From NCBI GenBank assembly GCA_023384575.1, contig JAHDVP010000032.1, forward strand, positions 22,758 through 64,876: 42,119 nucleotides of DNA, given 5' to 3'. The stretch is from Acidobacteriota bacterium (GTDB taxonomy: Bacteria; Acidobacteriota; Vicinamibacteria; Vicinamibacterales; JAFNAJ01). The notes under the pieces were generated by a model. The model was given only the letters and a program-made list of their open reading frames with translations, was not told the DNA's origin and searched no databases. The translations under genes were made by a program, and so were the position numbers. Shown here piece after piece: positions 1 to 42,119 of the stretch; position 1 is the first letter of the stretch, and each line of letters opens with the position of its first letter.

Positions 1-139
1 GGGCGGAGGGCGCAGAAGGGATAACCGCAGAGACGCAAAGACGCAGAGGAAGACGTCAACACGGTCAGGAAGAGGGCGCGGAGGGGGCGGAGGGCGCAGA
101 AGGGATAACCGCAGAGACGCAAAGACGCAGAGGAAGACG
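1..139. repeat. 55-bp exact direct repeat (two copies)
   Basis: Bases 1-55 recur exactly at 85-139, separated by 29 bp. Each copy contains a period-8 run (CGCAGAGA, CGCAAAGA, CGCAGAGG). The second copy forms the left arm of the inverted-repeat element at 108-330. No gene is visible in 1-364: the short open frames there are only by-products of the GC-rich repeats. The first copy starts at the window edge, so further copies may lie outside. Confidence 0.85.
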
Positions 140-330
140 GCGTGGCGGCGGCCGGCGGCCGGCCGCGAAGCGGCCGGGCCGCGGGTGGGGCGAGGGGCGG
201 CGCGATGAGCCGCCGGCCAGAGGAGGCGTCACCAATCAGGTGCGGTTCATCGCGTCGCCCCTCGCCCCACGCGTGGGCGCGGCTACGCCGCGCCCGCCGG
301 CCCTTCTCTGCGTCTCTGCGCCTTTGCGGT
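108..330. repeat. 223-bp element with inverted octamer-repeat ends
   Basis: The left end (108 on) reads ACCGCAGAGACGCAAAG. The reverse complement of the right end (330 back to 304) reads ACCGCAAAGGCGCAGAG, giving imperfect inverted arms of about 26 bp. Inside is a short palindrome CGGCCGC-GAA-GCGGCCG near 162-178. The element at 35209-35351 has the same ends and the same inner palindrome, so these look like two members of one non-coding repeat family. There is no transposase and I could not define a target-site duplication. Confidence 0.6.
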
Positions 331-364
331 ATGTGAACGGTCTCGTCGGAAAGGTGACCGGCGC

Positions 365-2500
365 TCAGCGCAGCCGGCGCGCGGCGAGATCGGCGACGGG
401 CGGGCCGTCTTCGGTGAGCCAGGACGCGCTCGCCTGCGCCGCCTGGAAATGACGCCGCGCGTCGGTCGCCTGGCCGAGACCCTCGGCGCACAAGCCGAGC
501 ATATACTGCACGGTGCCCGCGCCAACGCCCGGCCCCTCGGGGAGATCGATCTGTGTCAATTCCGCACGCGCCTCGGCGAAGCTGCCCGCCTGGATCAACG
601 CCCCCGCGAGGTTGAGCCGAATCACCTGCGCCTCGGCCCCGGAGGTCCCCACGAGCCGCGTGCGCAGCTCGACGATCGCCTTGCTGGCACGCAGCAACTG
701 GTCGCCGACGGTCACGAGACGCGGCTCGCGCACGATCGGCAGCTCGACCTGCCGCGGCTGCGCGCCGACGCTGCGCACCGTCAAGACCGTCTTGCCAGCC
801 TTCTCGGCTCGCTCGACCGCGCGGCGCAGCTCGCTCGCCGTCGCCACCGGCTGCCCGTCGGCCTCGAGCACGACCTCCCCCACCGCGATCGTCCCCTCGG
901 GCGTACCACTCGTCGTCACCGGGCCGTCCTGGTCGAGCACGTCGATGGCCGACAGACCCACCGTTGCACGGAAGAGCGGCGGCAGCGCGGCGAGTCCGGA
1001 AAGCGCGAGGGCAAGCGACTCCGGGTCGTCGAGCCGGATGTCGAGCACGTCCGGTTCCGTCGCCTCGGCTGCGAGCAGCGACACCAGAACCTGGTCGGGC
1101 GCCCCGCCCGGCGGCACCGACACGGCCGCCACGCCCTGGACCTCGAGCGCCGCGGCGAGCTTGGTTCCCGCATCGCGGCGCGAGGCCGAGGTGAGCCGCC
1201 CGGCCTCGTCGTCGAGCGGACGCAGGCCCGCATCAAATGCCAGCCACCCCGCCGGGACCTGCAGCCGCGCCATCGCCCGCTCGACCGCCTCGGCCGGCAG
1301 GGCCTGCACGGTCACGGCGGCGGCCTCGCCGAGCGCACGCTCGACGGCGAGCCGGAGATCGGGGCCGCGCTGGCCAGCCGGCACGCCGGTCGTCTGCAGC
1401 AGCGCGAACACCGGGCGGGGCGAGGCCACAATCGAGATCCGCTCGCCCATCTTCACGTCGAGCCGCCGGAGATCGCGGCCGTATGATGTCGCGACCTCGA
1501 GCACGTGCGGCCCCTCGCATACGTCGGCGATCGTCATCGGCGCGGCACCGCGGCGCTCGCCATCGAGGATCACGATGGCTCCCGGCACGCGCGAGTCGAC
1601 GGCAATCGCCCCGACCGCGGGCTCGAGTTTCAGCGGGTCGAGCCGGAAGTCGCCGAAGCGCTCGACGTCGACACGGCGTTCGATGGGAACGTAACAGTCG
1701 CGGCGCAGCAGCACGGTGTGCGGCCCGAGGCCGAGCTCGCCGACGACGAAGGGGGCCGAGAAGTCCTCGGGAGCGACGCCGAGCTGCCGATCCCAGCCCT
1801 CGAAATCCGGTCGGAGGCCGCCGGGCTCGGTGCGCCCGCGGGCCACTCCGTCGATCACCACCTCGACGTCGGCGGGTGCGGTGACCACCGCCACCGTGGC
1901 CGACGTTCGCGCCATGGTCAGTGTCACGGTCGTCGTCTCGCCAGCCCGCACCTCGACGGTGTGCGTCAGCGGCGCATATCCCTCTCTCGTCGCCTCGATC
2001 ACGCGCGTGCCGACGACGACCTCGATCGCGCCGGCGATCGCCTCGAACGGCCGGCCGTCGAGCGTGAGCCGGGCGTCGGCCGGATCGAGCGCGAGCAGGA
2101 TACTGCCCACCATCGGGAGGCGCGTCTCGTCGAAGAACGCCACGATGCGGGGCGACACCTGCCCCGTCAGCCGATGCGCGGGACGCAGCCGGACGAGCGT
2201 CTGGAAATCGGCGCGCGCCTCCTCGGTCCGGCCGAGACCGAGAAACGTCCGGCCGCGCAGCTCGTAGGCTTCGACCAGGCTGTCCTCGGCGCCGGGCGCG
2301 TCGCGACGCCCCTCGAGATCGGCCAGGATGCGACCGAGCGTCTCGACGCCGCGCTCGTAATCGAGCTCATCAAACAGCAGCCGTCGCGCCTCGGCGAGCC
2401 GCGGGTCGAGCGTCGCCGTCTGCGCGGCCGCCGGCATCGCCAGCCACACCGCGACCAGCACCGCCCCAAGGCACGCCCACACCAGCCGATGCAGTCTCAT
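365..2500 (-). CDS. TPR / PEGA / PDZ-like exported protein
   Basis: 711 residues. A signal peptide is visible (residues 1-26, ending AMPAAAQ). TPR-like helices lie at about 33-125. Three PEGA-type beta modules follow: about 131-197 (LTLDGRPF, EATREGYAPL), about 200-290, and about 294-360 (IVILDGERRGAAP). A PDZ-like segment is at about 535-580 (GEVVLEADGQPVATASEL), and TPR-like helices end the protein (about 605-710). PEGA modules are associated with surface or wall-proximal proteins; the PDZ-like part may bind peptides. The start ATG at 2500 overlaps the stop of the upstream TPR/NHL gene (ATGA), so the two are probably translationally coupled. It is the last gene of the kinase trio. No enzyme motif is seen. 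Its function is unknown; a scaffold or envelope role next to the kinase is inferred. Confidence 0.85.
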   Translation of the reverse strand: MRLHRLVWACLGAVLVAVWLAMPAAAQTATLDPRLAEARRLLFDELDYERGVETLGRILADLEGRRDAPGAEDSLVEAYELRGRTFLGLGRTEEARADFQTLVRLRPAHRLTGQVSPRIVAFFDETRLPMVGSILLALDPADARLTLDGRPFEAIAGAIEVVVGTRVIEATREGYAPLTHTVEVRAGETTTVTLTMARTSATVAVVTAPADVEVVIDGVARGRTEPGGLRPDFEGWDRQLGVAPEDFSAPFVVGELGLGPHTVLLRRDCYVPIERRVDVERFGDFRLDPLKLEPAVGAIAVDSRVPGAIVILDGERRGAAPMTIADVCEGPHVLEVATSYGRDLRRLDVKMGERISIVASPRPVFALLQTTGVPAGQRGPDLRLAVERALGEAAAVTVQALPAEAVERAMARLQVPAGWLAFDAGLRPLDDEAGRLTSASRRDAGTKLAAALEVQGVAAVSVPPGGAPDQVLVSLLAAEATEPDVLDIRLDDPESLALALSGLAALPPLFRATVGLSAIDVLDQDGPVTTSGTPEGTIAVGEVVLEADGQPVATASELRRAVERAEKAGKTVLTVRSVGAQPRQVELPIVREPRLVTVGDQLLRASKAIVELRTRLVGTSGAEAQVIRLNLAGALIQAGSFAEARAELTQIDLPEGPGVGAGTVQYMLGLCAEGLGQATDARRHFQAAQASASWLTEDGPPVADLAARRLR

Positions 2501-3978
2501 CGGAACACCAGCACCTGTCGCGCGCGATCGTCGGCGACGTAGAGGCGGCCGGCCGCATCGACCGCAATCGCCGCCGGCTGGCGCACGCGGTCGGACGCCA
2601 CCGTCGTCACCAGCGAACCGCGCAAGTCGAAGACGAGCACCTGGCCCGTGTTGCGGTCGGCGACGTAGAGGTGGCCGAGCGTGTCGAACGCCACGTCCAC
2701 CGGGTTGTTCAGCTGGTAGCCGGTGCCCTTCGTCGCGATGCGGGTCACCGGCCGTCCGTCGCGATCGAAGACGGCGACCGACTTGGCATCGCGGTCGAGC
2801 GCCGCCACTTCGTCCATCGGCGACACGGCGAGCGCGCTCGCGTTGACGGCGGCAAACGACGCGCCGGGCCGGCCATCGGGCGCAAAGCGCAGCACGGCCC
2901 GTCGCCGGCGATCGGCCACGACGACGTCGCCCGTCGACAGCCCGACCGCCGCCGCCACATCGTCGAGTGGCCGTCCGTCGGCGGCGGCGAAGGTGCGCGG
3001 CGGCGTGCGCGGGCCCTGGAGGCCGCCACGGTGCACGAGCTGCATCGAGCCGTCGGCGAGCACGGTGAGACCACGCCCCTGCGCCGATGCCAGCGAGCCG
3101 GCTGGCGAGCCATCGGCGGCCGCATAGCCGACGGCGCCGTTGGACGTGGCGACCCACAGGTCGCCCGCCGGCGCGAAGCGCATGGCGACGACGTCGCGGA
3201 TCTGGCGTCCGCCGGCGAACGCCTGGCCGAACCCGAAGCGCGAACGCGCCTGCGGCTTGAGATACAGGCGGTACAGGATGGTGTTGAGACGCAAGGCCTC
3301 GTCGGCCAGCGCGGCATCGCCCGCGGCAAGCGCTCGCGACCGCGCCCGCTGCACGACGGCCGGTGCGGCGGCCGCGCGGCCGGTGGCCACGAGCGATCGC
3401 GCCGCCGCCAGGTCGGCCCTGATCGCCCAGCTCGTCGCCGGGTACTCGAGCGACACCCGGACGAACCGCTCGAGCGCCTCTTCGTGCTGGCGCACGCTCT
3501 GCAGCGCCTCGCCGGCGTGGAAGGTCGCCTCGGGCACGACGAGCGAGCGCGGGTAGAGCATGACCGCGCGGTCGAAGCTCGCGAGCGCGCCCGAGAGCTG
3601 CGCCTCGCCCCGTCCGCCGGCCAGCGCGACCCGCCCCGCCAGGACGTGCGCAAAGGGCGCGGCCGTGCCGCTCGGATAGCGCTTGAGCAGGGCTTCGACC
3701 GTCGCCATCGCCGTGGCCGGATCGCCCGCCACGTCGAGGTGATACTCGGCGATGCGCAGCATCGCGTCGTCGGCGAGCGAGCTCGACGCGAAACCGTCGA
3801 CGACGGCCTGGAAGTCCTTCAGGGCCTCGGCATATCGCCCGTCGCGCAAGAAGGCGAGGCCGGCGTCGTACTGCCGGCGGGCGAATTCCTCGTCGCGCGT
3901 GGTCTGCCCGGACGCGGCGCCGGCCGCGGCGACGACGGCCGCCGCCGCGAGCGCCGTGAGTGTGGAACGCCAATTCAT
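2497..3978 (-). CDS. TPR and NHL/beta-propeller repeat exported protein
   Basis: 493 residues. An Ala-rich signal peptide occupies residues 1-25 (ending AAGAASGQ). It is followed by TPR-type repeats (for example YDAGLAFLRDGRYAEALKDF) through about residue 230. The C-terminal half has NHL-like propeller blades with the repeated pattern NPVDVAFDTLGHLYVADRN and QPAAIAVDAAGRLYVADDR. Such propellers usually bind proteins or ligands rather than catalyse. The ATG at 3978 overlaps the kinase stop (ATGA), and its own stop overlaps the next gene in the same way, so kinase, propeller and PEGA proteins form a tight three-gene unit. A longer upstream frame is open but lies inside the kinase gene and lacks the signal peptide at its N-terminus, so I prefer 3978. 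Confidence 0.85.
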   Translation of the reverse strand: MNWRSTLTALAAAAVVAAAGAASGQTTRDEEFARRQYDAGLAFLRDGRYAEALKDFQAVVDGFASSSLADDAMLRIAEYHLDVAGDPATAMATVEALLKRYPSGTAAPFAHVLAGRVALAGGRGEAQLSGALASFDRAVMLYPRSLVVPEATFHAGEALQSVRQHEEALERFVRVSLEYPATSWAIRADLAAARSLVATGRAAAAPAVVQRARSRALAAGDAALADEALRLNTILYRLYLKPQARSRFGFGQAFAGGRQIRDVVAMRFAPAGDLWVATSNGAVGYAAADGSPAGSLASAQGRGLTVLADGSMQLVHRGGLQGPRTPPRTFAAADGRPLDDVAAAVGLSTGDVVVADRRRRAVLRFAPDGRPGASFAAVNASALAVSPMDEVAALDRDAKSVAVFDRDGRPVTRIATKGTGYQLNNPVDVAFDTLGHLYVADRNTGQVLVFDLRGSLVTTVASDRVRQPAAIAVDAAGRLYVADDRARQVLVFR

Positions 3979-5792
3979 CGAATCAACTCGAGATGGGTCT
4001 CTCCGGCGGTAATCGTCACCGTCGTGGTCTGGGTCTGCCCGTCGGGACAGGTCAACTGGAGGCGATGGCTTCCCGCGGCGACCTGACGCTCGACGATGGG
4101 GGGAAAGCCGAGCGACTGGCCGTCGATGAGGACATTGCACGTCTCGAGCGCGGTGCGCACCGAGAGCCGGCCGAGGCCCGGGGCCTCGACACGCACGGGC
4201 CGCCCGGCCGACGCGTCGATCGTAACGCCGTGGTCGAGGAAGACCGCCGGCGCGCGCAGGCGCAGCGTCCGCCGCCCGGTGAGGCGCAGCTGGTGCGAGT
4301 CGGCCTCCGACGAGAGCTCTCGGCGACCATCGTACACCGCGAACGGGTAGGTGCCCGTGAACGACACGGTCACGGGGACGGCGACGGGGCTGAGCTGCAG
4401 CTCGACGAGGCCGGCGCTCGCCTGCGCGTCGGTGACGGTGGCTTCGAGCGGCTCGAAGCCCGGCTGCGACACCCGCACCGTGCGCCCGGCCACCGACGTG
4501 CGCGGCAGTTCGACCGGCGTCGTGTGCTCGGTCGTCCCGCCGTCGACGACGAGCCGTGCGCCCGGCGGCGTGGTCACGAACCTGACGACCGCAGGCATCT
4601 CGGCGGGCCCCGCCGGGTCGGTTCCGCCGGGGCTCGGATCGACGGGTGGACCCGGCTCCGGCGTGTCGCCGCCCGGCCCGCTCGGCTGTGGCGCCGGGTC
4701 GGTCTTCACCTCGGCCCCGGCAGGCACCCCGGGTGGGCCGAGATAGAGCACGCCCCCGCCGATCGCAAGGGCCGCGACCACGGCGAGGCCGGCCCAGAGC
4801 GGCCAGCGGGCGCTCCTCGTGGCGCCCGGCGCGTAGGCCTCGAGCCGGGCCGGCGTGATCATCGCCTCGCCCGCCATGTCGCCGCCCGATGTCGCCGTCG
4901 CCGGCCGGAACTTGTCCGACAGGTGCGTCGTCGTCCCGTCGGTCGAGCCGATGGGCGCGTCGACGGTCTCCGATCCGAGCGACTGCCGAATCACCTGCAG
5001 TTCGGCGGCAATCTCCGCGGCGTGTTGAAAGCGCTTGGCTGGGTCCTTCTCGAGGGCGCGGATGACGACGTCGACGAGCGGCGGCGGCAGGCCCTGCACG
5101 TTGAGCGGCGGCGGCGGCTCACTCATGATCTTCATCATGATGGCCGTCGGCGAGTCGGCCTGGAACGGCCGCCGGCCGCACAGCAGCTCGTAGAGCACGA
5201 CGCCGACCGCGAAGAGGTCGGCCCGCGGATCGATCTCGCGCCCGGCGAGCTGCTCGGGCGCCATGTACGACACCGAGCCGATGACGTCGCCGCCGCGGGT
5301 GACGGTGGCGTCGCCGTACTTGGCGATGCCGAAGTCAAGCAGTTTGACGCCGCCGTCGGGCAGGAGCCAGACGTTGCCCGGCTTCACGTCGCGATGGATG
5401 ATGCCCTGGCGGTGCGAGAAGTGCAGGCCCGTGCAGAGCTGCGCCACGATGTCGAGCTTGCGATCGACCGAAAGCGCGCCAGGCTCGCGCATCGAGACGT
5501 CGAGCGGCGCGCCCTGCAGGAACTCCATCACGATGTAAGGCGTGCCGTCTTCCTCACCGAAGTCGAACAGCGTCACGATGTTGCGATGCTGAAGCCTGGC
5601 GACGGCGCGGGCTTCGCGGTAGAACCGCGGCCTGGCCGTTTCGTCGGTCGAGAAGTCCGACAGCATCAGCTTGATGGCGACCTCGCGCTCGAGCACGGGG
5701 TCCATCGCCTTGTAGAGCACACCCATCCCGCCGCGACCCACACGTTCGAGGATCTCGTAGCGGCCGATCTTCTTCGGGGCGTCGCTCACCAT
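3975..5792 (-). CDS. Transmembrane Ser/Thr protein kinase with PEGA tail
   Basis: 605 residues, Hanks-type kinase. The glycine loop is GRGGMGVLYKA (19-29), ATP-binding Lys 41 lies in AIKLML, the catalytic loop is HRDVKPGN (133-140, Asp 135), DFG is at 153-155 and APE at 178-180. The catalytic core ends near 270. One transmembrane helix follows at about 330-351, then a Pro/Gly linker and an outside part with PEGA-like modules (GARLVVDGGTTEHTTP; VLIDGQSLGFPP). The HRD Arg suggests regulation by activation-loop phosphorylation. It lacks PASTA repeats, unlike PknB. It heads a coupled trio with the TPR/NHL and TPR/PEGA/PDZ genes, 100 bp after the exported unknown gene, a gap filled by a heptamer array. 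No clear Shine-Dalgarno precedes the ATG. Phosphorylation of the nearby FHA-reading Tad proteins is inferred. Confidence 0.95.
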   Translation of the reverse strand: MVSDAPKKIGRYEILERVGRGGMGVLYKAMDPVLEREVAIKLMLSDFSTDETARPRFYREARAVARLQHRNIVTLFDFGEEDGTPYIVMEFLQGAPLDVSMREPGALSVDRKLDIVAQLCTGLHFSHRQGIIHRDVKPGNVWLLPDGGVKLLDFGIAKYGDATVTRGGDVIGSVSYMAPEQLAGREIDPRADLFAVGVVLYELLCGRRPFQADSPTAIMMKIMSEPPPPLNVQGLPPPLVDVVIRALEKDPAKRFQHAAEIAAELQVIRQSLGSETVDAPIGSTDGTTTHLSDKFRPATATSGGDMAGEAMITPARLEAYAPGATRSARWPLWAGLAVVAALAIGGGVLYLGPPGVPAGAEVKTDPAPQPSGPGGDTPEPGPPVDPSPGGTDPAGPAEMPAVVRFVTTPPGARLVVDGGTTEHTTPVELPRTSVAGRTVRVSQPGFEPLEATVTDAQASAGLVELQLSPVAVPVTVSFTGTYPFAVYDGRRELSSEADSHQLRLTGRRTLRLRAPAVFLDHGVTIDASAGRPVRVEAPGLGRLSVRTALETCNVLIDGQSLGFPPIVERQVAAGSHRLQLTCPDGQTQTTTVTITAGETHLELIR

Positions 5793-5802
5793 CGGACAGA
5801 GA

Positions 5803-5880
5803 CAGGCTGCCGGCTGCCGGCTGCCGGCTACAGGCTAAGAGCTATCAACCAACTACCACCGAAAACCAAGAACCGATCAC
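5803..5880. repeat. Period-7 degenerate repeat array
   Basis: Units read in register AGGCTGC, CGGCTGC, CGGCTGC, CGGCTAC, AGGCTAA, GAGCTAT, then drift into CAACCAA, CTACCAC and CGAAAAC. The array fills almost all of the gap upstream of the kinase gene. It belongs to the heptamer family found at many gaps in this window. Confidence 0.85.
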
Positions 5881-5893
5881 CACCCCCCTCCCC

Positions 5894-6520
5894 CTACCGC
5901 CCTCCGCGCGGCTGGAAGGTGGCGGCCACGTGCTTGCACACGGGCTCGTGCTGCGAGAAGCGCGCTGTCAGCGACGAGCAGACGACGCGATAGAGGTCGT
6001 CGCCTTCGGCCATGGAGTACTGCCGGACGATCTCGGCCCCCTTCGGCCCGACGCGGCGATACTGCAGCGCCACGATGCGGCGCGACTCGACGTCGAGGAT
6101 GCGCGTTTCGACCTCGGCGAGGCCGGGTTGCTGCTGGCGGAGCCGGTCGGCCTCGAGCTCGGCGAAGAGATCGGTGATGTCCTCCGGCGCGAGCGGCTGG
6201 TTGAGACGCGCGTGCTCGATGAAGATGATGGCCTCGAGCCTGCGCTGCGCGAGCACGGCCACGACCGATCCGCCCCCGGGGCCAAGCTCCCAGTCGCGCC
6301 GCGGCATCTCGAAGCCGAACTGCCCGCCCGGCGCCTGGAACGCCTCGATCTGCAGCCGATCGGCCCGGCCCCACCAGCTCGCCTCTTGAGCCGCAGCGGT
6401 CGTGGCGACGAGGCACACCAGCATCGCGACGGCCGCCACCGTCCTCACGCGGACTGACAGCGATGCCACCCGCTCGCGGCTGGCGCCGCTGCCGCCACCA
6501 ATGCCTGCTCGTCTACGCAT
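5894..6520 (-). CDS. Exported protein of unknown function
   Basis: 208 residues with a signal peptide whose hydrophobic core is at about 28-44 (VAMLVCLVATTAAAQ) after a basic N-terminus. The mature part is a compact alpha/beta-looking domain rich in Glu and Arg with two cysteines (about 183 and 198). I recognise no family. The chosen ATG (6520) overlaps the stop of the PilB/GspE-type ATPase gene by 8 bp (6513-6520), which supports coupling; an upstream in-frame ATG at 6568 lies deeper in that gene. Its position between the ATPase and the kinase suggests a periplasmic or surface part of the same system, but this is only context. A plain hypothetical label is appropriate. Confidence 0.75.
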   Translation of the reverse strand: MRRRAGIGGGSGASRERVASLSVRVRTVAAVAMLVCLVATTAAAQEASWWGRADRLQIEAFQAPGGQFGFEMPRRDWELGPGGGSVVAVLAQRRLEAIIFIEHARLNQPLAPEDITDLFAELEADRLRQQQPGLAEVETRILDVESRRIVALQYRRVGPKGAEIVRQYSMAEGDDLYRVVCSSLTARFSQHEPVCKHVAATFQPRGGR

Positions 6521-8372
6521 GTGTCGGGACTCCCGCCCCCTTGTCCGCGCCCGGCAGCGGGTCGGCATCGGCGACGGTGTGTTCGAGCACCTCGCGCAAC
6601 GCCGACTCGCCCGACGCCACCTTCATCAGCCCCGCCTCGCGGAGCGTCCGCATCCCACTCTGCCTCGCCGATCGCCGGAGCTCGGCCGCACTCGCCCTGG
6701 CGATGATCAGGTCTTCGATCTCCGGCGTCACGCGCAGCACCTCGTAAATGCCCGTGCGCCCACGGAAGCCGGATCCGTTGCACTCGGGGCAGCCCACGGG
6801 CTCGTAGATCGTCGCGCCGCCGAGCAGCCGCTGCCCCGCCTCGCCCGCCGCGTGCCGCAGCACCTGCGCCTCGGGCGCCCCGGGCGCGAGCGGCGTCCGG
6901 CACGCCTTGCACAGCCGCCGAATCAGCCGCTGCGCGAGCACCAGCCGCAGCGCCGACGCCACCATGAACGGCTCGAGGTCCATGTTGAGCAGCCGGAGCA
7001 CGGCGCCCGGCGAGTCGTTCGTGTGCAGCGTCGAGAGGACGAGGTGCCCGGTGAGCGCCGCCTTCAACGCGATGTCGGCCGTCTCCGCATCGCGGATTTC
7101 GCCGACCATCAGAATATCAGGATCCTGCCGGAGGAAGCTGCGAAGCGCAGCGGCAAACGAGATGCCCGAGGCCTCGTCGCACTGCACCTGCGTCACGCCC
7201 CCGATCCGCGATTCGACCGGGTCCTCGGCGGTGAGGATGCACGAGTCCTCGCCATTGAGACGATCGAGGACCGCGTAGAGCGTCGAGCTCTTGCCGCTTC
7301 CGGTCGGTCCGGTCACGAGAATCAGGCCGTTCGGGAGGTCGGAGGCCTTCTCGACCTGCTCGCGCGTGTGCTCGTCCATCCCGAGATCGACCAGCCGCGC
7401 CCGCTCCTTGCTGCGATCGAGCACGCGGAGCACGACTTTCTCGCCCGTCACCGACGGCACGAGCGAGAACCGGAGGTCGATGGCGCGCCCCCACACGATC
7501 TCGTAGCCGATCCGCGCGTCGAGGGGCGTCGGGGCCGGCCCGATGGGCAGGTCGGCCATCGCCTTGAGCCGCGAGACGAGCGGCACGACGGCAGTGAGCG
7601 GTAGCACGTGCTGGACGCGCATCGCGCCGTCGACGCGAATCCGGATTCGGAGGGCCTCGGGTGTCGGCTCGATGTGCAGGTCGCTCGCCCCGGCTTCGAC
7701 GGCCCGGCACAGGATCTGCTGCACGAGGCGAATCACCGACGGCTCGCGGATCATCGCCTCGAGGGCCTTCGGGTCGCGCCGCACGGCGTCGCGGTTGCGG
7801 TTCATCAGCGACACGGCGGGTTTCAGGAACTCCTCGAAGGGCCGCGCGAGGTTGGCGCGGTAGGCCGCCTCGGCGCTCGCCCGGGCCGCCTCGCCCTTGT
7901 GGGCCGGCGGCGACGTGAGGTGCGCGCCGTAGTGCTTCGCGATGGCCCCGACGAGGGCGCCCTCGAGCGAAACGAGCGGCACGATCCGGCAGCCCGACAG
8001 CGACTCGAGGGCCCGCGCGGTCCAACCGTCGGAGGGGTTCAGCATGCAGACGTGGATCGCGTTCAGCTCGGCCTGCGCCGGGAACACGAGCAGGTCGCCG
8101 ACGACCGACGGCGGGATCAGGTCGTTCATCCGCTCGATGAAGTCGGGATAGACCGTCATCAGCGAGGGGTCGACGGCCCGCACGCCGACGAGCTCCTCGA
8201 GCAGCGGCGAGACGAGGTCGGCTTCGACGACGTGAAGGTCGCACAGCGCCGCGGCGAGCGTGCCGCCGCGCGCGCGCTGGAACTCGCGCGCGCGCTCGAG
8301 CACGCCCTCGCCCGCGACCTGATAGTAGGCGACGAGTTCCGCGAGCCGATCGTCGAGCTCGGCGTTGGTCAT
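6513..8372 (-). CDS. PilB/GspE-type secretion ATPase
   Basis: 619 residues. The N-terminal about 150 residues resemble the MshEN/GspE N-domain that docks to membrane partners. The ATPase core has Walker A GPTGSGKS (355-362, Lys 361), the Asp box EDPVE (383-387), Walker B DPDILMVGEIRD (417-428) and the His box region GHLVLSTLHTND (442-453). A zinc-binding tetracysteine module follows (CKAC at 488-491 and CPEC at 528-531), typical of GspE/PilB and absent from TadA. It is thus a second secretion ATPase in addition to the TadA in the same gene run. No GspF-like platform other than TadB/TadC is present here. The ATG at 8372 overlaps the stop of the FHA/TPR gene (ATGA). It may drive pilus extension or secretion together with the FHA proteins; its true partner is unknown. 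Confidence 0.95.
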   Translation of the reverse strand: MTNAELDDRLAELVAYYQVAGEGVLERAREFQRARGGTLAAALCDLHVVEADLVSPLLEELVGVRAVDPSLMTVYPDFIERMNDLIPPSVVGDLLVFPAQAELNAIHVCMLNPSDGWTARALESLSGCRIVPLVSLEGALVGAIAKHYGAHLTSPPAHKGEAARASAEAAYRANLARPFEEFLKPAVSLMNRNRDAVRRDPKALEAMIREPSVIRLVQQILCRAVEAGASDLHIEPTPEALRIRIRVDGAMRVQHVLPLTAVVPLVSRLKAMADLPIGPAPTPLDARIGYEIVWGRAIDLRFSLVPSVTGEKVVLRVLDRSKERARLVDLGMDEHTREQVEKASDLPNGLILVTGPTGSGKSSTLYAVLDRLNGEDSCILTAEDPVESRIGGVTQVQCDEASGISFAAALRSFLRQDPDILMVGEIRDAETADIALKAALTGHLVLSTLHTNDSPGAVLRLLNMDLEPFMVASALRLVLAQRLIRRLCKACRTPLAPGAPEAQVLRHAAGEAGQRLLGGATIYEPVGCPECNGSGFRGRTGIYEVLRVTPEIEDLIIARASAAELRRSARQSGMRTLREAGLMKVASGESALREVLEHTVADADPLPGADKGAGVPTHA

Positions 8373-9781
8373 TCCCGGCCTGCCCTGAGCGCCGCGAGGC
8401 GATCGGCGGCGACCTTCCGCGAGGGGTCGCCGGGCGGCAGCAGGTCGACGACCTGCTCGTACGCTTCGATCGCCTCACGGGTCCGCCCGACCGCATCGTA
8501 CTGGCGCGCGCGTCGCAGGGCGTCCTCGGCGAGCGCCTTCATGTGCTCCTGGGCTTTCGTCCGGGCCTCGGCCGCGCCTTTGATCACTTCGTCGATTTGA
8601 GCGGCCGTCTGGATGGCCCGCGTGTAGCCAGCGATCGCGGCCTTCCACTCTCCTCGCTCCTGCGCGGCGGCCGCCTGCGTGTAGGCCGTCATCGCCGCCT
8701 CGCGCACCGCGTCACGCGACTTCGCGATGAACTCGGCGGTCTCGCGGTAACCAGGCTCGTCGCGCATGATGCCCTCGAACCCGGCTATCGCCAGCGTGAA
8801 CTCGCCCGCGTTGAACGCGGCCATGGCCTCGTTGTACCGCCGCTGCAGTTCGGCGTTCCGCCGCTGGACCGCGGGGTCGACCGTGCGGCGCGGGGCCGGC
8901 GTCGGCGTCGCCGCCGGCGTGGGCGTGACCTCGGCCACCGGGGCTGGCGTCGGGACCGGCCCTGCCCTCAACGCTTCCTCCGCACGCGCCTTCAGGGCCA
9001 GCGCCTCCGCGTGGTTGCGGTCGATGACGAGGAGCCGGTCGAGGTGGTCGCTGATGGCCCGCTCGTACTCGCCCTTCTCGACGAGCGCACGGCCCTCGGC
9101 CAGGTAGAACGCAATCATCTCCTCGTTCGTGCGGGGCGCCGCCGGCGTCGTCACGGGCGGCGCAGGCGTCGTCGTTGCCGCCTGCGGCTCGGTCCCGCCG
9201 GGCGCGGCGGGCTCGTCCGGGCCGAAGAGCACCGCCGCGAGCAGCACCAGGAAGACGAGACCGAAGGCCGCGAGCAACACCGCGGGGCGCGCGATCATCG
9301 AAATCGGGTTGATCCCCGCGCGACGCTTCGGGTCGGGCGGCGGCGCGGTCTTCACCGCGGCGGACGGCGGCCGGGCGGCCGTCGGCCGCTCGATGCTGAG
9401 CCGCTGGGTCTCGGTGGCCGACGGCGCGAGACCACCCGGCACCGCCGTATCGGGCAGATCGCCGGGACGCGGGATCGACGCCGTCCCTTCGAGCGCGGGG
9501 TACTCGAGCGTGTACGGCCCGATGCTCACTTGCATGCCCGCCTCGAGCACCGCCCGCTGCACGCGCTGTCCCCCGAGCCACGTCCCGTTCTGACTGTTCA
9601 GGTCGAGCAGCACGTACTGGCCGTTCTCGAACCGCAGCTCCGCGTGAAACCGCGAGACGGCCTTCGTCGGATCTTCGAGGTGGATCTCGTTCTCGGCGCC
9701 GCGGCCAATCCTGAGATCGCGCTCCGCGAGGTCCATCTCGCGCTCGAGCCGCCCCTCCTTGTAAATCAACAGTCTTGCCAC
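8369..9781 (-). CDS. FHA-domain, single-TM, TPR-like protein
   Basis: 470 residues. The N-terminal FHA domain (about 1-95) keeps the phosphothreonine-binding set: Gly-Arg at 26-27, SRFH (Ser 43, His 46) and NGT (Asn 65). A Pro-rich linker precedes one transmembrane helix at about 167-187, followed by a Pro/Ala/Thr-rich linker and TPR-like helical repeats to the C-terminus. I chose GTG at 9781 because AGGAG sits 7 bases upstream; an in-frame GTG 21 bases earlier has no such site. The FHA domain should face the cytoplasm, where it could read phosphothreonine made by the kinase in the same gene run. The gene is coupled to the ATPase gene that follows it. Confidence 0.9.
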   Translation of the reverse strand: MARLLIYKEGRLEREMDLAERDLRIGRGAENEIHLEDPTKAVSRFHAELRFENGQYVLLDLNSQNGTWLGGQRVQRAVLEAGMQVSIGPYTLEYPALEGTASIPRPGDLPDTAVPGGLAPSATETQRLSIERPTAARPPSAAVKTAPPPDPKRRAGINPISMIARPAVLLAAFGLVFLVLLAAVLFGPDEPAAPGGTEPQAATTTPAPPVTTPAAPRTNEEMIAFYLAEGRALVEKGEYERAISDHLDRLLVIDRNHAEALALKARAEEALRAGPVPTPAPVAEVTPTPAATPTPAPRRTVDPAVQRRNAELQRRYNEAMAAFNAGEFTLAIAGFEGIMRDEPGYRETAEFIAKSRDAVREAAMTAYTQAAAAQERGEWKAAIAGYTRAIQTAAQIDEVIKGAAEARTKAQEHMKALAEDALRRARQYDAVGRTREAIEAYEQVVDLLPPGDPSRKVAADRLAALRAGRE

Positions 9782-9804
9782 TCGTCTACTCCTCTGCCAC
9801 ACGA

Positions 9805-9888
9805 CGGCTGCAGGCTACTGGCTACAGGCTGCAGCCGCCTTCGCCGCTCATCGCTCAATGCGCAGTGCTCAACGCTCAATGCTCCTCA
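9805..9888. repeat. Period-7 degenerate repeat array
   Basis: Units in register: CGGCTGC, AGGCTAC, TGGCTAC, AGGCTGC, AGCCGCC, TTCGCCG, CTCATCG, CTCAATG, CGCAGTG, CTCAACG, CTCAATG, CTCCTCA. The array spans the gap between two FHA genes. Its last unit supplies the stop codon of the upstream FHA gene (complement of 9886-9888). Confidence 0.85.
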
Positions 9889-10803
9889 GGGCCTCGGCAT
9901 CCGCTCGCGCGCGCGCGCCACCGACGCGGCAGCCGTCGCATACCGCGGGTCGGTGGGCTCGACGAGGCTCTGCACACCCTCCCAGTCGAGGATCGCGTCG
10001 TTGAACCGCAGTTGACCAAACGCCACCTCGGCCTCCGCCAGGCGCCGCTCCACTTCCTCTTCGAGCGCCGTCCGCGCTTCCGACAGCCGGCTCGCGGCCG
10101 CCTGATTGCCGGGCTCGCGCGCCAGCACGGCCGAGAGCAGATGCACGGCTTCGCGCAGCCGGCCGACGCGAAGCTGGAGGCTGCCCTCGTCAAACAGCGC
10201 GTCGGTCTCGCCGACGCCGGCCACCTTCGCGCGCGCCAGCACCGGGCCCACGATGGCGGCATCGGGCGTCGCGATGGGCGTCGGAGGCAGCAGCGTGCGT
10301 TCTCCGGCGTCCGCGCGCCGCAGCGCGCCGCCGGCCGGCTCCTCCTCGGCTGGCATCATCAACAACATGAGGACCAGCATGACCACCATCGTGGCGAGCG
10401 CCGTGATACCGAGACGGATGACCTTCGACGACTGCGCGGCCTCGCCCTTGCCGGCCCGCCCGCGGCGGCCGGCGCCACGGTCGACCACCTCGAGGGAGAA
10501 GTCGCCAATCTGCACGCGATCGCCAACGTGCACGACCGACACCGCAATCGGCTGACCGTTCACCAGGGTGCCGTTCGCGCTCTCGAGGTCTTCGACCACG
10601 CACTCGCCGCCGGCGTACCGGATGACGGCGTGGTGCTTCGACACGACCGGCGAAGCGAGGACGATGTCGCTCGCCGCGTCGCGGCCGACCGTGATCGGCG
10701 TGCCGGGCGAGAGCGCCACCTCGGACGACCCGCCCGGCCCCGAGACCACGATGAAGGGCTTCTCGAGGTAGTTGGCCGACGCCAGCGGCTCGCGGCGGGC
10801 CAC
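9886..10803 (-). CDS. FHA-domain membrane protein with helical C-terminus
   Basis: 305 residues starting at GTG 10803, 3 bp after the previous stop. The FHA domain (about 15-108) has VGRD (Arg 41), SKHH (Ser 55, His 58) and ANGT (Asn 77), so the phosphothreonine pocket looks intact. A basic stretch precedes one very Met/Leu-rich transmembrane helix (131-150). The rest is TPR-like or coiled helix (LREAVHLLSAVLAREPGNQAA; long Glu-rich helix near 240-260). It is the second of three consecutive FHA proteins and, by context, a likely adaptor that couples Ser/Thr phosphorylation to the Tad machinery. The stop codon lies inside a heptamer array. Confidence 0.9.
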   Translation of the reverse strand: MARREPLASANYLEKPFIVVSGPGGSSEVALSPGTPITVGRDAASDIVLASPVVSKHHAVIRYAGGECVVEDLESANGTLVNGQPIAVSVVHVGDRVQIGDFSLEVVDRGAGRRGRAGKGEAAQSSKVIRLGITALATMVVMLVLMLLMMPAEEEPAGGALRRADAGERTLLPPTPIATPDAAIVGPVLARAKVAGVGETDALFDEGSLQLRVGRLREAVHLLSAVLAREPGNQAAASRLSEARTALEEEVERRLAEAEVAFGQLRFNDAILDWEGVQSLVEPTDPRYATAAASVARARERMPRP

Positions 10804-10806
10804 CGG

Positions 10807-12555
10807 TCAGCGCTCCTCGCGCACGAAGCGCGCGGTAATGGGGGCGCTCGGACCCGAGCGCGATACGTGCACGGCCAGAGCGAAGGTCTGGCCGGCCGGC
10901 TGCACGATGAGCGACCCGACGCCTCCCTGCGTCACGTCGGTCAGCAGCTTGAGGACCGCGTCGCCGATCGTGCGGTCGGGAATGGCGTCGAGCAGGTGCT
11001 GGCCCTTCAGCGCCGCCGGGGCGATGCCGAGCAGTTCGAGCGTTCCCTCGGTGGCCTCGGTGATGCGGAACTTCTCGTTGGCGACGATGGTGCAGTCGTT
11101 CGACATTGCCTCGACGACGGGTTCCTGACGCGTGGAGGGCACCACCCGGGCCGCCGCCCGGGCCGCGCCCGGGGCTGGCCGTGGCGCGCCGGCCGACGCC
11201 GCAGCCGAGGCCGAGCCGCTGCGCACCCGCGCGAGGAGGTAGTTCACGGCCCGCACGACCTCCTGCATGGGCTTGACGCCCAACGTGTCGCCGACCTCGT
11301 CGATTTGTCCTGCGGCGGCGAGCTCGATGTCCTCGCCGAAGTACGTCACCGCCCTGAGCGTGCGGCGCTGGAGGAGTCGCGCCGCGACGATCCACGCGAC
11401 GAGCGCGAGGACGATGGCCGGGCCGATGGCCACGGCCTGGCTCACGGTCGTCCCCGCCGACGGCCGGAAGCTCACCCAGGCGACCGCTGCGCGGTTTTCG
11501 CCCCGGGCGCGCACCGGGGCCACCGCCTCGAGAAGGTCGCCGCGCGCGACCACCCTGACGCCGTACACCTCGGAGGTCGCGCCGACGTCCGGGATGGTCG
11601 GCACGCGTTCGGTCGACCGCGAGCCAGGCGCGAGCACGCTGCCGTCGGGGGCCAGCACCAGTGCCACGACGACGCCGGGCTGCGCGCCCACCTCGTCGGC
11701 CGATGCCGACACGTCGCCCGCGCCGGCCATGGCCGTCGCCGCGTCGGCGGCCAGCCAGCGGGCCAATGCCTGGGCGCGCGCTGTCGCGGTGGCGTCGACC
11801 ACCGACTGCTGGTAGATGCGGAAGGGCACGACCGTGGCGACGAAGACGACCAGCGTCATGACGAGCAGCGTCATCCACAGCGTCGTCGTCCACGACAGGC
11901 GGGGAGACTTGCGAGGCGTGGCCACGAGTGGCGCCCGGCCGAGCGGCAGTTCGCCAGCGTCGGCTGCCGGCGGCGAGGGCGCCGCCGGCTTCGGGGCGGG
12001 CCGGGCCTTGGGTGCCGGGGGACGCGGCGTGTCGCGCGGCGCGGCCGGCGCCGCGCTGGCGGCTCTCGGCGTGGCGGCGGGCTCGCGGCGGAACGTATCG
12101 AGGTCGAGGGGCGGCGTTGGCATCGCCTTGACGACGACCGTGGCGTCGGACGGCGGGTCGTTCGTGGGCGGGCGCGGAGGCGGGGCCGGCGCCGCCGCCG
12201 CGGGGGTCCGCCGGATCACGACGGTCTGATCCTCGGTTGCCGGCCCCGACTCGGCGCGGGCCGCGGTGTCCCGCTCCGCGATGTAGGTGATGGTCACCCC
12301 CGCAACCTGCACGATGTCGCCCGCCTGCAGGGTGGCCTCGGTCACGGTGACGCCGTTGACCTGAATGCCGTGACGGCTCTCGAGGTCGCGCACCACGGTC
12401 CGGCCGCCGCTCTCGATGAACTCGGCGTGCTGCCGCGACAGCGCGGGGTCGGCGCTCGTGATCTCGCAGCGCGGGTCGCGGCCCACCCGCATGGTCCCGA
12501 CGAGCAGCAGCTCGCGCTCCCCGCCCGAATCCTTGACACGCAGCTTCCTGGTCAC
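10807..12555 (-). CDS. Transmembrane sensor: FHA - TM - outside domain - TM - PAS
   Basis: 582 residues. Layout: FHA domain about 1-95 (VGRD Arg 26; SRQH Ser 40/His 43), a long Pro/Ala-rich linker (about 115-218), TM1 224-247, a 125-residue outside sensor domain, TM2 374-395, a HAMP-like helical stretch to about 445 and a PAS-like domain at about 485-580 (DCTIVANEKFRITEATEGTLELLG). In the FHA domain the usual NG[ST] is RHGI (His 62), so phosphothreonine binding may be weakened. No kinase or cyclase output domain follows the PAS part. The GTG at 12555 overlaps the stop of the DUF192 gene; an earlier in-frame start lies inside that gene. It probably senses an external signal and passes it to the pilus apparatus through protein contacts (inference). 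Confidence 0.9.
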   Translation of the reverse strand: MTRKLRVKDSGGERELLLVGTMRVGRDPRCEITSADPALSRQHAEFIESGGRTVVRDLESRHGIQVNGVTVTEATLQAGDIVQVAGVTITYIAERDTAARAESGPATEDQTVVIRRTPAAAAPAPPPRPPTNDPPSDATVVVKAMPTPPLDLDTFRREPAATPRAASAAPAAPRDTPRPPAPKARPAPKPAAPSPPAADAGELPLGRAPLVATPRKSPRLSWTTTLWMTLLVMTLVVFVATVVPFRIYQQSVVDATATARAQALARWLAADAATAMAGAGDVSASADEVGAQPGVVVALVLAPDGSVLAPGSRSTERVPTIPDVGATSEVYGVRVVARGDLLEAVAPVRARGENRAAVAWVSFRPSAGTTVSQAVAIGPAIVLALVAWIVAARLLQRRTLRAVTYFGEDIELAAAGQIDEVGDTLGVKPMQEVVRAVNYLLARVRSGSASAAASAGAPRPAPGAARAAARVVPSTRQEPVVEAMSNDCTIVANEKFRITEATEGTLELLGIAPAALKGQHLLDAIPDRTIGDAVLKLLTDVTQGGVGSLIVQPAGQTFALAVHVSRSGPSAPITARFVREER

Positions 12556-12920
12556 ACCCGTTCCATCCGCAGGCGATCTCCCGGCACGACGTCGGCCGCC
12601 GCCAGCGTGCCCGCCGGGAGTTCCACCGTCAAGACGGCGCGCCATCCCCCCCACGCCAGCCCGAAGGGGCGGAGGGCGTTGACGAGCCGCACGATCACGC
12701 CGTCACGGTCTGCGAACACGACGTCGATGGCAAACCGCATGAAGCACGTGTGCACCATCCCGGCGGGGCGGAGCACGAGGCCGTCTCCCGGCCGCAGCTC
12801 GCGATGGGCGAGCAGCCCGACCATTCTCGTCCAGGGCGTATCGGCCACGCCAGCCACGGCGAGCAGCGCGCCCGAGCGCTCGACGACGACCCGCGCCGAC
12901 GGGCGCGCGTCAGTTCCCAT
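12552..12920 (-). CDS. DUF192 family protein
   Basis: 122 residues. It matches the DUF192 fold by its pattern TPWTRMVGLLAHRELRPGDGLVL, HTCFMRFAIDVVF (the CF/CI-M-x-F-x-ID core) and a C-terminal VLELPAG-like strand (here VLTVELPAGT). The family's function is not established. It lacks a signal peptide, whereas many family members are exported. Its start overlaps the end of tadC (ATG 12918-12920, stop of tadC 12910-12912) and its stop overlaps the FHA sensor start, so it is an embedded part of the Tad gene run. Confidence 0.9.
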   Translation of the reverse strand: MGTDARPSARVVVERSGALLAVAGVADTPWTRMVGLLAHRELRPGDGLVLRPAGMVHTCFMRFAIDVVFADRDGVIVRLVNALRPFGLAWGGWRAVLTVELPAGTLAAADVVPGDRLRMERV

Positions 12921-13797
12921 AGATGAACTGCAGGATCACGGGCCCCATGATCACGATGAGCACCGACGGGAAGATGAAGAGCACCAGCGGGAACAGGATC
13001 TTCTGGGTGGCCCGGCCACCCTCCTTCTCCGCCCGCTGGAAGCGCTCGATCCGCATGCGCTCGGCCTGCTGCTGCAGCACGGGGCCGATGGACGCGCCGA
13101 GCAGGTCGGCCTGCACCAGCACCGACACGAACGACCCGATCTCCGGCCGCTCGATGCGCGCGGCGAACGCCTTGAGCGCGTCGGCGCGCGACTTGCCGAG
13201 GCGGATGTCGTTCAGGATGGTCGCCAGCTCGTCGCGCAGCGCCCCGATGCCGCCCCGTTCGACGACCCGCTGCATGGCCGTGAGGAACTCGAGGCCGGCC
13301 TCGACCGAGAGCGAGATCACGTCCACGGCGTTCGGCAGGGCCCGGACGATCTCGGCCTCGCGCGCCTTGCGCATGTCGGCAATCAGCTTGTCGGGCAGGA
13401 AGAAGCTCGCGACGGCCACGAGCACCATCATGGCGGGGTTGCCGAGGAACTCGACGATCTGGGCCGCGACGAGCGGGATGACGACGGCGAAGAGCGCCTT
13501 CATGGCCAGTACGTGGTTCGGCGTGAGGTGGTCGCCGACGCCCGCCCGATCGAGCTCGACCGGCATCCGCTCGCGAAAACTCGGCCACGGGACCGCCTGG
13601 AAGAGCGGCGCGAGGCCCGACAACACGGGATAGAGCAGCTTCAGCCAGAGCGAGGGCAGCGGGCGGGCATCGGCCGGCCGGCCCTGCAGGCGCTCGACCG
13701 ACACCGTCCGCGCCTGTTCCGGGAGCGCTCCCCACACGAAGAGCGCGACCGCGGCGAGCGCCGACGCCAGCGCGAGGGGATAGAGAACGAACATCAT
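12910..13797 (-). CDS. tadC: TadC-like inner-membrane platform protein
   Basis: 295 residues, GspF-superfamily. An N-terminal TM (about 1-23) is followed by a cytoplasmic region, a TM pair at about 110-155, the conserved helical domain (AVDVISLSVEAGLEFLTAMQRVV; ELATILNDIRLGKSRADALKAF; SFVSVLVQADLLGASIGPVLQQQA) and a C-terminal TM (about 270-290). With TadB it forms the membrane platform on which the TadA ATPase acts. The start ATG at 13797 has GGGAGGA about 10 bases upstream; a second ATG directly follows. It is separated from tadB by a small pilin-like gene and a hairpin element. Confidence 0.93.
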   Translation of the reverse strand: MMFVLYPLALASALAAVALFVWGALPEQARTVSVERLQGRPADARPLPSLWLKLLYPVLSGLAPLFQAVPWPSFRERMPVELDRAGVGDHLTPNHVLAMKALFAVVIPLVAAQIVEFLGNPAMMVLVAVASFFLPDKLIADMRKAREAEIVRALPNAVDVISLSVEAGLEFLTAMQRVVERGGIGALRDELATILNDIRLGKSRADALKAFAARIERPEIGSFVSVLVQADLLGASIGPVLQQQAERMRIERFQRAEKEGGRATQKILFPLVLFIFPSVLIVIMGPVILQFIYGN

Positions 13798-13814
13798 GGG
13801 TCCATGTCCTCCCG

Positions 13815-13988
13815 CTACCAGGGCGGATCGAGCAGCTGCCCCACCGCGAACTCCGCGATCCGCTGCAGGTTGGCCCTGAGCGGCACCTGCATGATCGAGA
13901 GCAGGATGATCGCCATCGACGTGATGAGCCCGCTGATCATCAGGAACTCGGTCACCGTCTGCCCGCGCTCGCCCGTACCAGCGTTCAC
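13815..13988 (-). CDS. Small Flp-type pilin-like peptide
   Basis: 57 residues from GTG 13988, the same length as the pilin-like protein at 21608-21781. The prepilin-like junction is ERG-QTVTEFLMISGL: Gly, then Glu at +5 and an aromatic at +6, followed by a hydrophobic helix. The frame stays open upstream to an ATG at 14168 that overlaps the tadB stop and has a GAAGGTGG ribosome-binding-like sequence. That start would translate the inverted-repeat element at 13987-14150 into a basic 60-residue leader, so I prefer the short form, but the start is not settled. It lies between tadB and tadC. A pseudopilin or minor pilin role is inferred. Confidence 0.7.
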   Translation of the reverse strand: MNAGTGERGQTVTEFLMISGLITSMAIILLSIMQVPLRANLQRIAEFAVGQLLDPPW

Positions 13989-14150
13989 TGGTGTTGATAG
14001 CGCAGCCAGCCGCGAGCGGGTGGCGCCGGACGGGGCGCCCCGCCCGCCGCGCAGGCGCCACCCACGTGACAGGTGGACTTGGCGCCGAGGACGGGTGGGG
14101 CTGTCCGGCGACAGGACCCGCCGCGCTGTATCAACACCAGTGGCCTCCGC
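13987..14150. repeat. 164-bp inverted-repeat element between tadB and the pilin gene
   Basis: The left end CACTGGTGTTGATAGCGC (in the + orientation) and the right end GCGCTGTATCAACACCAGTG are near-perfect inverted copies of about 18-20 bp. The interior is GC-rich with further short inverted repeats (GGCGCC-type). The GTGTTGAT core of the ends resembles the ends of the elements at 36054 and 38574, but the interiors differ. It overlaps the possible GTG start of the small pilin gene. Confidence 0.6.
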
Positions 14151-14164
14151 CGCGTCTGGGCCCC

Positions 14165-15010
14165 TCATACGTCCACCTTCACCAGCTTGAACATCATCCA
14201 CAGCCCCATCGCGTCGAGCACGAACACCAGCAGCAGCATCATGATGCCGATGGGCGTGTTGAAGAACGGCCTGATGTACTCGGGCGAGATCATCGCGAAG
14301 ATCATCAGCATGCCGACCGGCATCAGGCAGACGAGCACGCCCTGTGACATGCCCTGCGAGGTCATCGCCTTGATCTTGCCCTGCACCTTCTTCCGCTCGA
14401 CGACCGTCTTGGCGATGATCTCGAACGTTTCGCTCAGGTCGCCGCCCGTCTCGCGCAAGGTCAGGATCGCGTCGACCGACAGCTTGATGTCCTCGAGCGG
14501 CACCCGCTCGGCGAACCGCCGCAGCGCGTCGTCGGTGAGCCGGCCGAGATGGATCTCCTTGACGACGCGCTCGAGCTCGTCGTTCATGGGTGCCTTGATC
14601 TCGCGCACCGCCAGCTCGAGCGACTGCTGGAAGCTCAGGCCCGACTTGAGCGCGTTCGACATGAGCAGCAGCGTGTCGACGAGCTGGTCGTCGATGCGCT
14701 CGAGCCGGCGCATCCGCTTCCACAGGATCCAGCCCCGCGGCCCGAAGTACCCGAGCGCCCCGAAGACGATGGCGCTCACGATGCCGGCGAAGAGGAAGCC
14801 GAGCACGACGCCCGAGATCACGGCGATCGAGATGAAGCGCTTGGCCCGCTCCACGGTGAGCGTCACGAACATGGCGCTCAGTTCGTCGGCCATCCAGACC
14901 GCGTAGGTGTGGATGCGCTCGTTCCACCACGCCCAGAGCGCCGGGCCGGCGGTTCTCACGAACAGCACCACGGCGGCGAGGATCCCGAGAAGGGCGAGAT
15001 ACATCAACAT
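14165..15010 (-). CDS. tadB: TadB-like inner-membrane platform protein
   Basis: 281 residues, GspF-superfamily. N-terminal TM (about 3-22), TM pair around 70-105 (ISIAVISGVVLGFLFAGI), helical domain with VDTLLLMSNALKSGLSFQQS and LRETGGDLSETFEIIA, then two C-terminal TMs (SQGVLVCLMPVGMLMIFAMI; IMMLLLVFVLDAMGLWMM). This is the usual TadB layout. It starts 2 bp after the tadZ-tadA stop. Together with TadC it should form the platform for pilus assembly. Confidence 0.93.
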   Translation of the reverse strand: MLMYLALLGILAAVVLFVRTAGPALWAWWNERIHTYAVWMADELSAMFVTLTVERAKRFISIAVISGVVLGFLFAGIVSAIVFGALGYFGPRGWILWKRMRRLERIDDQLVDTLLLMSNALKSGLSFQQSLELAVREIKAPMNDELERVVKEIHLGRLTDDALRRFAERVPLEDIKLSVDAILTLRETGGDLSETFEIIAKTVVERKKVQGKIKAMTSQGMSQGVLVCLMPVGMLMIFAMISPEYIRPFFNTPIGIMMLLLVFVLDAMGLWMMFKLVKVDV

Positions 15011-15012
15011 GG

Positions 15013-17094
15013 CTACGCCGTCTGATGGAGGAAGATCTCGCGCGGCACCTTGATGCCCCGGCGCGAGAGGGTGTCGACGAACGCCGGCACGTAGCCGGTC
15101 GGCACGAACTGGCCGTAGACCTTGCCGTCGGGCGCGAGCCCCGTCTGCTTGAACAGGAACACGTCGGCCGTCGTGAAGACACTGCCTTCCTGCCCGGTGA
15201 CCTCGGTGATGTGCGTGATGCGCCGCGAGCCGTCCTGCAGGCGCGACTGCTGCACGATGAGGTTCACCGCCGCCGCGATCTGGTCGCGGATCGCGCGCGA
15301 GGGCAGCTCGAGTCCCGCCATGAGCGCCATGGTCTCGAGGCGGCTCAGCGCGTCGCGGGGCGTGTTGGCGTGCACGGTCGTCAGCGACCCGTCGTGCCCC
15401 GTGTTCATCGCCTGCAGCATGTCGAGCGCCTCGCCGCCGCGGCACTCGCCCACCACCACCCGGTCGGGTCGCATGCGCAGCGCGTTGCGCACGAGGTCGC
15501 GAATGGTGATCGCTCCCTCGCCCTCGATGTTCGGCGGCCGCGCCTCGAGCGTCACGACGTGATCCTGGGGCAGCCGCAGCTCGGCGGCGTCCTCGATGGT
15601 GACGATGCGCTCGTCGGTCGGGATGAACGACCCGAGCAGGTTGAGCAGCGTCGTCTTGCCCGACCCGGTGCCGCCAGAGATCACGATGTTGAGCCGCGCC
15701 TGGACCGCCGCCCCGAGAAACGTCGCCATCTGCTCGGTCATCGACCCGAACTTCACGAGGTCGTCGACGCCGAGCATCTTCTTCGAGAACTTCCGGATCG
15801 TCAGGGCCGGCCCACGCAGCGCGAGCGGCGGGATGATGGCGTTCACACGCGAGCCGTCGCGCAGGCGGGCATCGACCATCGGCACCTTCTCGTCGATGCG
15901 GCGCCCGATGGGCGCGACGATGCGCTCGATGACGCCGCGCAGCTGCTCGGTGGTGACAAACTGCACGTCGGTCTTCTGCAGCCGCCCGCTGCGCTCGACG
16001 TAGATCTGGTCGTGCCGGTTCACCATGATCTCGGTCACGGTCGGGTCCGACAGCAGGTCCTCGAGCGGTCCGAGGCCCAACGCATCGTCGAGCACGTCCT
16101 TGACGATGCGCCGCCGCACCTCGCGCGAGGTGACCTGACCGCCCTCCTCCTCGAGCAGCGACAGGACCTTCGCCTCGGCGCGGACCCGGACCTCCTGCAG
16201 CTTCACCGGGTCGCGCAGGTACGACAGGTCGGCCTTGCGCAGCTCGATTTCCTCGACGAGCCGGCGGTGGATCTTGACCTTGAGCGCGCGGACGTCCTCG
16301 TCGCTCGCCTCGGTGGCCGCGGGCGCCGCCTCGGCGGCGCGGCCGGCCCGCGACCGCATGGCCCGCTGTGCCACGTCGCGGGCGAGCCGGTCGAGGCTGC
16401 GCGCGATGGCGTGACGCGGCTGCTGAAAGACGATCGGCTGCCGGCGGTCGGCCGCCTCGGCGACGGCCACGCCGTCCTCGGGCAACTGCGCCGCCAGCGG
16501 ACCGCCGAGCAGCTTCTCGAGCGAGTCGACGGGAACGACGCCTCGCGGCGGGATGCGGTTGAGGCAGAAGATCTGCGCGTCGGTCGGCACCTGGAGCGTG
16601 CGCAGGTAGTCGCGGCAGAAGCGTGCCCGCGCGATGCCCACCGGCGTGGCCTCGAAGACGACGACGACCTGGTCCATCCGTTCGAGCAGGGGCTGGGTGA
16701 GCACACCCACGCCGGGCGCCATGTCGACGACGACGACGTCGAACGACACCATCGCGAGGTCGAGCAGCCTGGTGACGAGTGCCGGGGTGATGAGCCGCCC
16801 CTGCAGCACCTCGCTCACGAGCGGCATGAACGCGAGCCCGCTCGGCGTCGTCACCACGTAGCTCGCGAAGAGCTCCGGGGTGACGCGGTCGAGAATCGGC
16901 ACCATGTCGGCCAGCGACTTCACGCGATCGAGGCCCACGAGGGTCGCCGTCTCGGCCGGCAGCGGGTGGCTCGCGTCGACGAGCAGCACCGCACCGGCAT
17001 CCTGCTGCTGCAGGCTGACCGCGAGGTTGGTGGCGACGAGCGTCTTGCCGACGCCCCCGCCTCCCGAGTGGACCGCGACGAGTTTGGCGCGCAT
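15013..17094 (-). CDS. tadA: TadZ-TadA fusion: ParA/MinD-like domain plus Tad secretion ATPase
   Basis: 693 residues, against about 400-480 for a usual TadA. Residues 1-245 form a ParA/MinD/CpaE-like domain with P-loop GGGGVGKT (11-18) and a Walker-B-like strand [13 protein letters not shown] (118-130). The signature Lys of the deviant Walker A is replaced by Gly 12. Residues 265-690 are TadA/VirB11-like: Walker A GGTGSGKT (474-481), Walker [11 protein letters not shown] (544-553), His box [10 protein letters not shown] (572-581), and the [17 protein letters not shown] region. There is no stop or frameshift between the parts; a short Ala-rich linker (about 250-265) joins them. TadZ/CpaE normally localises the apparatus as a separate protein. 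It lies upstream of tadB and downstream of the secretin-like gene, with a heptamer array in the gap. No clear ribosome-binding site is seen. Confidence 0.95.
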
Positions 17095-17112
17095 GGTTGG
17101 GACTGACGTGTC

Positions 17113-17168
17113 TTAGCTAGGAGCTGTGAGCTGTGAGCTGTGAGCTCTGAGCCTGTAGCCTCTCACTG
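17113..17168. repeat. Period-7 degenerate repeat array
   Basis: Units in register: TTAGCTA, GGAGCTG, TGAGCTG, TGAGCTG, TGAGCTC, TGAGCCT, GTAGCCT, CTCACTG. It fills the gap between the secretin-like gene and the tadZ-tadA gene. Confidence 0.9.
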
Positions 17169-18392
17169 TTACCATTCCGCCTCCGGGACCGTGAACGTCG
17201 GCCGCACGATGAGCAGCAGCTGCGTCTTCTTGCTGCGGTCGTAGTAGACGACCGACCCGGCGGTGGCGTACTCGGTGCCCGGCAGTCCCCCGATGCCGGG
17301 CAGGCCGGCCGCGGTCGACGCCGCGCCGGTCGCGCGTCCGAGGGCCGATCCGCGCGCGGCGATGTCGGGCATGGCCATCAGTTCGGCGCCGGCCACGCCG
17401 ACCGGCTCACCGCTTGCCGCCCCGATCTCCCAGCGCGCCCGCCGCCACACGTCGGGGTCGTACACCTTCAGGTCGTACGGCATGTTGGTTTCGACGAGCA
17501 GGTTCGTCAGCAGCACGCCGTCCTCGCCCGGTTCGACGGGCCGGAACGTCAGGCGGAAGCCCGTCTCGGGCGCGTCGGGCTGCGCCCGCCGGCCGCGCTT
17601 CTTGTTCGCCTCGGCGGTCTCCTTCGGGAACATCTGCGGCCCGCCGATGAAGAGCGTGCCCTCCTTGTTGGCCGTCACCGAGAGCTTCCCCGCGTAGAGA
17701 CGCCGGCCGCTCGGCTCGACGCCGGTGCCGTAGGACCCGCTCCCGAACTGGATGGCCGCCTCGAGCAACTCGACCTCGTACTCCACGACGGTCGGCGCCG
17801 GCGGCGCGTCGGGATCGGCGGGCGTCCCGGCGCCGCCCTCGCGCATCTCCTTCCACTGCGCCTCGCCGCCCGTGCCCGGCGTGGTGGCCGGGGCGCGCGA
17901 CGAAACGACGCGCACCACGTTCTGCACGCTGGCGGCATCGGCGATGGCCTGCACGGCGTCGAAGTCGGACTGCCGCGCCACCGTGCCCGAGATGACGAGA
18001 TTGCCGCCCAGCTTCCTGACGGTGACGTTCGGGAAGTCGGCGAGCATCTCGCGCAGGTCCTCCTCGAGCTGCACCGACTCGCGCGTCACGACGGCGATCT
18101 CGATCTCGCTGCGCTTGACGTTCTGCTGGTCCCAGATGGTGAGCGTGGTCACACCCTCGCCGACGCCGAAGAGGATCAGCTCCCGGCGCCCCGGCACCAC
18201 CTTGAAGTCGGCGACGGCCGGGTCGCCGATCGCGATGTTGCCCACCGGGTAGCCGGGCGTGTAGGTGCGTTGTTCCCTGACGAAGAGGCGCTCTTCGGAC
18301 GCGACGGGGCCCTCCTGCCCCGCCACGGGCAGCGTGGCGGCGAACAGGCCTGCGAGCACGACGGTCACGGTGGTCACCACGGTCTTCGTCAT
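17169..18392 (-). CDS. cpaC: CpaC/RcpA-like short secretin
   Basis: 407 residues with a signal peptide (TVTVVLAGLFAATLPVAGQ, ending near 26). The N-terminal part (about 30-110) matches the secretin/pilus N domain (GNIAIGDPAVADFKVVPGRRE; GVGEGVTTLTIWD). A BON-like segment follows (VRKLGGNLVISGTVARQSDFDAV). The C-terminal part is secretin-like but short and divergent: VEYEVELLEA, TGFRLTFRPVEPGEDGVLLTNL and the closing GLPGIGGLPG...KKTQLLLIVRPTF, which recalls the secretin signature and last strand. It should form the outer-membrane channel of the Tad machine. ATG 18392 is preceded by AGGAGG; an adjacent in-frame ATG at 18395 is too close to it. Confidence 0.85.
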   Translation of the reverse strand: MTKTVVTTVTVVLAGLFAATLPVAGQEGPVASEERLFVREQRTYTPGYPVGNIAIGDPAVADFKVVPGRRELILFGVGEGVTTLTIWDQQNVKRSEIEIAVVTRESVQLEEDLREMLADFPNVTVRKLGGNLVISGTVARQSDFDAVQAIADAASVQNVVRVVSSRAPATTPGTGGEAQWKEMREGGAGTPADPDAPPAPTVVEYEVELLEAAIQFGSGSYGTGVEPSGRRLYAGKLSVTANKEGTLFIGGPQMFPKETAEANKKRGRRAQPDAPETGFRLTFRPVEPGEDGVLLTNLLVETNMPYDLKVYDPDVWRRARWEIGAASGEPVGVAGAELMAMPDIAARGSALGRATGAASTAAGLPGIGGLPGTEYATAGSVVYYDRSKKTQLLLIVRPTFTVPEAEW

Positions 18393-18411
18393 CATTCCTC
18401 CTGGCCCTCCT

Positions 18412-18439
18412 GGCCTGCAGCCCGTAGCCTGCAGCCTGC
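18412..18439. repeat. Period-7 repeat array
   Basis: Four units: GGCCTGC, AGCCCGT, AGCCTGC, AGCCTGC. It lies between the cpaB stop and the secretin-like start. Confidence 0.85.
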
Positions 18440-19297
18440 CTAGAACCCCCCGCCCCTGAACTCGCGCCACGCGGGCGCGGCCCGCGGCTTGAGCGGGATC
18501 TTCACGTCGAGCAGCCCGAACGGGTCGAGGATGCCCAGTTCTTCGATTTGCCCCGTGTCGAGGTTCGACCGGAGCGACAACGTGAGCGTGCCGATCTGCT
18601 GCGCGAGCACGAGGCGCTGCACGTCCTGGGGCCCGACGAGCAGCGTCACGTTCTGAATGTCCGCGGTCTCGGGCAACCCGAACTGCGCCTCTTCGCCCTG
18701 TTGGGCGAGCGACATCTCGGGCGAGCGCGGCATCGGCCGCTCGCGCCGGTGTTCGCGGTTGACCGCGACGACGAGCACGTTTTGCATCAACGTGCGCGTC
18801 TCGGTCCGCTCGTCGGCATACGTCATCGTCCCGCCCTGCATCGAGACGGGACGGCCGAACTCGAACGTGCCGAGGATGTCGACGAAGTTGCCCGGCCGGA
18901 CGAGGCCGCCGACGCCGCTGACGTCGGTGGCGGCAATCGTGACCGCGCGCCGGCCCCGCGGCACCTCGTAGGCGAGGGCCGGGGCGCCCGCGCCCTCGAG
19001 GTACGCCCCGAGCAGCTGCGCGCCGCGCGGCACGCCAATCGCCACGACGCGCCCGACGAGCTGGTTCGGGTCGGTGATGGCCGTGGGCTGCACGTAGGTC
19101 GCCGGCACCTGCACGCGCTGGATCAACCGTTCGTCGAGCATCGTGAACGGCAGGATGTCGGTCGTCGCGACGTAGACGTCGCGCATCTCCGACATCTGCA
19201 GCAACTCGCTCTCGCGGCCGCTGATGTAGATCATCATCATGACCACGGCCAGCACGCCGAGCACGAGCGAGGCCACCACCGCCGACTTGTTCCGCAT
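18440..19297 (-). CDS. cpaB: CpaB/RcpC-like pilus assembly protein
   Basis: 285 residues. An N-terminal TM anchor (about 7-25), then a SAF-like domain (about 38-105: VYVATTDILPFTMLDERLIQ; LVGRVVAIGVPRGAQLL) and the RcpC/CpaB domain (RRAVTIAATDVSGVGGLVRPGNFVDIL; VTLLVGPQDVQRLVLAQQIGTLTLSLR). The family is a periplasmic partner of the Tad secretin. ATG 19297 has GGAGGA at good spacing. It is followed by the secretin-like gene, the usual order in tad/cpa clusters. Confidence 0.93.
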   Translation of the reverse strand: MRNKSAVVASLVLGVLAVVMMMIYISGRESELLQMSEMRDVYVATTDILPFTMLDERLIQRVQVPATYVQPTAITDPNQLVGRVVAIGVPRGAQLLGAYLEGAGAPALAYEVPRGRRAVTIAATDVSGVGGLVRPGNFVDILGTFEFGRPVSMQGGTMTYADERTETRTLMQNVLVVAVNREHRRERPMPRSPEMSLAQQGEEAQFGLPETADIQNVTLLVGPQDVQRLVLAQQIGTLTLSLRSNLDTGQIEELGILDPFGLLDVKIPLKPRAAPAWREFRGGGF

Positions 19298-19332
19298 CAG
19301 GTTCCTCCGTCAGTCCGGCGTGCTACCGCACC

Positions 19333-19779
19333 TCACCAGCACGGCCTCAGACTTCGCGTGACACACCCGAGGATCGGGAAGTAGTTCCCGCTCGTGAGCT
19401 TCGTTCGTTTGTACGTGTCGGGATACCACGGCACGTTGCTGCGCAGGCGCACCTGCCCCGTCAGGCCGTAGCGCTGCTGGAAGATGCGCACCACGGGCAC
19501 GCGCACCTCCGGGATGTCCTGCGGGCGCCAGATCACCTTCGAGCGGAGATCGCCGCCGTCCCACTCGCAGCGCTCCTCGTCCTGGTAGCAATTGGCCTGG
19601 TACGCCCCGCGCATCACGAGGCTGTGCGCGGCGGTCATCGACCGGAAGAGCGTCTCGTTGACCAGGAAGAGCTGGTACATCGCCGCCATGAACATGAGGA
19701 GCAGCCACGTCAGCAGAATCGTCTCGGTCGTCGCCTGCCCGCGTTCCCCGCGCCGCCTGACGAAGGGTCGTCGCTTCAT
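19333..19779 (-). CDS. TadE-like minor pilin (distal copy)
   Basis: 148 residues. A basic N-terminus is followed by the TadE-type junction ERG-QATTETILLTWLLLMFMAAMYQLFLVNETLF: Gly, Glu at +5, then a long hydrophobic helix. The mature part has four cysteines (CYQDEERC and two near the C-terminus), suggesting disulfides outside the cytoplasm. The ATG overlaps the stop of the TadG-like gene (TGATG). It is probably a pseudopilin of the Tad apparatus that needs a TadV-type peptidase not present in this window. Confidence 0.85.
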   Translation of the reverse strand: MKRRPFVRRRGERGQATTETILLTWLLLMFMAAMYQLFLVNETLFRSMTAAHSLVMRGAYQANCYQDEERCEWDGGDLRSKVIWRPQDIPEVRVPVVRIFQQRYGLTGQVRLRSNVPWYPDTYKRTKLTSGNYFPILGCVTRSLRPCW

Positions 19780-20804
19780 CAGTGCACCACCGGGCGGACG
19801 TAGCGGTCGTAACGCGAGTCGTAGATGAGACCCGTGCGGTTGACGGTGCGCACCGGCTCCACCTTGACCCGGTATTCGGACCGGCCGCGCTCGATGTGCC
19901 CTCCGACGGGCCGTGCCACGGCGGCGGCCTTCATCTCCGGAATCGCGTTCGGCCCGAAGAAGCGGTCGAACATCAACGCCCGCGTCGCAGGGGCCCGCAC
20001 GATCCACGCGAACCGGTAGGGATGCAGGCCCGGGATTCGGTTCAACCGCACCCAGGGCGTCCGCACGAACGTCACCGTGCTGAAGACCGGCGGGAAGATG
20101 GTCCCTTCGACCCAGCACGACCAGGTGACCGAGCCGCTCCGGTAGCTCGGCCCGTCGATGAGCACCGGCACGATGTCGAACGGCGTCTCGATCGCCCACG
20201 GGTGCGCGTCGTTCGAGGGCTCCGCCCCCTGCCTGACGGGCAGGAACATCAACGGGAACGGCGGCCTGGCGGGCGGCATCAGCACCTCCATCGAGAGATC
20301 CATCTCCGACCCCGTGATGCGCCAGTGCTCGCCGGGAAAGAGGTCGCGCGCGTTGACGTCGGTGACCCGCTCGGCCCAACTCCGCGGCGTCGCCGTGAAC
20401 GACGCGATCGACGCGGCGAGGGCCCCGCTCGCCCCGTAGTAGCTGCCGACGGCCGCCCAGCCGGAGATGCAGCCGCCAAACGTCCAGGGCAGGCCAAGCA
20501 ACCCGCCCGACACCTGGGCGACGTTGCCCCACATGCGCTGGACCTGCCGGTTCCAGTACGCCACGTGGTTCATGCCGACGGCCATGACGTTGGCGCCCGT
20601 ATAGGCCCCGGCGTCGGCCACGATCTGCAGCGCGACCCGCCGGTTCACCGCCTGGCCGACGTTGACGACGACGGCCACGAAGAGCACGAGCGTCATCAGC
20701 ATGCCGAAGGCGAGCGCCGTCGTCTGGCCTCGTTCTTCGCGCCATGCCGGCCGCCAGCCGCCAGCCGCCAGTCGCCAGCCCGCTCCTCGTCTCGCGGTCG
20801 TCAT
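19779..20804 (-). CDS. TadG-like pilus assembly protein
   Basis: 341 residues. The N-terminal Tad-like motif EERGQTTALAFGMLMTLVLF and the following VNRRVALQIVADAGAYTGA match the putative Flp-assembly TadG N-terminal family. The remaining 270 residues are Trp/Pro/Arg-rich with no recognised domain; the von Willebrand A domain of larger TadG proteins is absent. The first 18 residues after MTTARRG are encoded by a heptamer repeat array (20751-20778), giving a Gly-Trp-Arg-Leu-Ala pattern. No alternative start downstream of it is available before the hydrophobic helix. The ATG overlaps the stop of the upstream TadE-like gene (TCATC on +). Confidence 0.8.
   Translation of the reverse strand: MTTARRGAGWRLAAGGWRPAWREERGQTTALAFGMLMTLVLFVAVVVNVGQAVNRRVALQIVADAGAYTGANVMAVGMNHVAYWNRQVQRMWGNVAQVSGGLLGLPWTFGGCISGWAAVGSYYGASGALAASIASFTATPRSWAERVTDVNARDLFPGEHWRITGSEMDLSMEVLMPPARPPFPLMFLPVRQGAEPSNDAHPWAIETPFDIVPVLIDGPSYRSGSVTWSCWVEGTIFPPVFSTVTFVRTPWVRLNRIPGLHPYRFAWIVRAPATRALMFDRFFGPNAIPEMKAAAVARPVGGHIERGRSEYRVKVEPVRTVNRTGLIYDSRYDRYVRPVVH
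20751..20778. repeat. Heptamer array inside the TadG-like coding sequence
   Basis: Units CCGCCAG, CCGCCAG, CCGCCAG, TCGCCAG in register. It is translated on the minus strand as part of the N-terminus of the TadG-like protein. Because 7 is not a multiple of 3, each unit gain or loss would shift the frame. Confidence 0.85.
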
Positions 20805-21253
20805 CGGTTGTCTCCCCGTTCCGGGATGTTCGGCTGGCGCGCGAGTGGGGCGAACCCGACGACGCGCACCCCGGGTGTGGGCACGGCGTTGAAGATCGGC
20901 AGGCCGAAGCGCACGAAGACGGTGACTTCCATGCCACGACGCTGCCGGCCGCGAATCGTCTTCGTGGTCTCGCGCACGATGGGCGGCGTCGTCCAGCGCA
21001 GGTTGTCCATGACGGCCATGGCGGCGAGCTGGTGGCTCCCGCCCACCATGGCCGCGCGCGACGCCGTCCAGGCCGCGTAGTTCACCACGGCCTTCGTCGA
21101 CATCAGCATGGCCATGTGCACGACGCCGAAGATCATCAACAACAGAAACGACATCATGAGCATCGTCTCCGTTGTCGCCTGCCCGGCGTCGACACGCCGC
21201 CCGCGCCCACGCGCCGGGAGCCTCGCTCCCGCCGCGTGGCCTGCTGCCGCCAT
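20801..21253 (-). CDS. TadE-like minor pilin (proximal copy)
   Basis: 150 residues. The prepilin-like junction is DAG-QATTETMLMMSFLLLMIFGVVHMAM, followed by VNYAAWTASRAAMVGG, typical of TadE-like proteins (the 'AA..ASRAA' helix). The rest is a small beta-rich domain. The long basic leader (about 24 residues) is cut off at the Gly-Gln junction if processed. It starts 9 bp after the pilin gene at 21263-21538 ends and overlaps the TadG-like gene at its end. Confidence 0.87.
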   Translation of the reverse strand: MAAAGHAAGARLPARGRGRRVDAGQATTETMLMMSFLLLMIFGVVHMAMLMSTKAVVNYAAWTASRAAMVGGSHQLAAMAVMDNLRWTTPPIVRETTKTIRGRQRRGMEVTVFVRFGLPIFNAVPTPGVRVVGFAPLARQPNIPERGDNR

Positions 21254-21262
21254 GGCGCCCCC

Positions 21263-21538
21263 TCAGTTGATCTTCGTGCCGAGGATCGACTGCTGAACCT
21301 TCGTCACCCACGTCTTCGCGGCGGTCCGCACGTTGGTCCAGTAGAAGGTGACGAACACGAGCACGATGACAGCGGCCATCAGGCCGACGATCATGAGGTA
21401 CTCGGTGGGCGTCTGCCCGCCTTCCTCGCGGAACAGGCGCTTGATGCGGTTGCGCACGCGAACGCCCGTCTCCTGTGCCCAGTTGATCGTCGCCACCTGC
21501 CCGTAGAGCAACCACTCGCCTGGTGTCCGATCTCTCAT
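21263..21538 (-). CDS. Flp-type pilin-like protein (91 aa)
   Basis: 91 residues. An unusually long leader (about 41 residues, amphipathic and basic) ends at EEGG-QTPTEYLMIVGLMAAVIVLVFV, which fits the Flp prepilin site (Gly, then Glu-Tyr at +5/+6). The mature part is about 50 residues with a hydrophobic helix and a basic tail. AGGAGG lies 5 bases before the chosen ATG (21538). It is one of three consecutive pilin-like genes at the start of the Tad run. Confidence 0.85.
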   Translation of the reverse strand: MRDRTPGEWLLYGQVATINWAQETGVRVRNRIKRLFREEGGQTPTEYLMIVGLMAAVIVLVFVTFYWTNVRTAAKTWVTKVQQSILGTKIN

Positions 21539-21562
21539 CGCATCCTCCTGACCACTTGCCTC

Positions 21563-21584
21563 CGCCGGGGCTGAAGCCCCGGCG
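21563..21584. repeat. CGCCGGGGCT/AGCCCCGGCG palindrome (copy 1)
   Basis: A perfect 10-bp inverted repeat with a 2-base GA centre, followed by GCTACG. It lies between two pilin-like genes inside the operon, so if it forms an RNA hairpin it may affect transcript stability rather than end the operon. There is no T run. Related copies are at 29166, 37874, 37901 and 38765. Confidence 0.85.
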
Positions 21585-21607
21585 CTACGTCCACCATCCG
21601 ACCACCC

Positions 21608-21781
21608 TCACGTGCTCGAGACGTACAACACCATGTGCCTGACCATGCGCGTGATGGCGTTGCCCATGAACGGCACGATGATCCCGGTCACGGCGACGAT
21701 GATCGCCGTCAGCAGGCCCAGGATCATCAGGTATTCCGTCGTCGTCTGCCCCGACTCACGGCCGCCTCCTGGCCTCGTCAT
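21608..21781 (-). CDS. Flp-type pilin-like protein (57 aa)
   Basis: 57 residues with the compact form expected of a major Flp pilin. Short leader MTRPGGGRESG, then QTTTEYLMILGLLTAIIVAVTGIIV, with Gly before the cut and Glu-Tyr at +5/+6. The ATG at 21781 overlaps the stop of the previous pilin gene (ATGA); the open frame further upstream only covers that gene. It is the best candidate for the major pilin, though all four pilin-like genes fit the motif. Confidence 0.87.
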   Translation of the reverse strand: MTRPGGGRESGQTTTEYLMILGLLTAIIVAVTGIIVPFMGNAITRMVRHMVLYVSST

Positions 21782-22002
21782 GGCGCGACCGTGCGAATGC
21801 TGAACGCCAGCGAGCGCACGAACGCCCGCAGCGCCGGCGGAATGACCTGTCCGAAAAACAATGCGACCGCCGTCAGCGTGCCGGCGATCATCAGCCATTC
21901 GGTCGTCGTCTGACCCGCCGACCGGCTGAGGCGCGCCCACAGCCGCACCCCGGCCGAGACCCGGCCCGGTTCGTTCACCGGCCCCTGCTTCGTCTCGCCC
22001 AT
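21778..22002 (-). CDS. Flp-type pilin-like protein (74 aa)
   Basis: 74 residues. Leader of about 30 residues ending SRSAG, then QTTTEWLMIAGTLTAVALFFGQVI: the +6 Tyr is replaced by Trp. GGAGG lies 7 bases before the ATG at 22002. It is the first pilin-like gene of the run, 63 bp downstream of the MFS/spermidine-synthase-like gene, so a separate promoter may exist here. Confidence 0.85.
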   Translation of the reverse strand: MGETKQGPVNEPGRVSAGVRLWARLSRSAGQTTTEWLMIAGTLTAVALFFGQVIPPALRAFVRSLAFSIRTVAP

Positions 22003-22041
22003 TCGGCGCCTCCGCTGCCTTCTGCCCAGAAAGATGGCGCT

Positions 22042-22047
22042 ATTCTA
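22042..22047 (-). promoter_or_regulatory. Possible -10 element (TAGAAT) before the pilin genes
   Basis: On the minus strand TAGAAT lies 39 bases before the first pilin start and precedes a GGAGG ribosome-binding site. No convincing -35 hexamer is found at 16-18 bases upstream, so this is a weak suggestion. Confidence 0.25.
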
Positions 22048-22065
22048 GCAGCAACCACGGCCAAC

Positions 22066-24261
22066 TCATCTGCGCCAGCGGAACGCTGCCAGCACGTTGG
22101 CGTAATCATCGGTCCACACCCGCCCGGCGCCCCGATCGAGACCGCGCCACCGGCCGTCGGCGGCGAGCGTAGCGAGCCGGGACGCATCGAGGGCGAACAC
22201 CGCCCACTCCGACGGAAACCGCCCGGCCGCCCACTCGTCGCGCGTGATGTCGCGGTCGGCACGCACGAACCCGTGCAGCGAGACCTCGTGCGCCAGCCGC
22301 CCGAGCACGGGCACGAGGTCGAGGTACCAGTTCGAGAGGTTCACGAGCAGCACCCCACCGGGTGCGAGCCGCGACACGTACAGCTCCATCGCCTCCCGCG
22401 TCACGAGGTGCACGGGGATGGAGTCGGAACTGAACGCGTCGAAGACGATCAGGTCGTACCGCACCTCGGGGGCGAGCCTTGCGAGCGTCAACCGGGCATC
22501 GCCGAGCAGCACCTGCGCACTCGGCGCGCACTCCCGCAGATAGGTGAAGTGCCCCTCGTCGCGCGCCAGCCGGACGACGGCCGCGTCGATCTCGAAGAAC
22601 GTCCACTCGTGGCCCGGCCGGGCGTAGCAGGCGAGCGTGCCGCCGCCGAGGCCGAGCACCGCCACCCGGGCGTGTCCGTTCTCGCCGAGCAGCGTCTCGA
22701 AGACCTGCCCCACGGGGCCCGACCGCGTGAAGTAGCTGAGCGGCTCCCGCCGTCGCTCCGGCGCGAGTGCCTGGACCCCGTGAATCGTCGAGCCGTGCAT
22801 GAGCAGACGGTACTCGCTGGCGCTGTCGTCGAGTACCCGCTGGACGCCGAAGAAGTTGCGCTCGGTCGCGAGCACCCGGCCCTCGAGGCGGTCGACCGCC
22901 CCACCCACCAGCAGCAGCACCGCCAGGCCGCCGGCGAACCGGACCGGCCACGGCCACCACAGCACGCACAACACGAGGGGCGGAGCGAAGACCAGGGCGA
23001 TGCCCGCGAAGGTGTCCATCGGCTGGGCGGTCGCCCGTGTCACGCCAAAGAGCGCGAGCGCCACGGCCCCGAGCACGACGGGCCAGACCACGTCGCGGCG
23101 CCGGAGGTCGGCGAGGCGGCGCGGCGCCGCGGGCGAGGCCAGCAGGCACGCTGCCACGAGACCCAGCGGGTACTCCGTCGGCAGCGAGAAGATCCAGGGC
23201 GCCACGACGACGTTGAGCACGCCACCGAGCGCCCCGCCGAACGACAACCAGAGATAAAAGCCGGTCAGCCTCGACGGCGCGGGCCGGCTCGCGGCGAGCC
23301 GCTGGTGGCAGGCGAGGCCCGCGACGAAGAGCCCGACGAGGTGCAGCGGAATCCAGATCCACGCCGGACGCGTGGCATTCGCGAGCACTGAGGCCATGGG
23401 CGCGAGCACGGCCAGCGGCAGGAGCCAGGCCATGACCCGATCGCTCACCCGGCGGCGGCGGCCGAACGCGATGATGAACGTGAGCAGGTAGAGCCCCAGC
23501 GGCACGACCCACAACAGCGGAATGGCCGCGATGTCGGTCGTCATGTACGTCGTCACGGAGAGCATCAGGCTCGACGGGACGAGCGCCAGCAGGGTCCAGC
23601 GGACCGGCCCGCCAGGCTCCCCGCCGCCGTCGCCCTCCGGCGCCACCTCGGACACCGCGACCAGAGCCCCGCCACGAAACACCATCCACGCGCACGCCGC
23701 GACGAGCAGCGCGAGCGACGCGACGCCCACCGACCACAACCGGGTCTGCGCCGCGAGACCGAAGGCGGGATCGATCGCCACCGGGTACGCAACGAGCGCC
23801 AACAGGCTGCCGGCGTTGCTCGCGGCGTAGAGGAAATAGGGGTCGCCCGACGCCTGGTGGGCCGTTGACGCGAACCAGCGCTGGAGCAGCGGCGCCGTCG
23901 ACGAGATGGCGAAAAACGGCACGCCGATCGTCATTGCGAGCAGCCCGAGCAGCGCCGGGACCGGGCTGGCGGCCGTCGGGGGTGTCCACCCCTCGGGAAT
24001 GGCCGGGGGCAGGATCAGCAGCACGACCAGGATCAGGGCGAGATGCACCAGCACCTGGCGGCGCAGGCGGAGCCGCTCGACGAGCAGATGGGCGTACAGG
24101 TAGCCGCCGAGCAGCGCCGACTGATAGAAGAGCACGCAGGTCGTCCACACCGACGGGGCCCCGCCCAGGTAGGGCAACACGAGCCGGGCAAACATGGGCT
24201 GCACGGTGAAGAGCAGCGCGGCGCTCAGAAACAGCGTGCCCGCGAACAGCCAGACGCTCAC
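22066..24261 (-). CDS. Fused MFS / spermidine-synthase-like membrane protein
   Basis: About 731 residues from GTG 24261. The N-terminal half has many transmembrane helices beginning at once (WLFAGTLFLSAALLFTVQPMF). The C-terminal part (about 475-730) is a spermidine-synthase-like Rossmann domain: VAVLGLGGGTLACYA, FFEIDAAVVRLA, VLLGDARLTLARL, YDLIVFDAFSSDSIPVHLVT, APGGVLLVNLSNWY. This fused family is widespread, and its true substrate is mostly unknown; polyamine synthesis is not shown. The frame is open into the PP2C gene up to 24486; I chose the GTG just before the first helix because family members start this way. It lies between the PP2C gene and the pilin genes in the same direction. Confidence 0.85.
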   Translation of the reverse strand: MSVWLFAGTLFLSAALLFTVQPMFARLVLPYLGGAPSVWTTCVLFYQSALLGGYLYAHLLVERLRLRRQVLVHLALILVVLLILPPAIPEGWTPPTAASPVPALLGLLAMTIGVPFFAISSTAPLLQRWFASTAHQASGDPYFLYAASNAGSLLALVAYPVAIDPAFGLAAQTRLWSVGVASLALLVAACAWMVFRGGALVAVSEVAPEGDGGGEPGGPVRWTLLALVPSSLMLSVTTYMTTDIAAIPLLWVVPLGLYLLTFIIAFGRRRRVSDRVMAWLLPLAVLAPMASVLANATRPAWIWIPLHLVGLFVAGLACHQRLAASRPAPSRLTGFYLWLSFGGALGGVLNVVVAPWIFSLPTEYPLGLVAACLLASPAAPRRLADLRRRDVVWPVVLGAVALALFGVTRATAQPMDTFAGIALVFAPPLVLCVLWWPWPVRFAGGLAVLLLVGGAVDRLEGRVLATERNFFGVQRVLDDSASEYRLLMHGSTIHGVQALAPERRREPLSYFTRSGPVGQVFETLLGENGHARVAVLGLGGGTLACYARPGHEWTFFEIDAAVVRLARDEGHFTYLRECAPSAQVLLGDARLTLARLAPEVRYDLIVFDAFSSDSIPVHLVTREAMELYVSRLAPGGVLLVNLSNWYLDLVPVLGRLAHEVSLHGFVRADRDITRDEWAAGRFPSEWAVFALDASRLATLAADGRWRGLDRGAGRVWTDDYANVLAAFRWRR

Positions 24262-24379
24262 GGGCAGCCCGCCTCGACCGCCTGGCCGCGCCCCACGGGT
24301 CCGTGCCACGCCGGTGACCGCTCCGCCGCCCACGAGCGGCTGGCGCCGCTCCCTGCACCAGCCGGACCGGGGTCGACGG

Positions 24380-25207
24380 TCACGACCGTGCCTGGCATCG
24401 CACCACCACGGCCGTGACGTTGTCGCGCGACCCGCCGGCAATCGCCGCCTCGAGCAACCGCGTGACGAGGTCGATCGGCTGGCCACCGCCGCTCAGGACC
24501 GACTCGAGGTCGGCCTGCGACAACACGCCGTGCACGCCGTCGGAACAGAGCAACAGCGTCTCCCCGCCATGCAGCGCCACCTGCTGCACGTGCACCTCGA
24601 CGTCGTCGCCGGCGCCGAGCACACGCGTGAGCACGTTGCGCATCGGGTGCGACGCGGGAATCGACCCGTCGTGCCCGTCGCCCTCGAGCGCCGCCACGAG
24701 CGTGTCGTCGCGCGTGAGCAGCGAGAGGTGACCGTCGTTCAGCAAATAGAGCCGGCTGTCGCCGACGTGCGCCACGACGGCCCGGTGCGTCGACACGATC
24801 GCGGCGACGACCGTGGTGCCCATGCCCGCGTAGCCGTCGCTCGACCCCGCGACCTGGTGCACGCGCTGGTTCGCCAGGCGAATGGCGGTCTGGAGACGGT
24901 TGCCGCTGAAGGAGAGCGTGGGGTCGAACTCCCAGGGCCACGAGAAGTCGTCGTTGTCGTGGGAACGCTGGATGAACCCGAGCAGCGTGTCGACCGCCAG
25001 CCGCGAGGCCACCTCGCCGGCGTTGTGGCCGCCCATCCCGTCGGCGACGACGTAGAGGCCAAGGTCGTCGTTGGCCACGAAACAGTCCTCGTTGTGCGAC
25101 CGCACGGGCCCGCAGTCGGTGCGGCCCGCACCGGCCGGTACCACACCAGGGCCAATCGCACGCCGTCCCGGATCGTCCTGCTGGACGTTCGACACCGTGA
25201 TGCTCAC
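24380..25207 (-). CDS. PP2C-type Ser/Thr phosphatase
   Basis: 275 residues from GTG 25207. PP2C motifs are complete: RSHNEDCF (37-43), VADGMGGHNAGE (54-65, metal-binding Asp 56), GMGTTVVAA, VAHVGDSRLYLL, LLCSDGVHGVL and SRDNVTAVVV. There is no transmembrane helix, so it is likely cytoplasmic. It heads the minus-strand run that contains the Ser/Thr kinase and three FHA proteins and probably removes the phosphates that the kinase adds. An acidic loop of about 20 residues (NDDFSWPWEFDPTLSF) is inserted after the first motif block. Confidence 0.94.
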   Translation of the reverse strand: MSITVSNVQQDDPGRRAIGPGVVPAGAGRTDCGPVRSHNEDCFVANDDLGLYVVADGMGGHNAGEVASRLAVDTLLGFIQRSHDNDDFSWPWEFDPTLSFSGNRLQTAIRLANQRVHQVAGSSDGYAGMGTTVVAAIVSTHRAVVAHVGDSRLYLLNDGHLSLLTRDDTLVAALEGDGHDGSIPASHPMRNVLTRVLGAGDDVEVHVQQVALHGGETLLLCSDGVHGVLSQADLESVLSGGGQPIDLVTRLLEAAIAGGSRDNVTAVVVRCQARS

Positions 25208-25221
25208 TCTGTTGGCCGCTC

Positions 25222-25227
25222 AGTCTA
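25222..25227 (-). promoter_or_regulatory. Possible -10 element (TAGACT) before the PP2C gene
   Basis: TAGACT on the minus strand lies 14 bases before GTG 25207. A transcript from it would have a very short leader. No clear -35 hexamer is seen. Confidence 0.3.
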
Positions 25228-25270
25228 CTCGACGCGCCAGGGTTCGACAACTATCCGTGATCCGACAATC

Positions 25271-25298
25271 CGGCTGCTGGCTACCGGCTACAGACGAC
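25271..25298. repeat. Period-7 repeat array
   Basis: CGGCTGC, TGGCTAC, CGGCTAC, AGACGAC, in the 555-bp gap between the PP2C and hom genes. That gap (25208-25762) holds this array, two longer heptamer arrays and the two possible promoters; I see no gene in it. Confidence 0.75.
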
Positions 25299-25399
25299 CG
25301 GCCTGCACGGCGTTCCACGCCGATGGCTCCGAGACCTTCGTCTCACGCCTGGTGACGTTTCGCCAAGGGCTCGATTCGTCACTTCACGCCGTGTGGGAC

Positions 25400-25504
25400 C
25401 GCCAGCCGCTGATCGCCAGTCGCCAGCCGTCTTGACGCATCGAGGCTATGAGCGATGAACTCTCAGCTCTACGCTCTCAGCTATGAGCTGTGAGCTCTGA
25501 GCGG
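25400..25504. repeat. Period-7 degenerate repeat array, 15 units
   Basis: Read in one register: CGCCAGC, CGCTGAT, CGCCAGT, CGCCAGC, CGTCTTG, ACGCATC, GAGGCTA, TGAGCGA, TGAACTC, TCAGCTC, TACGCTC, TCAGCTA, TGAGCTG, TGAGCTC, TGAGCGG. The unit drifts from a CGCCAGC type to a TGAGCTN type without losing the 7-base register. Confidence 0.85.
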
Positions 25505-25552
25505 GTACGGCGGTGACGGATTCGGCACCGGGCCGCGACCGTCGTCGCACCC

Positions 25553-25660
25553 ATGGCTCATGGCTCATCGCGCATGGCTCATCGCGCATGGCCCAACGCT
25601 CCCGGCTCGTCGTCACTCACCGCTCATCGCTCAATGCTCAGAGCTCAATGCTCAGAGCTC
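25553..25660. repeat. Period-7 degenerate repeat array, 15 units
   Basis: Read in one register: ATGGCTC, ATGGCTC, ATCGCGC, ATGGCTC, ATCGCGC, ATGGCCC, AACGCTC, CCGGCTC, GTCGTCA, CTCACCG, CTCATCG, CTCAATG, CTCAGAG, CTCAATG, CTCAGAG. It contains an in-frame ATG for hom, but the encoded leader would be repeat-derived, so I do not use it. Confidence 0.88.
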
Positions 25661-25749
25661 GGGTTCGAGCCGCATAATGGAGTAATGCGCCAACGAGCGA
25701 CGAAATGGGCAACGGCGTCGCCGCGGGGATCGCCCTGGCCCGGCCGTGG

Positions 25750-25755
25750 GATAAT
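25750..25755 (+). promoter_or_regulatory. Possible -10 element (GATAAT) before hom
   Basis: GATAAT lies 7 bases before the GTG start of hom. If it is the -10 box, transcription would begin at or next to the start codon, giving a leaderless mRNA. This fits the lack of a Shine-Dalgarno sequence. The -35 region is not recognisable. Confidence 0.4.
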
Positions 25756-25762
25756 CTCCCGC

Positions 25763-27043
25763 GTGTCTTCCCGTCTCCTGAACGTCGCGCTCGTGGGCTT
25801 CGGCACGGTGGGGAGCGCCGTGGGGCGCATCCTCTGCGACCCGCAGCGCCCCGCCCGCCTCGCACGCCTGCTCAGGCTCTCCCACGTCTGCACCCGCCAC
25901 GTCGCGCGTCGTCGTGCCGAGTGGGTGCCCTCCGAGGTCGTGTGGACCGAGCGGTTCGACGACCTGCTCACCGGACAGGTCGACGTCATCGTCGAGGTCG
26001 CCGGCGGCCTCGAGCCGGTCGGCAGCTGGGTCGCCCAGGCTCTGGCGGCCGGCAAGCCCGTCGTCACCGCCAACAAGCAGCTGCTCGCGCACCGCGGCGC
26101 CGAGCTCTTCGCGCTGGCCGCGCGCCACCAGCGGCCGCTCGCCTTCGAGGCGTCGGTCGCGGGAGGCATCCCGGTCGTGCGCGGCATCCGCGAGGGCCTC
26201 GCCGGCGACGACCTGGTCGGCATCTCGGGCATTCTCAACGGCACGTGCAACTACATGCTCACCCGCATGGAGCGCGATCGGCTGGCCTTCGACACGGCGC
26301 TCGCGGAGGCCCAGGCCCGCGGCTTCGCCGAGGCCGACCCCACCGACGACCTCGACGGCTTCGACGCCCGGGCCAAGCTGTGCATCCTTGCGCGCGTGGG
26401 CCTCGGCGTCGCGCTCGCGCCGGCTCAGGTGGCCTGCGTGTCGATCCGCCCGGTCACCGACGTCGACTTCGCCTACGCCGCGCGCCTCGGGTGCACGATC
26501 AGGCAGGTGTCGCGCGCCGCGGTCGGCCCGACGGCCGTCGAGGCCTGGGTACGCCCCGCCCTCGTGCCGCAGACCTCGCCGCTCGCGCGGGTCCAGGGCA
26601 GCCAGAACCTCGTCGTCGTCTCGGGGCGCCACGGTGGCGACACGGCCTTCTCGGGGTTCGGGGCGGGCGGCGGGCCGACGGCCGTCGCCGTCGTCTCGGA
26701 TCTCGTGGCGGTGGCCGAGCGTGGCCACGACTCGCCGGTGGTCGCCTTCGAGGCCGCGACGCCGGCCGCCGTGCACGGCGCGGTGCGTGCGCCGTACTAC
26801 GTCCGCCTCGTCGTCGACGACCGGCCGGGCATCATCGCGCGCCTCGCCACCATCCTGGCCGCGCACGGCATCAACATCGACGCCGTCCTGCAGGAGCCGG
26901 CCGACGACAAGCGGGCGCTGCCGTTCGTCATGACGCTCGAAGAGGCCGACCCCCCGGCGCTCGCGCGGGCGCTCGACGAAATCGCCGCGCTCGACTTCCA
27001 CGTGCGGCCGCCGCTGGCGCTGCCGATGCTGGCCGGGGCCTGA
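25763..27043 (+). CDS. hom: Homoserine dehydrogenase
   Basis: 426 residues. It reduces aspartate semialdehyde to homoserine with NAD(P)H, in the common path to threonine and methionine. The Rossmann motif is VGFGTVG (11-17). Family motifs: VVTANKQLLA, FEASVAGGIPVVR, GILNGTCNYMLTRM and FAEADPTDDLDGFDARAKL. A C-terminal ACT domain (about 345-420: VDDRPGIIARLATILAAHGINID) suggests feedback control by an amino acid, commonly threonine. The GTG at 25763 gives a normal N-terminus; the frame is open upstream through repeats. Five bases separate it from thrB. Confidence 0.96.
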   Translation: MSSRLLNVALVGFGTVGSAVGRILCDPQRPARLARLLRLSHVCTRHVARRRAEWVPSEVVWTERFDDLLTGQVDVIVEVAGGLEPVGSWVAQALAAGKPVVTANKQLLAHRGAELFALAARHQRPLAFEASVAGGIPVVRGIREGLAGDDLVGISGILNGTCNYMLTRMERDRLAFDTALAEAQARGFAEADPTDDLDGFDARAKLCILARVGLGVALAPAQVACVSIRPVTDVDFAYAARLGCTIRQVSRAAVGPTAVEAWVRPALVPQTSPLARVQGSQNLVVVSGRHGGDTAFSGFGAGGGPTAVAVVSDLVAVAERGHDSPVVAFEAATPAAVHGAVRAPYYVRLVVDDRPGIIARLATILAAHGINIDAVLQEPADDKRALPFVMTLEEADPPALARALDEIAALDFHVRPPLALPMLAGA

Positions 27044-27048
27044 CCACG

Positions 27049-27948
27049 GTGTCGTCTTCGCTGCTCGGCCGCGTCATCCGCGTGCCCGGCTCCACCTCGA
27101 ACCTCGGCGCGGGCTTCGACGCGCTCGGCCTCGCGCTCGGCCTTTACCTCGAAGTCGAGGTCGTCGGCCTCGACGAGCACACGCGCGGCGGCTTGCGCTG
27201 GTCGTTCGCCGGGCGGCCGCTCGATGGCGACAACTACATCGAACGCGGCTTTCGCGCGCTCGCCGACCAGGCAGGCCTCGATCTCCCGACGCTCGACCTG
27301 GAAGTGACGACCGGCATCCCGATGAAGGCCGGTCTTGGCAGCAGCGCCGCCGCCATCGTGGCCGGCACGCGGCTGTTCGAGGCCGTCGCCGGCCCGCGCC
27401 CGCTCCAGGAGCTGCTCGACGTCGCCACGGCGCTCGAGGGGCATCCCGACAACGTCTCGGCCTCGCTGCTCGGCGGGCTCACCGCGAGCGCCGCCGCGAT
27501 CGACGGCCATGTGATCTCGATCGCGACACGCTGGCCCGACGACTGGCGGCTCGTGGTCGCGACCCCCGAGGTCCCGCTCGAGACCAGGGTCGCGCGCGCG
27601 GCCCTGCCCGAACGCGTGTCGCTCGGCGATGCCGTGCACAACGTGCAGCGCGCGGCCCTGCTCGTGCAGGCCGCGGCCACCGCCAGCTTCGACGCGCTGC
27701 GCGAGGCGACCCGCGACCGCCTGCACCAGCCGCATCGCGCGCCGCTCGTGCCGGGGCTCGCCGAATCGCTCGCCTGGTCCGACCCGGCGCTCGGGGGGGT
27801 CTTCCTGAGCGGCGCCGGGCCCTCGATTGCCGCCATCGTCCGGTATGACACGGAGCGCGTCGTCGAACGGTTCCAGGCGATGTATCGTCGTCTGGACGTC
27901 GCCGCGACCGTGCGGGTGCTCGCGGCGCATCAACCCCACACATGCTGA
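27049..27948 (+). CDS. thrB: Homoserine kinase
   Basis: 299 residues, GHMP kinase family. It phosphorylates homoserine to O-phosphohomoserine. Motifs: RVPGSTSNLGAGFDALGLAL (11-30), the ATP loop PMKAGLGSSAAA (91-102), EGHPDNVSASLLGG and the C-terminal FLSGAGPSIAA. GTG 27049 lies 5 bases after the hom stop, so the genes are probably co-transcribed. Its end overlaps the thrC start by 7 bases. Confidence 0.96.
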   Translation: MSSSLLGRVIRVPGSTSNLGAGFDALGLALGLYLEVEVVGLDEHTRGGLRWSFAGRPLDGDNYIERGFRALADQAGLDLPTLDLEVTTGIPMKAGLGSSAAAIVAGTRLFEAVAGPRPLQELLDVATALEGHPDNVSASLLGGLTASAAAIDGHVISIATRWPDDWRLVVATPEVPLETRVARAALPERVSLGDAVHNVQRAALLVQAAATASFDALREATRDRLHQPHRAPLVPGLAESLAWSDPALGGVFLSGAGPSIAAIVRYDTERVVERFQAMYRRLDVAATVRVLAAHQPHTC

Positions 27949-29177
27949 CGTCGCTTCGTTGCCACCTCTGCCACACGCCGTTTCCTGCCGAAGCCCTGTT
28001 CGTCTGCGACAAGTGCTTCGGGCCGCTCGAGCCGGTCTACGACTACGACGCCGTCCGCCGGACGTTCACGCGCGAGGCCATCGCGTCGCGCCCGCGGAAC
28101 CTCTGGCGCTATCGGGAGCTGCTCCCCATCACCGGTGAACCCCTCACCGGGTTCCACTCGGGGTGCACGCCGCTCGTCCGCGCGAAGCATCTGGCCGAGC
28201 GGCTCGGCGTCAGCGAGCTCTACGTCAAGGACGATGGCGTCAACCACCCGACGCTGTCGTACAAGGACCGGGTGGTGTCGGTCGCCGCGACGCGCGCCGT
28301 CGAGCTGGGCTTCACGACGTTCGGCTGCGCCTCGACCGGCAACCTCGCCAACAGCGTCGCCGCGCACGCGGCGCGGCTCGGCCTCGCCTGCTCGGTTTTC
28401 ATTCCCGACAATCTCGAACCGGGCAAGGTCGCCGGCTCGGCCGCGTACCACCCCCGCATCGTCGCCGTCCGAGGCAACTACGACGATGTGAACCGGCTGT
28501 GCACGCAGATTGCCGACAAGTACCGCTGGGGCTTCGCCAACATCAACCTGCGCAGCTATTACGCCGAGGGCGCGAAGACGTTCGGCTTCGAGATCGTCGA
28601 GCAGCTCGGGTGGCGCTTTCCGCAACACGTCGTGTCGCCCGTGGCGGGCGGAACGCTGCTGCCGCGGATCGCGCGCGGCTTCCGCGAGATGCGCGACCTC
28701 GGCCTCGTCGACGGCGAGCTGCCCCGAATGTACGCCGCGCAGGCCGCCGGCTGCGCGCCGGTCGTCCGCGCGCTCGAGGCGGGCCAGGACTATCCCGACC
28801 CGGTCCGGCCGAACACCCTCGCGAAGTCGATTGCCATCGGCAACCCCGCCGACGGCTTCCAGGTCGTCGAGACCATCAAGGCGACGGGCGGCTGGGGGGC
28901 GATGGTGAGCGACGAGGAGATCCTCGACGGCATTCAGTGGCTCGCCGAGACCGAGGGCATCTTCACCGAGCCGGCGGGCGGCACGACCGTGGCGGTGACC
29001 AGGAAGCTCGTCGAGCAGGGACGCATCCCGCGCGACGAGTCGATCGTCGTGTGCGTGACCGGGAACGGCTACAAGACGGCCGAAGTGCTGCAGGGACGCA
29101 CGCCGGCGCCGATCGCGATTGGCCGGTCGCTCGCGGAGTTCGAGGAGGCCGTGGGGTCCCCACTCCGCCGGGGCTGA
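27942..29177 (+). CDS. thrC: Threonine synthase
   Basis: 411 residues, PLP-dependent. It converts O-phosphohomoserine to threonine. An N-terminal zinc-ribbon-like Cys set (Cys 7, 10, 22, 25) precedes the fold. The PLP lysine is Lys 108 in LSYKDR; ASTGNLANS and PVAGGTLLPRI match the cofactor-binding loops. ATG 27942 overlaps the thrB end. The last residues (SPLRRG) and the stop codon (29175-29177) come from the CCGGGGCTGAAGCCCC palindrome, so the C-terminus has been set by a repeat. It completes hom-thrB-thrC. Confidence 0.96.
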   Translation: MLTSLRCHLCHTPFPAEALFVCDKCFGPLEPVYDYDAVRRTFTREAIASRPRNLWRYRELLPITGEPLTGFHSGCTPLVRAKHLAERLGVSELYVKDDGVNHPTLSYKDRVVSVAATRAVELGFTTFGCASTGNLANSVAAHAARLGLACSVFIPDNLEPGKVAGSAAYHPRIVAVRGNYDDVNRLCTQIADKYRWGFANINLRSYYAEGAKTFGFEIVEQLGWRFPQHVVSPVAGGTLLPRIARGFREMRDLGLVDGELPRMYAAQAAGCAPVVRALEAGQDYPDPVRPNTLAKSIAIGNPADGFQVVETIKATGGWGAMVSDEEILDGIQWLAETEGIFTEPAGGTTVAVTRKLVEQGRIPRDESIVVCVTGNGYKTAEVLQGRTPAPIAIGRSLAEFEEAVGSPLRRG

Positions 29178-29187
29178 AGCCCCGGCG
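29166..29187. repeat. CGCCGGGGCT/AGCCCCGGCG palindrome (copy 2), in the thrC stop
   Basis: Identical to copy 1 at 21563, followed by GCTGCG. The central TGA is the stop of thrC. It lies between two convergent genes (thrC and the VWFA-related gene), so it could act as a bidirectional hairpin, but there is no T run. Confidence 0.85.
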
Positions 29188-29220
29188 CTGCGGGTGGGAG
29201 GCGCGACGTGAGAGCCCGCG

Positions 29221-30525
29221 CTACCGCGACCCGGACGGCGGCGCCGGCGGCGGCTTGAGCGTGTAGCCGCTCCGGGCCCAGACGTTCACGTCTTTCCGCT
29301 TGGCTTTGACCTCGACGCGGCGGGTTCGACGCGTAGGATCGGGGTTGGTCGAGTAGTAGCCGAGCATGTAGTAGTCGCTCGTCTCGGCGTCGATTCGCTT
29401 CAGCGCCCGATCGAAGTCGTTCTGGTTGACGATGGCGAGCCCGCCGGTGAGGTCGGCGATGATGCGCAGGCTGTCCTGCGTCTTCCGGACGTGGTTCGAC
29501 CACTCCATCATGTCGACCTGCTCGTCGATGTCGGCCCCGCCCACGAGGCCGCGCGGGTCGATGGTGTAGAACGACGTGTTCGCGCGATTGGCCGCGCGCG
29601 TCAGCTCCGCCAGCTCGCGGGCCAGGTCGGCGTCGGCGAACTGCTGGCCCTGGTACTGGTTCCTGAACGGGTTCGTGTAGTCCTGCCCGTCCTCGCCCGT
29701 CCCCATGCCGAGCTGGTTGAAGGGGTCGGCCTTCATCCGTCCCTCGGGGAACGGGTTGAAGTCGTAGCCGTTGCTCACGTAGATGATCGCTTTGCGCCGG
29801 TTCTGTACCCGCTCGAGGTTCTGCAGCAGCTCGTACGCCGTCGAGAAGGCGACGTGCGCCCGATAGCGCAGCTCGCTCGGCCCTTCAGACCCCTGCGGTC
29901 CCTCGACGATCTCCGTTGGCCGCAGGCCCGCCCCCGAGATCCGCTTGATGGCCTCGTCGAGACGCTTGCGGTCGTAGGTGAGGTCGATCGCCAGCGACGA
30001 GGGGCCCGTCGACACGATGCCGAACATGTCGCCCTCGTGGATCAACGTCGTCGAGATCCGCTTGAAGAGATCGCGAATGCGCGGCGTGTTGCGGAAGTCG
30101 AGGTGCAGGTCGTCGACGAAGAGCAGGAAGATGCGGCCCGCCGCGTCGTTGGTGGGCTGCGTCGCGGGCAGGATGATGCCCTCCTGCACCGGGGGCGGCG
30201 GCGGGGCGAGCTTGTTGAACACCCGGCCGCCATGGACGAGCACCAGCGAGGCGATGTCCTGCTTCACGCCGTCTTCGTAGACGTCGAAGTCGTCGGTCGT
30301 GAGATCCGCCACGAACTGCCCCTGATCGTCGCGGGCGATGACGTCGGTGGTCACGAGGTTGACCTCGAGCCCGAACATCGGCCGCTCCTGCGGGGGGACG
30401 GTCGTCGGCGTCTGGCTGGCGCCCGGCGGCGGCGCGCTCTGCGCCTGGAGCGTCGCAAACCCAAGACCGGCCACGGCAAGCGCGAGAGCCGTACGCAGCC
30501 CGAGCCGAATCGGCGATGTCGTCAT
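29221..30525 (-). CDS. VWFA-related exported protein, acidobacterial type
   Basis: 434 residues with a signal peptide (LALAVAGLGFATLQAQ, to about 29). After a Pro-rich stretch comes the family start EVNLVTTDVIARDDQGQFVADLTTDDFDVYEDGVKQ, followed by the VWA-like domain (FLLFVDDLHLDFRNTPRI; GDMFGIVSTGPSSLAIDLTYDR; RKAIIYVSNGYDF). The C-terminal TSDYYMLGYYSTNPDP and RRVEVKAKRKDVNV are also typical. The family is common in Acidobacteria and has no assigned function; metal-dependent protein binding is likely. Start ATG 30525 lies 10 bases after a perfect TATAAT. Confidence 0.9.
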   Translation of the reverse strand: MTTSPIRLGLRTALALAVAGLGFATLQAQSAPPPGASQTPTTVPPQERPMFGLEVNLVTTDVIARDDQGQFVADLTTDDFDVYEDGVKQDIASLVLVHGGRVFNKLAPPPPPVQEGIILPATQPTNDAAGRIFLLFVDDLHLDFRNTPRIRDLFKRISTTLIHEGDMFGIVSTGPSSLAIDLTYDRKRLDEAIKRISGAGLRPTEIVEGPQGSEGPSELRYRAHVAFSTAYELLQNLERVQNRRKAIIYVSNGYDFNPFPEGRMKADPFNQLGMGTGEDGQDYTNPFRNQYQGQQFADADLARELAELTRAANRANTSFYTIDPRGLVGGADIDEQVDMMEWSNHVRKTQDSLRIIADLTGGLAIVNQNDFDRALKRIDAETSDYYMLGYYSTNPDPTRRTRRVEVKAKRKDVNVWARSGYTLKPPPAPPSGSR

Positions 30526-30535
30526 GATGTTCTCG

Positions 30536-30541
30536 ATTATA
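30536..30541 (-). promoter_or_regulatory. -10 element (TATAAT) before the VWFA-related gene
   Basis: A perfect TATAAT on the minus strand, 10 bases before the ATG. There is no Shine-Dalgarno sequence and no clear -35. A very short leader or leaderless transcript is implied. Confidence 0.45.
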
Positions 30542-30598
30542 CCGGGATCGGACGCCGACACCCGGATCAGACGACGGCACGGCCCGCGCGGCCGGGCC

Positions 30599-31399
30599 TC
30601 AGCGGCGCTTCTGGCTCCGGGTGACCTTGGCGGTGGACTTTCGGGCCGCCGGACGCGCCTTGCTCGCCGCCCGCGCGGCCGGTCGGGCCGCCGCCGGCTT
30701 CCGGGCGGCAACCTTCTTGGCTGGCTGGCGCGCCGGGCGAGCCGCCGCCGTCGAGGGCGTTCGGCCACCACCGGCCCTGGCAGCCGCCTTCTTCGGCGGC
30801 GCCGTCCGTGCGGGACGCGCCGCCGACGGCCTGGCCGACGGACGAGCGGCCTTCGCCGCTGGTTTCGCCTTCGCCGCTGGCTTCGCCTTCGCGGGCCGGG
30901 CCGGCGCCTGGCCGGCGGCCTTGGGGGCGGCTTGCGCCCCTGCGGCCTCGACGGTGAGGCTCGGCTCCAGCCCTGCCGCGCGATGCACCAGCGTGAAGCC
31001 GATCTGCTCGCCGACGGTGTAATACCCCCACAGTTCGGCGACCACCACGCGGTTCTCGTCGCACAGCCTGCGGGCGATCTCGACGGATCCCGTCGGAATG
31101 TACAGATGGAACGGCGCCCGGGCCTTGCCGAAGTGGGCCCACTGCGCCATCGCCTCGAGATTGTTCACCGACTCGCCCGTCTCGACCTCGACCACGCCGA
31201 GCACCCTGCGGGGCGACCCGACCGACGACACGACGAGGTCGGGGTAGAACACCGAGGCGCCGACCTTCACCGTCGCCTTGCGCTCGTCGCCCACGTTGCT
31301 GTCGACCTGGTACTTCCCGCGCCAGCGGCTCTCGAGGAGGCGGATGATACGGTCGTGCTCGAGCTGTTCGCGGACGGGACGAATGAGAATCGGCGACAC
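30599..31399 (-). CDS. PD-(D/E)XK-like protein with histone-H1-like tail
   Basis: 266 residues from GTG 31399. The first about 150 residues form an alpha/beta domain: helix LEHDRIIRLLESRW, then FYPDLVVSSVG (Pro-Asp 53-54), VLGVVEVETGES (Glu 71, Glu 73) and a predicted helix NNLEAMAQWAHFG. The spacing PD...ExE recalls the restriction-endonuclease-like fold with Glu in place of Lys. Residues about 155-266 are almost only Ala, Lys, Arg and Pro (repeats such as AKPAAKAKPAAKAARPSARPS), like histone H1 and AlgP-type tails, which bind DNA or RNA. No nuclease activity is shown. The neighbours give no clue. It is divergent from hemE. Confidence 0.8.
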   Translation of the reverse strand: MSPILIRPVREQLEHDRIIRLLESRWRGKYQVDSNVGDERKATVKVGASVFYPDLVVSSVGSPRRVLGVVEVETGESVNNLEAMAQWAHFGKARAPFHLYIPTGSVEIARRLCDENRVVVAELWGYYTVGEQIGFTLVHRAAGLEPSLTVEAAGAQAAPKAAGQAPARPAKAKPAAKAKPAAKAARPSARPSAARPARTAPPKKAAARAGGGRTPSTAAARPARQPAKKVAARKPAAARPAARAASKARPAARKSTAKVTRSQKRR

Positions 31400-31585
31400 G
31401 CAGCCTCCGACGGTCGGCAGCCCACACCAATGGGGGCCCCAAAGTCAAGTGCGAACTGTAGCACAGGTGATCCCGCCCTGCCAGCGCCTGCGCCGCGCCA
31501 GGCGCGCCGCGTGGCGCTCGAATCGCTCGCCGGCGGGACCTCTGGCCCGGGTTCGCGACCGCACCAGCCCAACGAGGTCGTCGCC

Positions 31586-31604
31586 GGCGCCGAATGAGGG
31601 CGCC
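31586..31604. promoter_or_regulatory. Inverted repeat upstream of hemE
   Basis: GGCGCC, 7 bases, GGCGCC, located where the -35 region of a hemE promoter would be. It might be an operator, but GGCGCC is frequent in GC-rich DNA. Confidence 0.2.
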
Positions 31605-31613
31605 AAGCCGTAG

Positions 31614-31619
31614 TAGCAT
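31614..31619 (+). promoter_or_regulatory. Possible -10 element (TAGCAT) before hemE
   Basis: TAGCAT lies 8 bases before the GTG of hemE. As for hom and the VWFA-related gene, there is no Shine-Dalgarno sequence and the distance fits a leaderless transcript. Confidence 0.25.
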
Positions 31620-31627
31620 GGGATGTT

Positions 31628-32653
31628 GTGACACATCGATTCCTTCTCGCCTGCCGCCGCCAGCCTGTCGACGCCACCCCCGTCTGGTTCATGCGCCAAG
31701 CCGGTCGATACATGGCCGAATACCGGGAGCTGCGCAAGAAATACACACTGCTGGAGCTGTGCGCGGAGCCTGAACTGGCCACCGAGGTCACCCTGCAGCC
31801 CATTCGGCGCATCGAGGTCGACGCGGCGATTCTCTTCTCGGACCTGCTGCTGCCGCTTGCGCCGATGGGCCTGGCGTTTGACTTCGTCAAGGGCGAAGGA
31901 CCGGCGATCGAGCGGCCCATTTCTTCAGCCGACGACATCGCCCGCCTGCGGGTCATCGATCCCGGCGAGGCCCTCGGCCACGTGCTCGAGACCATTGGCC
32001 TCGTCCGCCGCGAGCTGGCCGGCCGCGTCCCGCTCATCGGCTTCGTCGGCGCGCCGTTCACGCTGGCCTCGTACGCCATCGAGGGGGGGCACTCGAACAA
32101 CTTCGCCAAGACGAAGGCCCTCATGTACGGTGAACCGGACGCCTGGCACACGCTCTGCGACAAGTTCGCCACCGTCGCCGGCGCCTACCTCCGCCTGCAG
32201 GCCGAGGCTGGCGCGCAGGCCGTGCAGGTCTTCGACTCGTGGGTGGGCGCGCTCAACGCCCGCGACTACCGTGAGTTCGTCATGCCCCACACCAAGAAGC
32301 TCTTCGCGGCGCTCGAGGGCGTCGACGTGCCCACCATCCACTTCGGCACCGGCACGTCGACCATCCTGCCCGAGATGCGCGAGGCCGGCGGCGACGTGAT
32401 CGGCGCCGACTGGCGCATTCCTCTCGACGCGGCGTGGGAGGCCATCGGGCCCGACCGTGGCATCCAGGGCAACCTCGACCCGACGCTGCTGCTCGGTCCG
32501 CTCGAGCGGGCGCTCTCGGGAACGGCCGAGGTCATCGACCGCGCCGGCGGGCGGCCGGGCCACATCTTCAACCTCGGGCACGGCATCCTGCCATCGACGC
32601 CCCTCGAACACGTGCAGGCCGTGGCGCGCTACGTCCACCAGCTCTCCGCATGA
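31628..32653 (+). CDS. hemE: Uroporphyrinogen decarboxylase
   Basis: 341 residues. It converts uroporphyrinogen III to coproporphyrinogen III in haem synthesis. Motifs: PVWFMRQAGRYMAEYR (near 18-33, substrate-binding Arg), AAILFSDLLLPLAPMGL (conserved Asp), GFVGAPFTLASYAIEG, VFDSWVGALN and FNLGHGILPSTP at the C-terminus. Length is normal for the family. The start is GTG 31628. Its stop overlaps the hemG start (ATGA), so the two are coupled. Confidence 0.97.
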   Translation: MTHRFLLACRRQPVDATPVWFMRQAGRYMAEYRELRKKYTLLELCAEPELATEVTLQPIRRIEVDAAILFSDLLLPLAPMGLAFDFVKGEGPAIERPISSADDIARLRVIDPGEALGHVLETIGLVRRELAGRVPLIGFVGAPFTLASYAIEGGHSNNFAKTKALMYGEPDAWHTLCDKFATVAGAYLRLQAEAGAQAVQVFDSWVGALNARDYREFVMPHTKKLFAALEGVDVPTIHFGTGTSTILPEMREAGGDVIGADWRIPLDAAWEAIGPDRGIQGNLDPTLLLGPLERALSGTAEVIDRAGGRPGHIFNLGHGILPSTPLEHVQAVARYVHQLSA

Positions 32654-34158
32654 CCTCGTCGGCGTTTCCCTCGCAGGCCGGCGCGCCCGCCGCGCCGGTC
32701 GTGGTCGTCGGCGCGGGCATCGCCGGCCTCGCAACCGCCTACGAGCTCGGCCGCCAGGGCCTGGCCGTCCGCCTGGCCGAAGCCGGACCGCGCGCGGGCG
32801 GCGTCATCCTCACCGAGCGGATCGATGGGTTCCTGATCGATGCGGGCCCCGACTCGCTCATCGCGCAGAAGCCGGCCGCGCTCGAGCTGTGCCGGGAGCT
32901 CGGACTCGGCGACCGCATCCAGACGACGCTCGAGCCACGCACCGCGTTCATCCTGCGCGGCGACCGGCTCCACCCGTTGCCGGAAGCTTCGGTGATGGGG
33001 ATCCCGACCCGGATGCTGCCGCTCGCCACGGCCTCCCTCTTCTCGTGGACGGGCAAGCTCCGCATGGGGCTCGACCTCGTGCTGCCGCGACCGGGCGGCG
33101 ACTCCCCTGCCGACGAGTCGATTGGCGCCTTCATGCGACGGCGGTTCGGCAACGAGGCCGTCGAGTACCTGGCCGAACCGCTGCTGGCCGGCATCCACTC
33201 GGGCGATGTCGACGCGTTGTCCATGCTCAAGCTCTTCCCGCGGCTCATCGAAGCCGAGCGCACGCATCGGAGCCTCATCCTCGCGTTCCGCCGCATGCGC
33301 GCGCAGCCGTCGGCCGATGGGCTCTTCCGGTCGCTTCCCGGCGGCATCGGCGAGCTCGTCGACACGCTCGTCGCCGCGCTCCCGGCGGGAACGCTCGAGA
33401 CGGGCCGCGCCGTCGCCCGCATCGAGCGTCGCCCGCCGTTTCATGGCCTGACCGCACCGTACGACGTCGTGATGCGCGACGGCGAGCGATGGCCGGCCGC
33501 CGCCGTCGTCATCTCGACGCCGGCGCACGGCGCCGCCCCCCTGCTCGACGAGCTGGCGCCCTCGGTGGCCGAGCGCTGCCGCGAGGTGCCGTACGTGTCG
33601 TCGGCGACCGTCGCGTTGTGCTACCGCCGGAGCGACATCGCGCATCCCCTGCGCGGCAGCGGGTTCGTCGTCCCGAAGGTCGAGCGTCAGGTCGGCATCA
33701 TGGCCGCGTCGTTCGTCTCGTCGAAGTGGCCGGGACGCGCGCCGGAAGGCTTCGCCATGCTGCGCGCGTTTCTTGGCGGCGCTCGCAGCCCGGCGCTGCT
33801 CGATCGCGACGACGCCGAGCTCGTCGCCCTCGCGCACGGCGACCTCGCGCGTCTCCTGGGCATCGGCGCGCCACCGGTGCTCGCCCGGCTCTATCGCTGG
33901 CCGCAGTCGAACGCGCAGCACGTCGTGGGCCACCTCGAGCGGTTGGCCGCCATCGAACGCGATCTCGCCGACACACCGGGCCTGTTCGTCACGAGCAGCG
34001 GGTTCCGCAGCACGGGGATCACCGACTGCGTGGCCGACGGCCGAGCGGTGGCGCGGGAGGTCGCACGCTGGCTGGCGGCGACCGGCTCGCGACCGCCGGC
34101 CGAACCAACACCCAACAGCCAACACCCGACAACCCGGCCCCCCACCCCCTACCCGTGA
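32650..34158 (+). CDS. hemG: FAD-dependent protoporphyrinogen/coproporphyrinogen oxidase (HemG/HemY type)
   Basis: 502 residues. The dinucleotide motif VVVVGAGIAGLATAYELGRQG (17-37) is followed by GGVILTERIDGFLIDAGPDSL, the usual start of this family. Also seen: PLLAGIHSGDVDALSM, FRSLPGGIGELVDTL and, near the end, FVTSSGFRSTGITDCVADG (FAD contact). It catalyses the late oxidation step of haem synthesis; whether the substrate is protoporphyrinogen IX or coproporphyrinogen III cannot be told from sequence alone. ATG 32650 overlaps the hemE end. The last about 20 residues (Pro/Thr/Asn-rich tail) are encoded by a heptamer array. Confidence 0.94.
   Translation: MTSSAFPSQAGAPAAPVVVVGAGIAGLATAYELGRQGLAVRLAEAGPRAGGVILTERIDGFLIDAGPDSLIAQKPAALELCRELGLGDRIQTTLEPRTAFILRGDRLHPLPEASVMGIPTRMLPLATASLFSWTGKLRMGLDLVLPRPGGDSPADESIGAFMRRRFGNEAVEYLAEPLLAGIHSGDVDALSMLKLFPRLIEAERTHRSLILAFRRMRAQPSADGLFRSLPGGIGELVDTLVAALPAGTLETGRAVARIERRPPFHGLTAPYDVVMRDGERWPAAAVVISTPAHGAAPLLDELAPSVAERCREVPYVSSATVALCYRRSDIAHPLRGSGFVVPKVERQVGIMAASFVSSKWPGRAPEGFAMLRAFLGGARSPALLDRDDAELVALAHGDLARLLGIGAPPVLARLYRWPQSNAQHVVGHLERLAAIERDLADTPGLFVTSSGFRSTGITDCVADGRAVAREVARWLAATGSRPPAEPTPNSQHPTTRPPTPYP
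34104..34152. repeat. Heptamer array in the 3' end of hemG
   Basis: ACCAACA, CCCAACA, GCCAACA, CCCGACA, ACCCGGC, CCCCCAC, CCCCTAC in register. Translated as the C-terminal tail of HemG, which lies after the last conserved family motif. Confidence 0.8.
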
Positions 34159-34163
34159 CCGTC

Positions 34164-35072
34164 ATGAAACCCATCCACATCATCGGCGTGCCGCTCGACC
34201 TCGGCGCCGGCCGCCGCGGCGTCGACATGGGCCCCTCGGCGCTGCGCATCGCGGGCATCGACGAACGCGTGCGCCAGCTCGGGCACCCGCTCGTCGACGC
34301 CGGCGACCTCGCGTCGCCCACACAGGAGACCCGCGAGGTCGGCCACCCGCGCAAGAAGTACATCGACGAGATCGCGGCCGTCTGCCAGCGGCTCTTCGAC
34401 ACGAGCCTCGCCGCGCTTCAATCGGGCGGCCTGCCCGTGGTGCTCGGCGGCGATCACAGCCTCGCCGCGGGTTCGGTCGCCGCCACGGCGGCGTTCGCGC
34501 GAGCCCAGGACAAGCCCATCGGCCTGCTCTGGGTCGACGCCCACGGCGACATGAACACGCCCGAGAGCAGCGAGTCGGGCAACGTGCACGGGATGCCGCT
34601 CGCGGCGCTGCTCGGCCGGGAGCCGCAGGAACTTGCCGGCCTCGGAGGGTTCGCGCCGAAGGTGCGCCCGGAACGCACGGTGCTCGTCGGGATCCGCAAC
34701 CTCGACGACCGCGAGAAGGAGATCGTCCGGGCGGCGGGCGTCCACGTGTTCACGATGAAGGACATCGACCGGCTGGGGCTCGCCGCCGTGACCGAACAGG
34801 CGCTGACCATCGCCACGCGCGGCACCGCCGGCCTGCACGTCTCGTTCGACCTCGACGTGTGCGACCCGACCATCGCCCCCGGCGTCGGGACGCCCGTCAA
34901 GGGCGGTCTCGACTACCGCGAGGCGCACATGCTGATGGAGATGGTGGCCGACACCGAAGCCCTGCTCGCCCTCGACATCGTCGAGGTCAACCCGGTGCTC
35001 GACGTTCAGAACCAGACGGCCATGCTCGGCACCGAACTCGTACTGTCGGCGCTCGGTCAGGAGATTCTGTAG
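34164..35072 (+). CDS. rocF: Arginase (ureohydrolase family)
   Basis: 302 residues. It hydrolyses arginine to ornithine and urea with two Mn ions. Ligand motifs: GGDHS (95-99, His 98), DAHGDMN (125-131: Asp 125, His 127, Asp 129) and SFDLDVCDP (227-235: Asp 229, Asp 231). SGNVHGMPL (138-146) is typical of arginase rather than agmatinase. The start ATG 34164 is 5 bases after the hemG stop; an in-frame GTG at 34155 is also possible. It is probably co-transcribed with hemE-hemG, without an evident pathway link. Confidence 0.95.
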   Translation: MKPIHIIGVPLDLGAGRRGVDMGPSALRIAGIDERVRQLGHPLVDAGDLASPTQETREVGHPRKKYIDEIAAVCQRLFDTSLAALQSGGLPVVLGGDHSLAAGSVAATAAFARAQDKPIGLLWVDAHGDMNTPESSESGNVHGMPLAALLGREPQELAGLGGFAPKVRPERTVLVGIRNLDDREKEIVRAAGVHVFTMKDIDRLGLAAVTEQALTIATRGTAGLHVSFDLDVCDPTIAPGVGTPVKGGLDYREAHMLMEMVADTEALLALDIVEVNPVLDVQNQTAMLGTELVLSALGQEIL

Positions 35073-35094
35073 GGTGTGGGCCTTCGGCCTTCAC

Positions 35095-35178
35095 TGGTCG
35101 TTGGTTCTTGGTCGGTGGTTGTTGGTGCCGCGTCAGCCAGTCGCCAGCAGCCTGTTGCCTGTAACCTGCAGCCTGTCG
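35095..35178. repeat. Period-7 degenerate repeat array, 12 units
   Basis: TGGTCGT, TGGTTCT, TGGTCGG, TGGTTGT, TGGTGCC, GCGTCAG, CCAGTCG, CCAGCAG, CCTGTTG, CCTGTAA, CCTGCAG, CCTGTCG in one register. It lies in the 388-bp gap after rocF (35073-35460). That gap also holds a GGGTCAGAGC-type palindrome (about 35186-35208) and the element at 35209-35351; I see no gene there. Confidence 0.85.
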
Positions 35179-35208
35179 CTGAGGGGGTCAGAGCTGGGCT
35201 CAGACCCT

Positions 35209-35351
35209 ACCGCAGAGGCGCGGAGACGCCGAGGTTCGCCGGTGAGGCCGCCCGGCTGCTCGCGCGGCGCCTCTCGCACAACGGCCGCTTCGCGGCCGGC
35301 AGCCGGGCGGCCACTCCGGGCGTCGCTCAGCGCTCTCTGCGGCTCTGCGGT
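35209..35351. repeat. 143-bp element with inverted octamer-repeat ends
   Basis: The left end is ACCGCAGAGGCGCGGAGACG. The reverse complement of the right end is ACCGCAGAGCCGCAGAGAG. The inner palindrome CGGCCGC-TTC-GCGGCCG is at about 35282-35298. This is the same plan as the element at 108-330. It is immediately preceded by a GGGTCAGAGC...GCTCAGACCC palindrome. Confidence 0.65.
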
Positions 35352-35460
35352 GATAGGGTGGCTTCGGAGCCGGCACCGCCTGGCTTGGCTGCTGTGGCAG
35401 GCGGACGGTAGACTGGTCAGGGTTCACATCGTTTTCGACTTTCGAGGAGGATTCGTCACG

Positions 35461-35994
35461 ATGCGCAAGCTCGCCATCAGTCTGTTCGTCGCCGGTCTCG
35501 CGTTCATGGGGTTCGGCCTCGCCGTCGCGCAGGAGCGTCAGCGCCTCAGCCCGCATGAGAAGACCGAGGGCACGGTCGACGGTGTGGCCATCTCGGTCGA
35601 GTACGGCCGGCCCTACCTGAAGGGCCGCACCATCGGCAAGGAATTGGTGCCCTTCGGCCAGGTCTGGCGCACCGGGGCCGACGAGGCCACGACGCTCGTG
35701 ACCGCGGCCACGCTCGTCTTCGGCGACGTCGAGGTACCCGCCGGCACCTACACGCTCTTCACGCTGCCGACTGAAACCGACTGGCAGCTCATCATCAACA
35801 AGCAGACGGGCCAGTGGGGCACGCGGTACGACCAGACGCAGGACTTCGCCCGCCTCCCGTTGCAGAAGCGCACTCGGGACGGTTCGCTCGAGCAGTTGAC
35901 GATCTCGATTGTCGACCACGATGGCCCGGGCGGCGCCCTGACGATCGAGTGGGGCACGTACAGCCTCAGCGCGCCGTTCACGATCAAGCGGTAG
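35461..35994 (+). CDS. DUF2911 family exported protein
   Basis: 177 residues. Signal peptide 1-23 (LFVAGLAFMGFGLAVAQ). The mature part matches DUF2911: VDGVAISVEYGRPYLKGRTI, VPFGQVWRTGADEATTLVT, VPAGTYTLFTLPTETDWQLI and the C-terminal LTIEWGTYSLSAPFTI. The function of the family is unknown. GAGGAGG lies 11 bases before the ATG at 35461 and a possible -10 (TAGACT) at 35409-35414. A strong hairpin follows the stop. Confidence 0.93.
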   Translation: MRKLAISLFVAGLAFMGFGLAVAQERQRLSPHEKTEGTVDGVAISVEYGRPYLKGRTIGKELVPFGQVWRTGADEATTLVTAATLVFGDVEVPAGTYTLFTLPTETDWQLIINKQTGQWGTRYDQTQDFARLPLQKRTRDGSLEQLTISIVDHDGPGGALTIEWGTYSLSAPFTIKR

Positions 35995-36001
35995 CCGGAC
36001 A

Positions 36002-36023
36002 GGGGCGGCCCGTCAGCCGCCCC
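36002..36023 (+). terminator. GC-rich hairpin after the DUF2911 gene
   Basis: GGGGCGGC and GCCGCCCC form a perfect 8-bp stem with a 6-base loop, 7 bases after the stop. There is no T run, so factor-independent termination is uncertain. Confidence 0.45.
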
Positions 36024-36053
36024 GCCTCCTCCACTCGAGCCAGAACCGGATCT

Positions 36054-36249
36054 CACGGGTGTTGGTGAGGCCAGGATCTGTGGAGACGACCGACACGAAT
36101 CGTCTGACCGCCCGAGACGGCTCCGGGGACCAGGGCGGTTGAACGCCAGGCGGCTCAGCCCCGGCGCGACCCGCGTGGCCAGCGGACCGCGTCGCCCTCG
36201 CAGGGCGGTCCGGTCGTCGGAACCGGGCTTGGCAGCATCAACACCCGTG
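36054..36249. repeat. 196-bp terminal-inverted-repeat element (copy A)
   Basis: The left arm CACGGGTGTTGGTGAGGCCA and the reverse complement of the right arm, CACGGGTGTTGATGCTGCCA, match over about 40 bp with mismatches. Copy B at 38574-38699 has the same plan. Copy A is exactly 70 bp longer, the extra DNA lying between two CAGGGCGGT 9-mers (36131 and 36201). It lies between convergent genes. The rest of the gap 35995-36496 shows a heptamer array (36450-36480) and no convincing gene. Confidence 0.75.
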
Positions 36250-36449
36250 GGATCCAGTATTTCGCGCGTTGATTCACGAGCACGGCGCCGCAGTTCGTCA
36301 GCGTGGTGTCGCCGCCTGGCTCACTTGGCCCCAATCCGGCATTCGGCTTGGGTTGTGCGACTACCGACCGGCGGCTACCGGCCTCCACGATGACGACCGC
36401 CATCTTCTCCGTGATCGGTGACCTCACTGGGGGTGAAGCGAAGGTCAGG

Positions 36450-36480
36450 CCGCCAGTCGCCAGCCGTCGGCCGCCAGCCA
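36450..36480. repeat. Period-7 repeat array
   Basis: CCGCCAG, TCGCCAG, CCGTCGG, CCGCCAG, just beyond the 3' end of the phytase-like gene. Confidence 0.75.
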
Positions 36481-36496
36481 GATCGTCACTTTGGGG

Positions 36497-37690
36497 TCAG
36501 CGGTCGGCCAGCAGCACGAAGGCCGTGCGCTGCCGCGGGTTGAAGTTGTCGTCGCTCGCCAGGACGAGGGTCGCGCGTCCATCGGCGAGCGGCGGTCCGA
36601 AGGCGAGCGCTTCGAAGTTGTCGAGGCGGGCTAGTTCGGGCGGCAGGCCGGGCGCGAGCTGGCCGAGATCGAGGACGAGCCTCTTCGTCACCGGCCGGTA
36701 CGTCTCACCGCGCAGTGACGGCCGCTGCGCAACGTCGGTTGCGCCGTCGAACGTCACCACATAGAGGCGGACGCGGTTGGCCGACCGACCACCCCGAGCG
36801 GCCTCGCGCACGAACGCCCGCTCGAGGGCGAGCAGTCTCCCGTCGGCCAGCGCGAGCAGTTCGACGAGGCCGTTCTCGCCCTGGTCCGGCACGAAGTCGA
36901 GCCCGTCGAATGGCAGCGCGTCGAGTGGGTACACGAACTCGCGGGCCGGGACGAACCCGCCCTCGCCCGGCACGTACTCGAGCAGCCGCGTGTGGCTTCC
37001 CTGCTCGAAGCCGGGCCGCTCGGCGTCCTGGGCGAGGGGGCCCTCGGCAGCCGTGAACAGCACATCCCCGTCGGGCGACAACGTCAGGCTCTCGAAAGCG
37101 GCGTTGTTGCGAAGCCCGCGCCTCTGTGAGCCGGCGGGCTCGGGCAGGTAGTGCTCGGGCACCGGCAACGCACCGACATACCGACCGGTGGCGTCGAACC
37201 GGTAGAGACCGGGCGGCACGCGCGGCGACGCTCCGCCGTCACCCTCGCTCGCGACGAGCCACCCGCCGCCCGGCCACCGGACCAGGCCTTCGCCGTCCAG
37301 CATCGGGGGCGCGCCAGGCTGCCCGCCGAGGTCGAGGGCTACTGCGCCTCGCGGCTCGGCCGCAAACGACGCCCCTTCACCGGCGAACGAGAAGGACACG
37401 AGGCGTGGCCGCTCGCGATCGTCGACGACGGCCATCCAGTGGCCCGTCGCCGGGTCAAACGCCAGGCCCGACACACCACCGACCCGGTCGCCATCGAGCG
37501 CCGCGTACGTCGCCCCGTGGGGGAGCACGACGGCCCCCGCGAGGTCGAGGTCGAGGAGGCCGAGCGAACGTGGCGCGCTGCGGCCCGCCGGCTCGACGAC
37601 GGGCGCGCGCTCGACCGGGGCGCAGCCGGGCACGAGGCCCAGGCAGAGCACCAGCGCGACGAGGACCCGGACGTCGACCCTTCCAGCCAT
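36497..37690 (-). CDS. Phytase-like (esterase-like activity of phytase) lipoprotein
   Basis: 397 residues. A lipoprotein signal with lipobox LVPGC (Cys about 21) follows a hydrophobic stretch LVALVLCLG. The family pattern is clear: GVSGLAFDPATGHWMAVVDDRE, DGEGLVRWPGGGWLVASEGDG, NNAAFESLTLSPDGDVLFTAAEGPL, and DNFEALAFGPPLADGRATLVLASDDNFN at the end. This family is predicted to form a beta-propeller; phytase or esterase activity is often assumed but not established. ATG 37690 is the last start before the lipoprotein signal; upstream in-frame codons come from repeats. It is divergent from the cytochrome gene. Confidence 0.9.
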   Translation of the reverse strand: MAGRVDVRVLVALVLCLGLVPGCAPVERAPVVEPAGRSAPRSLGLLDLDLAGAVVLPHGATYAALDGDRVGGVSGLAFDPATGHWMAVVDDRERPRLVSFSFAGEGASFAAEPRGAVALDLGGQPGAPPMLDGEGLVRWPGGGWLVASEGDGGASPRVPPGLYRFDATGRYVGALPVPEHYLPEPAGSQRRGLRNNAAFESLTLSPDGDVLFTAAEGPLAQDAERPGFEQGSHTRLLEYVPGEGGFVPAREFVYPLDALPFDGLDFVPDQGENGLVELLALADGRLLALERAFVREAARGGRSANRVRLYVVTFDGATDVAQRPSLRGETYRPVTKRLVLDLGQLAPGLPPELARLDNFEALAFGPPLADGRATLVLASDDNFNPRQRTAFVLLADR

Positions 37691-37715
37691 GGCGTTGCCG
37701 TTGGTATCTCTGTCA

Positions 37716-37743
37716 GCGATGAGCGGTGAGCAGTGAGCCATGA
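37716..37743. repeat. Period-7 repeat array
   Basis: GCGATGA, GCGGTGA, GCAGTGA, GCCATGA in register, just upstream of the phytase-like gene. Confidence 0.75.
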
Positions 37744-37873
37744 ATGTCACCTCGAGAATCTCGATCCACGACTCGCCATCGTCAACTTCCGCCTTGCCGC
37801 ATGACGTCGATGCGATCATCGCACGCCCCGCCATCGGGCCGCGTCCCTGAAGCCTGCAGCCTGTCATCGGTAG

Positions 37874-37895
37874 CGCCGGGGCTTCAGCCCCGGCG
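37874..37895. repeat. CGCCGGGGCT/AGCCCCGGCG palindrome (copy 3)
   Basis: Same arms as copies 1 and 2 with TC at the centre, that is, the opposite orientation. It is embedded within a heptamer array. Confidence 0.85.
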
Positions 37896-37900
37896 GTCGT

Positions 37901-37931
37901 CGCGAGGGGCTGAAGCCCGAAGCCCCTCGCG
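37901..37931. repeat. Related hairpin with CGCGAGGGGCT arms
   Basis: CGCGAGGGGCT and AGCCCCTCGCG form an 11-bp perfect stem around a 9-base loop and are followed by GCTACG, the same tail as in copy 1 of the palindrome family. It lies head-to-head with copy 3. Confidence 0.8.
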
Positions 37932-38155
37932 CTACGTCCGTAGCCTGTAGCCGGCAGCCTGCCGCCTGTAGCCTGCTGCCGGGGTTCCGGCACGGACGCG
38001 GCCCTTGCCACACCCGGGTCGGGCAGAGCGAGGGGAATATGCGCCAGTTCTGGCCACAATTTGAACGATCCTGCGCTGGTCGGACATTTGCTGCGACCCA
38101 GGATGGTCGCCGCGTGTTGGGCGGCCGCTCCCGGAGCCCCCCGGAGGAATCCGCC

Positions 38156-38563
38156 ATGAAACGCTGGGGAATCGCTGCGACGATCGTCGTGGTGGCCGTG
38201 TTGTCCGTTGCTGGCTGCATGGGCAGGCGGGCGCCGACCGGGTTCCGCCTGCCCCCGGGGGATGCGGAGGCCGGAAAGGCCGCGTTCGTCGACCTCTCCT
38301 GCCACGCCTGCCACACGGTCGAGGGCGTCGAGCTGCCGCCCCCCACCGACGCGACCGTCGTCAAGCTCGGCGGCCGCAGCATTCTGCCGCGCACGGACGG
38401 CGAGATGACGACCGACATCATCCTGCCCTCGTCGCACTATGCGCGGGGCTACCCGGCGCACGAGGTCATGGCTGACGGGAAGTCGCGGATGCCGGACTAC
38501 GCGGCGAAGATGACGGTCCGCCAGTTGGCCGACCTGGTGGCCTTCCTCCAGGGCGATCGTTGA
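38156..38563 (+). CDS. c-type cytochrome lipoprotein
   Basis: 135 residues. A TM/lipoprotein signal (IAATIVVVAVLSVAGC, Cys 21) precedes a single haem-binding site CHACH (49-53). SRMPDYA near 115 offers a possible distal Met ligand, and MTVRQLADLVAFLQ is the usual C-terminal helix. It is likely a periplasm-facing electron carrier anchored to a membrane. GGAGGA lies 7 bases before the ATG at 38156; an earlier ATG (38039) would add a leader without a signal. Its redox partner cannot be told from the neighbours. Confidence 0.92.
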   Translation: MKRWGIAATIVVVAVLSVAGCMGRRAPTGFRLPPGDAEAGKAAFVDLSCHACHTVEGVELPPPTDATVVKLGGRSILPRTDGEMTTDIILPSSHYARGYPAHEVMADGKSRMPDYAAKMTVRQLADLVAFLQGDR

Positions 38564-38573
38564 AACCGGACCT

Positions 38574-38699
38574 CATGCGTGTCGAGGAGGCCAGGCCCTG
38601 TGGAGACGACCGACACGACACGCCTGACCGCCCGAGAAGGCTCAGGGAGGCAGGGCGGTCCGGTCGTCGGAACCGGGCCTGGCAGCATCGACACGAGTG
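38574..38699. repeat. 126-bp terminal-inverted-repeat element (copy B)
   Basis: The left arm CATGCGTGTCGAGGAGGCCA and the reverse complement of the right arm, CACTCGTGTCGATGCTGCCA, match, and the inverted match continues to GACGACC on both sides (about 40 bp). The interior GACCGCCC...GGGCGGTC is also inverted. Like copy A it lies between two convergent genes (cytochrome and AAR-like), starting 10 bp after the cytochrome stop. Confidence 0.75.
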
Positions 38700-38738
38700 G
38701 GGTCTCCACTCTGGACCGGTTAGAAGAGGTCTCGGCTT

Positions 38739-40889
38739 TCAGCCGCTGCCGGAACGCGCCGTCTGGGCTGACGCCCCGGCGCTGCGGACGAGGACGGCGG
38801 ATTCCACCTCCGCCCTGCCCTCGGGCGGCGAGAGCAGCCGCACGGGCGGCCCGGCCTTGGCCCGGGCCTCGATGGCCAGCTCGCGCACGCGCGTGATGTC
38901 GGCGTCGCTGAACACGCCGTTGACGCCTGAAATCGCGGCCAGCCGCATGCCGTGCCGCAGGCCCAGCTTGTAGATCTCCTTCACCTTCTGCCACTCGAGG
39001 TTGCGGCCGACGGTGTACGGCTCGAAGCGGCCTTCGAGGGCGAGGACGATGGTCTCGGCCAGGCAGGCGTAGACGACGTTCTTCGGCAGGCCGATGTTGC
39101 GGATGTGCACGTCGCCGGGTAGCTGAATCTCGCCCGACTCGATCACGAGCACGTCGGGACGTTTGGCGACCTCTTCGGGTGGAAGATCGAGCGGCCGGGC
39201 GACGTCGGTGATGACGCACCCCGGCTTCACCTTCATGATGTCGAGGATCTTCTTTCCGGCGCCCGACGTCGCCGTCACGACCATGTCCATCTCCGGCAGG
39301 AACTCGTCGGTTCGGCTCGAGAGGTGCAGAATGGCGTCGGGAGTGTCCTTGAGGATGCTCTCCTTCAGTGTGAAGAGCTTGGCCATTTCGATCGACACGA
39401 GGTAGACCTCCTCGACCGACTGGGCCAGGAGCCGGGCACACGCCGACCCGATGGCGCCCGTGGCGCCGACCACCATGCACTTGCCGCGCACCTTCCCCCG
39501 GTGGTCGAGCTTCACGAGGCCGAGCCGCCGGACGGCATCAGCGGCGGCCCACAGCGCCGCCGAGGCGCTGTAGCTGTTGCCCGTCGTCACCGGGATGTCG
39601 GCGCGCTTCGCCACGGTGACGCCCGCGTCGCCCACGACCTTGGTGAACGCGCCGAGGCCCATGATCTGCGCACCGAGCTTCTCGGCCATCCGGGCGGCGG
39701 CGAGCAGCCGGCGATACGTGAACTCGGGGCTGTGGGCCAGCAGTTGTTTCGGCGTGCCTCCAACGGTGATGAGCCAGCCTTCGGTTTCGACGCCGAGCGG
39801 CGACTCGATGCCGGTGACCCTCGAGTACATGAACGGCGGCGAGTGGGCCATCACGCGCTCGAACAGGTTCATGCCCCATCGGCCGGCGGCCCGCGAGAGC
39901 ACCTCAACGGGCTTCACGGCCTTGAAGTACTCCTGCGACAGCGGGTGGATCACGAACGCGAAGCGGTTGATGCGGCGGTAGCGTCCGGTGGGATACAGCA
40001 GGCGCGGCGCGAAGTCGAGCTGGCCGAGCACGTGGAGGAAATCGTCGTGCTCGACCTCGGCGGCCGGCTTCTCGAGCGACGCGAGCATCATCGCCTCGAG
40101 CACGTTCAAGCCGACGACGCGATCGAGGAGCTGGGGCGTCCGATCGATGACGACGTACACGCCTTTCTGGCCGAGCAGCGCCAGCGACTCGTCGGTGATG
40201 GACGACGTCAGGACGACCTTGCCACGGAGCTCGTGGGCCGGATAGCGCTCGATCTCCTGATAGGACCCGGTGACGAAGTGCGCCCACTCCATCGCCCGAC
40301 GGAGGACGCGCCGCGTCCACGGCCGGTCGGGGGGACCGTCTTCGGCGAGCGCGGGCGACCTGGCGTTGCGCCGGAGGCGCGGCCGCACGGCCGCGTACCG
40401 CTCGAGCGCCGCGAGCGACCGCAGGACGACCGGCAGGCCGTCGAGCACCACGGGATCCGCAAACCGCAGGTTCTTCGTGTACTCCGAGAGGATGGCCGCC
40501 GTGCGGTAGTTGGTGATGCCTGACAGGAAGAGCATTCGGGCGTTCGTGAAGTACTGCCCCTCTTCCCGCTGGACGTAGCGTACGGCCCACTCGTCGAACA
40601 GCAGTCGCAGTGTCGCGCCGGTCGTGACCGGCACGCCGTTGGCCGTCCGCTCGAGGCGGGCGGTGAGCGGGTCGTCGAGGCGGCGCCGGCCAACGACCAG
40701 GTGGTCGCGCACCATGCCGAGACCGATGGCGTCGGCGTCGTGCTGGTGCTGGCGCAGCAGCGCCTCGGCGCGCGCGACGTCCCAGTCGGCACCGACGCGT
40801 TTCAGGTGGAAGGTCTGCCCCAGAAACGTGGTGGTGTGCTCGTAGTCGGCAGTCGACGGCCCGAGACTGACACTGACGATCCGCTTCAT
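38739..40889 (-). CDS. Acyl-ACP-reductase-like protein with N-terminal extension
   Basis: 716 residues from ATG 40889. Residues about 305-650 match the aldehyde-forming acyl-ACP reductase (AAR) of cyanobacteria: FAFVIHPLS at the start, GAQIMGLGAFTKVVGD, PVTTGNSYSASAALWAA, the NADPH loop VVGATGAIGSACARLL (473-488), and YACLAETIVLALEG with Cys 609 at the place of the acyl-carrying cysteine of AAR. TVGRNLEWQKVKEIYKLGLRHGM closes the domain. The first 300 residues are an extension I do not recognise (cyanobacterial AAR is about 340 residues). The last 15 residues come from a repeat. The reaction expected is acyl-ACP or acyl-CoA to aldehyde; no aldehyde deformylating oxygenase lies here. Start choice follows a TATGAT box 13 bases upstream; ATGs at 40904/40907 are alternatives. 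Confidence 0.85.
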   Translation of the reverse strand: MKRIVSVSLGPSTADYEHTTTFLGQTFHLKRVGADWDVARAEALLRQHQHDADAIGLGMVRDHLVVGRRRLDDPLTARLERTANGVPVTTGATLRLLFDEWAVRYVQREEGQYFTNARMLFLSGITNYRTAAILSEYTKNLRFADPVVLDGLPVVLRSLAALERYAAVRPRLRRNARSPALAEDGPPDRPWTRRVLRRAMEWAHFVTGSYQEIERYPAHELRGKVVLTSSITDESLALLGQKGVYVVIDRTPQLLDRVVGLNVLEAMMLASLEKPAAEVEHDDFLHVLGQLDFAPRLLYPTGRYRRINRFAFVIHPLSQEYFKAVKPVEVLSRAAGRWGMNLFERVMAHSPPFMYSRVTGIESPLGVETEGWLITVGGTPKQLLAHSPEFTYRRLLAAARMAEKLGAQIMGLGAFTKVVGDAGVTVAKRADIPVTTGNSYSASAALWAAADAVRRLGLVKLDHRGKVRGKCMVVGATGAIGSACARLLAQSVEEVYLVSIEMAKLFTLKESILKDTPDAILHLSSRTDEFLPEMDMVVTATSGAGKKILDIMKVKPGCVITDVARPLDLPPEEVAKRPDVLVIESGEIQLPGDVHIRNIGLPKNVVYACLAETIVLALEGRFEPYTVGRNLEWQKVKEIYKLGLRHGMRLAAISGVNGVFSDADITRVRELAIEARAKAGPPVRLLSPPEGRAEVESAVLVRSAGASAQTARSGSG
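38765..38787. repeat. Degenerate CCCCGGCGCTGCGG palindrome in the AAR-like 3' end
   Basis: GGGCTGACGCCCCGGCGCTG is a decayed copy of the palindrome family with the same GCTGCGG tail as at 29166. It encodes the SAGASAQ part of the AAR-like C-terminus. Confidence 0.65.
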
Positions 40890-40902
40890 TGCTGCTTGGG
40901 GC

Positions 40903-40908
40903 ATCATA
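40903..40908 (-). promoter_or_regulatory. Possible -10 element (TATGAT) before the AAR-like gene
   Basis: TATGAT on the minus strand lies 13 bases before ATG 40889. It overlaps the alternative start ATGs, so if it is the promoter the protein must begin at 40889. The rest of the 300-bp gap 40890-41189 is GC-rich with GCCGGGCC-type short repeats; I see no gene in it. Confidence 0.4.
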
Positions 40909-41189
40909 CACCCCCGGGCGCGGAAGAGGACGAACGAGGCGACCTCACCATTGTTGACGATTTGGCGCCCGCGCGCACGCCGCACGTCGACGTACGCCAC
41001 CGGACGCTGCGCGGGCCTGCTGTTGGCCGGGCCGCGCAGGCCGGGTCGCTTGGCCTGCCGCTGGCCGGGCCGGCGCAGGGCGCTTGACCGGGCTCTCGCG
41101 GCCCGGTACGCTTCGACTCCGTCCCGACTGGCCCGGGCCGGTTCCTCGCGTCGCGCAGGCCCCGCGGCGCTCGCACTCAGGAGAACTCC

Positions 41190-42119
41190 ATGTCATCCGC
41201 TCCCTGGCGCATGCTCGCCGCCCTGGTCCTCGGGGCCCTCGCCCTTCCGCTGATCTCGCCACCCGCCCACGCCCAGGAGGCGCGGCGCCGTTGGGAGGTG
41301 CAGCGGCAGATCCGTCTCGACAAGTTCGACCTGGTGCTGCCCGGGGTGATGCGCGAGCTCGGGATCGACATGTGGATCACGGCCATGCGGGAAGATCACT
41401 ACGACCCGCTCTACGAGGACCTGGGACGCGGCTACCCCTCGCGACAGGCTTACTACGTCTTCACCGACCGCGGCGGCGACCGCATCGAACGCATCGCCAT
41501 CGGCGTGCACGGCTACCTCATCGCCCAGTCGGGCGCGTACGACCGCCTCCTGCCGGACGTCGATCTCGGGGCCTTCGTCCGCGAGCGCGACCCGAAGCGC
41601 ATCGCCGTCAACATGTCGTCGGGCATCGGGGCGGCCGACGGCCTCTCGTATACGATGCACGCGCATGTGGTGGAGACGCTCGGGCCGACCTACGCTGCCC
41701 GGCTCGTCAGCTCGGAGCAGCTCGTGTCGAGGTTCCGCTCGCGGCGCGTCGCGCTCGAGATCGTGGCCTTCGGGGAGGCGGCGAAGCACTCGGTGGAGCT
41801 CGCCGAACGGGCCCTGTCGAACGAGGTCATCACGCCCGGCAAGACGATGCTCGAGGACGTCGCCTGGTGGCTGCAGGACCGGCTGCTCGAGCGGGGCCTC
41901 TCGTCGGTGTTCGACATGCCGTCGATCTACATCACCGGTCCCGAGGGCATCGAGGCGACGTCGAATACCCGCATCGTCCAGCCAGGTGACGTCCTGATGA
42001 TCGACTGGGGCGTCAAGCTGATGAACTTCCAGACCGACATGAAGCGCGTGGCCTACGTGCTGAAGCCCGGTGAGCGCGAGGCGCCCGAGAGCATTCGCAA
42101 GGCGTACGACACGGCGCTC
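41190..42119 (+). CDS. M24 family metallopeptidase (Xaa-Pro aminopeptidase-like), 3' end outside the window
   Basis: 310 codons are present, with no stop before the window end. Signal peptide: MLAALVLGALALPLISPPAHAQ (about 8-29). An N-terminal creatinase-like domain (LGIDMWITAMREDHYDPLYEDLGRGYPSRQAYYVF) leads to the pita-bread domain, where VLMIDWGVKLMNFQTDMKRVAYVL supplies the first metal ligands (Asp-x-Gly ... Thr-Asp). The remaining His/Glu ligands would be beyond the edge. AGGAG lies 7 bases before the ATG at 41190. It is an exported peptidase; specificity for Xaa-Pro is only a family default. Confidence 0.88.
   Translation, partial: MSSAPWRMLAALVLGALALPLISPPAHAQEARRRWEVQRQIRLDKFDLVLPGVMRELGIDMWITAMREDHYDPLYEDLGRGYPSRQAYYVFTDRGGDRIERIAIGVHGYLIAQSGAYDRLLPDVDLGAFVRERDPKRIAVNMSSGIGAADGLSYTMHAHVVETLGPTYAARLVSSEQLVSRFRSRRVALEIVAFGEAAKHSVELAERALSNEVITPGKTMLEDVAWWLQDRLLERGLSSVFDMPSIYITGPEGIEATSNTRIVQPGDVLMIDWGVKLMNFQTDMKRVAYVLKPGEREAPESIRKAYDTAL

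Follow-up and report, generated by a model that had tools for sequence, protein, structure and literature searches.

A gene in the window, the whole 42,119-nucleotide stretch of Acidobacteriota DNA that was analyzed, is likely to code for a two-module acyl-thioester reductase in which the N-terminal module is a non-catalytic partner and from which fatty aldehyde passes, by way of an alcohol, into wax in most carriers. The protein probably consists of two related modules in one chain, with the working parts kept only in the second. Its predicted activity, the conversion of activated fatty acids into fatty aldehydes, is very probable. The evidence is computational and comprises homology, intact motifs, the acyl-ACP reductase (AAR) fold of the C-terminal module, the fusion of two partners, gene linkage, and genome co-occurrence. 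The features of the gene are as follows.

38739..40889, minus strand: the whole gene, coding for a 716-amino-acid two-module acyl-thioester reductase homolog (translation, 55 relatives, and their alignment).
39975..40889, minus strand: the N-terminal half, residues 1-305, a probable AAR-fold module without the catalytic motifs (model, structure match, and standalone homologs).
40104..40106, minus strand: Asn262, in the N-terminal half, the predicted counterpart of the catalytic Cys (profile alignment of one half with the other, translation).
38862..39974, minus strand: the C-terminal half, residues 306-676, an AAR/PigE-type thioester reductase module (NCBIfam, PDB sequence search, and structure match).
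39447..39467, minus strand: the dinucleotide-binding loop GATGAIG, residues 475-481 (sequence; its counterpart is AAR 162-GATGDIG-168, PMC7089970).
39063..39065, minus strand: Cys609, the predicted acyl-carrying cysteine (aligned to PigE Cys296, invariant).
38739..38861, minus strand: the C-terminal tail, residues 677-716 plus the stop codon, mostly predicted to be disordered and unconserved in the alignment.

Translation of the open reading frame gives 716 residues from an ATG start at 40889 to a stop at 38739 on the minus strand, in agreement with the span given in the initial annotation, and the two motifs quoted there for the N-terminal half are present at residues 88-101 and 115-133. Most of the 55 other loci conserve the frame over its full length (48-77% identity), and it is therefore no chance frame. 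A model of the whole protein, built from a 29-sequence alignment, has a mean pLDDT of 83 and falls below 50 at residues 683-716. The match to AAR covers residues 309-667, with the AAR part complete from about residue 307, and thus the first 305 residues are extra.

The C-terminal module carries the AAR signatures that were originally claimed for it. Its best NCBIfam match is the PigE thioester reductase (E 2e-56, 191.7 bits), the AAR model also matches (E 5e-20, 72.2 bits), and the next family reaches 23 bits. By profile score, the protein is nearer to the PigE reductase domain than to cyanobacterial AAR. The 72.2 bits lie far below the curated AAR cutoff of 449.7 bits (TIGR04058), which makes the module a homolog outside the equivalog family, and the 191.7 bits for the PigE-type reductase-aminotransferase model (NF053554, cutoff 850 bits) cover only profile positions 1-359 of 837. 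Sequence matches in the PDB are PigE (4ppm) and AAR (6jzq, 6jzu, and 6jzz). Model residues 309-667 superimpose on residues 1-344 of 6jzq with Z 29.4 over 326 residues (rmsd 3.8), and the three-domain fold of AAR is present.

The NADPH loop reported in the initial annotation is intact. The GATGAIG sequence follows the GX(1-3)GX(1-2)G pattern of the AAR dinucleotide loop, with two of its glycines invariant and the third found in 34 of 37 homologs. Residue 609 is the Cys of a YACLAE sequence and is a Cys in all 37 homologs. It aligns with Cys296 of PigE in the PDB sequence alignment, a residue that has been equated with Cys294 of AAR (PMC8341465), which carries the acyl group (PMC7089970). These alignments, and a model that matches AAR throughout, put Cys609 at the acyl site, as had been proposed from the sequence.

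The mechanism of AAR, in which the acyl group is transferred to the Cys and a hydride then releases the aldehyde, has been demonstrated (PMC7089970), and the same mechanism is supported for PigE and TamH (PMC8341465, PMC9594044). PigE reduces a thioester, and TamH starts from fatty acyl thioesters and proceeds to amines (PMC8341465, PMC9594044). Thus, the chemistry is known for close homologs. In the two-module protein, an acyl group from acyl-ACP or acyl-CoA would be passed to Cys609, and a hydride from NAD(P)H at the GATGAIG loop would release a fatty aldehyde. We infer this aldehyde formation from the homologs, and both the chain length and the choice of ACP versus CoA are to be read in the same conditional sense.

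The N-terminal half is more difficult to place. Neither Pfam nor NCBIfam has a match for it in the window protein, and only chance-level matches occur among 29 members, so its assignment to a known domain of either collection was rejected. A PDB sequence search with this half yields E 0.79 at best. When modeled alone (pLDDT 87.8) and realigned by structure, its top match is AAR, with Z 12.9 over 243 residues (rmsd 4.2, model residues 3-305 on AAR 1-345). All nine top rows of this realignment are AAR-type reductases matched end to end, including the carmabin TAD, and malic enzyme comes next at 10.4. Broad profiles of the two halves also align collinearly over their whole length (p 2e-4 and 5e-4), through the segments IGLG..VPVTTG and NVLEA/CLAET. 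The GxxGxxG loop and the catalytic Cys are absent from the N-module, and Asn occupies position 262 in 44 of 48 N-modules. We therefore lean toward a model in which the N-terminal half is a shortened, degenerate copy of the AAR fold that has lost the dinucleotide loop and carries Asn262 in place of the Cys.

It is possible, but rather doubtful, that the N-module is instead a regulator of the reductase, namely a ligand sensor with two lobes of the Rossmann or periplasmic-binding-like kind and no relation to AAR. Foldseek alone ranks sugar-binding proteins first for this half, with AAR and TAD also at E <0.001, which is what a sensor would lead one to expect. Identity to AAR is about 14%, and the Z of 12.9 is close to the values of about 10 that are reached by unrelated folds. 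The profile score between the halves is marginal, at 36.8 versus 35.2 for the best of 150 block-shuffled decoys, the narrow profiles of the two halves give an unconvincing p of 0.03, and standalone N-modules on their own have no profile match to the C-module (p 0.06). A sensor is, however, at odds with nine top structures that are all of the AAR type, with the collinear broad profiles, and with the fact that the partner of the N-module is itself AAR-like. The initial annotation had set the N-terminal half outside known AAR, and this holds for the architecture, but the AAR fold is probable and the module also exists as a separate protein.

These separate proteins, of about 300 residues, were detected by a profile search with the N-terminal half in 33 of 296 genomes of the phylum to which the actinobacterial carrier belongs. 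They come from small Actinomycetota-phylum genomes and match over nearly their full length (E 1e-43 to 2e-62). Among the 17 loci with a readable neighbor, nine have, immediately after the N-module gene, a separate gene whose product shares 34-38% identity with the C-module, which reproduces the module order of the fused protein. Thus, two recurring partners are joined in the window protein. The standalone pairs differ from it in that they are two genes and belong to a different clade, and in that some standalone N-module genes adjoin a class III aminotransferase gene instead of a reductase gene. In three loci (L069, L072, and L068), the standalone N-module is followed by a gene for an AAR-like reductase or for a putrescine/ornithine-type class III aminotransferase, a pattern that suggests that a PigE-like reductase-aminotransferase system is here divided between separate genes. 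Because the N-module and the reductase are found both split and fused, the role of the presumably dead module is testable.

One scan of species genomes identified 55 further loci of the two-module protein, nearly all full length, and the protein is a widespread family. Its carriers are Acidobacteriota, Desulfobacterales and other deltaproteobacteria, Beta- and Gammaproteobacteria, among them Burkholderiales, and one actinobacterium, a Nocardioides MAG. Representation is sparse in the phylum of the window (5 full-length proteins among 197 genomes), and a tblastn search of plasmids returned AAR/PigE-type matches to the C-module only, with no full-length relatives. All intact members in the alignment have both halves; L053 and L056 (interrupted frame) were left out of it. 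One Desulfobacterales genome (G204) has three full-length copies, at L063, L065, and L066.

In a maximum-likelihood tree, the C-terminal halves of the fused proteins form one clade (100/100) versus the split, PigE-type, and AAR sequences, although the long branches of AAR and of one PigE-type row leave the deeper order unsure. The kinship with AAR that was first proposed is consistent with this placement, as the protein groups with reductases of the AAR/PigE type, where it forms a separate clade, and its profile scores are far from those of other dehydrogenases. Assignment to a non-AAR dehydrogenase was rejected because the C-module scores far higher with the PigE and AAR models than with SDR or shikimate dehydrogenase models.

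Neighbor clustering and Pfam scans reveal an iron-containing alcohol dehydrogenase (Fe-ADH) within 500 bp of the gene in 27 proteobacterial loci. In the Desulfobacteraceae copy scanned (L051), this enzyme is fused to an SCP2 lipid-carrier/lipid-transfer domain. A WS/DGAT gene is located within 6 kb in 11 loci, a count from which matches were discarded that proved to be shadow frames inside the reductase gene, produced by an over-long query ORF. Several Burkholderiales have the operon order Fe-ADH, two-module gene, WS/DGAT wax synthase, with 4-bp overlaps or gaps of 10-80 bp where the starts are clear. The spacing between the two-module gene and WS/DGAT is -4 to +18 bp where the start is clear, and all seven Burkholderiales-type WS/DGAT copies examined have the HHxxxDG motif. 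This arrangement would fit a pathway in which the aldehyde is reduced to an alcohol, in many carriers by the neighboring Fe-ADH, and the alcohol is esterified to wax by WS/DGAT. WS/DGAT enzymes are also able to make triacylglycerol. In the Nocardioides carrier, a single gene with a fatty-acyl-reductase (FAR) domain (PF07993) is located directly upstream.

The association extends to whole genomes. Because the carrier loci are related to one another and many are MAGs, these counts are not independent and indicate strong trends only: WS/DGAT is present in 49 of the 50 carrier genomes other than that of the window (the exception is a 2.2-Mb MAG), versus a background of 13-14% (27 of 197 genomes in the phylum of the window; 16 of 120 genomes in the order to which one Burkholderiales carrier belongs). 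Within the phylum sample, four of five carriers have WS/DGAT versus 27 of 197 genomes overall (hypergeometric p 0.0013), and the phylum carrier G160 gave no WS/DGAT match.

A survey of WS/DGAT bacteria found FarA in 1%, AcrB in 31%, and FcrA in 26% (PMC11948995), so that many wax-ester producers have no assigned source of fatty alcohol. Our survey of carriers took in AcrB and homologs of HMGR/FcrA. AcrB scores above its cutoff in 14 of 55 carriers, an HMGR/FcrA homolog is found in 14 of 55, and neither is found in 30 of 55. FcrA, an HMG-CoA-reductase-like fatty acyl-CoA reductase, apparently has the same place in the wax pathway as the two-module protein and was likewise found by its co-occurrence with WS/DGAT (PMC11948995), but it belongs to an unrelated family and makes the alcohol directly. 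AcrB, FarA, and Acr1 also supply fatty aldehyde or alcohol for WS/DGAT, but these are SDR-type enzymes. The diagnostic domains PF07993 (FarA/AcrB) and PF00368 (FcrA) have no match in the 716-residue protein.

In the window, the gene is solitary. It is flanked by genes for a cytochrome c and an M24 peptidase, which are both on the opposite strand, and hem, arginase, and homoserine dehydrogenase genes are farther away. No lipid or wax gene was seen beside it at this locus. A Pfam scan of the 22 window ORFs gave no match to a deformylating oxygenase (ADO), as the initial annotation had stated for the vicinity of the gene. Elsewhere in the genome there are two WS/DGAT genes, of which one has the HHxxxDG motif intact (HHSMIDG), a single weak Fe-ADH relative, and an HMGR homolog whose frame of 529 codons is of sufficient length for FcrA; AcrB is absent from this genome. 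With the gene standing alone, its wax role in this organism is a prediction, and an FcrA-type enzyme may share the task.

An alternative for the window's organism is that the aldehyde feeds an alkyl ether, alkenyl, or other lipid and that the link to wax applies to the proteobacterial carriers only. No wax gene was found near the window gene or near the Acidobacteriota copies looked at, and Desulfobacterales loci that have no WS/DGAT nearby instead have a ParA-like ATPase, a metallo-beta-lactamase-fold protein, and an FGGY kinase as neighbors. We nevertheless consider this alternative unlikely given the two WS/DGAT genes of the window genome, the excess of WS/DGAT among carriers of the same phylum, and the lack of an ether-lipid gene beside any copy annotated. 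Of the fates that had been proposed for the aldehyde, alcohols and wax are thus strongly supported by the neighborhoods in relatives and by WS/DGAT co-occurrence, whereas ether lipids find no support.

In many sulfate reducers (the Desulfobacterales loci L010, L012, L016, L018, L020, L049, and others), the region downstream of the gene has a conserved trio, namely the ParA-like ATPase, the metallo-beta-lactamase-fold protein, and a protein of about 130-178 amino acids that has no Pfam match. In one Acidobacteriota genome, a 321-amino-acid Cas_csx3-domain protein is encoded close to the two-module gene (L096:6802-7767).

Invariant polar residues of the N-terminal half (R31, D145, K224, and D249) and its presence in every intact member aligned might be taken to mean that the N-module is itself catalytic, for example as an aldehyde reductase, which would make the whole protein a four-electron acyl-to-alcohol reductase. 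This is improbable for a module that has neither the GxxGxxG loop nor the Cys, and a separate alcohol dehydrogenase adjoins the gene in many carriers. As a non-catalytic fixed partner, which is the simplest interpretation, the N-module might serve as a scaffold or for stability, in docking of the acyl carrier, or in channeling of the product. Cyanobacterial AAR in A. baylyi yielded much aldehyde and little wax, which the authors ascribed to inefficient transfer to the enzyme that follows (PMC5806253), and thus aldehyde from an AAR-type enzyme is not automatically channeled to wax. It is tempting to speculate that a built-in partner module is a natural answer to this problem.

Among known systems, the reductase domain of PigE (prodigiosin) and TamH (tambjamine) is the best family match, with the catalytic Cys and the dinucleotide loop kept. 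However, PigE and TamH are fused to a class III aminotransferase and are tied to pigments, whereas the partner in the window protein is probably a degenerate reductase-fold module and the two-module relatives have wax genes as neighbors and form a separate clade. That the aldehyde serves amine or other secondary metabolism, as with PigE and TamH, instead of lipid storage is highly improbable, since the PigE match of the C-module and the class III aminotransferase genes beside some standalone N-modules are outweighed by the lack of an aminotransferase domain in the two-module protein, its separate clade (100/100), and conserved Fe-ADH and WS/DGAT neighbors in a family whose carriers nearly all have WS/DGAT.

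The C-module resembles cyanobacterial AAR (6JZQ) in its fold and in the pairs Cys294/Cys609 and GATGDIG/GATGAIG. AAR is nonetheless a single module of 341 amino acids whose aldehyde goes to ADO, whereas the two-module protein has 716 amino acids and its aldehyde apparently goes to alcohol and wax. The window protein departs from the single module of about 340 amino acids that is typical of AAR by its extra N-terminal module, which is conserved across the two-module family.

The chemistry and the kind of reductase present in the C-module are known already, whereas no account was found of the two-module architecture, of how widely it is spread, or of its connection with wax operons. The search for an earlier report of a two-module AAR that acts in wax synthesis was made in open-access literature, with subscription journals mostly outside it, and gave none. 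The protein is a concrete candidate to fill part of the gap in fatty alcohol supply in Desulfobacterales, Burkholderiales, Gammaproteobacteria, and Acidobacteriota. It is also an example of a reductase whose partner is probably a dead version of its own fold, an arrangement that occurs in split (two-gene) as well as in fused form. There is perhaps an even chance that these proteins constitute an undescribed, widespread class of bacterial fatty-acyl reductase (catalytic AAR module plus a pseudo-reductase module) that supplies wax-ester aldehyde where known reductases are lacking, and that the pseudo-module, which would go back to an ancient duplication or to a pair of partners, governs carrier docking or hand-over to the alcohol dehydrogenase. 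AAR-type enzymes are used for engineered production of fatty alcohols and alkanes. An AAR relative that is naturally wired to an alcohol dehydrogenase and a wax synthase is therefore of practical interest.

Elsewhere in the window, positions 6513-19297 on the minus strand hold a Tad/Flp-type pilus cluster with two T2SSE ATPases, one of which has a ParA-like domain. The cluster also codes for FHA proteins, RcpC/CpaB, and a pilus N-terminal-region protein.
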